Shown here: in pieces, positions 1-64,000 of the stretch
Layout of the letters: each line of letters opens with the position of its first letter
Position numbering within the stretch: position 1 is the first letter of the stretch
Source of the DNA: Capitulum mitella
Lineage: Eukaryota > Arthropoda > Thecostraca > Pollicipedomorpha > Pollicipedidae
Reading direction: 5' to 3'
NCBI GenBank assembly: GCA_030062745.1
Contig: CP099847.1
Coordinates: 30,484,779-30,548,778 of the forward strand
Length of the DNA stretch: 64,000 bases
Made by a program: the position numbers and the translations under genes
The notes under the pieces: generated by a model
The model's database searches: none
What the model saw: only the letters and a program-made list of their open reading frames with translations
Told to the model about the DNA's origin: nothing

Positions 1-1599
1 ATAATCAAATCAAAAAGACTCGTGATGAGCCGGCAACAGAGACCATTGCCCAATGTCCAGGATATGCTGAGCGCGCAAGATTACCTCCCCCCCCCTCTTT
101 CTCTCTCTCCGTGCCCTTATTTCTCCTGATTATTTTGTGAATGTATAAGGTTCCATTTCACTAACAGAAAGTATCTGAACAGAAACGTTCCCAGCAGGAG
201 GGGTGGCGCTCCTGGAGCCCCATAGCGAATAGACATACTTTTCAACGTTCGCCGCGCCTTTTACGCTGTTCGTAGATTCATCATCGTAGTTTAGCACATT
301 TATGCTACAGCAAGTCAATATGTGAAACAAAATTGGTTTTATTTGTACTGTTTCTTAAGAAAAAATTCATTAGAGCCAATGCACCATCCTACTTACAACT
401 TATATCAGGGACTGCAGCGACTACTACTACAACTATGTACAACAGCAGCCTACGAAAATATCCTGGTTACACCACTGCATCCAAAGCCATGGATATCAAC
501 TTACCCAAGCCAGCCACAGACCCTGAATTCCAGAGACTAGCGCGGTGAGAAGGGCTGTGGCGCCCAGTCTCCTGTTGGATGTTGACTTTCCTATTGATTT
601 CAATAGCTGCAGTCACAAAATGCACTGGGCGAATCCCATCTTGCGGCCAGAGTTCTCAAAGACTGACATATCTGGTCAATAGGCAGGGCGAAAAAGCGTC
701 CGTTTCCTGTCCCCATTACTCAGAGGGGGTTTTGTACATAGGTGGTGTTTTGTTTAAGGTTTCGTGCGTCGCTGCACCCACGCAGCCACAGCGAACACCA
801 GCACTATTGCTTTGCTGATGACAGTTACGCGACATAATTATTTCATAAGCGTGAATCCTTGATGTGTGAAAAAAGCAAAATGTTTTTTATAACTAACGCA
901 TGGATAGTTTCCGGCGTTTTAACTTCGACTCTAGAATAACATGGCTTGGTAGCCCTGCTGGCCATTCACATCTTTTCCAAAGGTTTCGCCAGTGACTTTA
1001 AGAAATAAGTGAGCAAACGTCCAAAGACAGTCGATTATTGTAACCAGTAAGACGCCTTGTAATAAACGCATGACGAGTAAGGCCCACTTCGTTGCTATTT
1101 GCATCAATACTCTGCTCATATGCGTTTCTCAATACAAAAATGATATTTATGGATCTATTTTTGAATTTCTCATCCGAAAATCGCAAGTTTAAACGTAACG
1201 AGCATCCTTAATATTGTTCACTGCTATTACGAAACTGTTCAAAAACAAGAACAGCAAAATGGCTCTAAAACTGAAAACATTACTCCCGAAACATTCACAT
1301 GGGAGAAAAAGCTCGCACGTTGACAGACTGCAAACAACGCTTTATAAAATCCAAAGAATTGGTCAACCTTCTGGTGGAAATTTTATGTTCTGGTGCCCAT
1401 TGGATTCAAAGTTATAATTCCCCAGAAATCGTCATGGTGGGGCCGTGCCGGGCCGCCCGCTCAATGTCAGTTTTTTCTGCTCGTTGAAGTCAGACTCGTC
1501 CTTCGACCTCGCTCGTAATAAGAAAAACATAAACATGTGCATTGTCTTCTGTATGCAGGCGCTGTCTGCGAGTGAAATGTTTGCGCCTGATGCGTTTTG

Positions 1600-1905
1600 C
1601 GGCTTTGCCCCGTCCCGCAGTTTCAGACGCCAACACGCCGGCGGTCCGGCCTGGTGCACACCATGGCAAGCGGCGCATCATTCGCAGAGTGACGTCACGC
1701 CAGTAGTCAGCGGGGGCCGAGGGGAGGGGAGCTGGGAAGCTGCAGGGGCCGAGGCAAGGTCAGCTGGTCTGCAGCGGGCAGCCTTGGTCGGACGGCGAAT
1801 CTCCGCCGGCAGAAGTTACAGGACGGCCGCTGCACACGTGCACGGCTCGACTAATGCATCTAATGAACGGGGAACTGCTGCAGCCAGCTGTCAGCTTTAG
1901 TCACA
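1600..1905. promoter_or_regulatory. GC-rich CpG block with CRE and E-box motifs
   Basis: A GC- and CpG-rich island inside AT-richer DNA. It carries a perfect CRE palindrome TGACGTCA (1690-1697) and an E-box CACGTG (1835-1840). A 151-codon plus-strand frame covers it, but its 5' half lacks coding composition, so a promoter or first-exon island is as likely as a coding exon. No downstream gene was found that it clearly serves. Confidence 0.25.
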
Positions 1906-2289
1906 ATCAACTGCCAGAACCGGACTCACAGAACGCGGCCAGGACATCAGGAGTTGAGACAGAATCGGCAGTTTAATTGGCTTGAAGGAGTGATGGCCTA
2001 CCACAGTAAAAATGCAAATATGTGAGTATATTGAAAATGAAGAAAGAAAAACCAAATCCAACCTGCTATTTTATCAGATTTCCAAGTGGTGGCAGAACTT
2101 TAGTATGGACGAAGTTTTCTTTTTTCGTTTAGTTCACATTGCTGGGGCTATCTTAATGATGTGGCTTGACCATGGCCTTGCTCTGGCACAAAGTATCGAC
2201 AGTTTCATAGAACCGTCTATTCCAGTGAACTTTTGGCAGCAAAAGCAAATTTACTTGAAAATACCGGCACTTAAAATTTTTGGGATTTG

Positions 2290-2431
2290 GATTACAAATA
2301 TGCACTTCATTGTTGTTTCATGTAGGTATTAATGCCAACACGATTTGCTTTAAAAACATCGGTACGAAACGTTCCTGGAACGCTGATTCCAAATATGTCA
2401 CTCATTGTTATTTTCACGCAGGTATTAATGC
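2290..2431 (+). repeat. Direct duplication, 47-bp core at 95-bp spacing
   Basis: Positions 2290-2336 and 2385-2431 align without gaps at about 80-85% identity. Both copies end in an AG followed by GTATTAATGCC. The spacing suggests one old tandem duplication of about 95 bp. Confidence 0.65.
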
Positions 2432-5077
2432 CCAAAATAGGACTCACACAGAGGGATTTGTGTGACGTATTAAAACGCATAGGTACTACTGGTTTCGGAA
2501 ATTTTGTCCGAACACATGGGCAGAGGATATACAAGATAAACAAAATATTTCAGTTTTATCTTCTCCACCGCCTTCTTCCATGTAATGTAGGGAAATGTGT
2601 ACCACACCTCCATTTATGTGCTGGCCGGGTTTTGCAAGCCTTTGGCGGTAGTCTGTCGTACCGTTATCACAGCTCAAACCGATGTTTACACCCCCGCCAG
2701 TTATTCACGATACCCAGCCATGCCGCTCGTAATAACATTCCCAAGGGATCAGGACCATCAAGATGTCCATTAGCCGCGGTTCAACGAACGCTTTTTTATT
2801 TCCATTATATCATTCGAACGATCGTTTCAGGATGAGCAAATTTTTGGACTTACGCCACAGTACTCAGAGCTGCAATCGATCGCCACTTCTGCACATAATT
2901 GTGCGTCGTAATGGCATTTCTGCTCAGTTTCTGATGATAACGTTTGTCGGAGCATGCGTGACTTCTTATAATGGATTAAATAGTACAAAAAACGAAATAT
3001 TTCGGCACTTGATATGCCTTTGTGAGTGGAATCAGTGATCCAAATAACAAAGGCACATCAAGCCGTTTAGGTCGCATTAAAAAACTTCTTCATCAGCAAT
3101 TCGGAAAACCTTCCACCGTCACTGAATGCTACCAACGACATGTTATCTTTTTCTGGGTAATTTCTGGGACATGTTGTCTTTTTCTGGGTACTCGAAATAG
3201 GACTGAGGGTTTGACAGTGTTGGTCGGTGAAGAAGAGATCGAGAAATGCTGGCGAGAACCGCTGCTAAAGTTGCTGCAGAAATAAGGAAATGAAAAGCAA
3301 AATGACGCCGTATTAGTTACCATGCTGCGTGCGGCAGTGCCGACGGCTGAAGGTTGAATGGAGAGGAGTGAAACTGATACCAGGTTCTGGAAAGGAAACT
3401 GACAAATTGCCTGGGAAAGATTTGGCCACGTCCGGTCCCAAAGACTCAGTGTATGTGGATGGTCGCAGATTAAGCCGGATGTTTTTGGCATTTCCCTAGT
3501 TCAGTGACCCGACCCAGAGTCAACAAGTTCCAAGATGGGGAAGGGAGAAAAAGGAACACATTTTTTGTTTTAAATTTGGGCACAACTCCTCTGGTGTTTT
3601 CCTTAGCTTCAATGTTGGGTTCTCCAAATATCGGTAGGGTTCGATGCTATGTTCGAACATACAGACGCGGTTCGAAGTAAGTTTTTAATGCAGTTTTTTT
3701 ATCTTCTGAAGTGTGCGCATAAGGGTCGGCCATATCGGTTCGGTATTGTTAACACTGGCCACTGGCTCATTATACCCAACATACCTATTTAAGCTGACAA
3801 ATGAAATTTTTGATGTTTCTGTCGGCGTCAGGAAGTTACCAACCGGCTGCGAAAGGGTTGCCATGCCCTGACATGCGTCCCCTTCCCAAAGGCAAGTTCC
3901 CCTCCCCCTCACCGGACTGGAAATGAAGAACGCCAGATGATTTCCTGTCCGACAGCATGGTGATAAAATGCACTACGCAGGGCAGGTCGAAACCTCGGCG
4001 AAGGAGGGGAAGCTCCCCACCATAATTCGACCGTTCGTGCTGATGAAAGGAATTACAGTATGCCAGGGACTGACGGATAAACAATACCTAATTTACATGT
4101 AGCGCTAGCAGTAATGTAGATGTGGCTGCAGATTTCGTGAAATTATTAGTGGGAGTCAACATAAGATCTGAGATCGTTTTTCCCAGTCATTGCCGTAAGT
4201 CCAATGTTGAGATCTCTGAATACTGGGGGTGCAGACCCTCCCGATCCCCCGGAATCTCCAGCCATGGGCGTATGTACTCCATCCTCTTACGTAAACCTTG
4301 TTATCTCTTTGCTTGACATGACTGCTGCAAAGCGTTGATGTGCATTAAAGCTGACACCGAGGCGAAGCACCGACTCAAACCTTATGTGGTGGGGCGCTCT
4401 GACAGATCGGATCTGCACATGAGTGTAACCTCTGCAGGGCTGCGGGAGACGCCCCCACAGTTTTCTAGAGGAGATGATTTGTACCCCTACCTCCCAATTT
4501 TTAACATACTAAACAGGCATTTTTGATTGACCACATAATTTCTTGAACTATGAGGTCTAACAAAAGGAGCTACAACCCCAGTTTGTCATGCAACGCCCGA
4601 AAAGTGATTTTTCCCGCCCTGCCCATTCTTGGTGGACTGCAGTCAGTTCGTCCCCTCTCCCTTCCCAATTCCGAGCCATGGCTACATCCATGCAAGTACA
4701 CAACGTTTAACGTTGTTTTCAGGGTGTCAACAACTCGCCTTTATTGCACAACTTAAAACTTTTTTTTCGAAAGCGATGTTCCGCCTTTAACTCGTGTTTT
4801 GCACTGGTATGGCCAAGTTGCAAGTGGCAAGTGATTTGCCCAATCCAACGAAAATAAGTGGAAACACGAGTATCTAATTCTCCCAAACCACGCAACCACT
4901 GGTGGCAGCGCTAATGCAAGGTAACAGAAGCACATGTAGGTTATATGTATATGACAGGGCTGGATGCTGGGAGCATGTCCCTCTCCCTGAGCGGGAGGGT
5001 GTTTTCATCTCATTTATATTGCCTTTGTTTTCGTGTGCGTTCCAGCATCATCACCCGGGAACAGATCTGGGGGGCAT

Positions 5078-6240
5078 AGGTGTGGTTTTCGGAAAAGGAT
5101 TGTGGGTGCCTAAAACGTATATGGGGCCATCCAGACATTGCGTATTGGAGGGGGGGGGGAGACGGGGTCGTGACAGGAGTTTATGTCTAAAGTTCAGAGA
5201 AATGAGTTTAAAACGGTATTACGGGAGGTAAATTACGGAAAGACGACTTCCGTAAAGCATAGATCGCTTTATGGCGGCAACATCCTTAAAAGGAATATAT
5301 TTGGTTTTTCCGGCATCCCAAAAACACACTCCGGGAATATCTAAGATTGGTATGGATTATCATGGAAATGAAAAGTGCATTTTGGCTATCTTAGGTCAAT
5401 ATTTCATGCATTTTAGTTATCGCATTTATTGATAATGATATTGAGAGGCAAAGTACAATACACAATACTAGAGAACGGTGCCAGTCGGCGCGCGCAAAAT
5501 ACTCAGGTAAACCTTGAACGCTTTGCCGATGCTTACCCAACACTTTGTCTTCCTGCACCAGATGCAGTTACAAACGGCAGCGACGATTATTTTGACAAAT
5601 ACGACAAACGAATTTCGGCCTGTTCATGACCTGCGAGGGAGATTCGAGGAACACCAGCGGTACTTGCCTGAATGCATGATGGAAGCCTTCATAATTTTGG
5701 TATTTGTCAACTGCTTTAAGCTTCGATATTGCTCAGGCTAACGATATGCTAACCCGATTCATCGGCAATTTTAGTTTTGAAGGGAAAATGGGCAAGTAGA
5801 TTAAACTCGGGCTGGCAGCCAGCGTAATCACCTACCCCAGTAAAATATGAGCAAACGAGAGCGAGTCGGCAAGAATGAATGGTACCTACACTTTGATTCA
5901 CAAAAATGTCCTCTTCATTCGTACGAGGATAATTAAAAAAATCACGATTTGAGTAGATACACTCCCTTTAATGGAGGGCCTTTCTCCAGGACCTGGCGTG
6001 GCACAATGTTACTTGGCGCGTGGTGGGGAAAATCAACTGGTGGGTGACAATAGAGAAAATGAGTTCCGAATATTGTTTACAAAGCTGATTTTAGGTGGTT
6101 AACATCATAGGATTGCGGATATAACTGTATTTCAATATTTGAGCATGAGTCAAGTTGTGGGTGCCCAAATCGTATTGTGGATGCCCATTTCCACTTTGCG
6201 GGTGCCGGGGTACCCACAAAGGGATACGAAGCCACACCCC
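5078..6240 (+). mobile_element. Non-autonomous DNA transposon with ~35-bp TIRs, copy 1
   Basis: The element begins GGTGTGGTTTTCGG and ends with the imperfect inverse, CGAAGCCACACCCC. The inverted similarity runs about 35 bp inward and includes ATTGTGGGTGCC-type sequence. The whole length aligns in reverse orientation with 22813-24331, so both ends are supported by a second copy. No transposase-like frame is present. Superfamily is not assigned. Flanks show only weak similarity (CTGGGG on both sides), so a target duplication is not certain. Confidence 0.7.
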
Positions 6241-6560
6241 TGCTGGGGAAGGGGAGGGTGCTGAGTGGCCGCTTCTTAGGGTTTTGATTTTTTTTAATTC
6301 AAAGGGACAAAATGAATTTTAGAGAAATGAAAAAATATGTGAGACTTCTAACCAAACTCTGATGGACATCTTTTGAATGAAACGCGATTTCTGCAAAGGG
6401 TTTTCCTTTGCTGTTGATAAGCTTTTACACTATTTGTCACAGCTGCGTTGTTTTTGGCTACTGTTGTTTTACTGGCTTCGCGTACTTTGCCGCGGGACCG
6501 GACGCGTGTTCGGAAACAACGCGTGTTTCGCACGGCTGGGGCACAACAGGTCACAGTAAG

Positions 6561-6773
6561 AAGACGATTGACCGATGCCCGACGAGACACAAGACTTGAC
6601 CAAAGACTGGACATCTAAGCCCAAGAGACAGACGACTGACTGACGCCAGACGAAACACAGGACTTGACCCAAGGCTTTGGACACCTGAGCCCAAGAGGCT
6701 GTGTGTCCTAACTCACAAACAAACAAACAAAGCCCAAGAGGCTGTGTGCCCCTACTTGCAAACAAATAAACAA
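6561..6773 (+). mobile_element. SINE-like retroposon with (CAAA)n tail and 15-bp target-site duplication
   Basis: The insertion is flanked by a perfect 15-bp direct repeat, ACAGGTCACAGTAAG, at 6546-6560 and 6774-6788. The body holds two partial tandem copies of a unit containing GCCCAAGAGGCTGTGTG and ends in CAAA-rich tails. Related copies without the duplication lie at 39190-39275 and 43977-44077. Perfect direct repeats plus a simple-sequence tail are the hallmark of LINE-driven retroposition. No convincing A/B box pair was found, so a LINE 3' fragment is the alternative. Confidence 0.65.
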
Positions 6774-7381
6774 ACAGGTCACAGTAAGTAGTTTGTCTTG
6801 TGTATTCTTGGTGTAGGGTAGACAAATCAGTTTCGATGGCAGTGAAGCATGCGTCATTTTGCAGAATGAATCGTTGAAACGTTTATACAATTTATTTGGC
6901 AAATGACAGTACTTATTGTCGAGACAATTTTGGCAGTTCATGGTTTCCTTTGGATGATTCATCACAGTCACTGTGAATGGACAATGCTACCATGATCCAG
7001 TTTCCTGCTAGTTTTATAGTCAGCAAGATCTATGCTACCCTAGAAAAATCCTTGGCCATGCAATACAGTGTTTATTTTCTGGCAGACCAGCATAATTAGC
7101 ATAAAAATCATACAACAGATAATTTAAGGCAAATACTTATGACCTACCACTGCATAATGTCATTTCAAGGTGAAGAAGGTGAATAAAAGTGCAGTAATTC
7201 AGTATTTTTAGTCATCTCTGAGTGCTGTGCCACTTGGCTGATTGGTTTCTGCTAGGATTCTCCATTAACAAATTCAAAAAAGCAGTTTCAAGATTGAGGT
7301 ATTTGGGCCTAATGATGGTATCAGCATAACCTAGTATAATAAATAGTAAACAAGATTAACAAGATACCGTACCTAAATCAA

Positions 7382-7436
7382 CCTAACCTAACCTAACCTA
7401 ATGTAACCCAACCCAACACAACCTAACCTAACCTAA
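7382..7436 (-). repeat. Interstitial CCTAA (TTAGG) telomere-like array
   Basis: Four uninterrupted CCTAA units (7382-7401), a degenerate middle with CCCAA variants, then three more CCTAA units (7422-7436). Read on the minus strand this is TTAGG, the canonical arthropod telomere unit. Confidence 0.8.
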
Positions 7437-8081
7437 TTAGGCATGCAGCTTAACCTGTGTTAAAGAGAGCCAAGTCCATTTGCACCCTTTATCAGCCTGT
7501 GGCCTCTAGTATCCTACACTATGCCTCCAGCATGGGACTGCACCTTTGGCTCAACATTACATTTGTGAATGTCCCTTTTTTGGTCTGCAGCCTCTAGTGT
7601 CATTTATTTGATGACATCATCAAACATTATGCATCATATAGGGCATTTGTGGAGCAAAGGCAGTAAACAGGATGATGCTGCCAGTTCCATTTGAGTTTGC
7701 TCATGGTGAAATACACTGCTATTTCCTCTGGAAACCATACCATTAGTGTTACCATTTCTTTCTTTCATAGAAAATTTTATGTGCTGTTCTGCATGGTATA
7801 TGTAGCAAAGGTGGTCTGTAAAAAGGTGAATATGTGATATGTCTTCAAATCTTTGCAAAATATACCACATTTACAGGTCTAGACCAATATGATACATTAC
7901 ACAGACCAGAAAAAGGCTTACATGAAAAATGTGTTTTAATCTTGGACTGTTGTGCACTTTTAAAACAGTGCCAGGCTGGAGCTGTTTTGAAGTCATTTTA
8001 TTCCATAGATGTAGGTCAGATCAAACTTACTTCAAGGTAAATCTGCTGCCTGGGAAAGCCGCATGCTGTGATGCCTGCAGT

Positions 8082-8186
8082 GGCTGGAAATTTGGTTTCT
8101 GTTCTGGGTGTTGGAGTATAAATTTTGTCTTCAGGTGTAAAATTTTGCAAACAGTAATGCTGGTTTTAGTTGGTATTCTTGGGGTT
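8082..8186 (+). repeat. Interspersed repeat copy (partner at 39480-39585, minus)
   Basis: About 105 bp beginning with GCTGGAAATTTGG match the reverse complement of 39480-39585 at roughly 70%, including the landmark GGAGTATAA and the run AAAATTTTG. Both are old fragments of one family. Confidence 0.6.
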
Positions 8187-9418
8187 TATTTGCAGCCTGC
8201 ATAGAATGTTCTTTTCTCTGTGGAATTATGCAGAATCTTTCTCAGACTTGTTCACAGCATGACAGTTTTTTGTTTATAGCTTTGTTAGGTGATGACTGCC
8301 AGTGCTCAGCAGTGAATCACTTCTGAACTTGCTATTGTGGGGCACAGACTTGCTGTATTTCATGACTTGGGATGGACAAAGAACTCAGAGAACTCACGTT
8401 GTTCAAATGCGGTTATTGGTTGGTGGTGGGGTAATGTTATAATTTGTGTCTTCTGGTTTCTGTTTTCCCTGGCAGGCCCCTTCAGACATTGGCAGCATCA
8501 CCCACACAATAGCCGATTAGCCCATTAGTCACTGCCGTTGCCTGATCCTCACAATTTTCTTATAGCCATGGTCCACTTGTAATCTGCCTACACCATAACC
8601 ATAGGAATAGAGCATAACCCAACCAACCTGTAAATGAACCTGTCATGCTATTTCTGTTTAACTCTGGCCAAAGAACAGAAAAATATTCCCTGCAGACATC
8701 AAAATGCACAAGATCTCTGGGTTACAACATCATGGGGGATGTTGATGACCTACATTCTGTGTCATACAGGTGGCTGCAAATACACCTGCAATGTAAGTTG
8801 CTTATGGCATCCTGCCTGTTTCTTACTGAATGGAGACAGTCATTTTCTCGCAGGTTTAGAAATTTGTCAACACTGCTATAATGTAACATTTTGTAGAGGC
8901 ACAAGCCCCAATATTTGGGACAATATTGCATATATATATATATGATATATATCCAGTATTTTTTATATTTGGAGTATAAAATGTTTTTGGGACACAATTT
9001 GTCTGGTGTTCTTCACTGTGCCAAAAAGCATCATCTTTTCTGACCTTGATTGGCACACAATTTGCAGCACAAGTTATCAACTGGTGCATGTTCTCCATGA
9101 TGTGGTCAGGGCCTACCCTGTGGCAAAATTGTAAGGTTTAGATGGAAATGGGCACTGCATTATCAGTGAAATGGCAATATCCTGCAGATAATTGTGGGGA
9201 CTTGCAGCTCAAAGGACTTTTGGTTCAAGCCTGTAGAAATTGGGACAGAGCCAAACTGTGATTATAGCAGCCCCATTATTTAACCATAAGCGATGGTTCT
9301 GTTGCTCTGTGGTATTCATTCAGTTTGGAGGTTATGTCTCATGTTGGTGACCATCAGAGGCCCTCTTCCATCGCTTTGAAGTGTGTAGGGTATTGGAGAC
9401 TGGTCTCTGTTTTATGCA

Positions 9419-9498
9419 GGCTATTTTAAACATTTTTAGCCCAGACTAAAGCAGTTCAGGCTATTTTAAACATTTGTAGCCCAGACTAAAGCAGTTCT
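9419..9498 (+). repeat. 40-bp tandem duplication
   Basis: Two head-to-tail 40-bp units (9419-9458, 9459-9498) with a single clear mismatch in the T-run. Recent local duplication in non-coding DNA. Confidence 0.85.
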
Positions 9499-10565
9499 GC
9501 CAGCTTGCCTGCTGAGTGTTTCTGGACTTTAGAACTTGGGACTGAGTGGACATGAGAACTGGACATGAGTGTTTAGGGGATACAAATTAGTCTGTGCAGT
9601 CATGTTCTGTCAGTAAAGCATGCTGCTTGCTGTTTGCACACATGCTTTTCATTTTTGTACCTTCCAAATTGTGTGATGTGAAGCAAACCTTGGCCAATCT
9701 GGCATATATGACTTTTGAAATGAAACTTCCTCAAACATGTTTGTTTACTGTACTCTCAAGCAGTGTTGTATTCATTTCTTTTTTTATGATTAGGGAGGCA
9801 CTGAGAATTTATGCCCAGTTTTTCATCAGTCCACAAAATGTAATATGTTTGTACCATTTTAAGAGTAGGAAAATGTAATGAAGTTATCAGCATCTTGTGA
9901 ACTGAATGTACATAAAGATATCAGGATATCCTAATTTGTCCTGGGATACAAGGTTGTAGACACAAGACTGGAAAGTAAAATTAGCACTAAATATGGGCAT
10001 ATAGAGTGAGGAGGAATAACAGGATCAGCCAATTAGGTGTCGAGTGTGTATGTAGGCTTCCATGGAGTTGTATTGCTCCTCCCCTTATCCGAGACCAACC
10101 AATTAGCATTGATCAGAGGACGTTGCCTAGTTGGTGTCTAACTGCCCCAGGCAATACGAATTGGACAGGCAGGTCAGGATACGCAAAGGGTGCAAAGGTC
10201 AATGGAGAGGCAAGCAACCAGAGGCAGTGATTCAGAGCCATGGCAGGGGCAAGTCTGATTACATGAATTTCAGTCTATATCCTTGACACCTAACTGACTG
10301 AATTTGGAAATGCTGCTGCATCAGAACATCAGTAACCATTGCTGAGTGATGTGGATGGGAAACAGCAGAAACAGGTATCTATATTGTCACGATGGTTGTT
10401 GATGCCATATAATTTGTCATTGGTACTAATGATGCGTTCTGTTTCAGGACCCTGCACTTCAGAACTGTCTCAGAAAAGCATTCTTCACAGGCTACGTATC
10501 TGTTGCCAGTCAGACCACATTGTCCGGGGACAAGGTAATTCAGCCCGTGATCGTCAGCCAGGACC

Positions 10566-10919
10566 ATGAACGCGCCTCCGTCGTTCGAGTCATTCCTCCT
10601 GTTCGACGGTGAGAAGAAGATCGTGCGCGAGCAGGACACCAAGGTTCCGAACGCCGCCATCTACACCTTCAACAAGGAGGACCACACACTGGGCAACATG
10701 GTCCGCAACCAGCTGCTGAAGGACCCGAACGTCATCTTCGCCGGCTACAAGAACCCGCATCCTCTGGAGTCGAAGGTGGTGCTGCGCATCCAGACCACGT
10801 CCGACTACACGCCGGACGACGCGCTCATGAACGCCATCACCGACCTGCTCTCGGAGCTCAGCCTGCTCGAGGAACGGTTCGAAGTGGCCGCGCGACACTT
10901 CAAGAGCGACCGGCTGTAG
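10566..10919 (+). CDS. Polr2J: DNA-directed RNA polymerase II subunit RPB11 (POLR2J-type)
   Basis: The 117-residue protein has the normal length of animal RPB11. RPB11 pairs with RPB3, like the bacterial alpha dimer, in the Pol II assembly platform. The sequence shows the N-terminal [17 protein letters not shown] block, the family signature [20 protein letters not shown] at about residues 37-56, the [10 protein letters not shown] loop, and the C-terminal helix containing [16 protein letters not shown]. The start is the first ATG of the conserved N-terminus, in a good context (gaccATGa). The whole frame lies in one exon with strong G/C third-position bias, which argues for a functional gene. 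A possible 5'UTR exon lies just upstream (AG before 10448, GT after about 10533). Known: family function. Seen: full-length intact frame. Confidence 0.96.
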
Positions 10920-12125
10920 CTGCGTCGCGCGGGCACGCGCCAGGTTGGAGTCATCTGCCGAGGACTGTGATTGGCCCATCAATTGGCCCGGACGGCGGCG
11001 GCTCGGACAGCGGCCGTGGCGCGTCACGGTATGCGGGTCGCAACAGTGACTGGCGCCCGCGCACTGTGTGGCGTGCTGACGGGACTGAAGGAGTGGACTG
11101 TATCCTTCACTCCTGGGAGAACAGAACGTCGGCCGCTGGTCGCGGAGCGCCGAGAGGAGGGTCTGCGTTGCGTCCAGCATGACCGTGGTGTGGAGACGTG
11201 CTCCCGAATGGGAGCTTTCCAGCTGTGTTATTTTGTGTTTCTGGCGGCTCAGATCGCCGATAGCGAAGTGCAGCAGCGCCCCCCACTGTGAATGTCGCTT
11301 CGACAGCCGAGGTCTCGTTCAGATACGCGGCACTGTAAGCTTTCCCGCGGCTGACAGCTGTCCGCATACTACGGTAGATGGCGTCTATCGTAATTACTGC
11401 TGTTTCGTACCTACACGTCGTAGAACGTGATCTGAGGCCAGACGTCAACCATTATCATTATACAGAGTGGAAACATTCTCTGTGCATTCTTGCATACCAT
11501 GTCAAAACTGTGGAGCAAAATATAACCTGAAAATAGTCGAAAAAGCAAATTGTATTCAAAACGCCGGGCGTGTGCGGTCAGGGCTTTTGGGACGCAAATA
11601 TTCGACTCTGCTTTGCACCGCTGTACAGGCATGGGCTATCCAGCGATGGCAATACAGAACACGCTTCTGGGTCGTCCATTGTATATTTTTAATCTGCTGT
11701 TAAGTACTGGTCCGATTTGACACGATCCCATATTTGTTGGTAAGATTGTCCAGCTGTTGCAGATTGCTGTGCAATCTGAGCGGAAGCCTTCAGTTAGGAT
11801 ATGAAAGCCGTTACGGCAACGTCTCCAACCGCTCTGTTCCCAGTTTTCTCCGGCGCAGACGACATCAAGTAAATGCCGGATACTAAAGACAACTTCATTG
11901 CGTGGCATCATAGACCACAAAATACGATAAAATTAGTCTGAACGCCATGATAAACCTTCAGCCGCAACGAATGTTTCACTGAATTTCCCGCGTAACGAAA
12001 CGCAAAAATGCCGTTTTGTACCTGCGTCACCAGCACAACTGTCGAGCAAGCATCGCACTGGCTCTTCCAAATGACACATTTTAAACAGGCAATAATTTAC
12101 TTGTACTTCAGGTAACTAAGGCGCA
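10920..12125. other. Gene-free stretch downstream of RPB11
   Basis: The first 300 bases are GC-rich (likely 3'UTR and flank of RPB11), then composition falls to AT-rich. No AATAAA was found close to the stop. Open frames here lack coding bias. Confidence 0.45.
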
Positions 12126-12405
12126 GGTACGTACCCAGGATTTTCCTCACGGGGGGCGGGGAGGGACCAAATGCAAAATTTTGTCATATACTACTGGCCT
12201 ATGACGAAATGTATAGGACTAAACAGCCATTTTAAGAAAATACCTTCATATTTAACCAAAGGAATTTACATCATGTTTATTTTTGCAACACATATATCAT
12301 CACTATTCCGTATTCGTGCAAAAGCGCTATATATCTAGTGCAGACCGCTTGGCTCGGGCGGGGCATGGCCCCCATGCCCCCTCCCCTAGGCCACGTCCCT
12401 GCTAA
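12126..12405 (+). repeat. Interspersed repeat, copy 1 (direct partner at 24406-24690)
   Basis: Starts with a CCAGGATTTTCCT motif followed by a G-run, contains ATCACTATTCCGTATTCGTG, and ends in a CATGGCC-rich tail. The same order of landmarks occurs on the same strand at 24406-24690. The 'AGCCAGGATTTT...GGGG' head recurs near 61211, 62563 and inverted near 58030, so this is a widespread family. Confidence 0.65.
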
Positions 12406-12559
12406 GGTGGGAGCTTACTTTTCGCCTAGGAAAGCAGTTCCTCGAACGTCTCCCGAGGGTTACTGCATCATAAAAAATCGTGCTGTGTTGAAAAAAACGT
12501 CCGACCGGAGCCTGGTCATTGTACCGCAGACATAACCACACTGACTTCTCCCATCTCGT

Positions 12560-12891
12560 CCTGCATGGCCAGGCCGCAGCGAAAGACTCGCATGAGGGCG
12601 CCACGAAGGCCCTCAACTCTGACGCGCAGAACGGCTGAGCAGACTCGTGCAGACCAAACCAGTTTCCGGGTACGCCGACGTCGCCGGAGCTGTAGGCGTC
12701 TGCGCAGCCGGACGGATCGGCCGGGCACTCCGGCGCGGCGGGATCCGCCGCCAGTCCCCCAGGGCCTTTAGGCGTGAGCGCCGCAGACATTGCCTCTTGC
12801 TCCACCGAACTGGAGAGGAGCCGGAGAGGGTGCGGCGGAACTTCCATCCTGTTCCAACGGAGCGTCGAGGGACGCCGACCGGTGCCTCCTT
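12560..12891 (-). CDS. Possible minus-strand coding exon, unknown protein
   Basis: Reading down from about 12891, one frame stays open to beyond 12560 with roughly 75% G/C at third positions, higher than its overlapping frames. It encodes an Ala/Pro-rich peptide with several cysteines. Neither boundary is fixed: upstream AG sites near 12887 and 12850 give phases that do not match the putative exon above it. It may be an exon of the gene represented at 12949-13760, or an unrelated frame in a GC island. No family recognised. Confidence 0.25.
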
Positions 12892-12948
12892 ATCAGGACC
12901 CGCTCCACCGGCGGCGAGACCCTCAGACCTGCGACTGTCCCTCCAGCT

Positions 12949-13304
12949 TCACCGGGACCCGCAGACTTCGGGCGCGCTCTGCCCGGCTTCACCGTCCACT
13001 TCAGACGGGATGGACGCTCCGGCAGCTGGCGCGGCGGGCGAGCCGCCGGCCGGCGGCTGTCTGGCCGGCTGACGGCGCCCGCCTCTGACGGTCGCCGCCG
13101 CCACCTGGGCCCGGCAGCGGGTCCCGCCGGCCGGCGGCGACCCTCCTGTGCTCTCGTCGGCGCCGACCCACGCCGCGGGATCGGGCTCTGTCGCTCCGGC
13201 GGCCTCCTCCGCGACGGCTGTGTACCCTGTGCCGCCGATGGCCTCCTCCACGGCGGCTGCGTACCGCCGATGGTGTGTGGTGCCTTGGCGAGTTTGGTTT
13301 TCGG
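12949..13304 (-). CDS. Possible minus-strand 3' exon, unknown protein
   Basis: A frame of high G/C third-position content runs from a candidate acceptor (AG at 13306-13305) to a TGA at 12951-12949. It contains a tandem peptide repeat (IGGT..Y.A.VEEA type) produced by a roughly 36-bp DNA duplication, then an Ala/Pro/Gly-rich tail. It enters in phase 1, which matches the exit phase of 13547-13760. An alternative donor at 13105/13104 would skip the tail. Function unknown. Confidence 0.3.
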
Positions 13305-13546
13305 CTGCTTGGCTTCGTTAAAGTAGGGATGGCCCTTTGATGCGCAGCGTATCACGGACTTTGGGTCTGTAGTAGTAATTAGGCCAGCGTCCTGAAATCA
13401 TCAGAAGCGGCACGTTGGCATGAACTCCACGTGAAGGTGAACGCCGTACATAACTTTGCTCTAGAGCCTTGACAGATGGCGCCCCGGTCGCCGCCACCCC
13501 GTGAAATGATTGGCACCGAGTCGCCACCACGTTAGGAAAGTCGCAC

Positions 13547-13760
13547 CGTGAATGTCGGACGCCATGCGACGCTCCATGACGTGCATCCGCTCGCCCAGCG
13601 TCAGGCTGGAGGGCAGCAGCGTGTGAAGCGGCACCTGCGCGCTCTGGCCGCCGCACACATCGCACGTCCCTGGCCCACGTCCAACGTCCCAGCCGCCGGC
13701 TCCAGCTCCAGCGGGGTCACGGCCCGTCACGAGGTGGCTCGGCCCCGGACGGGTCACCTG
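13547..13760 (-). CDS. Probable minus-strand exon with CxxC motif, unknown protein
   Basis: The exon opens after GACTACAG and closes at CACG|GTGCGA: 214 nt, entering in phase 0 and leaving in phase 1. Coding bias is strong. The peptide has a Gly-rich start, then CDVCGGQSAQVPLHTLLP and a basic, Met-rich stretch (LGERMHVMERRM). It lies about 700 bp downstream of GPATCH3 on the same strand. A donor TCC|GTGAGG in the GPATCH3 frame (about codon 547) has the matching phase 0, so it could be a GPATCH3 3' exon. It could equally be a separate small gene. Not recognised. Confidence 0.45.
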
Positions 13761-14218
13761 CTGTAGTCACCTGCCGGAACCCTGCAGAGGTCGCACCAAC
13801 ACTGACGGACACTGCAGGATGGGTCGCAAAGGGCGAGATGGCGCCAATGTCTGTTAGAACAGCATTTAATCGACAAAGGATCCTTGGCCACGGTAAGATC
13901 AGGAATCTGACCTCCGAGGAAAATACGTTTCCTGATTCCGAAACAGCTTGCCCGAATTCTGGTGACTGCAGTAAGGAAACCTGTGCTACGCACGCTCACA
14001 GATATATTGTCAACTGCAGTTTCATTGCTCATTTCCTTACGAATTGCCCGTCTATGAAAAACAGTGCAAGAGATTGCAAGACTTTTCCGAACATAGCTGA
14101 CAATATACAAACTATGTTTACGAACACAGCAAGTCATTTAATCTGACCAAGCTAAATCCAGCACGGCATGTGTATAAAACCTATCACAGTCTGTCGAACG
14201 CGTGTGTCCGAATGCTCT

Positions 14219-16117
14219 TCAGCGATGACGCACACGATGAAAGCTAGATGAGTTTGTCGGTTTATGGCTGGATTTCCATGCTCCGCGAAATCGCCAGTCC
14301 ACCGTAACAACGGCATGACCTTTCCCATGAAAAACGCACGTGAAAGAATGGCACGTATCAGACACACAAATGCTAACACGGCTAAGGCCACTCCGTGTCG
14401 CACGTGACTGCATCAGCCATAAGAATTCCACCGGACCGCGATATCGTTTGGCACTGGGCAGCCTCACGGACGTCTCGACGCCGGCTCGGCGGCAGGAGCG
14501 GCCCGGCGCTCGCAGCTCGGTGCCGGCCTGGCGGAACTTCATGTGCGTCGGCGGCAGCGACTCGTCGACGCTCTCCGGCCGCTCGTTGCCGCCCGGGACG
14601 TCGAACGCCGTCGTGATGACGGCCGGGCCGGGGCGGCGCCGTTTCGGCGCCGGCCGGCGCTCCAGGCGGTCGCCGACGAAGCCGAAGCCGCGCCGGTCCG
14701 TCTGGCCGGCGGCCGGCACCGGCTCCGCGCGGCCGCCGGCACCGGCGCCCAGGCCGCTGCCCTCCGTCCAGCCCAGGTTCAGCAGCACGCGCCGCCCGAA
14801 GCCGCGCGTGTGCCGCTCGAACGCGCCCACCGCCGGCGCCAGCGCTTCGTCGTCGGAGGAAGAGGAGGGTGAAGAGGGGCGCGCACGCGGGCCGGCGCTG
14901 CGCCGACGCTCGAACGCGCTCTCGGTTCGCGTGCCGTCGCGCAGGCGGCGTTCGCGGCGCATGTGGCGCGCCTGGCGGGCGTCCATGTCGCCGCCGCCGG
15001 CGCCCGGCTCGTAGACAGCCATGTCGACGTCCCAGTCGTCGGCCGTGCGCTCGTCGAAGTCGCCGCGCAGCCGGTCCCAGTAGACGGCGTCCGTGTACCA
15101 GACGAGGCCGGGCCCGCCCTTCTCCCAGACCAGCTCGATCTCCTCCTCGTAGAGCCGCTCCTTGGTGCGTTCCTGTGAGGTGACGTCGTCGTGCAGACTC
15201 TCGTGGCGGTCCCATTCCTCGGCGTCTGTCTCGTCCGAGGCGCGTGGCGCCGCCGACCGGCCGACCGCCGGCTCCCGCTGCTCCTCCGCCGCTGCCGCCG
15301 CCGCCGGCACTCGGGCCAGCAGCTCGGCGCCGCGCGCCGTCCTCACCGACTCGTCCTCCTCGTCCTCACCCTCCCCGTGCTCGTCCTCCTCGCCCTTGGG
15401 CGGCGGCTCGGTGCCGTAGTCGAGCGGCACGCTGCTGTACTGGCGGCGCCGCGCCGAGCGGGGGAACACCAGGCCGAGCCGGCGCACCAGGCTGGCCGGC
15501 AGCCGGCACCGCTGGATCTCGCGCAGGAAGTGCGCCGTCGGCGTGCCGACGTTGCCGCACGGCATGGCGTCCGGCGGCCGGAACTCGATCATCTCGCGCA
15601 GGCTGGCGGCGCCCGCCGGCAGCCGCAGCCGCGAGACGAAGCAGCGCTGGGCCAGGTACGATCCGCTGCCGTCCACCCAGTGCTTGCCGTCGTACAGCCG
15701 GAGGAACTCGGCCAGGTCGGCCTGACGGAGCTTCAGCGTGGCGCAGCAGGCGACATGCGTTCGGCGGCCACGGGAGCCTCGGTCAGCACTGCCCTCTGTC
15801 GGCGCAGCTTCTGTTGGGACAGTTTCTGCTGGTGCTGGTAAGGTGCCTGGTTGTGCAGTTGTCAGTGCTTTCTCTGCTGATGTTGTCCCAGCAGCATTGT
15901 TAAATGCACCACCATTCTGGAGATCTTCACCAGTGCCACAAGGGAGTGTTTTGTCACTGGAAATTTGCTGCACCTCTGGTCTATGTCGGTAATGAAAGCA
16001 AACAAATGCCCCCTTTTCCAAAAATTGGGAGAAGTAATTCCTTAAGTCCCTGGCATGGAAAGCCTTTGGAATATTGTGAACAATGCAAACAACTTCTGAA
16101 TCTTGTGGTGAGGGCAT
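14219..16117 (-). CDS. GPATCH3: G-patch domain-containing protein 3 (GPATCH3-like)
   Basis: An open frame of 632 codons starts at an ATG matching the family N-terminus (EVVCIVHNIPKAFHARDLR, then YFSQF and CFHYRHRPE), which forms an RRM-like module over about residues 8-45. A central GC-rich region follows the family layout. The G-patch lies at about residues 431-486 (FERHTRGFGRRVLLNLGW, then GSGLGAGAGG), keeping the spaced glycines. G-patch proteins usually activate DEAH helicases; vertebrate GPATCH3 acts in the nucleus and dampens antiviral signalling (established knowledge). The last ~85 codons (14219-14475) lose coding composition, so the true end is probably reached by splicing at TCC|GTGAGG after about residue 547; the human protein is about 525 residues. 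A minus-strand ATTAAA lies at 14142-14137. No intron interrupts the first 547 codons. Confidence 0.9.
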   Translation of the reverse strand: MPSPQDSEVVCIVHNIPKAFHARDLRNYFSQFLEKGAFVCFHYRHRPEVQQISSDKTLPCGTGEDLQNGGAFNNAAGTTSAEKALTTAQPGTLPAPAETVPTEAAPTEGSADRGSRGRRTHVACCATLKLRQADLAEFLRLYDGKHWVDGSGSYLAQRCFVSRLRLPAGAASLREMIEFRPPDAMPCGNVGTPTAHFLREIQRCRLPASLVRRLGLVFPRSARRRQYSSVPLDYGTEPPPKGEEDEHGEGEDEEDESVRTARGAELLARVPAAAAAAEEQREPAVGRSAAPRASDETDAEEWDRHESLHDDVTSQERTKERLYEEEIELVWEKGGPGLVWYTDAVYWDRLRGDFDERTADDWDVDMAVYEPGAGGGDMDARQARHMRRERRLRDGTRTESAFERRRSAGPRARPSSPSSSSDDEALAPAVGAFERHTRGFGRRVLLNLGWTEGSGLGAGAGGRAEPVPAAGQTDRRGFGFVGDRLERRPAPKRRRPGPAVITTAFDVPGGNERPESVDESLPPTHMKFRQAGTELRAPGRSCRRAGVETSVRLPSAKRYRGPVEFLWLMQSRATRSGLSRVSICVSDTCHSFTCVFHGKGHAVVTVDWRFRGAWKSSHKPTNSSSFHRVRHR

Positions 16118-17974
16118 CTTGCTGTTACCTGAAACCTGTCAAGAAAGCCTTCACTCAACTTTGAACCTGCTCTGAGTTCTGTGTGGGCACAGACAACACA
16201 GGAGCTCTGGAAACAAGCCAAAATAATGAGTCCAAAGGCAGTGGATATCACACAAGAAACTCATTAATGATATGAAAGACAAAACAAACATGTTCTGTTA
16301 ATCTTTTGGAAAATGGGCAAATGCCCATTTTCCAAAGGTTTGCCCATTTTCCAAAGGATTTACAGATCCAGATCCCAGATCCATATGCACAACACATCAG
16401 ACTACAAATATGAAAAGGACTATAAAAATATGCTAAAAAGATAGGACAGACACAAAAACAATTTTTTGGTCACAGCAGATCTTAGTTGTTATGCAAATAA
16501 ATCCCAATGACAACCACATGAGCAGATCCTATCCTACAGAAAATACACCTGATGCAAGGAACAACCGTCAATACTCATTTCCGCTCATAATTTAAAAGCA
16601 TCAGCCTTTCCTGCTGAACATCAGCTCAAAACTACAAGAGCTCTCATGAGCATGTAACAACTAGCAAACAGTAACTGACAAGATGAGACACCCAATCTCA
16701 TCCTTCTTCCCAACATCAGTGCCAGAAAAATCTTATCAACCTGTTCAGCTAGCAAGAAAACCAGTTAACTAGCTATCTTGATCTGACTATGCTCCATGGA
16801 AAAGTTCAGGCTCAGTGCTTTTGGTGCATATCAGGTACTATTTTTATGCACAACATGGCCATCATGGCATGGTGCAATGCCAGATTTCAAAGCGGTAGGG
16901 GCAGGTAATCCACTCAAAGCTATTTCCATATTTCTTGAATACAATACAGCTGATATCAGACACCCAGTTTTAGGCACTTTTAGAAGTCTGCAAAATACAA
17001 TGATACATATTTACTTGGTTACAGACACAAGTATTCCATTTTGCACTTTGCACTTTCCACTTTGCAAGTCTGTTTGGGCGTTATGTCTTACATGCGCTAC
17101 GAGGCCCAGAGCTGGTCGAACGATTTCGTTGTTGTTTAGTACGAAGAACCCGACTAACATTGAAGACCGAGTGATTTCGTTCGTTTTGTTTTGCGTCGTT
17201 CTGTCGCGTCTGCGTATCAAATGGCTAAAATGGAAGCGAAATAGTCAAGGAGAGAGCGTCCGAATCCTTACCCCATTTCTTATTTTTATTTTTTTTTCTT
17301 TAATGGCATTAAAGCTCGGTAGCGCAATGAAAAATACCCAGTGAAATACTTCATAAAAGAAGCCATTTGGAGACTGCGTTCCCTAGATGAGTTTCGAAAG
17401 GCCGAAAGGGTGCCTTTCCACCGGCGCAGCCGGGGGTGGGGGACCCTTAGGCACGCATTTTTTGTGCAATAGCGCGGATGCAACGAGCGAGATGCCTTGC
17501 TATTCTCCACTTACGGAAATGTGTATCAGTGACCAAAAGGAGTTTTCTTCATGAAATCCATTGCACATCGTCTCCCCAGCAGGCGGTTTTCGTATGATTT
17601 CAGTTCTCACTGAGCTCCGCCTCTCCACCCCCTCCCCCTCCCCCCGCCAGAAAATTCTGGCTGCGCCCCTGCACATCTCTGCAGATTGTGATTTATTTAT
17701 GAGAGAACTGGTTGCCATCGATCTAAGTACAGCGGTCGGATTTGGGATCGTCACGAGCTATCAATAATGCTTGGTGCCAATGTGAGGACCATAAATGCTG
17801 CATGGCCTCTATATCTTTGCAGGTTGGCACCTTCTGGGCAGACCCTGACCACGTAGAACACGGTTTACAAACCGGGCAGAATTCAGAGCAGCTTACAGAC
17901 TTAATATGTTTTATGCAGAGGTGAAACATTAAGAGCGCATTGTGGTGCCCATATGAGTGGCATCGAAACGGTAG
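16118..17974. other. Gene-free stretch upstream of GPATCH3
   Basis: AT-rich spacer. A 182-codon plus-strand frame at 16796-17344 has no coding bias or family resemblance and was not called. The only structured element is the hairpin at 16305-16356. Confidence 0.5.
16305..16356. repeat. Perfect 15-bp-arm hairpin plus a third copy of the arm
   Basis: TTTGGAAAATGGGCA (16305-16319) and its exact inverse (16322-16336) are separated by AA. A direct repeat of the second arm follows at 16339-16356. It lies about 190 bp upstream of the GPATCH3 start codon. Confidence 0.8.
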
Positions 17975-18545
17975 CACGACAATACTGCTACTACAATACT
18001 GCTAACGACGTTACTGCTCCGACGGCGCTGCTAATGGCATATCTGCTAACAACGCCACTGTTAACGACAACAGTTCTACACGACACTACTGCTAACGACA
18101 GTATTGTTACACGACACCACTGCTAACGCCAGCACTATTACAAGAGACTACTGCTAGCGACAACAGTAGTACATGATACTACTGCTAATGACACTACTAC
18201 TACCGACAGTAGTTCTACATAACACCACTGCTACACGACACTACTGCTACCAATATTACTGCTACCCGAAACTACTGCTACAGACAGTACTTATACACAA
18301 CACCACTGCTACTCGACACGACTGTTACAGACACTGCTGCTACCGACCAACTGCTACATGACATTACTGCTACACGAGGCTACTGCTATCGACACTGCTG
18401 CTACCGACAGTACTGCTACTGACATTACTGCTACACGACATAATGCTACTGTCGCTACTGCTACGCGACACTACTGCTACCAACAGCACCACTGACACTA
18501 CATTAGTGTTACTGGCACTATTGCTGTACGACTTCACTGCTGCTG
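17975..18545 (+). repeat. Degenerate minisatellite of ACTGCTAC/CGACA units
   Basis: About 570 bp built from 12-18-bp variants of ACTACTGCTAC + CGACA. Unit length and sequence drift continuously. Stops occur in all frames over most of its length, so it is not a coding repeat. Confidence 0.8.
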
Positions 18546-18734
18546 AGTGCCCCTAGGCAACGCCACTGCTAACTACAAAATTGCTGAGGACGAAAAATTG
18601 TTACTGGTGCCATGAGTTTCATTTATTCCCAATATCTCCTGAACAGACTGCGGCAGATAAATGGAACTTTCAGTGATTTTAAATGAATGCCCACGACACC
18701 TGAGATGAAAAATGAGCGTCCAGCTCAGCCTAGG

Positions 18735-18835
18735 TCATGTGGGGTCAGGTTAGGTAAGGCTAGGTTACAACAGTTAAGGTTAGGTTAGGTTTATATTATT
18801 GGGTACCGGTAATATTATTGGGTAATAATATATTG
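18735..18835 (+). repeat. TTAGG-like stretch followed by an AT-rich inverted repeat
   Basis: Scattered TTAGG/TTAAGG units (tightest at 18774-18790) run directly into an inverted repeat. In it ACCGGTAATATTATT pairs with a downstream AATAATA...TTACCGGT around a GGGT centre. Confidence 0.6.
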
Positions 18836-19058
18836 GGGTTACCGGTTACCGGCAGTTAACAGCAATGACGTCAGCTGTTTTGGCGGTAGCACCTAATTTC
18901 AGAGATGCCGTTTAGCAGTAATGCCATTATGAGCGGTGTCGTAAAGTGTCGTCTATTAGTAGTATTGTTGTTAGCAGTATTGCCGCTTAACTTAACATAC
19001 ACACTACGAACAAATTATATATGTGAGACCAAAATGTCACGTTGCTGGCAATACAGAA

Positions 19059-19082
19059 CAACATTTTGTGTGTACGAGATCA
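19059..19082. repeat. Short palindrome in GC-rich spacer (position approximate)
   Basis: An 11-bp arm GGTACCGGTGG and its inverse CCACCGGTACC, separated by AG, lie at about 19159-19182 in the GC-rich stretch before the exon-like block at 19334. Listed for completeness; function unknown. Confidence 0.4.
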
Positions 19083-19333
19083 ATATACGCCACATAACAG
19101 TAACAGCTGAGCGACATCGGTTGGTACTTTTTTCAGCTGCGTGGGTCCCCCCGGTGGAGGTACCGGTGGAGCCACCGGTACCGCGGCGACACCACCAGCG
19201 GCTGTAAATACAGGTCGTCAGGCCCGATCGTATGCGTCCGCTGCCACGGGCGTCTGACATCAGGCGGTAGCCGTCTGATATTCTTTATTAAAGTCGAATG
19301 TACGTAGCTTTTCGAAGTATTTTTATCCCTCAG

Positions 19334-19566
19334 ATGGTGTCCCTAGACACGCCACTGCGGGCGTTCCATGCCCGAGGGCACGAGGACGTGGATGCGGACC
19401 GACCTGGAGGCAGCCGGCTGACCGGGTCAGTGCTGGTGGAGGCGAGATGGATTGCGTGGGATTTGGTGCACCGGCGTAAACGGGTGGGATACTCGTTTTT
19501 AAACGACTTCTGGCAAATCGCCCACCGTCGCCGGCATCTTCAGCAGCACCCAGAGAAGATACAAAG
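19334..19566 (+). CDS. Possible coding exon, unknown protein
   Basis: A frame begins right after TTTATCCCTCAG and ends at CAAAG|GTGAGG, leaving phase 2. Third positions are about 65% G/C. The peptide starts MVSLDTPLRAFHARGHEDVD and contains a basic, aromatic segment (FLNDFWQIAHRRRHLQ). A phase-2 acceptor at about 20377 could join it to the open frame leading into the seven-exon gene, giving that protein a longer N-terminus. Not recognised; could also be untranslated. Confidence 0.35.
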
Positions 19567-20444
19567 GTGAGGACCTCTTTGGTTTTAAATTCTTTTGCTT
19601 TAGTTTTGCTTGGGGAGAGCATGGTGCATGGACGGACCCACCACCCCGTCCCAGAATTTCCAGCTATGCAGTCATGTTTCATTTGGTATGAATGACTTTC
19701 CAGAGTATTCTGTGGTGTGATAAAAGATGGTATGAATAACTTTTACGTCAGTCACAAACATGATAATTTGGAGAGGTAGAAAGTTTACTTAGAATCACAT
19801 TGTTTCGTGATTTCAAGAACTGGTTGGCATTGCAATCTGACAAATACGGACGACGACAAGATTCATGTACTTCACCTTGAATCAGAGACGTCGCCAGGAT
19901 TTCGCCAAGGAAGGGGGCTAGGATTTTCGGATTGAGGAAACTTATATTTATCTTCGTTTCTGGAGCGTAAAAAACATTCGGTATTCAAGCCCGAGAGGGG
20001 CATGATCCACTGGCCCCTCCTTTGGCTGCCAGTAACTTGAATAAATGGCAATCGATAATCTACGAAGCATCCAGCATGCAGTCGTGCAGGACACTTACAT
20101 CACTGCAAGCCCAGCTATTGCCTTTCACCGGCCGCGTTGCGTAGTTCCATGTCAAAACGAGGGTCGTGTCCGGTTTTACTGCCGACTGCGTTGCAAGACC
20201 AGATGCCGATGATTCATGAATTCGTTGAACAGATAAATCGGACACGGACATGATTATGGCCGACGTTTATTCTGAAGATGATTGAATATAACTGAGTGGC
20301 TCCAGCCAGTCCGTTTCCTCTCCGGCAAAACCTGTTGTTTTTGCCTGGACACTCCAGGTACCAGTGCATCGTCACAGCTTCTCCCCGATGCATCATGATG
20401 CACCAACCATCGGGACGATTTTCCAATCTCAGTGGTTTCCAGGC

Positions 20445-23400
20445 ATGCCCCGTCACAAGCCGAGACGGAAGGCGCCAGTGCCGGCCCCGGCTAAGAAAAA
20501 GAAGAGCGAGGCCTCCACTTCGGCAGGACAGGGGTCCACCATCAACAGGGAGAGGAACGGATACACGGGTGCGGCGGCGGCGACGCGGCCCGAGGCTAAC
20601 AAGGACGAACGGATCACGTCCGGTATGTTCAGGAGCGTACTGGCTCGGACGAATGCTGTCCTGAGTTGAATGCTTCTGGCATCTGCCCTCCTGAACGCAA
20701 ATGGATTCAGCGGAAAATAGAAAACGTGGCAGCGAAATCCTCTCCTGGCTTGGCGACGAAAATATATTTTAACACCCGGGAGAGTTTTCAAACTCTCTCA
20801 TGGACTCTGGAGCCTTTTGAATGGAATATGTTTCACCTTGGTTAGCATTCTTTCATAAGAACATTTTCAAAGCACCAGATTTAAATGATTAAAAGTTCTC
20901 GTAAAATAGTTCGAGGCCACTGGTGACGATCAAACATGCTAGTTTCTTATCACAGTCACAGCCCTTAGGTTGGATTTTTAGCGCCGAATCCTTGCTGAGA
21001 ACATAGAGCATCTGTTGTGTGTTTCTTACGGGTATATTGATTGCAACTCACGACCATAGCGTTATTGAGCCCAAAACGCATATTGAAAGGAGAGCAATCT
21101 CTTTAAAGAAAAGGAAAGCCCCATTAAAAAATATTCATGTACTGAACATATGGCATAAAGCACATAGCACATGGCTCCGACGATGGACTTCACGTTAGAT
21201 CAGACTGACAACAAAAGATCTTTTCCATAGTTCCACGGAATTCTGTTGTTTGAGCTACCACGCTGCGTTATGACACAGTTCAATTACACGATAAAACGGA
21301 AACTGAATTCAGTTTGGTTTCAGTTTGGTAGCAGCCCACTTCGACATTGCGGTGCAGATCAGTGATAAATGTTCCGAGGTAACGTAAGCGACAAGTCAAT
21401 TTTTCTTTGCTAACTCTTTCAGTTCTGAATTAATGTGCGAGTTAATACACGCCGAGCCGCATGAAATGCATCCTCTATTTAGGCGTACCGTGCCGCCGCG
21501 GAGTTCTGAAGGCCGATATTCCACCGCAGACACGACTTCCGGCCCGACGAGTCCGACGTCCGCCTGCTCGTCCGTGTTCGACGCCTTCAGGTACACGCCG
21601 ATGCTGGACGACTCGGACTACTTCGTGAGTTGCGGCGGCTTCAGCTTTTCACTCCCGTGCAGCCTCATAGTGGGAGTAGAAACATGTATCTCATGTCTAT
21701 ATACCAAAACGGTCGCGACACAGTTGAACGCCATGAAGAACTGCTGAACTGGGAACACCCGTTGACTTTCTGCGTTTCAGAACTTGACATGTACATCGCA
21801 CCGCTTTCACTGTAGCCGCCCGGTTTCAACGTCGTTGCCGCCACACCGTGACCGGGCCGCCTAACACCGCGCCTGATGCCGCCGCCGCCGCAGCTGTTCC
21901 AGAAGCTGCGTTTCTACGTGTTTCCGGAGCACACGTACGGCCGGCGAGCGGAGCTGGGCCGGCTGCGGCTGTTCGAGCTGCTGCGCCGCTCTGAGCCTCT
22001 CCACTGTCCGGTGGAGCTGAGCTGCGGCGTGTTCGTCAGCACCGAGCAGCCCGTCAGGAAAAAAAGGTGAGCGCCGTCCTGCGACGGATCCTGGCGAGAG
22101 GGGACACGAGCACGAGTCCCTCCGCATGACTCAGTTATAAACGTGTTTGTACCGGTGCTGCTAGTTAGATCTCTGACTAGTGCATGTCTAGTATGGAAGG
22201 AATCTAAATGTACTAGAGGTGCCCCTTATTGGTTTTGTTGCATCCGCCCTTGTCGAAGGAACGACCTAGAAGGGGAGAGGATGGGAGGGAGGCAGGGAGA
22301 GAGAGAGGGAGAGAGAGAGAGAGAGAAGGGACGGTCTGCAGGGGCAGCTGTCCTCATCTTTGAAAAATTTAATCCTAGCGCTATGGCGTTGCCAACATAC
22401 CAGTCATTTCAAAGGGCGAGGATATATCCATGGGGCCATGCAGGGCGGAACTTGTGGAGGAGAAGTGGTGGGCAGATCCTTTTCAGCCGCTTAGTCCCTC
22501 ATAGACAAAAAAAACATGCCTGATATGGTTTTCTGCACAGAAAACGCTTACTGAGTGGAACGGAAATGAATAAAGAAGTAATGATGGGGTGAAATGCGAC
22601 GTAAACGGTGCCAGTCAAGTTTTCGTTTGAGTCGTAATTTTAGATACGTGTTGTCACTATTGTGTTGTAAAGAGACTATTCATTCCTTTCAGTAGAATGA
22701 TTTCGGACTCCCAGCTAACTGCATCTGGATCTTGCAAACGCTTCCTTTTACCCCATCTCAAGTTGTCCTCCCTGAATGAAATACTGTACGGCCCCTTCCT
22801 GCACGACGGCTACCAGGGGTGTGGTTTCCTATCTCATTGTGAGTGCCCCGGCACTCACAAAGTGGGAATGGGCACCCACAATATGACTTGGGCGCCCACA
22901 ACTTTAAGTATTTTTAAATGTTTGGGTAGAGTTATATTCTCGGGCCCATGATCTTGTCCACCTAAAATCAGTTTTATCAGCAATAATTGGAACGTACTGA
23001 CTCTATTGTCACCCATCATTTGCTTTTCCCCATCATCCTCCAAGTGAAATTGTGTCAAGCTGGGTCCTGGAGCAAGATCCTCCATTAAAGGGAGTCTACC
23101 CACTCAAGTCGTGATTTTAATTGTACGCGTTCGATTAAAGAGGACATTTTTATGAATCGGAGCGTATGTACCATTCATTCTTGCCAACTCGTTCTCGTTA
23201 CCCCATATTTTCCTGGGGTATATATTATAGATGAAATATGTTATATACACATAATATATTATATATACAATATATCATATATTGAATAAATTGTATATAT
23301 ATATATAATATATGAAATATATTATATACACATAATATATTATATATACAATATGTCATATATTGAGTAAATTGTATATATAATATATCAAATATGTTTT

Positions 23401-26400
23401 AGACACACAATATATTATGCGTACAATATATAGCTTATTTAATGAATTGTATATATAATATATGAAATATATCATATACAAAGTAATATATTGTATACTG
23501 ATATTAATTGTATATATATTAAATTACGTATATTTTATACATATAATGTATTATATATCCCATATATAATAAATTACATAAATTGAGCTTGAGCTGGCTG
23601 CTAGCTCAAGCTTAAATTATTTATTCCAGTTTCTTTTCACCACTAAAATCACTGAAAATACGTGTTAGCGTACCGTTAGCCTCAGCGATATCGCAGCTGA
23701 GGGCAGATGACGAACACCGAAATTATGAAGGCGGCCATTATGGATTCAAGCAAGTTCCTCCTCAGTGCCGCGATTTTCCATCGAAGGTATGCATTACGTG
23801 AATAGGTCGAAATACACTGGTGTTACTTGTAAAAACAATCGTCGCTGTCGTTTATAACTGTGTTTGGCACAGCAAGGCAGAGTGCTGAGTAAGCATCGGG
23901 TCCGTCCAAGGTTTACCTGCGTATTTTCTGCTCGCTGACTGGTGCCTTTCTCTAGTACTCTGTATTTCGCGTACCGGTAGCACCGTCGGTAAACGCACTA
24001 GCTATACTGCCTGAAATATTAATCTTAGATGACCAAAATGTACTTATCATTCACATGATTATCCATAATTAATATCAGATATTCCCCGGAGTGTGCTTTT
24101 AGGATACCGAAACAACAGCTGTATTTATTCTAAGGATGTCATCGTCATAAAGCCACCCATGATTTACGTAACACATCTGTAATTTATCTCCTGCAATACC
24201 TTTCTAAATTTGTTTCTCTGAACTTAAGACAGAAACGCCTGTCACGACCCCCTACCCCCAATATGCTATGTATAGATGTCCCCATATGCCTTTTGGGCAC
24301 CCACAATCGTTTTCCGAAAACCACACCCGTGACGGCCACAAAAATTCCATCACTGACCACGATAATCTGTCTGCACTCCTTAAAAGACCTGCAGCAACCG
24401 TGCCAGGCACGTAGCCAGGATTTTCCTGGGGGGGTGGGTGGGAGGGGGGCGCAAATGAAAGAGGTCCAAATTTTGTCATAGGCCACTGGCATGTGGCAAA
24501 ATTTATAGGAAAAAGCAGCAGTGTTATGTAATTTACCTCATTTTCAACGCACAGGAAACATTGATGTTTGCCTTTGCAACAGATATATGATCACTATTCC
24601 GTATTCGTGCGAAATCGCGATATGTCTAGTGTAGATCGCTTGGCTCACGGTGGGCCATGGCCTCCATGGCCCCCCTTGGCTCCGTCACTGAGCCGCGCCC
24701 GCGCTGGCGCCGACCGCTTCCGGTGGGCTCAGCTGACCAGCTGCGTGCGTTTTCAGCAACAGCCAGAGCTTTCCGAACGAGTCTGCGGTGCAGCGCGCCC
24801 TGGACCACGGCAAGTTCATGCGCTGCAGCGACTTCCGCGAGTACGTCGAGACGATGTGGACGGCCGAGAGCATGTACTGGATTAACCAGCTGGTTAGCAT
24901 CACCGCCCTGAATCGGCGTCAGCTGGCAGTGCCTACGACCTGCGCAGACGCGGAGTTGTTCAGCGTTGTGATGATGCTGGGCGGATGGGCCGCGCTAGCC
25001 GGCCCGTGTGCATTATGTTATAGCCACAGACGAGGCTCACTGGCAACCCGAGGACAACACTGCCTGGTTGAGAAAGCACTGCGGCCTTTACCTTGCCTCA
25101 GTGTGATAAAAACAGCTATGGGCACTTTGTTAAAATTCCAGAACAACGGAAGATCCTATTCATTTGCAGAGGTCTTAAACGTTTTCTAAACTCTAAAGCT
25201 GCGCCAATCCTTATTGCCCACGAGGAGGCCCGCAAGAAGGCGTACTTGTAACTCCAAGAACAACACAGTTGAAATAGAACAGCAGAACAGCAGTGTTGCT
25301 GTTGTTCAAGCCGCTTTTATTCTTCCAAGTGTCGCCCAAGATCGTCCATAATGGGGCATCGCTTAGAAAATGAACCGCCAGCTCTCTGAGCTCCGTCAGA
25401 TGCGCGTGACTGACAGTCGTGTCTTTCATCCCCAGAGCCAGGCCAAAGGAACTGTGCATGAGACGATCACAGAGGCAATGTTCTACAATTCCACGAGAGA
25501 TGTGATGGACTTGTCCAATACCGACAGAGTAAGACGGCGGCCGTCCAATGTTTAGGCTCGCTCGGACCGCGCGTCACCTTCAGTGATCGGGCTGGATTAG
25601 GTTTTAGGCTGATCAGGGTGATCAGACCTAAACAGCACACGTTCCGAACTTCCGAATATTACACTTGCCACGTTGCATTTATAACGTAACGTAACACAAC
25701 ACCGCGCATGCAAATGACGCTGGAAACACGAACATCACTGCAATTCTGCCGTGGTCCCTTCAAAAGATTATGAATCATTCCACAGCTTTCGGCACCCTGC
25801 CGCTGCCCTTGTCTCCACTGTTACACCGCCGTCTCTGCGTGACTCAGGTCCAGCCACGTCCTGATCAGATCCTCCCGCCGTGCTGCTGTGATCCCGTTCT
25901 GTTCTGACCCGGCCCTCCCGTGATGCCTGTGTAACCCCGCTCTACTCTGACCAGGCCCACCCGCCGTGCTGCTGTGGTTCTGCTCTGCCCTCCTCTCACC
26001 CTTCTGTGGCGCTGCTGTAACCCCAGTTCTGCCGTAACCTGGCCTTGCTGTGGTGCTGTGACCCGCTCTGTTCTAACCTGGTCCCGCTGTGACCCCGCTC
26101 CGCCCTGACCCGGCCGCTGCAGGTGGAGCGGCTGGCGCTGCTGGGCCGCTCCTACTCGGAGGACGCGGCCGCCCGGTCGGCACCGTTCCTAGTGGCCAAC
26201 GCGCAGAGCTTCCTGGGCATTCTGGATCAGAAACTGCGGCTGACGCTGGAGCGCACGTTCGAGATGTTCCTCCTCTGCAGCCAACTGACGGTGACGGAGG
26301 CGCCCCGACTGCCGACCTACTGCTGCGACTCGGAGGTGAGACTGCCGACCTACTGCTCCGACTCCGAGATAACGCTGCCGTCCTCCTGATCCGACTCTGA

Positions 26401-29400
26401 GATGAGGCTGCTGACCTGTCTCACGGCTCTCCTGATCTGCTACTGTCAATGATCAGAGGCAAGCCTGGTATCATGTCTTTTCGATTCTGGAATGAAATTG
26501 GTCGTCTGCTACCCTGAGTCGGAAGTGACATCATAGATCCACCTTAAGTAGGCCAGTTTTCTGAGCTGTTATTCGCCATCGGAATGTTGTGGTCCAAGCG
26601 ATGCGTATGCTGGCTTTGGCACTTCCTATCTTGGACGATTCAATCCTTCTGCCTTTTGAAGGCAGGAGTTCAACAACTCAGAAGTGGTCATACACGATTT
26701 CTCGCCATTTCCTGGTTCGTACGTCTGCCACTGCTCGCGGCAGACAGCAGACCTGCGCTGTCGGGAGGACGGGGATCACCCGGACAGCAGGCCGGCCCCG
26801 GCGTCTTCCTTCGACGCGTCCTGCTCCTGCGGCAGCAGGTGAGGACCTCACGCAGCCCTCTGTCGGCCTTTTCGACAGTCCGTTGTCGCCTGGCAGAAGG
26901 ACGAACGGGATGAGCTTGCTCGTCCAGTCCGCGCCGATAGTTTGCACGCAAAGAGCTACGTCATTCGCAAAATGATCATATTGTGCGGCATCAGATATTG
27001 TTTTCACGCATGCCAAACTCAAAATCAGTTTTGCACCAAATTTGTGTAGACTGTCTGATTTCTCAGCCCAAGTCACACACATGTAAACAAGATAAAGTGA
27101 CAAGCTTTGCATATCGCTGTCGGAGTCTGCCAACCATCACATTTTCCTGGTCTATTGTGCCGTACTTGCTGTCTCCCGTGCCCCGCAGCCATCTGATCCT
27201 CGGTTCATGTCCACAGTTTTTTCCCCTACCGTCGAAGTATTTGCCCTCCCGTCCCTGCATAACCTTGCGGGCCGGGTTACGCAGGGACGTAAAGCTGTGG
27301 TGTTTCGTCAGCCCGCCGCAGGAGCCGGCCGGCCGGCCACCCTGCTGGGGAAAGCGCAACACCAGCCCGGACCGCGCCCACCTCACGGACGACGACGAGC
27401 TGCCGCTGGCGATCTCCTGCCTGCACCCGGAGATGGCCGGTCTTCTGGTACGCTCCAGCATGTCGCCCGAGCTCGAGCCGGAGTCGGAGCTAGAGCCGGA
27501 GTCGGAGCCGGGGCGGGATCCGACTCCATTGCTGGGCGCCGCGCCTGCGCTCCTGCCGGCCGCCGCCAGGGCCGGCAAGAAGTCCAAGCGACCGTCAGCC
27601 GTCGCGCTGGAGAAGATGCGCGCGGCGATGTTGGAGAAGGAGGGGAAAGGTTTGCACGTGGGCAGCGTAGAAGACAAACTCGTGCCGTCGGACTGCGACG
27701 CGGAATCAAATGCGGTAGCCTTGAGAGTGGATGAAACCAACACGGCAGACTCGGCTGATCTGCAATCCCATGAAAAGGCTATGCCAACGGAAGATAAACA
27801 GTCGGCTCAGGGAAGAACTGAGCCTGATGGCTCTTCGAGCACAGAGCCCCTCGATGCGAATGGAACGACAATGACAGCAGTTGTCGCGGAGGAAAACGCA
27901 ACACACAAAGCGACAATAGAGACAAAGGACGTTTCGAGGAAGAGAGCGCCTCACGACGAACAGCAGCCGAAGATAACGGCACAGCCCACGCGCAAGAAAA
28001 ACCAGAAGAGAAAGTCAAATCGCCCTAGGTGCGAAGAAACTGAACTGCAAACAACCATCGGCGCGAACAACCTGGCAGTCACAGTCACGCTGATCGAGGT
28101 ACAACCGGAGGAGCCAGTGGAGCTACCAACGGATGATTCGGAAAGGATGAGTATCGATATTGTCCTTTCGGAGATGCAGGCTGACAAGTCTGATCCGGGT
28201 GAGACCATGGAGGACCATCCAGAGTCAACCGATCCAGAGAAAACGCAGGGGACCGATGACCACGGAAAAACGTCGCCGACGGCACCGGACAAAGAGACTT
28301 GTGATGAGAACAGTAGTGGCCTGTCAGTGTGTCTAAGTGCGCGACAGCGGCCACCTGACCGAAGCAGCGACCCCGACTCCTCCCTGCTACCCACTGCCCA
28401 CCCCGAGGTCTCATCGTCTTCCGACCGGCCTCCGGGCGCACGCGGTGGCGGCGCAAGTTCCGACGGTCCTGCTCCCTATGCAGCCCACCAGGCAGAGAAC
28501 GGCGGAGACGAACCGAGCCTGCAGACCGGGGCAGAGGACGAGCCGACGCTGCCGAACGGCTCGGCTCCCGCCGCCCGCGAGCGTCCCTGTCCGGCCGGCA
28601 GCTCTCCTGAGCGGCGGCCACACGTTTCGCCAGGGTCCCCCGGCGCTGACAGCGGACGTCGTGGATCGGAGTGGATGTCTCTCGAGCTTTTGGCGGCCGA
28701 CGAGGGTCCTCGCTCGCCAGCAGCGAAGACAGATGGCCCTTTATCATTAGAGGAACTTGGCGTCCAGGACTTGGAAAGGGTGGGGCAAGTGGTGGCGAAA
28801 GAAGTTGGGCATGCAGTGTCTGAAGAGGTCTGTCCTCCAAAGATGCAGTATGCTGTTGATGTGATGGAGCAACAGATTGTCTTATCACTGCTGGGGATGA
28901 TTTTTGAAAGCATGGGCCATGTAATGGCAGAGGAGACTGTTTCTCCTTGCCGGGATGTTGGTGCGCTGACCGCGAAAGAGGCTGACCTACCGGAGAAGAA
29001 TGCAGTACATCATGCAGTGCTTGAGGATGAAGCGCAGAAAGCAGTTCGAAGAGATGACCTGCAGGTGGCAGACAGAGAAGCGGCCTATGCATTCTCAGCG
29101 AAGGGGCAGGTTGACCCGCTTGAGGAAGGGAAAAACAACTTACTGGGAACGGACGATGTGAAGCCTATGCGGATGGTAAACGAAGAAGATTCAGATTTAT
29201 CAGCGTCAAATTGCAACGTCGAAAATTCAGGATTGGAGAAAGACGAGGATGAACCAGTGGCAAAAGAGAAAACGCCTGAAATAACTCAGGACACTGGAAA
29301 CAAGGAACTCAATCCATTGGGGGCGAATGGGAAAGAAGCTGTGGAATTCGTGATGAGAGAAGAAAAGGCTCGTGACGACCAACACACGGTGACAGGAGAG

Positions 29401-30447
29401 CTCGAATTCGACCCGTTGTTAGCAGAGGAAGAGAAGGTGAATCTCCTTGAAGAGGAAATTGAGAAAGAAGTCGGCCCGCCGGTCACTAAGAAAGAAGAGG
29501 ATGGTGGTACACTGCTTGCTGGAGACGAGATGGTGGATCCTCTGGCGGCAGCGGCAGCATTTGCTGCCAAAACTAGCACAGTCTCCGAACTTGAGGCTCG
29601 CCTCAAGATGAAACTCACAGCAAAGGAAGTGGCAGCCTTCCAGATCGAGCCGTGTACTAAACGGAGCAATGGCAAAGAACCGATGCACGAGAACGCTGAG
29701 ATTCTTTCGAGCTCCCAAGATAAACGAGAAAATTCGTCACTCTCCTGCAAAGAAAACAGTGCTGAAGAGGACGTGGCTAGGAACGGCAGAGATGAACCGC
29801 CATTCTTGAGTCTGACGACGTCCTTTTCCACAAACAGCAGCGGCGATTCATTCCATTCTCTAGATGGCTCGTTGCTGGGAGCTGACCTTACCTATGCAGA
29901 GGACGACGACCCTGACGGGCGGATATGTGAGGACGCAATCGGCAGGGAGCTGGAGAGCATTGACAAGCTCATCGCGGCCTGCTCCAAGAGGCGAGTCAAC
30001 GGCCGACACACTGCCTTGCGGCCACGTGCTGACGCGTCAGGAGAGATGAACAGTCGAAGTGTTTCGAATGGAGATGGAGTCCACCCTGACGTCGACCCTC
30101 ACAGTGCCACCGGACCAGGCCAGTCTGCGCCGGGGTGGAAACCGGCTGCGGGTGCCGGCAGAGCGGACGTGACGCCGGAAATTACTGGATGCCGTGCGGC
30201 GTGCGACTGTCCCCTGAAAGAGATCACATCGCGCCCTGGTGGTAATCAGTCCACTGTGCGTGCTCCAGCGCTACGAGGTGTGGTTGACGTTCAGGCAGAG
30301 CCCGCAGCTGTCGGGGGAGCGCCGTGCGCCGAGAAAACAGACAATAGATCGACTGCATTCGACAAAATCGGCTCGCGCCAAAACCCAGCAGAGAATCCCG
30401 CGAATGATGCTGAACGTGTACGGTCCATCGTGTGCTGCTGCCAGTAA
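20445..30447 (+). CDS. Seven-exon gene for an acidic ~1341-residue protein, family not recognised
   Basis: Exons: 20445-20622, 21530-21624, 21894-22066, 24757-24892, 26123-26335, 26744-26838, 27312-30447. All junctions are GT/AG, phases match, and the sum is 4026 nt. Residues 1-59 are basic (MPRHKPRRKAP, then KKKK), nuclear-signal-like. Residues 92-148 form a compact mixed segment (LFQKLRFYVFPEHTYGRRAE). Residues 149-265 are predicted helical (EYVETMWTAESMYWINQL, then ERLALLGRSYSEDAA). A cysteine cluster (YCCDSE, CRED, CSCG, CW) spans about 260-310. The remaining ~1000 residues are acidic, low-complexity and probably disordered, rich in Glu/Asp/Lys with DPLA..E motifs, encoded by a single 3.1-kb exon. 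I infer a nuclear scaffold or regulator; no family is claimed. Uncertain points: the first exon and the weak donor (GTTAGC) after 24892. Confidence 0.65.
22298..22326 (+). repeat. (GA)n microsatellite
   Basis: Near-perfect GA dinucleotide run with a GGGA interruption, in intron 3 of the seven-exon gene. Confidence 0.85.
22813..24331 (-). mobile_element. Non-autonomous DNA transposon with TIRs, copy 2 (minus), with internal AT-rich insertion
   Basis: The reverse complement aligns with 5078-6240 over its full length. The ends GGGGTGTGGTTTCC and GAAAACCACACCC are the same TIRs. It is about 350 bp longer because an AT-rich tandem array (23222-23590) sits between the segments matching 5815 and 5835 of copy 1. 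Flanks GACGGCTAC (left) and GACGGCCAC (right) resemble a 9-bp target duplication with one change. It lies in intron 3 of the seven-exon gene. Confidence 0.7.
23222..23590. repeat. AT-rich tandem array, ~85-bp degenerate unit
   Basis: About four copies of a unit containing GAAATATATTATATACACA and AATATATCATATATTGA. It interrupts transposon copy 2 and is absent from copy 1. Confidence 0.75.
24406..24690 (+). repeat. Interspersed repeat, copy 2 (direct partner at 12126-12405)
   Basis: Same landmarks in the same order and strand as 12126-12405, including CCAGGATTTTCCT, ATCACTATTCCGTATTCGTG and a CATGGCC tail. It ends about 65 bp before exon 4 of the seven-exon gene. Confidence 0.65.
26303..26400 (+). 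repeat. Tandem duplication of an exon end and its splice donor
   Basis: A 33-bp unit, GACTGCCGACCTACTGCTGC continuing to the donor GAG|GTGAGA at 26335/26336, is repeated immediately downstream. In that copy the donor is changed to GAG|ATAACG. A third, more degenerate copy follows. Confidence 0.7.
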
Positions 30448-32318
30448 CACAAAAACTCAGGGAGGTGTGGTTACAAGTGAACGTTCTCTTGACGTGGGGT
30501 CCAGTATGAGCCTCAGCGTTTTTAGTGACCGTTTGGAAAAATGTCGCCTCTATTAAGGTAAAACAAAATCAGTGCTTTTTAGCGAAGATATTTGGTTTTG
30601 TATTGGTTTTCAAGACCGTTTGGTATGAGTGTTTAGCGTCGAAAGACGGCTACGAACGATTTGTGTAGCTTTTGCTGAGGTTTGAGCAATTCCAGGCAGA
30701 AACCCATGGTGCGCAAGAAAGTTATTTGCGGTAGCTTAAGCCGTCTGTTTGTTGCTGTGTACTCGCATGATTGTGTAAGCTTATCCGCAAGTCGTTGAAC
30801 TTCGATTTGAATTGTATGACTCCATATCTTATTCATACGTTGAGTACGTGTAATACCGTTCTGTGCTTCTCCCTGTCCTCTGTGATTACCACGCACTGTT
30901 CTTACACTTTGTCCCGCGACTCATTCGCCAGGCATTACCATGTCTCCTAGGTGTACTGAAATAGGCCGTCAGGAATTTATCTTTACATTCCATTTGCCCG
31001 GACCTGTTATCTAGTGCAACACCGTACTGGTGTCCTCAAAACACTCTGTTTTGTGATATATTCAGTAAACCAATAAGCGGTTTTAACATGTACTCAGCGT
31101 TACAAACTTGGCCCTCTGCCCTTGAATTACTGATGGCCTAAACATCAAAGCGCGTTTTGAATGGCGAATTCACAAGGATTTGAAAAGAAGCTCTTGAAAA
31201 TATTGGCCAGTAAAGGAGACAGCTTCCTTCAGTGGGAAACTTGTCAGCCGTTTTTTCATGTAGGGCGCGCTGGCCCGGCACTTGGAGCACCATGCCAGTG
31301 TCCGCGGACGAAAATCTGCTTTTCCCCATTTCGTTCTGTTGAAGGTGCCACGGAATTGTTGGCTACTTTTGCACAGACTGAAAGTTATTTCAGATCCACA
31401 GCTTTTCTTTGAGCTTTATTGAACTGAAGTCGCTCATGCCGATCGACAGGTCTCGGAGAGAGGCCGATTTGGAGCTCCTCGCCATTCGATTTCAAGCCAA
31501 ATTCACCGCGTGAAAATACGGTCAGAAAGACATATTACCTCCGTAGGTTTCCAATGAAGCCTTCGGTAGTTTCGGAACAGTGCACAATGACTTGCAAAAA
31601 GCTTTGAGTCGAGTGTTTACCGCGGAAAGCTCTCAAAAGATCATTACGGAAAAATTTGCTGTGCATACACAGGACCAGTACCGTTTTCTCTCCACTCGCA
31701 TCAGACACCACCCGTCGAAGGCATGTCAGAAATCACCAAAAACGGCTTCTGTGCGGTATTTTATGTTCATGCGCTGAAAGACCGACAGCTCCGTCTGCTG
31801 CAATGCACTGTTCGGTGTCGGTCACAGATGCTTTACCACTGTTCCCTGGTATTCATGGCAGCGAGGCCACTTCACTTTCCCTCCAGCCGTCTCTACGCAA
31901 GCCGCGCGGCGGGACGTTCCGGGGCAAAAACTGCCCGTCTGCACTCCCTGCCGGCCTCCGTTACCGGCGCCCAGCGCTCGGAACCATCGGCGGCCCTCGG
32001 GGGAGGGCATCGGGGACCGGCCGCGCCGGCCGATCCGCCTTCTTCTGTCGACTTTCGCCGCCGGCGCCGGTATAGAAACCCAGTTCACAACTGGATCGAT
32101 TCGGTTTTTGCGGGGCGGCAAACGACTTTCGGGCGCGTCGAAAAACCGGCGCCGGACGCGGCGGCCGGCCGGGGGAGCGGGGCCGGACGGGGCCGCCAGT
32201 TGACCGCTGGGCGCGGTCCGACGATCACGACCCGCCGGCGCCGACCGGCCGGGGATGACGGCTCAGTGACGGACGGGACGACCCAGTGGAACGTCACGGG
32301 ACAACGACACGACTCGCA
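30448..32318. other. Intergenic stretch and 5' flank of the secreted-protein gene
   Basis: AT-rich spacer to about 31850, then a GC-rich CpG block (31860-32340) that should hold the promoter and 5'UTR of the next gene. A TATAGAAA motif lies near 32070. Frames across the GC block are open mainly from lack of stop-prone codons and are not called. Confidence 0.5.
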
Positions 32319-35300
32319 ATGGCGCGCCGTGCGGTAAGGCCTCTGCGGGCAACGAGTCGTGGGCAGGGTTCTCAGTTTTTCGTTTATTCACTAAACGATT
32401 TCAACACGGCAGTCACAAAAAAAAAACTCCGCCATTTTTCAGAAGCGTACCTGAGAATGTACTTGGTTATTGCGAATACCCCTTTTCTTTCGGCTTGTGG
32501 TATGGTAATAAGCATACTTTTGTGCCCTAACTAGATGCGGATCATAAAACGAAGCTTGGTGCCAGTCGAAGTTGCCGAAGGCGCTTTTCAAGCGGACAAG
32601 TGTGCCCGATTCAAGAACCCAGACGACTAACTGAGCTCCGTTTTCAGGAGCTTGTCGTCCTGGCCCTTCTAGTATCGTCGGCTTCATCTCAGCATCAGCC
32701 AGACAGATCCGGACGAATTTCCCGCCATCTTCCGAACGATCTCCTGCCTCAGGCGACCCCTCACCACACAGAAAATTCAACGGGAGATTTGAATCGCGGG
32801 GCTCCTTTACCCGACAAAGACTCCTCCTCTCCGATCGAAGAGGATGCGCCATCTCACTTCGAAAACGGCGACGTCGGGCAGGAGAGAAGCACAACGCTGA
32901 GGCAAGCCGGCGCCACCAAGGGAGTCCTAGCCCGCCGCGGCGGCGGAAGCCTTCCATCACCAGTTCTGGACAGATTCTCGGCGACAATTGGCGGATTTCG
33001 AGCGCCGAAAATCCCCATCAGCGTCGGTCTCTCCCCCAGGCCCATCGGCCAAGTCGTCTCTCGGCCCAACGGGATTTTCACGGAGCCGATCGGACCGGCG
33101 GGCCGGCGGCAGGCCCCGCGCTTCCGGCGGCACCGCCGGCGGCTGGCAGGGCGTCGCTTCCGCGCGCGGGCGCGCGCCTTCCAGCTGTCTCGCGCCGCGC
33201 CGCGGCCGGGTGAGGACCTGCCGCCACTGCCGCCGCCGCCGCCGCCGCCGCCGCAGTCGTCGCCGCCGACGCCGTTGACCCAGCTGGAGCCGCCGCCGCC
33301 CCCGGTGCCGCCGCCACGTGGGCCCGAGCCTGACCGGCTGCCGGGGCCGCCGCCGCGCGGACCCGAACCCGACCTGCTGCCGCAGCTGCCGCAGCTGCGA
33401 CAGCTGCCGCCGGCGCCTGGGCCGGGCCAGCGCCGGCTGGACCAAGAGGCCTGGAACCAGCCGGGGGACAGCGGTGGCGGCGTCATTTCAGAAGGACTTC
33501 GTCGAAACGACTCGGGAGATACCCAGGTAAGACATGTCATGTCGCGTCGTGTTCCCCAACGAAAACGACGGAGTGTTGCCACAAGTTTTGAAGTGGAATG
33601 GCGGTCAGTTATCGGCGGTTGGCGAGATTGAGTTTGCGTATTGAGGGACCAGGAGGCTCAGGACCGACTGAAAGATCACCCAGGTCGTGTGTCCCTGAAT
33701 ATGCCAGGATGACCAAGAGGCTTTCCTTCATTATAAACGCAGCGTGAAGCGTAGTTTCAGCTGTTTCTGTCTCACTGTTGAACTTAGGTCAAGGAAGTCT
33801 GGTCGTTTCCACATTGGTAAGTGCCTTCCCATTGTCCTTCAGGTACATTTAGAGCCACCCTTTAGGCTGAACTGGGAACTGCAATGATGCACACTTTAGA
33901 AACAGCTACACGACGTCACTTCCTGAACCAAAATTGATGCAGTTACAGATACAGCGGAGTATCTCGGAACTACATCCAACCTCTTGTTGCGGCTAATATC
34001 TCCAAACGCTGAAACAGCATGGCTAAGAAAACTTACGCCGCATGGCATCACTGAGTCTCCACAATAGTGACGTGGCGTATGTGTCATGGTTTCACGGTCA
34101 ACGCCCAGAACGTAATCACAAAATCAGCTGGTTTTCAGCGGTCTCGTGCACAACTTCGCTGTCCGCAGATCAACAAGTGAATGCTGTTGTGTATCATGCA
34201 CTGATATTTAATGTCACTGGTCTCAATAAAATATGGCGTATCACTTTGCGTGGGTCGTGGGTCTTGCAAAAACGTTCCCAGGGAAACTGATCATGATATC
34301 AATGCGGAAACAGCTATGATACGTCTGATCAGGAAAACGTCAGCTGGTCTTGCTGGCACGACGGCGCCTGCACCCATGGACGTTGGACTGCCTTTAAAGC
34401 GCATGATGTTAAAACATCTGGAGCATGATTTTCGAAACTCCAAGCCCACTAAATCTTCGCAGTTTTTTGCACAGCATGCTGCAAAAGCGCTCCGACCCAC
34501 ACCAAAGCACACAGTACACGAGTACAAAGCATCTAGTGCAGACTACGCAAACATTTTGCTTCGTTATAGCCCATTAAAATTTCGCAGTTCTTTACCTTTC
34601 TGCGCCTAGTCCAAGGCCTGTTCATGTTGAGTGACAGTAGAGTGACGGAACTTCAGTTTACTTTTCTGGTCACATGTCACGCACCTGTTCCCCACTCTCC
34701 GAACGATGGTCCTTGATTGCTGTTTCTCCTTTCGTTATTTGATCCGTTGTTGCCCGTTCGCCAGAAGTTGTTGAGCTTCGCCACTGTTCCGTGACTCCGC
34801 CGGTCTTCAGCTGACCCCGTGACCCGTGTTACAGGCACTGGAACAGCGGCCCGACGACCCGGCACCGACCGATCTTTTGGCGTCTCAGACCCGGTCTGTA
34901 TTCCAGTGGTCGGAACCAATAGTCAGCCCGGCCGCCTCAGAACCGGACCAGGCCACCAGCTCCTCAAGAGCGTCCCGCGACTCAGCCGCTCCTATTCCGA
35001 GCGAGCAGCCGACCTCCTCGGGTCCAGGCTCGGCCAACGGCTCCTCAGGAGCGGCCCGCGACTCAGCCGCTCCTATTCCGCGCGAGCAGCCGACCTCCTC
35101 GGGTCCGGACCAGGCCACCAGCTCCTCAGGAGCGGCCCGCGACACGGCCGCGCCTGCTCCGCGCGAGAACCCGACCCCACCAGCGCCGGACCCGGCCTCA
35201 GCCGCGCCAGCGCTGGACGGAGACGGAGGGTCCCCGCCGTCGGAGCGGGACGCGGCGAGCTCCGCACAACACCCGGACACGGCATCACTCCACGCGAAAC

Positions 35301-35887
35301 TGCCGGCAAAGCTCCGGAAATTAACGAGGAATGCCAAACGAAAAGAGAAAGAACACGCGCGTCCTGGAGTGAACTCCAGCCGATCACTTAAACGGTTCAC
35401 GAGGAGAAATGACGGGTACGAGTTCCCATCGCAGCCAAACGATCCGCCCGGACCAAGTGAGTTGGCACAGAGTCAGGTCGAAAGGCCGTATCAAGACAGG
35501 TTCCCCCTCCAGTCATCGAATGTCTATCTCCCGTCGGATTACTTCGTCGATAACAAAAAGGACCAGGGCTTGGCCGACTTCGAACAGCTGATCGCCGCGC
35601 CGCCACTGGGCGCTGAGACCGACTGGTCTACGCGGGTCTGGCCCAACATCGCAGACCCACCTGCACCCGGAAACGGTCGGCAACAGGAGGGCCTAGAGCG
35701 CCAACCATTTCCGTCACCCGACAGCGCGCCTGCAGCACCATGGGCCAGGTTCGCCGGCGACGGCATTCCCGACAGCGAGCCGCTACTCCCGAACCGTCCG
35801 CCGGTCGAAAGCGGGCCTGAGCCGGCGGCTGGTGACGTCGGCGCGGAAGACGAGGCCCCTGACCTGGCTGAATTCGGCCGCAGGCAT

Positions 35888-35920
<33 letters not shown>

Positions 35921-38155
35921 GAGTTCCACCCCGACGACCACAACGTGCGCGTCCCGTACGGCTTGAAGAAGTTCCAGTACGCCGGCGTTGTGATGGAGAA
36001 CGGCCGGCCGACTGCGTTCGTCTACGAGAACCAGCAGATGCCCGAGCACAAGATCGTGATCCCGTGCGACTCGTGCCAGCCGGCCCCGCCGCCGCCGCCG
36101 GCGGGCAGGAGGTCGGAGGACGGCGGCCGGACCGCCGAGCCCGGAGACACGAGCCCCGTCGACAGCGTCGTGTACCGCGCAGACGTTGCCCTGGACCCGA
36201 TCGTGCGCGCCTGGGGCGACGTCCCTGATGTCGGATCCTTCGGCGGCTTCGGCGCCGCCCCGCCTCCGGTGGACGCCGTCACTGCAATTCCTCCAGAGGA
36301 CGACGGCTTTGGCCCGCCCTCTCCGGAGGAGGCCCACGCCGCTGAGCCTCCCGTGTGGGGAGTCGGTAACGCTGCGCCCCCGCCGCCAGGTACCCATGCA
36401 CCACCGCCCAGCCGGCTGCCCTTCCTGCGCAGTGCCGCGGCACGCTCTGTCGAGCAGCCTTTGGTCTTCGGCGCGCAACCGCCCCCGCCCCCATTCCGCG
36501 GCGGGGGCGGACTGTTCTCAGCGCCGCCTCCATTCGACGGCCCGGCCCCGCAGCCGTCCAGCGGCCGACGCTTCCCGCCGCCTCCGCCCCCGCCCGCCGC
36601 TAGACTCCCGCCGCCACCGCCGGAGGACCCGCCGCTCCGCCGACCCCAGATGCCGTTCCAGCCGGTGACGCCACCGTTCGCTGCCTCTGTGAAGCTTTAC
36701 GAGGGGCCCGACTTCCACGCGGCGCCGCTGGTCTTCGGCGGCGGCGTTCACGGTAACGACATTGGCGACCAATTAATCGATGGAATTGACGGCGGAGGTG
36801 GTTTCCGGCCGCCTGCGATCACATACGGAGGCTTCGTGCCCATGGTGGAGGCCCGGCTGGCGCGCAACGTGATGGGGGCACCGGACGGGATACGGAGGGC
36901 GTGGGAGGAAGTAAACCACGAGCCGCTGCTGCCGGGTACGACGGAGCGGGAGTCGCGGGAGACGCTGGACACCGCACGGGAGGACGTAGACCAGGAAGCG
37001 CTGAACACGGTCGCCGCAGGACCGTTCGCCGCGGTCCCGCCGGCGGCTGGGAGGGCGGGCTCGTCGCCCGGCCGGCCGCGGCGCCGCCGGAGCGCGCGCT
37101 CCCCGCCTGCGCTGTCCCGGCGCCAGTGGCGTCTGGGCGGAGGCGCCGTGCAGGGCTCGGCGGCGCACGTGCAGCGCCACTCGGACGTGCCGGCCCGGCC
37201 GCCGGCGCCCGTGCTGTTCACGCAGGACGAGCAGTACCGCGTGCTGGCCGACGTGCACAAGACGATGAAGCGGTCGCTGGAGATCCTGAGGCTGCCGAAC
37301 GCCACGACCGCGGCGCAGGGCGACCAGGAGCTGGAGAGCTACGCGCGGAACGTCTCGAGGGCGCTGAAGGCCGTGGAAGCGGCGTACCGCAAGAGCCACA
37401 GGGCGGCAAACCGACGGCCAGGACTGCCGGGCGAGACCACCGGGATGCTCATCTCCAAGGACGGCAGGCTGGTCATCCCCATGGATGAGAACACCAAGAT
37501 CACGTCCTCCGACATCGAGCAGATCTTCCGGTACCAGTTTGACACTCAGGACGACGAGCCCGAAAAGGATTCCCCGAAGGCGGGTAGAACGATGAAATCA
37601 ATGAGCACTTTTCAGACCAGTACGCGGACGCAGGGCAGTGGCGCCAGTCGGCCCAGCGGGCAGCTGGGCAGCAGCAGCAGCCGCCGCCGGCCCTCCACGC
37701 TGGACGTGCTCAGGAGGAAGAAACCCCTGGCGGTCCGGGGCAGTGCGCGGGCCAAGCCGTCCGGCAGGAGCCCCAAAAGACCCCAACAGCCCCGGCGACG
37801 CAAACCTTCAACCACCACCACCACCACCACCACTGAGCGTCCTCCGGAGGCGACAGAGGCCGCGGAGCCGACGGCGGCGGACGCCGAGTCTGATCCGGCG
37901 CCGCTGTTCTCCAGCCTGCCGGCGCTGGACTTGCACCCGGCCGGGTTGGCGCACGGCGCGCCGCTGCGGCCGGACGACCTGTACGGGCGGCCGGCGCCGG
38001 CGCAGCGCTACCGGCGGCCGCGGCCGGCCACGTTCGGCCGCGCCATACGCCGCGCGTTCGGCGTCTTCAACCGGCTGGTGTTCGGCGCCGTCCGCCAGGA
38101 GGCGCACCTCGGGCTGCCGCCGTACCACCGCCTGCGGCGGCGCTTCTACGGCTGA
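32319..38155 (+). CDS. Secreted proline-rich protein, ~1404 residues, family not recognised
   Basis: Exons: 32319-32333, 32648-33526, 34835-38155, all phase 0, 4215 nt in total. Exon 1 encodes only MARRA; joining it to exon 2 gives a textbook signal peptide (MARRAELVVLALLVSSASSQ), so the product should enter the secretory pathway. Proline-rich tracts lie near residues 199-235 and 640-660. Three ~24-residue repeats (SSGAARDSAAPIPREQPT type) occur near 315-395. A conserved-looking unit follows the second polyproline run (VRVPYGLKKFQYAGVVMENG, then IVIPCDSC). A basic furin-like site (RPRRRRS) is near 1045. A charged helical segment is at about 1092-1150 (YRVLADVHKTMKRSLEILRL) with candidate N-glycosylation sites, followed by a Thr run near 1290 and a basic C-terminus. 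Likely an extracellular-matrix, cuticle or mucin-like protein (inference). Confidence 0.8.
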
Positions 38156-38448
38156 GATGGCCGCCGCCGTACAGCTGGAGGCACGGCCGAGGACGGAGCC
38201 TGTCGCTGTGTGCGGGCGAGGGGGAGGGGGCGGCCGGAGGCGAGCGGCGGTACGCATGGCGAAGGGGCGCGAAGGAAGTATGCTGGGAAGGTCAAGGATA
38301 CCCGGGTACCTGTGGTGCGCTTTTCTCCTTTGTTGTTGACAGTTACAGGAGGAAATGACGTTTTAGCGTGAACGCTGCCGCGACCTGACGCATATGTGGC
38401 TTTGTTATACAACACCTGCTTTATTTAATGAGCGTATTTCAGCTGGAA

Positions 38449-38465
38449 AATAAATGAGAAATAAA
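38449..38465 (+). terminator. Polyadenylation signals (two AATAAA) of the secreted-protein gene
   Basis: AATAAA occurs at 38449-38454 and 38460-38465, about 300 bp downstream of the stop codon on the coding strand. Confidence 0.6.
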
Positions 38466-39189
38466 GCACAAATGTATGCTGAATTTATTCCTGCACATAC
38501 GCGTACGCTATTGGAACGAACATGGTTGCCAGCACTAAATATTTCATGTAAAGATGTGGGGTCTGCAGTCACGAAACAAACCTTACAACTCACCTTCGTT
38601 CCTTTAATGTCATGTCTTTGAATTCCGCATGTAGCTGGCCTGCTCTTTTACCAAAGGTAAAGATGTTTAGTTTGAGCCAATAATGCAATCAAACTATGGA
38701 TGTTCCGATCCTATTCCCGTATCCGCAGCTCAAGGCCAAATGTTACCGTGATATGTAAAAATTATATCCCCGATGTCGAGGATGACTACCTACACTGCCA
38801 CACGATCCCTGGTGTAACATACAAAAAGCTGTTGAACAAAGGCTGACCACGCTTGTGTTTCAATAATTTCGAAGAAAATCTTATCTCACACTCTCACATG
38901 AATGGGAATCAGTTTCCCGACAGTTTTGCAACACCAACGGTACAGGATTAGCCAACTATTTCGGCATCGGAATATCGATTCTAATCATGAGATCAATTTT
39001 ACACGCGCACCGCCCACTCTTTGGCACCAGAAATACTCATACAGTCCAAAATGCTGAACTCTTGAGACATGCACGAGGAACAAACAGGGAGTGTCTTCAA
39101 ATTCATCCCTCTCGCGACGGATGAATTTTGCGGACGAAAACAACGCGAACGATATGAACTAGGACGAAACCACGGGTCACGCAACTCAA

Positions 39190-39275
39190 TATCAGACGTC
39201 CGACTGACGCCTGACCAGACCTGGCACTTGACGCAAGACTGGACACCTGAGCCCAAGAGGCTGTCTGTCCCGGCC
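39190..39275 (+). repeat. SINE-like family fragment
   Basis: Shares CGACTGACGCCTGACNAGAC and GAGCCCAAGAGGCTGT with the copies at 6561-6773 and 43977-44077; lacks the CAAA tail. Confidence 0.65.
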
Positions 39276-39479
39276 AAGGTTGGAAAATCTGTTGTTTTCT
39301 GATGCTGAAAAAATGCCCGAAAATATGTGCTCGAAAAACAGTTTATACTCCAAAGGTATGATTGTGCCCCTCCATCGCAAAAGCTGCATTATAACCATGC
39401 CAACAGATTTCTAAGTCTGCAAGCTTTGACTCTGTCTCCATTCAATAAGAAGCAAGCATGATGTCATAACTGACGTACA

Positions 39480-39585
39480 CCAAGAATGCTAACTTAAACC
39501 CATATTACTTTCAACAAAATTTTGTACTCCAAAACAGAAATTATACTCCGACACCGAGAACTAAAACCAAATTTCCAACCCTGGT
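39480..39585 (-). repeat. Interspersed repeat copy (partner at 8082-8186)
   Basis: Reverse complement of about 105 bp matching 8082-8186 at roughly 70%. Confidence 0.6.
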
Positions 39586-39684
39586 TCCGACCCACATACA
39601 CACAAACAAACAAACCAATCCCCGTCCAGACGGGTCCCTGATCTCTCGAGCGCCCGCTCGTCCTTCGCCGGGACTGCGGGCGTC

Positions 39685-42600
39685 TCACTGGGAGACGGCC
39701 GGCCGGCCCGCGCACCGGCCGGCCATGTGCAGGCGCAGGTTCTTCTTGGTGGCGTACACGCGGCCGCAGCGGGGACACGTGGTGCCGCCGCGGTGCATGT
39801 GGATGTGGTTGCAGAGCGACTCGCGGTGCCGAAACACCTTGTGGCAGACGGGGCAGGTGCGCCGCTCGAGCGGCTGCAGCTGGCTGGGCGGCCGCCACTC
39901 GTTCGGCGCCGGTCCGCCCGACTCTCCGGCGGCCACCCGCCGACCGGCCCGCGGCGGGAACGACGAGACCGGGCCGCTCGGCGCCGGCTCTGGAATCGAC
40001 ACACAGTCTCAGGCCTCAGTCTGGGGCGTCAGGATGCCAAGGGGGGAGGGGCAGCGGAACTGTTCCACCGAAGAAGCACACAAAGCTGATCGCGGACGGA
40101 CAGAGCTGAGTCGGAAAAACGATCTTACATATGTCTATCGTGAACATTAACAAGTTGATGCGTTACCGCTATCCACGTGGCGACGCTACGTTTTAATGAT
40201 AGGGGCTCGCGGCTAACCCAATAACCTGCGTAGGGCTTTCCAATGTCTGTCAGCGTATTGGATCAAAGACAACAACTACGGGCATACATTGCGGTTGCCT
40301 GAAGCTGCCTGACCGTGCACCTCGACAAGAATTATCTGGTCTCAAGTGATCAGTTTTAACATCTTTTGAATTGATAGAAATCACAGATCAGTTTCAACAT
40401 TTTTTGAATTCACAGAAATCGCATTACAGACCTGAAATATCGGAGTGGATGTAAGGGCACGTCAGCTCCGGTAACAGATAAACATTCTGTGGAAGTATTT
40501 GCATGCTGCATCGCACAAGCAGTTTAGCTGATCGTATTTACCCTTCGTATCAGCCTTCCATATCTTCAGATTAATGACTTATTTATTTTTTAAAACATCA
40601 TTATCCTTCAGGAACTGCGACCGGCAGTCAATACCTCTCCTTGGATCCATACAGCGTCTTATCATGCGTGATGTCCTACAGCAAGACAACAATAGCATCT
40701 TTTTAAGACTGGCCCTAGACAACGCCATTGACGTTTCTGAAGGTACGCAATACGGCACAATATACGGGAAGTCATGATTTGGAAGATTTTAATTAGTTCG
40801 TTATTCCCCCATTAAGCATTCACTACCATAACAGGTCGCGACATTTCTGGAGAAAATATTTGCAAAATTAGTAAGATATCCTAAGGTATCCGACGTCTGG
40901 CTTTTTAGGCGTAAAATCATGCAAGCATTAGCATGTCTTTAAACTGTTTCCGACAAGGACACAAAATAACAATGATGGGGACTTCGGTGCGAGCAACCGA
41001 ATATCACCTAGGAGAGCCATCGGTGTGAGCAGACAACGGCCGTACACCCACAATCATGTACTGAAATTTCAAACGTGCCCGTTTTTTTAGCGCGACGACC
41101 ATGCGCAGCGCAGACGCGCCACTTGGCTCTGCCGTCTGCACCTGCTGGTTCACCGCGTGTCTGCACCTGCTGGTGAACGGGCTGTCCTTGCATGGAAGTC
41201 CCACCGCGAAATCGGCACGACAGGATCCCATACCGGCCCACAAGTTCCACCTCGTCCAAAGCTCTGACAGCCTGGTTTCACTTCCAGATGTTTTCACGTC
41301 GCGTTACATGGCGGCGGCGTGGCGGCTGACGATGACCATGCGCCCTGATGGATGGTTTGTTGAAATTTAGCATAATTACTACTTAACTGACAAAAACAAC
41401 TAAACTATACTATTACTTTCATAACTGTCATGATCTCCCCGCAGCAGATGCCGTCGTCATCTTACCAATATGAAGCATGCCATGCTATCAAAGCTGGTGT
41501 GGCATGATGCCACTAAAACTAAATCAGCTGCATTAAAAGGCATAAAAAATCACGACTCATGCACAAGAGTTTTTTCCCATAGTGATGCAGTGTTCATGGG
41601 ATTTAGAAGCTTTGAACTTTGAAGGAACTTTGAAAAATCATAGTCGCACGTTCTTACTAGCAACACTGAATGCATTGCTAAGAATAATATAGTGGACATG
41701 CCTTTTAAGCACATAAAACAAGGAGAACGACACCCTGTTAACACACATTCAAAAACAGCCATTACAGAAAGCCAAGGAAGATCAGAACCAAACAAGAGAA
41801 AGCTAAAACTGTACCTGCCATCGTTTCGTCCCCGAAAGACCTTTCATTATGACAGTCTGCAAAAACAAGCATAACAAGTCAAAAGTGGACCAATGACAAG
41901 TCACCAGCAATAATACCTCTACATGCTCATTTCAATCCACACTAACAAAATTTTCGTACCAGAAACCAGCTTCTGATCCGCATTCCTTTGACAAAAAGAC
42001 CAAAAGGTATCAGAATACTACACCATTTGATTCTAAGCAGCACCAGCACCAGTGGGAACGAGCCGCCAACGTGCACCCACCTGAGACGTCCAGCGCCGCG
42101 CCGGCGAGCCGCTGCGCCGCGGCCTCCTGGTGATCCAGCAGGCCGCCCTCGTACAAGCTCCGGCCATCCAGCGCCGCGTCCAGGCCGCCCCCATCCTCCT
42201 CCACGGCGTCCTCTGTCTTGACCAGGGTCGTCTCCGGGTCGGCCGCCGCTGCGGCCGGTGACGCCGGCCAGGCCGGGTCCTCCCCGGGCGGCCCGGCGCC
42301 GGCCGGCTCGGCCGCGGAGTCGGCCGGAGCCGGCGCCGAGCCGACCCGGCTCCGCTTGGACAGCAGGCTCTCGAACACCGGCGGCCGACCAGCCGATGCT
42401 GGCCGTTTCGGCCGCGACGGCGACGACTCCGGCGGCGGAGGGGGAGCCTGCATGTCCGAATACACTGGCGTTTGTACTGGAGATTGAGCAGGGTCCAAAC
42501 GTAACCTGCTGAGGACCTGAAACAAACAAAAAAAAAACATGATAATGTGCTGAAGAAATTTCAGAAAACATGACCAAAAGCAGAATCAAGCATACATCTT

Positions 42601-43544
42601 ATATATCTAACATAATCTTATATTACCATCTGGTACCTTTTGCTAAACATGATACACATTAAGCATGTTTTTAAACATCTGAAAACACACCACTAAATGG
42701 GCATGCATACCTTGTCATCTTCAGTGAGACCCATGACCTGAAGCATTTCTGCAGCCTTTAAAAAGGTTGACAGACTGTTCTGGCTGACTTTCACTTCTCC
42801 TCTGTACATAAACTCCAGAACTGCAGCCATGTCTTGGAAGCAGACATCTTTCATGAAGAACACTGGGTGGTGACATGGATTCTCCTGGAAGTGAACAAGA
42901 CTGAGTAAAGCCAGTAACATGGAAACAGCCATTTTAGATATATCCTAGGAGGAGAAAGAATGGCTGCCACTTCCATGCACTTTCTTGTCAGGCAGGACTG
43001 CAAGTCTTTTGCTACAATTTTTGTGCATTTGGAATATGGAGTAGAGATCTCCCTTAAGCACCCACATCTATGGCCATGGTTAGCAGAGTGGCATGTATGA
43101 GTATAATTTTGTTGCTAAAACATGATCAGACTTCCAATATCAACAAGTGAAACAGCTCAAAGTGAGGGGGGATGAAAAATGGGATAACCAGAAAAGTGAA
43201 AAATGAACCTGATGCACAGATCAAGATTTTAAAAATTAAAGAGAAACTTTACTATGAACCAAATCCCCATTCAAAGCTCTACATATCCATAATGAAACAT
43301 ACATGGAGGCATTAAAACAGACGATATATATATATATATACATAAGTCAGTATACCTTTAGTATTTCTCTGAAGTATGGACTGCATGCAGACAGCACCAC
43401 TTTATGTGCCTTCATCCTCTTGCCATCACAGCACAGTGTCACATCTACTAATTCCTCATCACGGCGCAAAGTGTCAAATACTGAAGTTATGTTTTCTCTG
43501 AAGGTATTCCACTTCAGGCAAAAGCTCTGAGTCCCAAATGCCAT
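39685..43544 (-). CDS. BTB/POZ and zinc-finger transcription factor (Lola/Tramtrack-type)
   Basis: Four exons on the minus strand: 43544-43356, 42884-42711, 42516-42081, 39989-39685; phases 0, 0, 1; 367 residues. The BTB domain starts FCLKWNTF (the arthropod FCLRWNNY signature) and runs to about residue 121 ([41 protein letters not shown]), mediating dimerisation. A Pro/Ala/Glu-rich linker (122-311) follows. ZF1, at 312-332, is C2H2 ([17 protein letters not shown]...H). ZF2, at 338-359, is C-x2-C-x12-H-x4-C ([17 protein letters not shown]...C), a pattern also seen in Lola isoforms. The protein should bind DNA as a BTB dimer in the nucleus. The start could be six codons upstream (43562), but [12 protein letters not shown] fits the family. 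The 2.1-kb last intron is where alternative finger exons occur in Lola; none were found here. The ortholog is not assigned. Confidence 0.9.
40000..42075 (-). other. Last intron of the BTB zinc-finger gene
   Basis: AT-rich apart from a GC block at about 41090-41340 whose open frames (both strands) show no zinc-finger or other domain. A 38-bp tandem duplication lies at 40348-40423. No alternative finger exon was found. Confidence 0.6.
40348..40423 (+). repeat. 38-bp tandem duplication
   Basis: Two adjacent 38-bp units (40348-40385, 40386-40423), each starting GATCAGTTT, about 85% identical. Confidence 0.75.
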
Positions 43545-43562
43545 TTTTAAAGTCGCCAGCAA

Positions 43563-44144
43563 GATGGTTATGAATACGTGCTTGAGTTCGCTATTTTCAT
43601 TTCAAGTAGTGAAATGGGTACTTCTTAATTGTCCTTCTTGCGTTGTGTTTGCATTCATTGGACCAAATTTGACTTCATCCTGTACTCACTTCATTTGACG
43701 TAAGAAAAAGCTAATATAGCTTTGAACTAAAAACCTGTGCAACTAGAAAATTATGCAAAGGTAAATAGGTTATTTTTATTTTACTTTGTTATTCCTTTAT
43801 CTTAACTTTATTTTATGTCCCTAATATTACGCTTTAAGTTTCTGTTGATGTCATGAAGATCCTGTTTGTACCAAAGCTACTAAATAAATGAATGTGTCCA
43901 TGTGTTCCACTAGCGCCATCTCCACACCTCCGCCATGTTTGCAATCGATACGAGAAGGAATAGCGTCCTTGCGTGAAACGGCCGACTGACGCCTGACGAG
44001 ATACAAGACTTGACGAAGACTTTGGAGACCTGGGCCCAAGAGGCTGTGTGTACTAACCCACAAGCAAACAAACAAATAATCTGTGCGCGAAGTGCCCAAT
44101 AGCGTTCTGACGTGTGCGAAGGGACGCCGGCTAAATAAGTCAGA
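43563..44144. promoter_or_regulatory. Divergent promoter interval between the BTB-ZF and DPF genes
   Basis: The two start codons are only about 0.6 kb apart and point away from each other, so both promoters and 5'UTRs must lie here unless upstream non-coding exons exist. The interval is AT-rich on the BTB side. It carries a SINE-like copy at 43977-44077, about 70 bp before the DPF ATG. Confidence 0.55.
43977..44077 (+). mobile_element. SINE-like copy with CAAA tail in the DPF 5' flank
   Basis: Contains CGACTGACGCCTGACGAGA and GGCCCAAGAGGCTGTGTGT and ends in a short CAAA tail, matching 6561-6773. AATAGCGT occurs on both flanks but is not adjacent to the tail, so a target duplication is doubtful. 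Confidence 0.65.
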
Positions 44145-44797
44145 ATGACCACCGAAATGCCACCTAATGAATCAGAAAGTACACCCGTCCAGGGAAACAG
44201 TGGTAATGGAGCGCTGGAAAAATTGGAAAGGTAAATTATTCATGTCAGCTGTACAGCGGAACAAGACTTCCCATGTCACCCGTTTGGAATCAGTTGATGT
44301 CTTATATTGTGAACAGAGTGGAATGATGGGTGCTAATGGATAAACGAGTTGCTGTCCAGTGTAGACTGTTGATTTGTGCTTAACTCCCTGCTTCTTTTAA
44401 GTGAAATGGTGTGAATGAGCTTCTACAAGTAGACTTATGAATATGTTAATTTTGTTTATTTTTGTCATGCATTTTTGTGGCACAATGTTTTTGTGGAGGT
44501 CTTTGTACTGGAAGTAAACAATATGATTCTTTTTAACTAAAAAGTAATGGCTGCACTATGACCATGGGAAAGCCATCAGAAAACAAACTCCAGCATGTGT
44601 CAGGAACAGGGGTGTCTATTTGGATTCTTTAGAAAGGGCCTTGGCCCACCCAGTGTTGATTTGGGCTGCTCCAATATTTTCTTCCAGTTTTAGAGGGAGT
44701 TGGGCAAATGTAATGAAAGAAACAGCCAGAATAGATAAAATGTAGGTAGAAAGTAAAGAATAAGGCATAAAGTGATGTAACTATTTATCTTTCTATC

Positions 44798-44828
<31 letters not shown>

Positions 44829-47800
44829 CATGGGATGTATAAGTTTTTTTAAATAGCAACAGAAAACTCAAAAATTTCCATTGATCAAAATAAAGTTGGC
44901 TAAATCCATTGAGAAACCCACATTTAGGGGAGGTTACATTGTCGGCCCTGTGGCTCAGCCCACCTCCTTACCGATCGCACACCATGCTCAGAGTCGAGGG
45001 TAAGGTTAACGTGCGAGTGTAGTTTCCAATTTCGCCACCAGGGTGGTATTCGTTCTTTTTCTCGCCGCTAGGAAGAGTATGTAAAAATACTGACATTGGC
45101 TAGGATGGTTCCGCTCAAGAACGCGCGAGTGTAGTTTCCAATTTCGCCACCAGGGTAATATTCGTTAGGTTAGGTTAGGTTAGGTTAGGTCTGAACGAAT
45201 TCATCTGCTTTCCATCGTGGTTCGGCAATTCTGGAGAAAGTGGTCCTTTTTCGTGATTGACCTCACCTGTGACGTCATCAGCGGGTCAGAAGTAAAAGTG
45301 TGTAAGTCACAGAAATGAAACGTTTGGCGCTATCACCTGGCGTTCGAATCAGCCAAATCGAACTGTTGGTTATCATACCATTGGTTCTTGAGCGGAACCA
45401 TCCTAGCAAATGTCATTATTTTTACGTACTCTTCCTAGCGGCGAGAAAAAGAACGAATATCACCCTGGTGGCGAAATCGGAAACTACACTCGCGCGTTAA
45501 CCTTACCCTCGACTCTGCGCATGGTGTGCGATCGGTAAGGATTACCAGCCCACCTAATAATCATTTATGGCAATTGACACCCCTGGTCAGGGACTGGGCA
45601 TGAGTCCCAAGGCAGGCTATAATGTAATGTGGGCATGAGACAAAAAGTGCCAACTGTGTACTGGGCAGTCACATTGCACATCCAAGGTCCTTAAGTGCTT
45701 CGTGATTGGTGCTTAGGCAAAATCACTCTATAATTGGGAACACTTGGTGTCAGACATAAATATAAGTGTATCCAGTATAAATATGGTAATGCATAGGCTG
45801 TGATCCCAATGCAACCCACTTCACTACATTCACTGTAGATCTATTTTAATGATGGGTTGAATTTAAGAAATCCAGGTATATTTTGCTCTAAAAAATGATA
45901 TACTGAGCAGATCTGTGACCACCAACGTGAAAGAGATGGCAGTTATGTTAAGTTCATTGTGTAAGTGCAATTTCAGTGAAAGGCATAGATATCATGAAGT
46001 TTTCCTTTTCACTTTAACATGATCTTCCAGCTTCAGGACATCTTCTGTGTTCTGTTTATGTGCTTCTGTGGTAATATTTGCTAATTTGTGTTGTTTGACT
46101 GAATCATAGAACACACTTCCTTGTTTTAATTTTTTTGTTTTGTTTATGTTTCTGCTGTATTTGTATATAACTGTATTCTCCATTGCAGTATTCTTGCATC
46201 ACCTCAGTATATGGAGATGATGGAGAGTTGCAAGAACTTCAACAAGAGACTTCTGGTGGAGAGAAAAGGAAGGGTGCCATTCATTGATGCTCATACTGGT
46301 CAGTGCATTCTTGTTTCTCCTAACACTTGCCCTGTTATTGCTGATACAGTTTCTTTATCTGTATTGTCTGGATCAGCGTTTTTCTTCCTGAGAGCCTTAT
46401 AAATTGAACAGATTTCAGACAAAACTATTGGGTTATAACATGATTTTGTAGAACACTACACTGTTTTCAGAAGTCTGAAGCCATAAGGTGCAAATGCATT
46501 TCTTAACCAGGACACTGAGTAAGTGTAATGAAATAAAAAGTCTGGTTGAATCATGAACAGAGATGATGTCAGACACAGATCTTGTGCAGCTGATTTGGTT
46601 AATACAAGGCTGTGCAGGTTGACCAGATCCCCTGTCTCTCCCGGCCAGGCCTGGCCCAAACCGACTGCAGTCTGTGGATGGAGCAGCGCCACCGCATGCC
46701 GGGCGTCAAGCCAGGCCAGGTGTACACGTACCCAGCCAAGCGCTGGATCAAGCGGCGGCGCCAGTACCTTAACTTCTTCATGCAGCCCAAGAAGTTTGGC
46801 CTGGAGGAGTGCGAGCTGGCGATCGCTGCTGTGCAGAACCCCACTTTCACAGAGGACAGCAGTGCCAGCCTCAACGACGGCTCGAAGGTGGGTTCCACTG
46901 GTGTTGGCACCACAGTGTGTCAGTTGTCTTTGCCTGGTGGGTAAAACTCCCTGGTTTGATCCTGGGTGATGCGTGAGACCCCCATGAGAGTTTGGTGCTC
47001 TAAACAAATCTCCCATTCGGAAGCACCAGTCAGTGGTAATTGTCGCGGTGTCGGAGGGTGATATCCGGGCGCTCGCTCGGCGGCAGGATGGCTGGTATTA
47101 CGAGGACGCCGAGATCGACCGCGACGACTTCGAGGAGAACTCGGACGCCTCCGACTACGACTTCGACGACCGGTACCGCAAGAAGAAGAAGGCGTCGTCG
47201 CAGAAACGCAGCTCGGTGAGCCATCAGCGCCCTGTGCTGTGGACTTCCGGTGGTTGTGCGTGATGTCACACCTTGATAGTACGAGTGGCCTTTATATTGG
47301 CGGATGCAGGTGTTACCTTTTTATCCTCATTTTTGATTATTTACTTTCATTTTATTTCTTGCTCGGGAAAGGCGCGACAGTAAAAGGATTTAAACATGGT
47401 GGTGGGGGTTTTCGAATTTTATGTCACAAATTGCTTGTCATTTTGCAAACGGCAGGCATTGACATAGTATGGGTGTCTTTGGAAAGCAGTCATGACCAAT
47501 GCCGAAAGGGAACAAGGACTACGTAACAGAAACAGAAAGGGCTCTCACAGGACAAAGGACCATCTCCCTGCTCAAGACACTGCAACTTGAGAACAATCCC
47601 TGGGTTGTTGACGACTGAGAGCAACTGGCCCCTTGTTGTTGGCACCTGTCATGGTCGTTCCGTCGGGCCGGAGATCGTGTCTCCTCCGTCTGCCGATGGA
47701 GCCCGGTTGACAACGGCGGTTCGCTCCGCTCTGACGACGGTGGCTCACCGGCTGCTCCTCACTCCGCAGGGCCGCAGCAGCAGCAGCCGCCGGCGGAACG

Positions 47801-50800
47801 CCGACCCGGAGGAGGAGGCCAAGAAGCCGTGGGCGTGCGAGCGTGAGTACCTCCGGACGGCCGGGCGTCGGGCCGCGCCTGCCGCGTCGCCCCCGCTGCC
47901 GCCGCCTCCGCCGCCGCCGACCGGCAGCGCTACTAACCCCGGCACGCGCCGCCCGCACCGTCTGGATGCTCTGTGCGTGTGCGTGGGCGCGAGCGTGCGT
48001 GTGTGTGTGCGAGTGTCTGCTCACCGCCGTGCACTCACTGCGAGCACTAACCGGCGCCGGGTGGAGGCGGCCTGCGCTGACTCTCCGCCGCTGACTCGCT
48101 GACTGGGCGGTGGGACCGGACGGCCGGCCGCCGGCCGCCGGCCGCCGCGCGCCGCTGGCTCGGCCGGCGGTGAACTGGGGCCGGGCGAGCCGCCGCCGGG
48201 AGCGTGCTGCCCGGCCGGACCGAGGACCGGGCGAGGCTCTGCCGCGCGGCCGAGCTCGCTTCGAGGGTGCTTTGTCTCTGACGGTGGAGTCCGCCGCGGC
48301 GCCGGCTCGGGGCGACTGGCATGCGTTTGACGGGCGCCGGTGGCCGCGGGAGGGCCTCCCCGCCGCGCGGCGTCCTTTCCGGTCGTGCAGCGGTGAGTAC
48401 GGCTGGCCGCCGCCGCCGCAGCCGCCGCCGCAGCCGTGTGCCCGCTTGGCCGGCGGCGCCGCCAACGCCGCCCGCGGCCGGTGTGTGAAGCTAAGCTTGG
48501 CGCGGCGGCCGCGCGTGTGTGTGTTTCAGTGTGCGCGGCTCGCTATAAGACGCGGCCCGGCCTCACCTACCACTATGCGCATTCGCACAAGGAGGAGCGC
48601 CGCCACGAGCAGCGCGCCGAGCCCGTGTACGAGCCGCCGACGCCGGCGCCCGACCAGGAGGGCGCCGCTGCCGCCGCCTCCGCCGCCGCCGACGAGCCGC
48701 TGGCCGCCCCAGGTTGGCTGCACGCGCCGACCCGGACCGCGCCGCTCTTCTGCCGCCTGCCCGCCGCTTACCGCTTCCGCTTCGGTTGCTCGCTCGCTGG
48801 CTGGCTGGCTGGCTGGCTCGCTTCGCTTGGCTTGGGCGTCGCGACCCGTTTGTTTGCGTGCCTGACACCAGCGGGTCGAGTTTGATTTGTTTCAGCGGCG
48901 CCGCGGCGGGCCGCCGCCGGCCGCCGCCGCCGCCGGCGGCCGCGGCGACCGGCGCTCCGTTTGGCCGGGCCGGCCTCGCTAGTGACCGGCCCGGTCCCGA
49001 GATGGCGCTGCCATTAGCGAGGTAGTCGGCCAAGGTTGGCGCGCCCGTGTGGCGCGAGCTAGGACCAGGCGCGGAAGGTTCGCATGTCAGTAGCGTAGAG
49101 GCGACAGTGAAGGTGGCAGGGAGAGGTCGCTAGGATTTCCGTAACCGGCTAGATGATGAGCTCCGTTAGCCCCGAAGTGTCAGTAGTGCGTGGAGCGATT
49201 TAACATGCGCAGTGACCATGCGTGCCTCGTGTGACCGCCGGTGACGTGACTCGGTCGTGTTCTGGCCTCCTGTGATGGTTGCTCACCGCTGTCTTTTCAT
49301 GCCTCCCAGAAAAGGCCCGAGGAAAGGACAAACCAGGCAAGCGCCCTCTCTTGGTCTTTTGTCGTAGCTTGATCGGTTCTGTGGTGCCGTCTGCTTAAAC
49401 TGGGCGCCGTCCGCGCCGCTCTCTGCCCCTGCCGTGCCGGCCGGCCGGCCGTGTGTGCCGTCCTGACCAGACCGTCTGCGCGCGCAGGCTCACGCGGTGG
49501 CCGGGCGTCGCGTCAGGCGGCAGCCGCCGCCAGCGCCGCCCTGGCCGCCCAGGCCGACATGGACAAGTTGGTGAAGGCGCCGCCGCCGCTGGCGCCGCCT
49601 CCCGTGAAGCTGCCGCCGCCGCCGCCGGCCGAGGTGAGCCCGCCGGCCTCGGATGTGAGCCCCCAGACTCGGGAGTCCCCAAGGCGATTGACCCCCCCCC
49701 GGCCGCCGAGCTAAAAGCGCAGGCCGTCGAGACGACGCTGGGGCTCCGAGGTGAGTTCCGAGGTTGCAAGGTGAGCTCCAAGGTCCGACGTGAGTTCCGA
49801 GGTCGCGAGGTGAGCTGCGAGGTCGCGAGGTGAGCTCCGAGGTCGCGAGGTGAGATTTGGGCCTGGGCCGGCGGTGTGCCTGTTTGCCGTGTCTCCTGTG
49901 TGTGCCGGACGGGGAGGTCCGTCGCTGCCGTGGTGTGTTCGTGCGTGTGGAGCCGGCGTGTGGCGTCGGTGGCGCCGGTGTCCTGTACCGGCTGGCCGTC
50001 TCTTGCAGAGGACAGAGCCGCCGCCCGCCTCCGCCGCTGTCGGAGGAATACCCGTGAGTTGAGAACATCAGTACTGTGCAGTGCGCGGTCGGCAAGTGGG
50101 CCGACCGGTGCCGGCAGTTGGCGGGGTCTGGGGCCGGTAGCGACCAATTTTCGGAATGGTTGTGTGATGTTCTGTCTCACTGAGGACGCTCAAACTAATG
50201 TCATTTTTCTTTGTGTCATAATGCTGTCCCGCGAACATGATTTTGGTATTCCACGGCAGGTACCGTGTTTCGGAAGCTTTTGTCTTTGGCTTTTTTCAGT
50301 CTAAATTGTGCTATGGCGAGCCATGCACGCATGTCACATGCGTGCCATGGCTTGCGATGGTGATATAATCCCCATAACTGCATTCGTGTTGTCTTATCCT
50401 GCGAATCCTTAATACGCATACATGTTCTGTCAGAAGCACTGTCATGCCCTCTACTCACCACGTGTGCAGACCTGCCAGCCATTTCCCTAAAGTGACACTG
50501 CGTTGCGGGCTGGTCCACCAAGCCACCAGGTCATGCTGGTGTCCGATCTGGTTTGCAGTCAGTTGACGCTGCAAGGCTAGTGTGCTTTGTGCAGGGCTCA
50601 CTGAGGCCCGGGCACACAATTTATGTCAGCACACAACACAAGAGACGTCTCGGAGGATGCAGTAAATTGGGATCATAGAAATCGTTTCCATCGGTGCCAT
50701 GCAGGAGTCGACTGAAAGTCATAAATTTCGCAAAAATACACGTCCTCTATGCTGGTATCCCTATCGCCTCCGTTGGACAAGGCAGTTCGGTATCTGGCAC

Positions 50801-52038
50801 AGCTTCTTTCAGTCTTGTCCGCTCATTCCTGGCCCTAATCGCCCCCCCCCCCTCCTGCCGCCGCCCCTCCCCGCTCCGTGGGCGCGGGGCGGCGGCTGCT
50901 CGCCTGACGCTCCGCCCCGCCGCCAGCCGGCCGAGAAGAAGCGCAGCACTCCCTCCAGCTACTGCGACTTCTGCCTGGGCGATGCCTCGCACAACAAGAA
51001 GACTGGGGTAGCTGAGGAGCTGGTCTCCTGCTCCGACTGCGGACGCTCTGGTCAGTGCTGGTGTCGCTGAGGAGGAGCGCGACCGAACCAAGAACGTGTC
51101 AGCAACTGTTAACCGACTTACCAAGCGAACTGGAAAGAGACTGTTAACGATTCTGTGCGTGGCACGCGTCTCCTGCTGCATCTGAGCTCGGTTTGTGTGT
51201 AGGTTCAACAGACGCATAATGTGCGCCGTACGGTCGTACAGTGGGAGCGCCCTGAGACGTGAGCACTGGCGCAGTGTCGTGCGTCGCGTGTAGCGACCGC
51301 GCGGTGCACGCTTGCCGAGTGTCCTGGCCGCCAGCCCGGCTGCTGGGCCCGGGCAGCCGACCTGTCTGACCGTGCTCTGCCCGGCGCTACTGCTGTCTGC
51401 TGTCTGCCGTCGGATGCAACTGACACGGGCCCCGCTTCCGTCCAGGCCACCCGTCGTGCCTGCAGTTCACCGACAACATGATGGTCTCGGTGAAGAAGTA
51501 CCGCTGGCAGTGCATCGAGTGCAAGTGCTGCTCCCTGTGCGGCAACTCAGACAATGACGTGAGAACTCCGCTGGGCGGGTTACCGCGCGCGCTCCAACAG
51601 GCGTCGGTTTAGAGAGCGGCGACCGGCCGCCGGCACGTTGTGGCCCGAAAAGGTCGACCAGGTATCGCTGGAGAAACGGTTGTACTTGCTTCCAGCGTGT
51701 TTCTGTTTGCTATTGATTGTATGACGATGCGTATTATCGGCGACGCCCATTGGCATGGAAGTGGGAGTTTCTTTTTGGCAAAATGGGTCGAGCGGACGTG
51801 CAGCACGCTGTTCCTGCGGCCGAGCGAGGCTGCCGTGTGGTTTCCGGCCGGTCTGAAGCAGCCCTCTGACCGACCCGCCCGCCCTCCTCAGGACCAGCTG
51901 CTGTTCTGCGATGACTGCGACCGCGGCTACCACATGTACTGCCTGTCGCCGCCGCTGACGGAGCCGCCGGAGGGCTGCTGGAGCTGCCACCTGTGCGTGC
52001 GCGAGTTCCACTCGGGCGCGCCGCCGGGGACGCAGTAG
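44145..52038 (+). CDS. d4: DPF/d4 family zinc-finger protein (BAF45-type, Requiem/DPF2-like)
   Basis: Eleven exons: 44145-44230, 46189-46298, 46649-46887, 47087-47215, 47770-47842, 48530-48712, 49488-49633, 50009-50053, 50927-51050, 51446-51558, 51892-52038. All phases match, 1395 nt, 464 residues (vertebrate DPF2 is about 390). The N-terminal Requiem domain reads [20 protein letters not shown], then LWMEQRHR and [13 protein letters not shown]. An acidic and then basic linker follows. A Kruppel-like finger lies at about 211-232 ([20 protein letters not shown]). The C-terminal tandem PHD fingers are PHD1 at ~349-408 ([20 protein letters not shown]) and PHD2 at ~406-455 ([16 protein letters not shown], then CWSCHLC), with all zinc ligands present. 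Known role: subunit of the SWI/SNF (BAF) remodeller whose double PHD reads acylated histone H3. Least certain: exon 8 and the exon 6 donor (GTTGGC). Confidence 0.95.
44620..44822 (+). repeat. Interspersed repeat ending in (AT)n (partner 62185-62425, minus)
   Basis: Landmarks CCTTGGCCCACCCAGTGTTG, TTTGGGC, CAATATTTTCTTCC and TATCTTTCTAT, followed by an AT run, recur in the same order on the minus strand at 62185-62425. Lies in DPF intron 1. Confidence 0.65.
44966..45540. mobile_element. Foldback/MITE element with 157-bp inverted arms and an internal TTAGG array
   Basis: The left arm 44966-45122 and right arm 45384-45540 are exact-length inverted copies with 7 mismatches in 157 positions and no gaps (95.5%). 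Arms begin CCTTACCGATCGCACACC. The decamer CAGCCCACCT abuts the left arm (44956-44965) and recurs five bases beyond the right arm (45546-45555), a likely target duplication. The 261-bp centre has a partial repeat of arm sequence (45123-45165) and a TTAGG array (45164-45189). No transposase frame. Lies in DPF intron 1. A 9-10-bp duplication would suit a Mutator-like element, but the superfamily is not established. Confidence 0.9.
45164..45189 (+). repeat. TTAGG telomere-type array inside the foldback element
   Basis: Five consecutive perfect TTAGG units (GTTAGG phase) in the loop of the foldback element. TTAGG is the ancestral arthropod telomere repeat. Confidence 0.9.
47216..47769 (+). other. 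DPF intron 4
   Basis: Carries no coding frame or repeat of note; the 3' 150 bp become GC-rich before the acceptor CTCCGCAG at 47769. Confidence 0.5.
49746..49855 (+). repeat. 20-bp tandem array of splice-donor-like units in DPF intron 7
   Basis: Six near-20-bp units of the form GAGGTGAGCTCCGAGGTCGC, each containing a consensus-like 5' splice site. The GTs lie at 49751, 49771, 49790, 49810, 49830 and 49850. The array starts about 115 bp after the authentic exon 7 donor, which is itself GAG|GTGAGC. Confidence 0.85.
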
Positions 52039-54360
52039 AAGCGCCCGCCCAGTGGCGCCGCCGGCCGCCGCCGGGGCTTAGCCAGGGGAGGGAGCCGAGC
52101 CGTCCGTCTGGCACAGGGAGCGGAGCGGAACGACGAGCGTCGTGAGCCGGAGTGATGGCGGCCGGCAGATGGCGCTGGGACGGCGCCGGCGGCCGCCGCT
52201 GAGACGTCCGGCGAGCGGGCGCTGGATCTGGTGGTCGGCTGCCGCTCCGTTATAGCCGGCAGTGGACCTGATGGCAGAGCTGGGGGCGAATCGGGTGGTG
52301 GAGCCGGCGGCGGATCTGGCGGTCGGCTGTTCCTCCGGCGGAGCGGACGGCGCCGGCGGCTGATCTGGTGGCCGTTTGGCCGGGGCGAAGGCGACGGCCC
52401 CGTTCGGTGGCCGTCCGCCGACGGCTGGCGGTGGCGGCTGGGCGCCGGGGACGGTGCGAGGATTTGCGGTCTTCCCGGGGACGTAGCCCCGTTCGCAACG
52501 GCCGACCCTGGTCAGAGAGTCGCGAGATTGATGCACATTGTCGAAGTGTTCTGATGCGGCGCTGCTCTGTCGTATGATTTTTCGCCTAGCTAGTGAAGCT
52601 TTGGTGAAATCGTATCTCTCATCCCTCTGCACTCATACGGTTAGCGGTTTGGTTTTAATGTCATGACGTTTTCACGCAGAATGAACCAGGCGCTGCATCT
52701 GGTTATTTCCCATGTTTTCGGTCATGTTTTGTGAGCCCTGATGTGCTTTGTACAGCGAGAAACGTGGGAGAACATGTGGATGTTAGTTCCTGTTTGGCGT
52801 CATCACGCCTTCGAACCTCCGCTAAGCTGTACGCTAATCGGAAACGATTTTTCCCTTTTCTGACGTACCTGTGGGTTGGACGGCCGAAACATGTTTGAGT
52901 GCTGCCTTTATATCGTCATCCAAGTCTGAAAAGGAAATTAAAATGATTGGGCTTAAGGACATCGGGTGGTGACAGAACCATTTTTAAGGGCATCTGTAAC
53001 TAAAGCGCAAACTTTGGCATTGTGACGGAGCCTTACTGAGGGAGCAGACATCAAGCGAATATTCCATGGCCAGGCATTTTTTTAGATGCGATCGCGAATA
53101 TTTGACGACTCAGTCCCTAGCCGTAAGAGCAAGCGGCGCAGTGTTTCGTGTAGCAGGCTGTGCGGGGAATTTGGTTCACGGCCCTTTTGTTCGGGCGCTC
53201 GCAGCCATTCCTATCGATATGCAGGGTCAGGCCTTGCCAGATCCAAGGATGGCGTAACAGAAGTGACTTACCAGCTTTGATGTTGATGGTGCTTTGTGTT
53301 CAAGGGCGCGCCGATGGCGCGGTCACATTGCCCCCACACCTAGCGACTTTAAAAATGATGTCCAGTTTATGGTAAACGATGGTCGACTTACGTTTTCAGG
53401 GCTTGAAAACCAGTGCACAACTTTTGAATTACACACTCATTGCTTCCTTCTTCCCAGGAAAGTTATACATTTCCCAACATATTTTATCGTCTTTTAGCTA
53501 CTGCCCTGTAACGCTTTTTGAGAGGCATCCAAGTCAGCAAACTAGACGAGATGGTCAAATGATCACATGCGAGCTAAAAATATCTTGTGGTCGATCACAC
53601 GTTATTGAAACAAGAGTTTTTGCCCGGGACTCTGCTGGGCTGATGGTTGACACGTTAATCTGAAGGAGGATAACCGCCGCTGAGCTTTGGCCACGAATAT
53701 GTGTTTTCGCGACCGGCGCCTAACGATCACATCCTAGCCACCTGGTGGCCGCCGAGTAAAGCTTAGGTTCAATAAGGGGCCGTTAACATGATCCGAACTG
53801 CAGCAACCCAGAGTAACCGAGAAAACACCCAGTCGTCAGCGAGATCCACTTGCCCTGGATAAGTTGAGATTTCAGTACGTACGACCGGGATGCAATGTTT
53901 TCGTATTCCTTCTAGAGTACTATGGCGCTGAAGGTGCCGCACAGTGCTTCGCGACAGGTTTAAGGAAGTGAATCAAGCCCGGCCCCGGCACACCAGGTAC
54001 GAGCGAATGGTGGCCAGTGAGTCAACAGGTCCTCATCCGCACACCGAGGCGAATCCAAACATATCTCTGCCGAGAAGAACGGCCGCCGTGGCGAGCCCAA
54101 GCGACGCTGAACCCGGCCTGAATACGTCCGGGAGAGGTCAACACTTGGGCTCGGCCACGTTACAAGGCAGCCGCCGTTTTGACCGCCCGCGGTGATTACG
54201 CGGCGGTCCGCGAGACAGGCGGCCTGACCCCGTCTCCTGCCCTGGACAGAAGACGGGTGCTGGTGCTGAAAAAAAGAAAAAATTGATGTATGAACCGAAA
54301 GAAAACATACTCTGAATATACAAGAAGGCTTTGTGCTATGAAGAGAGACCTGTGGTCTGA
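52039..54360. other. 3' flank of DPF and gene-free spacer
   Basis: GC-rich to about 52510, probably DPF 3'UTR, then mixed composition. An ATTAAA lies near 52936. A short frame at 53944-54195 has weak coding composition and no recognisable domain. No gene is supported. Confidence 0.5.
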
Positions 54361-54521
54361 ATGAGCATTTAGAGGCCCCTGCTAGCTTGTAGGGGAATTC
54401 ACAGCTTGTTTCAGGAGGGCCCCCTGTAGACCCATAAAGGATCCCTGTCAGCCTCTGAAAGGACCTCCTTTTGGTTTGGAAATAGGGCCTTGCCCCTGCC
54501 TCCAGAGGTCGACATGGGCCC
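54360..54521. repeat. Degenerate CCCCTG/CTGTAG minisatellite, left part
   Basis: Roughly 30-40-bp units with AGGGCCCCCTGTAG-type cores. Continues at 55742 after the MITE insertion. Confidence 0.6.
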
Positions 54522-54525
54522 TTAA

Positions 54526-55737
54526 CCCTATTCCCGGAGGGCTAGACGGTATGGCCGATTCCCGGCAGGGGGGGGGGCGGATTCGGCCCCCCCCTGAGAT
54601 CTCGAGAACTACTTATTCGATTTCATCGCAACAAATGGCAATCGATTTGCCGTGACATGAACTACATTTTGATAAAAAGAAATTTTCAAAATTTTGAAAT
54701 TTGTGAATACAGGGGGGCAAAAATGTCAAAATGGGGGGTACTTTTTGACTTCTTATAACTCCGTTGTTTATGGACCGATTTTGATGAAACTGGCATCAAT
54801 CGAGAGATTATGGATAGGGCTTTTACCATGGGTATGCAAATTTGAAATTTTGAGAAAATTCATGGGCGTTCACAGGGTTTCAAAAATAGGGGGATTACTT
54901 TTCCAATAACGGAATGAACAAAAGAGGCCAAAACACTTTTTTAGCTTCTGCTAGTCATGTTATGCTAAAGAAGTACAAATCGCATTACAATGTTTGTATA
55001 ATGTTAGCACAGGCGGTGCCAGGGACATAAAAAAGGGGGAACTGTCATGGTCACACGTTTCTCAGATCAACTTGTGACCTTTTGACCTTAAATGACCTCC
55101 AGTGACCTTGGGGTCACCTGGAATGATGTCGTGTGCATTCAATATTATCTGTAAACGTTTTTAATCGATTAAATTCACTCTATTCCAAAAAATTCATTTT
55201 TTGGCTTTTGCGATATAAGGTACGTGCACTGACATTTTAGGTCATAGCTCCGTGACCTGACCTGATATCAAGCTGAAACTTGGTACACAAGTAGAGGGCA
55301 TCTTTCTACGTCATATATATTCCGGGTTTGGCATTTGAAAAAACGGCGCCGAAATTATTGCGAAAAAACAAATTTTGACTTTTGACCTTGACCTGACCTT
55401 GTAAAGTGACCTCAGAGAAACAAAATTACATATGCACATTGCCCAACTATTTAGCTATATATTCATATAAAGTTTTAAGTTCTATCTTAAAAACTCTGTT
55501 TTTGGCAGACATTTTCCTTTTACCCTCAACATGGCCAAAAATGACCTGAGGTGCCTCCCAAAAACGTTGCCTGGCTCCGCCCCTAAGCAAAATAGAATTT
55601 CGAAATTTTGTCACGGCGCGTAGAAGGAATAGCTAGGAAAAGTCACCAAGTTTCGTGAAGCTGCGTCAAAAAGCCTGGAATTGGCAAGCAAAAAACCCGA
55701 GGGGGGGCGGATTCCGCCCCCCCTGCCGGGAATAGGG
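54526..55737. mobile_element. piggyBac-like MITE flanked by TTAA
   Basis: TTAA at 54522-54525 and at 55738-55741 directly flank termini reading CCCTATTCCCGG inward from each side. A second inverted block (GGCAGGGGGGG then GCGGATTC) lies just inside. The left end carries a 27-bp duplication containing a second ATTCCCGG. piggyBac-superfamily elements duplicate TTAA and have termini starting CCC (established). The 1.2-kb interior has no transposase frame, so the copy is non-autonomous. Confidence 0.85.
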
Positions 55738-55741
55738 TTAA

Positions 55742-57575
55742 CAGACAGATAGAATGCCCTCTACAGATAGGCAGTGGCCCCCTGGCCAACAGGTGCCCCT
55801 AAACGATTTTTCAGGAGCCCCTACTTTCCTGTACAGATGCCCCTGCCGACCTGTAACGGGCACCCGCCAGATCGCCAGGAACGTCTTTACAGGTGAGCAT
55901 GGGCCCGTTTACACTTCAGCGAGGTACCTTTACAAACCGACAGTAATTTTAACCACATGGGGTCCCACTCATTACGAGGGCCAGGCGCGGATCCAAAGGG
56001 AGAGCAATTAGGGTAGCCGCCCCCTCCTCCCTGAGGACTGAGAAGGGACCCCTGTCCGACTTAAAAGGAGGCCCGGAGGGGCCCCGTATGAGTTTCACGG
56101 GATCTCTATAAAAACCTGATATGCTTTTGATGCAGTCGGAGAGGCCTCCTGGAGGGCTAGATGACCTCTGAGACACATGAAGCTCCCAAAGGGCCTCTGA
56201 GACCACAACAGGATCCCAGTACGGCAGACTGTTCCCGAGACCGCCAGATGGCTCATAGGGTGTCTGAGACGGCCAAGACGAGGACTGAGTCCCTAGGGGG
56301 TCCCTGTGAGTGAAAAGCTGAAGGTTCTTGATGTAGTCAGAGGGCCTCCGGGAAGGTTAGTGGGACCCTGACACGGTAAGATGGCTCCTAAGATAGAAAA
56401 AAGGGTCCTTAAAACTCTGCGAGGGTCCCTGGGACTGCAAGGGGCCCCAACACGGCAAAGGGTCCATGAGACCGCTAACATTGCCAGAGAGGCACCTGAG
56501 ATGGAAAGAACTTTGGATGGCGCCTGGCACAGCATAAGGAGACCCTGGCCCACCAGAGGGGCCCACTGAACGGGGATTCGTCGATAACCTACTCAGTCTC
56601 GAGAGGAGCCACAAATGGGCTACATTGGCCTTTTTTAAACCTTTGGGGTTCTTGATGCTGTCAGGGGTCCCCGGGAAGGTCAGATGGTTTCTGGGACGGC
56701 GAAGATGGGCCTGTACACCGCAGATGACCCCTGAGAACGCCAGAAAGGCCATAGGACCCCTGCGAGACAATGACGATAAGAGTGTCTCTGAAACGGTATT
56801 TGGGCTTTATGGGGGCGCTGGGCGGACAGAAGGTCCCCGAATGTAATAAGTGGGCTCCTGGCACGGGCAAGATCCCCCTGAGACTGCCAGCGCGGCTCAT
56901 GAAGCGCCAACAAAACGGCTAGGGTTGTCACGGCTAGAGGGGTCCTAAAAGACTGCCAGATGTACCTCATGTAACATAGGAAGACCCCTGATACAGCCAT
57001 GGGGACCACCGGACACGTTCAGAGGGTCTATGACACTGCACAGGGGCCCTCAAATTGCCAAAAGGTGTTTTGTAACTGCCAGAGGACCCCTGAGATAGCA
57101 AAAATGTTTCCCAGAGACGATAAGAGGTGTATCCAGGACCGCAGGGGGTCCACTGAGACTGCTAGAGAAGGACCTTTGAGACTGCTAACTAAAAGTCTCT
57201 AGCAATAGGGGCCGCTGAGACGACCAGAGGGGCCCCTGAAACTATCGACCTTGAGACGTCCAAACTGCTCGTGAGACGGCCAAAGGACTTAGACGATTGC
57301 AAGAGGCGCCCCTGTCACAGCAGAGAGAGGCTTACACAGGGTCCTTTGCAGTGGCCTGAGGGACTCCTTAGACGGCAAAAACGTCTCAGGGACAACAGGA
57401 AGGAATCCGAGATGGTCTAAGCGTCCCTGAAACTACTAGATGGGAAACTTCCAAAGGAGCACCTGAGACGTCCCGCGGGACACGTGAATTGGTAAGAGGA
57501 ACCTGAGACCCCTAGAGGAGCCTGGCACGGCAGACTCCTCGAGACCACCAAAAGTGCCGCTGTAGTTGTAAGAGG
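55742..57575. repeat. Degenerate minisatellite, CCCCTGAGAC-GCCAGAG type
   Basis: A long run of 28-40-bp variants containing CCCCTGAGACNGCCAGAGG. Its right part belongs to the inverted arm 56590-58030. Open frames on both strands result from the repeat period and are not genes. Confidence 0.8.
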
Positions 57576-58030
57576 GAACCTAAACTAAGCTGACCTAAAC
57601 CGCACTAAACTAGACTAAACTAACCTAAACTAAAAAATCCAGAAGCTACGGGATTGGGAGGGGGGACAGACGGGCTCCTGAACCGGATACAGACACGACA
57701 TTTCAAATGAAGGGAGTGGACGGAGCCCTCAAAAATCTCGCCGTTTTTGTCATATTTCGGGCACTGTGCTCGGAACCAAAACGCAGAATTTTCTCAAATA
57801 AAATGACGCGTTCTAATTTTTTGGTCACCTTATACGGTAAAAAGCAGAATTACATCATTTTTCATATCTTGAGGGCAAAAAATGGGGCTCCGCGCTGACC
57901 ATTTGCCTCCACTTCCCTCCCCGCCTTAGCGAAATCTTGGATCCCCCGTGGCGAGGGCTCCCATTGGTTTCGAGGGTCCCCTTGATCCGATTTGCCCTCC
58001 CCCTGGGCGGAATCCTGGCTACGCCCCTGA
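56590..58030 (-). repeat. Left arm of a long inverted repeat (partner 62563-64000)
   Basis: The reverse complement matches 62563-64000 at about 80% along its length. Matching features, in order: GGGGCGTAGCCAGGATTCCG, a CATATTTC-containing block, GTCGTGTCTGTATC, the CCGTAGCTTCTG junction, then the minisatellite unit by unit to CCACAAATGGGCTACATTGG. Confidence 0.85.
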
Positions 58031-58630
58031 TCCATTATGTGAGAGATTTGGCGCTGGCATTGTTACGTAATGTGTGTGTGGGGGACAGGCAAAGCTGCTT
58101 TGGCAAGTGCTTGAGATAATGATTTCGTTCTCGTATGATAGTCTGTAAGAGCTTTGTTACTGAGTGTCGAGCTATAATTCAATGTTGCGTGAGGAAACTG
58201 CCTTTCAACCGTTTACAAATGTATTTCATAATAATGTTGAATTCGTGACGTAAACGCAAACATCGTAACAAGCAGAAGTTTGCATCATTAGCCATTTTGA
58301 AGATGGATGCCCAAAGTCAAAGACCTGAAAAATGGCAATGGGTTACAGACCTGAACAGAAAAATCAACGCATGTTGGAGAACACAAGTACGCCTTAGCGC
58401 CAAAAACTGGAAAAAAGGTTTGCTTATTTAAAGAAAAATTGGGCGATAGCAAAAAGAACGAAGCGCAGTTGTTTTTTTTTCGGGATGGGGGAAGAAGGTA
58501 ACCCAAATGAGGTTGGCTGTTGATCCGACAGAGCTTGCCCCCGCAGCCGAAAATGCAATCCGCCGTCCCTGCCTCAGGCCAAGGGGGCTTTCATCAAAAA
58601 CCGCTGTACTGACCTCCCATAACCTACAAG

Positions 58631-58633
<3 letters not shown>

Positions 58634-58672
<39 letters not shown>
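58634..58672. repeat. (AT)n microsatellite
   Basis: About 20 uninterrupted AT units. Confidence 0.95.
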
Positions 58673-58674
<2 letters not shown>

Positions 58675-58680
58675 TAATTT

Positions 58681-59075
58681 CAAAGAAGCCTCCTATAGCA
58701 CAAAGAGGCTTCACTTACCTTCAAGTGGCTTCCAGTAGCAGAGGACCCTCCTGTAGCATTAAGAGAGACCTCCTGCAGCTTCAAGGGGCCTCCTATAGCA
58801 CAAGGGGTCCTCCTAGAGCATCGAGAGGTTCTTACAGCATCAAGAGGGCCTCTTATAGCTTCAAGAGACCTCTAATAGGTTCAAGGAGCCTTCTCCAGCA
58901 CAAGGGGGGACTCTTGTAGCTTCAAGGGTCCTCCTATAGCATTAAGCGGATCTTCTACAGCTTCAATGGACCTCCTTAAACAAAAGGTAGTCTCCTATAG
59001 CACCAAGAGACCTATTGCATCAAGGGGTTTCATATAGCCTCAAGGAGTCTCCTATGGACCTCCTATAGTTACGTA
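58681..59075 (+). repeat. Minisatellite of CCTCCTATAGC + TTCAAG units
   Basis: Around twelve degenerate 30-35-bp units with core CCTCCTATAGCTTCAAGAGG. It starts immediately after the (AT)n run. Confidence 0.85.
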
Positions 59076-59079
59076 ACCT

Positions 59080-60665
59080 GTACAGGCCTTCTATAGACAT
59101 GGCCTATGATGTCAGGAGCCATATTTGAAAATCTAGTAAACTCTCAAAGGGTTGGAAGAGGCTCTGAGGGAAAAATGAAGGTCCCTCCGGGACCTCCATT
59201 TTTGCCTTTTTCCAAGGGAAGGCCCCTTCGCCCCCCCCCCCTTGACTAAATCCCTACCTGGTTCGGGAAATCATGGAGTGATCTGTTCAAAGGTAAGCAG
59301 TTGGCCACGTAACAACAGCGACCTCCTTCTAGCATTGATTGAGTGTATTTTTCTTGCCTGTGCAGATGAGATGCGGTCAGACTACTTCGCATTAGTGCTG
59401 TTTTCGGTCTTTGTTCCACCCCAGTGCAGTATTTCCTTCAACCTCTCGACGTTATTTCATTTTTCAGCACATTGGACTAATATGTTGATTAGACCGCCAA
59501 GCATACCGCGAACAATCTACGCTTTATTGCCATTCCGGGAGGAAAATGTCTTGAGCGGAATTTTATATTCCGGCAAGGCCAGCCGTTCTCTCAACAGAAA
59601 ACAACAAAAACTTCATAACTTCTGACTGGAGACTTTCTCCGTTCGCGCCTAACACGAGCCATACTTGTGCATTTCTCTGCGCGGGACAGCGGCGTAATCC
59701 CGCATGTAAAGCTCAGTTTATGCGAGGGGAATTTCGACATAGCCCATGGCGGACTCACTGTAGGGGCTAAATGACGTCACCCTAATGCTAATGGTGCCAC
59801 GGCTGAGCTCTGCCAACGCCTGCTCAGAATTGTTCCGCGACCGATTCAACCGAAAACTTAAAAAAAGATCCTGGTCTTTTCCGTCTTGGACTGCATAGTC
59901 GAAGTAAGACCCGGTGGATTTAGCGGTGCGTTGAGTGCCGTGGCGGGCGAAGAAGGATGAGAATGTAAAAGTGATATGCTTTCCCCCAGACGTAGTGTTT
60001 TTATTTTTTATTGCACACGGTGCAATTGCTCCTACCGGAATGACGTTTGTCTGCGAACAACCTAACTTCCGCTCTTCTAATATGAATTTGTAAACAGATT
60101 TCGGCCACTTATTTTGGTTGATAGCAAATTTCCCGTATGTATTGTTTTCTATAAACGTTCAATTTTTTTATTAAAGCGTACGCATGTAATACTTCGGAAA
60201 TTTCCTCCCATGTTATGGAGGGAGACATGCACCAGATAAGTTTCGGTATACCTTGATAACGCCAGGGAACTGTCATTAGCATTGCATCCAGTGATTAATG
60301 TTTTTGGTTTTCGGACCACAGATATAACGGAAATAAGCCATTTTCTTACCGATAACTGTGTGACGTCAGTGATGTCTGTGACAGCGACACAAAATCAATC
60401 GTGAATTTGATCAGCGTCGCTACGCAACATCTTCGATTTAGTGCTTCTTTATCTGATTTTCAAAAAGATGTTTGCAGTGTTCGTGGTCAAAACGGTCTTT
60501 TGATCTGACAATGGCCTGAATATTTCGGCAAAGCTTGACATGGAGACATTAAGGCACGTCAGTTTATGTACCGAAATATTCATTTTTTATAACATCAAAT
60601 AACGTTTTTGCTGACATATGCTCCGAAAACGTAATCACTTAAAAAATGAGTCACCCTTGCCCTAT
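59080..60665. other. Gene-free stretch
   Basis: Mixed composition. A 127-codon plus-strand frame (59242-59625) lacks third-position bias and recognisable motifs. A CRE-like TGACGTCA lies near 60361. Nothing else supported. Confidence 0.5.
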
Positions 60666-60668
60666 TTC

Positions 60669-60745
60669 TTGTTGCAACAGGCAGCAAAAACCGATATCTC
60701 TAGTGCCGCCGCGGTGCTGGCCACACGGCCACTGACCGGTCGCTA
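60669..60745 (-). repeat. Short interspersed repeat with (CAA)n tail, copy 1
   Basis: Core shared with 61550-61622: GCAACAGGCAGCAAAAACCG, then GTGCCGCCGCGGTGCTG and CACACGGCCACTGACCG. Read on the minus strand, the copy at 61535 ends in (CAA)n, suggesting retroposition. TGGCCGTGTGG slightly resembles a pol III A box, but no B box is visible. Confidence 0.6.
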
Positions 60746-60789
60746 ACTTTATAAGTTCGACCAGTGGCTGTCTACTGTCTTTGGCGATG

Positions 60790-61030
60790 ACATGCCGAAA
60801 TATTGCATGGCGAAATATCGGATAAGAAAAATATCGCAAGGAAAATATCGAACGCAGAATATCAAACAGGATAAATATCGATCTGCATAAACATCTACGG
60901 ACATAAACATCCGACGTGAAAAATGTCGAAGGACAAAACATGGAGCCTGGACAAACATTGTTTAGGAATATTTGTCGAAATGGCAAAATAGCATGTGCAA
61001 AATATCGAATGAAAAAACAGTGACTGAAAC
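60790..61030. repeat. Degenerate AAATATCG minisatellite
   Basis: About twelve units of 15-22 bp around GAAAATATCG with AAACATC variants. No coding frame. Confidence 0.75.
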
Positions 61031-61482
61031 GTTTTACGACGACGTGGTGCGACGTTTTACAAGAGACATTGTGCTCAGTGATATTTTCCATTCTAATATT
61101 CATCCCTGCTCGGTATTTTGTTATTCAGTACTTTTGCTTCGATAGTTATCCCTTGGGATATAATCCTGTCCGATATTTTGTGTGCGATGCCTCGCTTTCA
61201 ATATACTTCCACGCAATGGCGTAGCCGGGATTTTTTCCGGGGGTCCTAGAAGATAAGGGGGGCTCCAACGCTGAGGGGGACTCCTTGAGCACAACGGGGG
61301 CCCCATGGCCTGGAATGTCAATTTGTGCAAATAATTTGGAGGAGGAGGGGGGGGGAGATCGAGAGGCTTTACAACATAACCTCTCTCAGATGTGAGTTTC
61401 TCAACGGATTTAGGGCACTTTATTTTGACGGACGAAAGTTGATCTAAAGAAAAGGATTTCTGGAAGGATTTGGGTTGTTCTG

Positions 61483-61531
<49 letters not shown>
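61483..61531. repeat. (AT)n microsatellite
   Basis: About 24 AT units, directly followed by a (TTG)n run. Confidence 0.95.
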
Positions 61532-61545
<14 letters not shown>

Positions 61546-61622
61546 GTTGTTGCAACAGGCAGCAAAAACCGATATCTGTAGTGCCGCCGCGGTGCTGTCC
61601 ACACGGCCACTGACCGATCGCA
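61532..61622 (-). repeat. Short interspersed repeat with (CAA)n tail, copy 2
   Basis: Same core as 60669-60745 (over 90% identical), preceded on the plus strand by (TTG)7, i.e. a (CAA)n 3' tail when read on the minus strand. Confidence 0.65.
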
Positions 61623-61876
61623 TATATATATGTGCATATATATACGCACATATTCGAAAAAGCTAGGAAGTAGATCGTTACGTATACAGTGATGTTAAAA
61701 ACTGCAGCGGACTTGGCACTGATGATCTTCTTTGATGTGGTTTCGATTGTTCGTATAAGTCGTGTCATTTCCAATGAATATGCATTAGGAATGTTGCCAG
61801 TGCTCATTGTGATATAAAAAAACAAGCAAAAAATCATATCTTGTTATTGATCTAACGTTTGCTATCTTATTAACGA

Positions 61877-61878
61877 TA

Positions 61879-61925
<47 letters not shown>
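61877..61925. repeat. (AT)n microsatellite
   Basis: Uninterrupted AT run flanked on both sides by TATTAACGATA. Confidence 0.95.
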
Positions 61926-61929
<4 letters not shown>

Positions 61930-62084
61930 AACGATACAAGTGAGACATCTTCAGACATAACTATGGGGTCAACCACATTTCGTTTAAATTTGAAAAATAG
62001 AGCACACGGTCAGGAGCGTCGATTTCTGTAAATGATTGGGGGTCCGAGCCGAGGGCCCGACAACCTGACTTCCCCGAAATGTGG

Positions 62085-62125
62085 GCTTCTCAACGGATTT
62101 AGTCCACTTTATTTTGGCCAACGGA
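62085..62125 (+). repeat. Copy of a TTCTCAACGGATTTAG repeat (also 61395-61440)
   Basis: Both copies read TTCTCAACGGATTTAG followed by CACTTTATTTTG after two variable bases. A weaker relative lies near 60090-60125. Confidence 0.7.
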
Positions 62126-62176
62126 TAGTTATGAGTTTCTTTGTTACTATTTATCAAATGAGAATTGTACTTATCT

Positions 62177-62179
<3 letters not shown>

Positions 62180-62232
<53 letters not shown>
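62180..62232. repeat. (AT)n microsatellite
   Basis: About 26 AT units. Forms the end of the repeat copy 62185-62425. Confidence 0.95.
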
Positions 62233-62234
<2 letters not shown>

Positions 62235-62425
62235 CATAGAAAGGTAGATGGATACATCGCTTTAAGCTTGATTCCTTAATTTCTGCCTATCTGCTATCTA
62301 TTGTGGCTGATTTTTCGCTACTATTACTCATTTCCCTTAAAAACCGGCAGGAAATATTGGGTGGGATCAAACCAACATAAGAGGGGCCCAAATCAACATT
62401 GGATGGGCCAGGGCCCTCTCAAAAG
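62185..62425 (-). repeat. Interspersed repeat ending in (AT)n (partner 44620-44822)
   Basis: On the minus strand it repeats the landmark order of 44620-44822, with the AT run at the same end. Confidence 0.65.
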
Positions 62426-62562
62426 AATATAAATCGATAGCTCTGCACACGGTTACGAGCAACGCTGAAACAGTACACGAAAGATCAGCACAGCACCTAT
62501 TCATATATTCTTTGTCTGGGCCGTGGTGGCGGCCCTTCAAACAACTGCAAGGTCCCACCAGG

Positions 62563-64000
62563 GGCGTAGCCAGGATTCCGCCCAGGGGGGCCAAATCGAA
62601 TCAAGGGGGCCCGTAACCAATGGGGTCCCTCGCCAAGGGTGGATCCAGGATTTCGCCAATGCAAGGGGGGGGGGTGTAGGGGAATGGTCAGCGCGGGACC
62701 CCCATTTTTTTGCCCTTCAGATATGAAAAATTTCGCTTTTTTGCCACATGAAATACCGCAATTTCGCTTTTTTGCCACATGAAATACCCGAAAAAATCAA
62801 ACGTCTCCTTATTTCGAAAAATCTGCGTTTTGTTCCCCCAACAAAGTTGCCGAAATATGACAAAAACGACGAGATTTTAGGCAGTTCCGTCCTCCCATCG
62901 GTTTAAAATGTCGTGTCTGTATCTGGTCTAGGAGCACGTCTATCCCCCCCCCCCTATCCCGTAGCTTCTGGGGATTCCTTTTGTCAGCTTAGTTTAGGTT
63001 CCCTATTGCAGTGACAGGGGCCCTTTTGGTGGTCCCGGGCCGTCTACCTTGCCAGGACACTCTAGTGGTCTTATGTTGCTTTTACAGTTTCACGTGTCCC
63101 GTGGGACGTCTCAGGCGCTCCTTTGGCAGTTTCAGGGGCATCTCGGACAGTCTCAGGGACCCATCTGGCAGTTTCAGGGACACTTAAGCCATCTCGGGTT
63201 CCCTCCTGTCGTCCCTGGGACGTTTTTGCCGTGTAAGGAGCCCCTCAGACACTGAAAAGAGTTCTTTATAAATCTCTCTCTGCCATGACAGAGGCGTCTC
63301 TGGCAGTCGTCCTTTGGCCGTTTCAGAAGCAGTCTGGACGTCTCAAGGTCTAGTAGTTCCAGGGGCTCCTCTGGTCGTCTCAAGGGCTCCTATTGCTAGA
63401 GACTTCTAGTTAGCAGTCTCAATCAAAGGTCCCTTTCTAGCAGTCTCAGTGGACCCCCTGTGGTACTGGGTACCCTTTGTATCGTCTCTGGGCAGCATTT
63501 TTGCCATTTCAGGGGCCCTCTGGCAGTTACAAAGGACCTTTGGACAATTTCAGGCCCCTGTGCAATGTCATAGGCCCTCTGAACGTCTCCGGTGGTCCCT
63601 ATGGCTGTATCAGGGGTCTTCCTATGTTACACGAGGTATATCTGGCAGTCTTTTAGGGCCCCTCTAGCCGTAACAAGGGGCTTTTGTCGGCGCTTCAGGG
63701 GCTTCACTGGCAGTCTCAGGGGGACCTTGCCCGTGCCAGGAGCCCGCTTATTACACTCGGGGACCCTCTGGCCGTCCAGCGCCCCCATAAAGCCCAAATA
63801 TCGTCTCAGAGGCCCTCTTATCGTCTTTACCTCGCAGGGACCCTGCGACCTTTTTGGCGTTCTCAGGGGTCATCTGCGGTGTACAGACCCATTTTGCCGT
63901 CTCAGAAACCACCTGACCTTTCGGGGGGGCCATGACAGCATCAAGAGCCCCTCAATGTCTCAAAAAGGCCAATGTAGCCCATTTGTGGCTCCTCTCGAGG
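62563..64000 (+). repeat. Right arm of the long inverted repeat, cut by the window end
   Basis: Inverted match to 56590-58030, still matching at the last base of the window (GGCTCCTCTCGAGG against the inverse of 56590-56600), so the arm continues beyond it. Confidence 0.85.

Follow-up and report, generated by a model that had tools for sequence, protein, structure and literature searches.

The foldback element of the window, the whole 64,000-nucleotide stretch of DNA analysed here (C9:30484779-30548778 of a 477-Mb genome in 16 contigs), is a small, recently copied transposon remnant and belongs to a dispersed mobile family, which we refer to as family A. We consider it probable, at roughly 80%, that family A is a Merlin MITE that arose by internal deletion and was moved in trans, and that its telomere-like array came down from an autonomous parent that had it in the 3ʹ region. 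The results suggest that TTAGG arrays inside chromosomes can travel as cargo of transposons and are not necessarily marks of old chromosome ends.

By repeat search and comparison we confirmed a foldback with arms at 44966-45122 and 45384-45540, mismatched at 7 of 157 positions without gaps, and with (TTAGG)5 in the loop at 45165-45189; the original prediction of two gapless 157-bp arms with seven differences and five TTAGG units was borne out in every detail. The element does lie at 44966..45540, where it had been placed, with its true ends a few bases farther out. These ends were defined from copies other than the window one, which start with GGTAATCC and finish with GGATTACC (GGTAAT...ATTACC). 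The window copy has lost GGTAA or GGTAAT, the first 5-6 bases, on the left, ends at 45546 on the right, and is flanked by the 8-bp target site duplication (TSD) AGCCCACC (AGCCCACCT if 9 bp are counted) at 44957-44964/5 and 45547-45554/5. We counted 10 occurrences of TTAGGTTAGG in the window, where 100 shuffles gave 0.09 on average. Absent from the earlier description was a 47-bp segment of the left arm (45008-45054) that recurs at 45120-45166, immediately 5ʹ of the array. Read in order, the left side of the element consists of the first 158 bp of the arm of a long relative (L047), a repeat of element positions 44-90, the array, and a 14-nt match to a transposase gene, TCTGAACGAATTCA; when the 19-nt stretch was shuffled 5,000 times, 3 shuffles gave a match of at least 14 nt. 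The features of the window copy are as follows:

44957..44964, no strand: left TSD copy AGCCCACC (9 bp counting the next T), identical to 45547-45554
44965..45122, plus strand: left arm, the terminal inverted repeat without its first 5-6 bases GGTAA(T), from repeat search and comparison with other copies
45120..45166, plus strand: 47-bp duplicate of arm segment 45008-45054, a 94% identical direct repeat abutting the array
45165..45189, plus strand: (TTAGG)5 array; the longest perfect run is 2-9 units among 52 short copies, window copy included
45190..45203, minus strand: 14-nt TCTGAACGAATTCA, antisense match to the Merlin transposase gene at locus L110, encoding DEFVQT and then, by eye, a stop codon inside the array
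45203..45546, minus strand: right side, 344 bp, including the right arm; L047 matches it at 94-96% identity in the outer 346 bp of either end
45384..45546, minus strand: right arm with intact tip ...GGTAAGGATTACC, from repeat search and copy comparison
45547..45554, no strand: right TSD copy AGCCCACC, matching the left copy

A genome search with the 575-bp element gave 295 candidates, 40 of which were scored; 39 listed places (the window included) spanned the full query, two more covered 118-575 and 238-575, and the scored matches were found on 15 of the 16 contigs. The terminal sequence CCTTACCGATCGCACACCATG, with at most two mismatches, had 211 occurrences in the genome (105 + 106), and a control pattern had none. 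We read 55 complete elements drawn from the match lists, which represent part of the family. Exact TSDs of 8 bp were present in 36 of them and of 9 bp in 7 (together 43/55), with neither in 12, and at least two tandem TTAGG units were present in 54 of 55, the exception being L047. The earlier view of a mobile element whose dispersed copies are alike in their arms, in the loop array and in being flanked by a short duplication was thereby upheld: it is not single-copy, all but one of the copies read hold TTAGG, and its ends are defined. The 52 short copies (483-650 bp; consensus 588 bp) are near-identical and have inverted-repeat ends, as in MITEs. Two family A copies were observed in or beside TTAGG-like tracts (L013, 2437-3062; L029, 437-481 and after 1106).

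Outside the array, the short copies diverged from the consensus by a median of 1.8% (52 copies), and the window copy by 2.7%. The two 163-bp arms of the consensus do not differ from each other at all, and the arm mutations of individual copies were found in the left arm only (161) or in the right arm only (130), with 6 in both (4 of them the same change) where 3.3 were expected. Since the consensus arms are identical and the mutations mostly private to one arm, the seven differences in the window copy arose after a recent burst, and young age suffices to explain the similarity of its arms. Gene conversion between the arms was considered and rejected, as there was no clear excess of shared mutations; the proposal that the element is either young or kept homogeneous was therefore supported in its first part and not in its second. 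The span from the arm repeat to the post-array flank varied by five-base steps in all 39 measurable copies (39 of 52 were usable; the measure failed in 8 and was in error for another 5). We saw no correlation of array length with copy age (Spearman 0.12, p = 0.44, 44 of 52 copies). Clustering of the copies toward chromosome ends, which had been raised as a possibility, was not seen in the 40 copies compared with contig ends (KS p = 0.42; 7/40 in the outer tenth, 4 expected).

Genome-wide, (TTAGG)5 had 5,729 matches (2807 + 2922, overlaps counted), and the reversed pentamer used as a control had 0. To see where such arrays reside, we took the first 20 listed (TTAGG)5 clusters on contig C1, which are consecutive and represent one region of one contig (2.54-9.18 Mb). 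All 20 lay inside repeat families: 9 in family B, 3 in C, 7 in D, 1 in E and none in A, which makes family A a minor TTAGG source there. The earlier idea that mobile elements carrying telomeric repeats could seed interstitial telomere-like tracts holds for such elements, with family A itself a minor contributor on C1 (0/20 clusters). Family B elements are 344-396 bp long, with inverted arms flanking the array (L095, a form of 679 bp, has several of them), the family D elements of the sample are 1.15-1.31 kb long, and at L099 a second array lies outside the family C element. Tips could be located in 7/9 B, 3/3 C and 6/7 D loci, and exact TSDs were of 9 bp in 6/7 located B, 8 bp in 2/3 C and 8 bp in 2/6 located D elements; families A, B, C and D all have GG tips. 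With at most two mismatches, the B tip had 451 + 445 matches in the genome, the D 5ʹ tip 116 + 104 and the D 3ʹ tip 279 + 271, with 0 for the controls. Among six later C1 clusters, three had D tips, one had adjoining B tips and two had no tip among the matches listed. For clusters of at least 12 perfect units, an exact D 5ʹ tip was within 1.5 kb in 6/38, and on C1 and C2 an exact B or D tip was within 1.5 kb in 5/12 and in the other 7/12 there was none, in each case among the matches listed; with so weak an association, some of these clusters may stem from other families, from elements with mutated tips or from other sources. At the contig ends (20 of 32 fetched), the start of C10 carries (AACCT)39 in the expected sense, the start of C1 (L067, C1:1-4000) is all N, and 18 have no terminal array.

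Merlin elements are described, in the part of the published account available to us, as having terminal GG, terminal inverted repeats of 24-462 bp and TSDs of 8 or 9 bp (PMC8101967). The PF12762 profile (DDE_Tnp_IS1595) had 36 matches in the genome, and we read 18 of these loci, 8 with flanks and 10 over 231 bp past the domain; they represent about four lineages and are not independent. Open 304-aa frames bearing the domain are present at L107 and L110. On the coding strand, 15 of the 18 loci carry an array of (CCTAA)2 or more, always in this sense, which begins 9-69 bases beyond the stop codon (for L112, where the stop is degraded, the distance was counted from the matching place), while (CCTAA)2 is found on a given strand in 0.26% of 100-nt stretches of the window. 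The array is missing at L109, L110 and L114. Pairwise protein identity among L107, L108, L109 and L110 was 45-53%, and 52% between the array-bearing L107 and L108. The L107 transposase had no match in viral contigs.

Family D links a MITE to a transposase-bearing Merlin element. At four or more loci of 2.4-2.66 kb, both family D tips enclose, in the right order, the transposase and the array:

C2:15550316-15552976, transposase locus bracketed by D tips: both tips, PF12762 and array
C3:11047730-11050364, transposase locus bracketed by D tips: both tips, PF12762 and array
C4:24326793-24329204, transposase locus bracketed by D tips: both tips, PF12762 and array
C5:3631527-3634187, transposase locus bracketed by D tips: both tips, PF12762 and array

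The D 5ʹ tip was located 934-940 bp upstream of the transposase domain at no fewer than six loci, these four included, and 2.6 kb upstream at a seventh (C6). The sequence following the array in eight D-type loci matched the right half of family D at 67-80%. The shared tips and the matching right half indicate that family D arose by deletion from a Merlin element that carried the array.

Past its array, L107 has a motif of about 40-60 bp that also occurs at a C-like locus (L099) and in family E, which has a member in the window:

7073..7835, plus strand: old repeat of family E, ends undefined, with CCTAA units at 7382-7436; its motif at 7466-7519 is 85% identical to the post-array stretch of L107

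It had been suggested that other TTAGG-like tracts of the window may come from relatives of the foldback. Such tracts do exist, at 7382-7436 and 18780-18789, and the one at 7.4 kb is part of a different and older repeat, which has a motif in common with a Merlin locus. The tract at 18780-18789, the third of the window, lies in a region (18740-18800) where it adjoins GGTAATATTATT and TACCGGTAA repeats; we assign it to none of families A-E. We also noticed at 54521-55190 a repeat of about 0.6-0.67 kb that is 90% identical to a copy beside L111, 93% to one at L114 and 84% (363 bp) to one at L108.

Three relatives of family A are longer. L047 (995-5865) is 4.87 kb long; its arms measure about 1.5 kb, and between them lie diverged tandem repeats and no array. 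Its outer 346 bp corresponds to the right side of the window element, and among its listed frames only one, of 93 aa and located in an arm, reaches 80 aa. L048 and L049 (1.95 and 1.94 kb) are family A elements with an array-bearing family D element inside, which in L049 is surrounded by the 8-bp duplication GCTTTCCA (by eye). The two are 98% identical across the whole composite and lie at two sites with different TSDs, of 9 and 8 bp, indicating that the composite transposed as a unit.

Family A shares with Merlin elements the terminal GG, the 8- or 9-bp TSDs and an arm length (163 bp) within 24-462 bp; the arms of L047, at about 1.5 kb, exceed this range and count against the assignment. The tips of families A and B match at 19 of 27 positions, which was reached by 0 of 20,000 shuffles. 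On the minus strand, family A has the arm, a scrap of transposase, the CCTAA array and the other arm, arranged and oriented as at the transposase loci, although the shortness of the 14-nt match counts against a Merlin descent. We found no autonomous element bearing family A tips among the matches listed, which covered the first 100 of 211 tips, and among the 8 of 36 transposase loci read with flanks, and so the descent of family A rests on its termini, on this order and on the 14-base match. Among the loci read, the one transposase beside a family A copy is L110 (1326-2310), where the MITE lies about 65 bp upstream of the start codon and has its own ends and a TSD with one mismatch. We considered the L110 transposase as the source of family A and rejected it: the only full-length match to L110 in the genome is L110 itself, the other 7 being partial, at 67-79%, and the stretch read has no A-like tips beyond those of the adjacent copy. 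L110 is the source of the 14-nt match and yet lacks an array, which speaks against a simple descent of family A from it.

From these data we infer that family A belongs to Merlin, that it originated by deletion and that its array was inherited rather than freshly captured. The lack of an array at L109, L110 and L114 and in L047 counts against this view, as does the sampling of 18 of 36 transposase loci from about four lineages. In such a scheme, the telomere-like array would be a resident 3ʹ part of Merlin elements, placed as (CCTAA)n past the stop codon and, in family D, before the 3ʹ tip. Faulty gap repair would delete the transposase internally and leave the two arms and, between them, a coding fragment followed by the array. 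The resulting, putatively non-coding MITE could then be mobilised by a Merlin transposase in trans and recently amplified, with later shifts of the array length by whole units through slippage.

The element and its array may be explained in other ways. A non-mobile local palindrome or segmental duplication is practically out of the question, given the defined ends, the TSDs and the presence on 15 of 16 contigs among the scored matches. Alternatively, each MITE family may have gained its array at birth, when telomerase or telomere copying patched an excision break and transposition multiplied the patch. The position of the family A array at a rearrangement junction, after a 47-bp repeat of template-switch-like appearance, would fit such an event, as would the ...CGTT end, which could prime TTAGG synthesis, and telomeric insertion at breaks is reported for mammals in the available parts of published studies (PMC2246262, PMC8537989, PMC7215372). 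However, two transposase lineages with 52% identical proteins both have the array at the same fixed position and in the same sense, and the sequence downstream of the array in transposase loci recurs in families D and E; we therefore regard capture at birth as unlikely. It is appreciably less probable still that host telomere-binding proteins bind the arrays and aid the element by hairpin stability, nuclear position or target choice; families with different arms do retain the array in the loop or the middle, but family A copies are not concentrated toward contig ends.

The array may also be an ordinary microsatellite, a functionless hitch-hiker generated by slippage in a CCTAACC-containing 3ʹ region. 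This explanation, which is compatible with inheritance from a Merlin parent, comes somewhat short of an even chance in our judgement. It agrees with the whole-unit length variation in all 39 measurable copies and with the single CCTAACC (L109, L114) or CCTGACC (L110) at the place of the array in loci that lack it. On the other hand, lineages whose proteins are 52% identical agree in where the array lies and in its sense, and the reversed pentamer had no match against the 5,729 of (TTAGG)5, so that slippage of any pentamer is not general in this genome. A tentative further reading, to which we give rather less weight, is that the arrays are not telomeric in origin and represent expanded splice branch points of a 3ʹ-UTR intron, in which case the MITEs would have seeded merely telomere-like tracts. 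CTAAC is the metazoan branch-site consensus. A splice-donor-like G(T/C)(A/C)AG, a pattern picked after the sequences had been inspected, is located 1-6 bases past the stop in 18/18 transposase loci and is present in 3.5% of 12-nt stretches of the window. Tandem CTAAC follows the donor-like pentamer in 15/18 loci, with an acceptor-like ...CAG beyond it in several. Downstream of L108 there are CCTAACCTAACC, a pyrimidine-rich stretch and TTTTTTGCAG, and in eight D-type loci the array ends with CCTAACAG; by its sequence, this arrangement looks like a small 3ʹ-UTR intron whose branch site has turned tandem.

TTAGG tracts inside chromosomes are commonly taken as traces of chromosome fusion or of repaired breaks. 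Since those sampled here belong to repeat families that have transposon ends, with hundreds of tips in the genome, counting or mapping TTAGG could mislead, with consequences for FISH, for studies of karyotype evolution and for read-based estimates of telomere length. The origin of such tracts becomes testable, through the place of the array in Merlin elements of related species and through any effect that it has for the transposon.

The families described here resemble Merlin (IS1595/IS1016-like) elements and their MITEs in the terminal GG, the 8- or 9-bp TSDs and the long inverted repeats, and in that a DDE_Tnp_IS1595 transposase of about 300 aa is encoded in the same genome, for family D between the same tips. 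They differ from described Merlin elements in the telomere-like array, a fixed 3ʹ component at most of the loci read (15/18); in the literature covered, mostly abstracts and largely outside subscription journals, we found no account of telomere-unit arrays as a component of Merlin. Drosophila-type Foldback (FB) elements have long, internally repetitive arms, and L047 is similar to them in its arms of about 1.5 kb and its interior of diverged tandem repeats; in contrast to FB, termini and context indicate Merlin, and the arms of the window copy are short. Short telomere-type arrays within chromosomes are also a property of the interstitial telomeric sequences of mammals, which were inserted at double-strand breaks according to the available parts of published studies (PMC2246262, PMC8537989), whereas the 20 clusters sampled on C1 lie inside repeat families, mostly with transposon ends. 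Finally, an interior simple repeat of variable length is shared with the general class of microsatellite-bearing MITEs; here, unlike in that class, the repeat is the arthropod telomere unit and also occupies a fixed place in transposase-bearing relatives.
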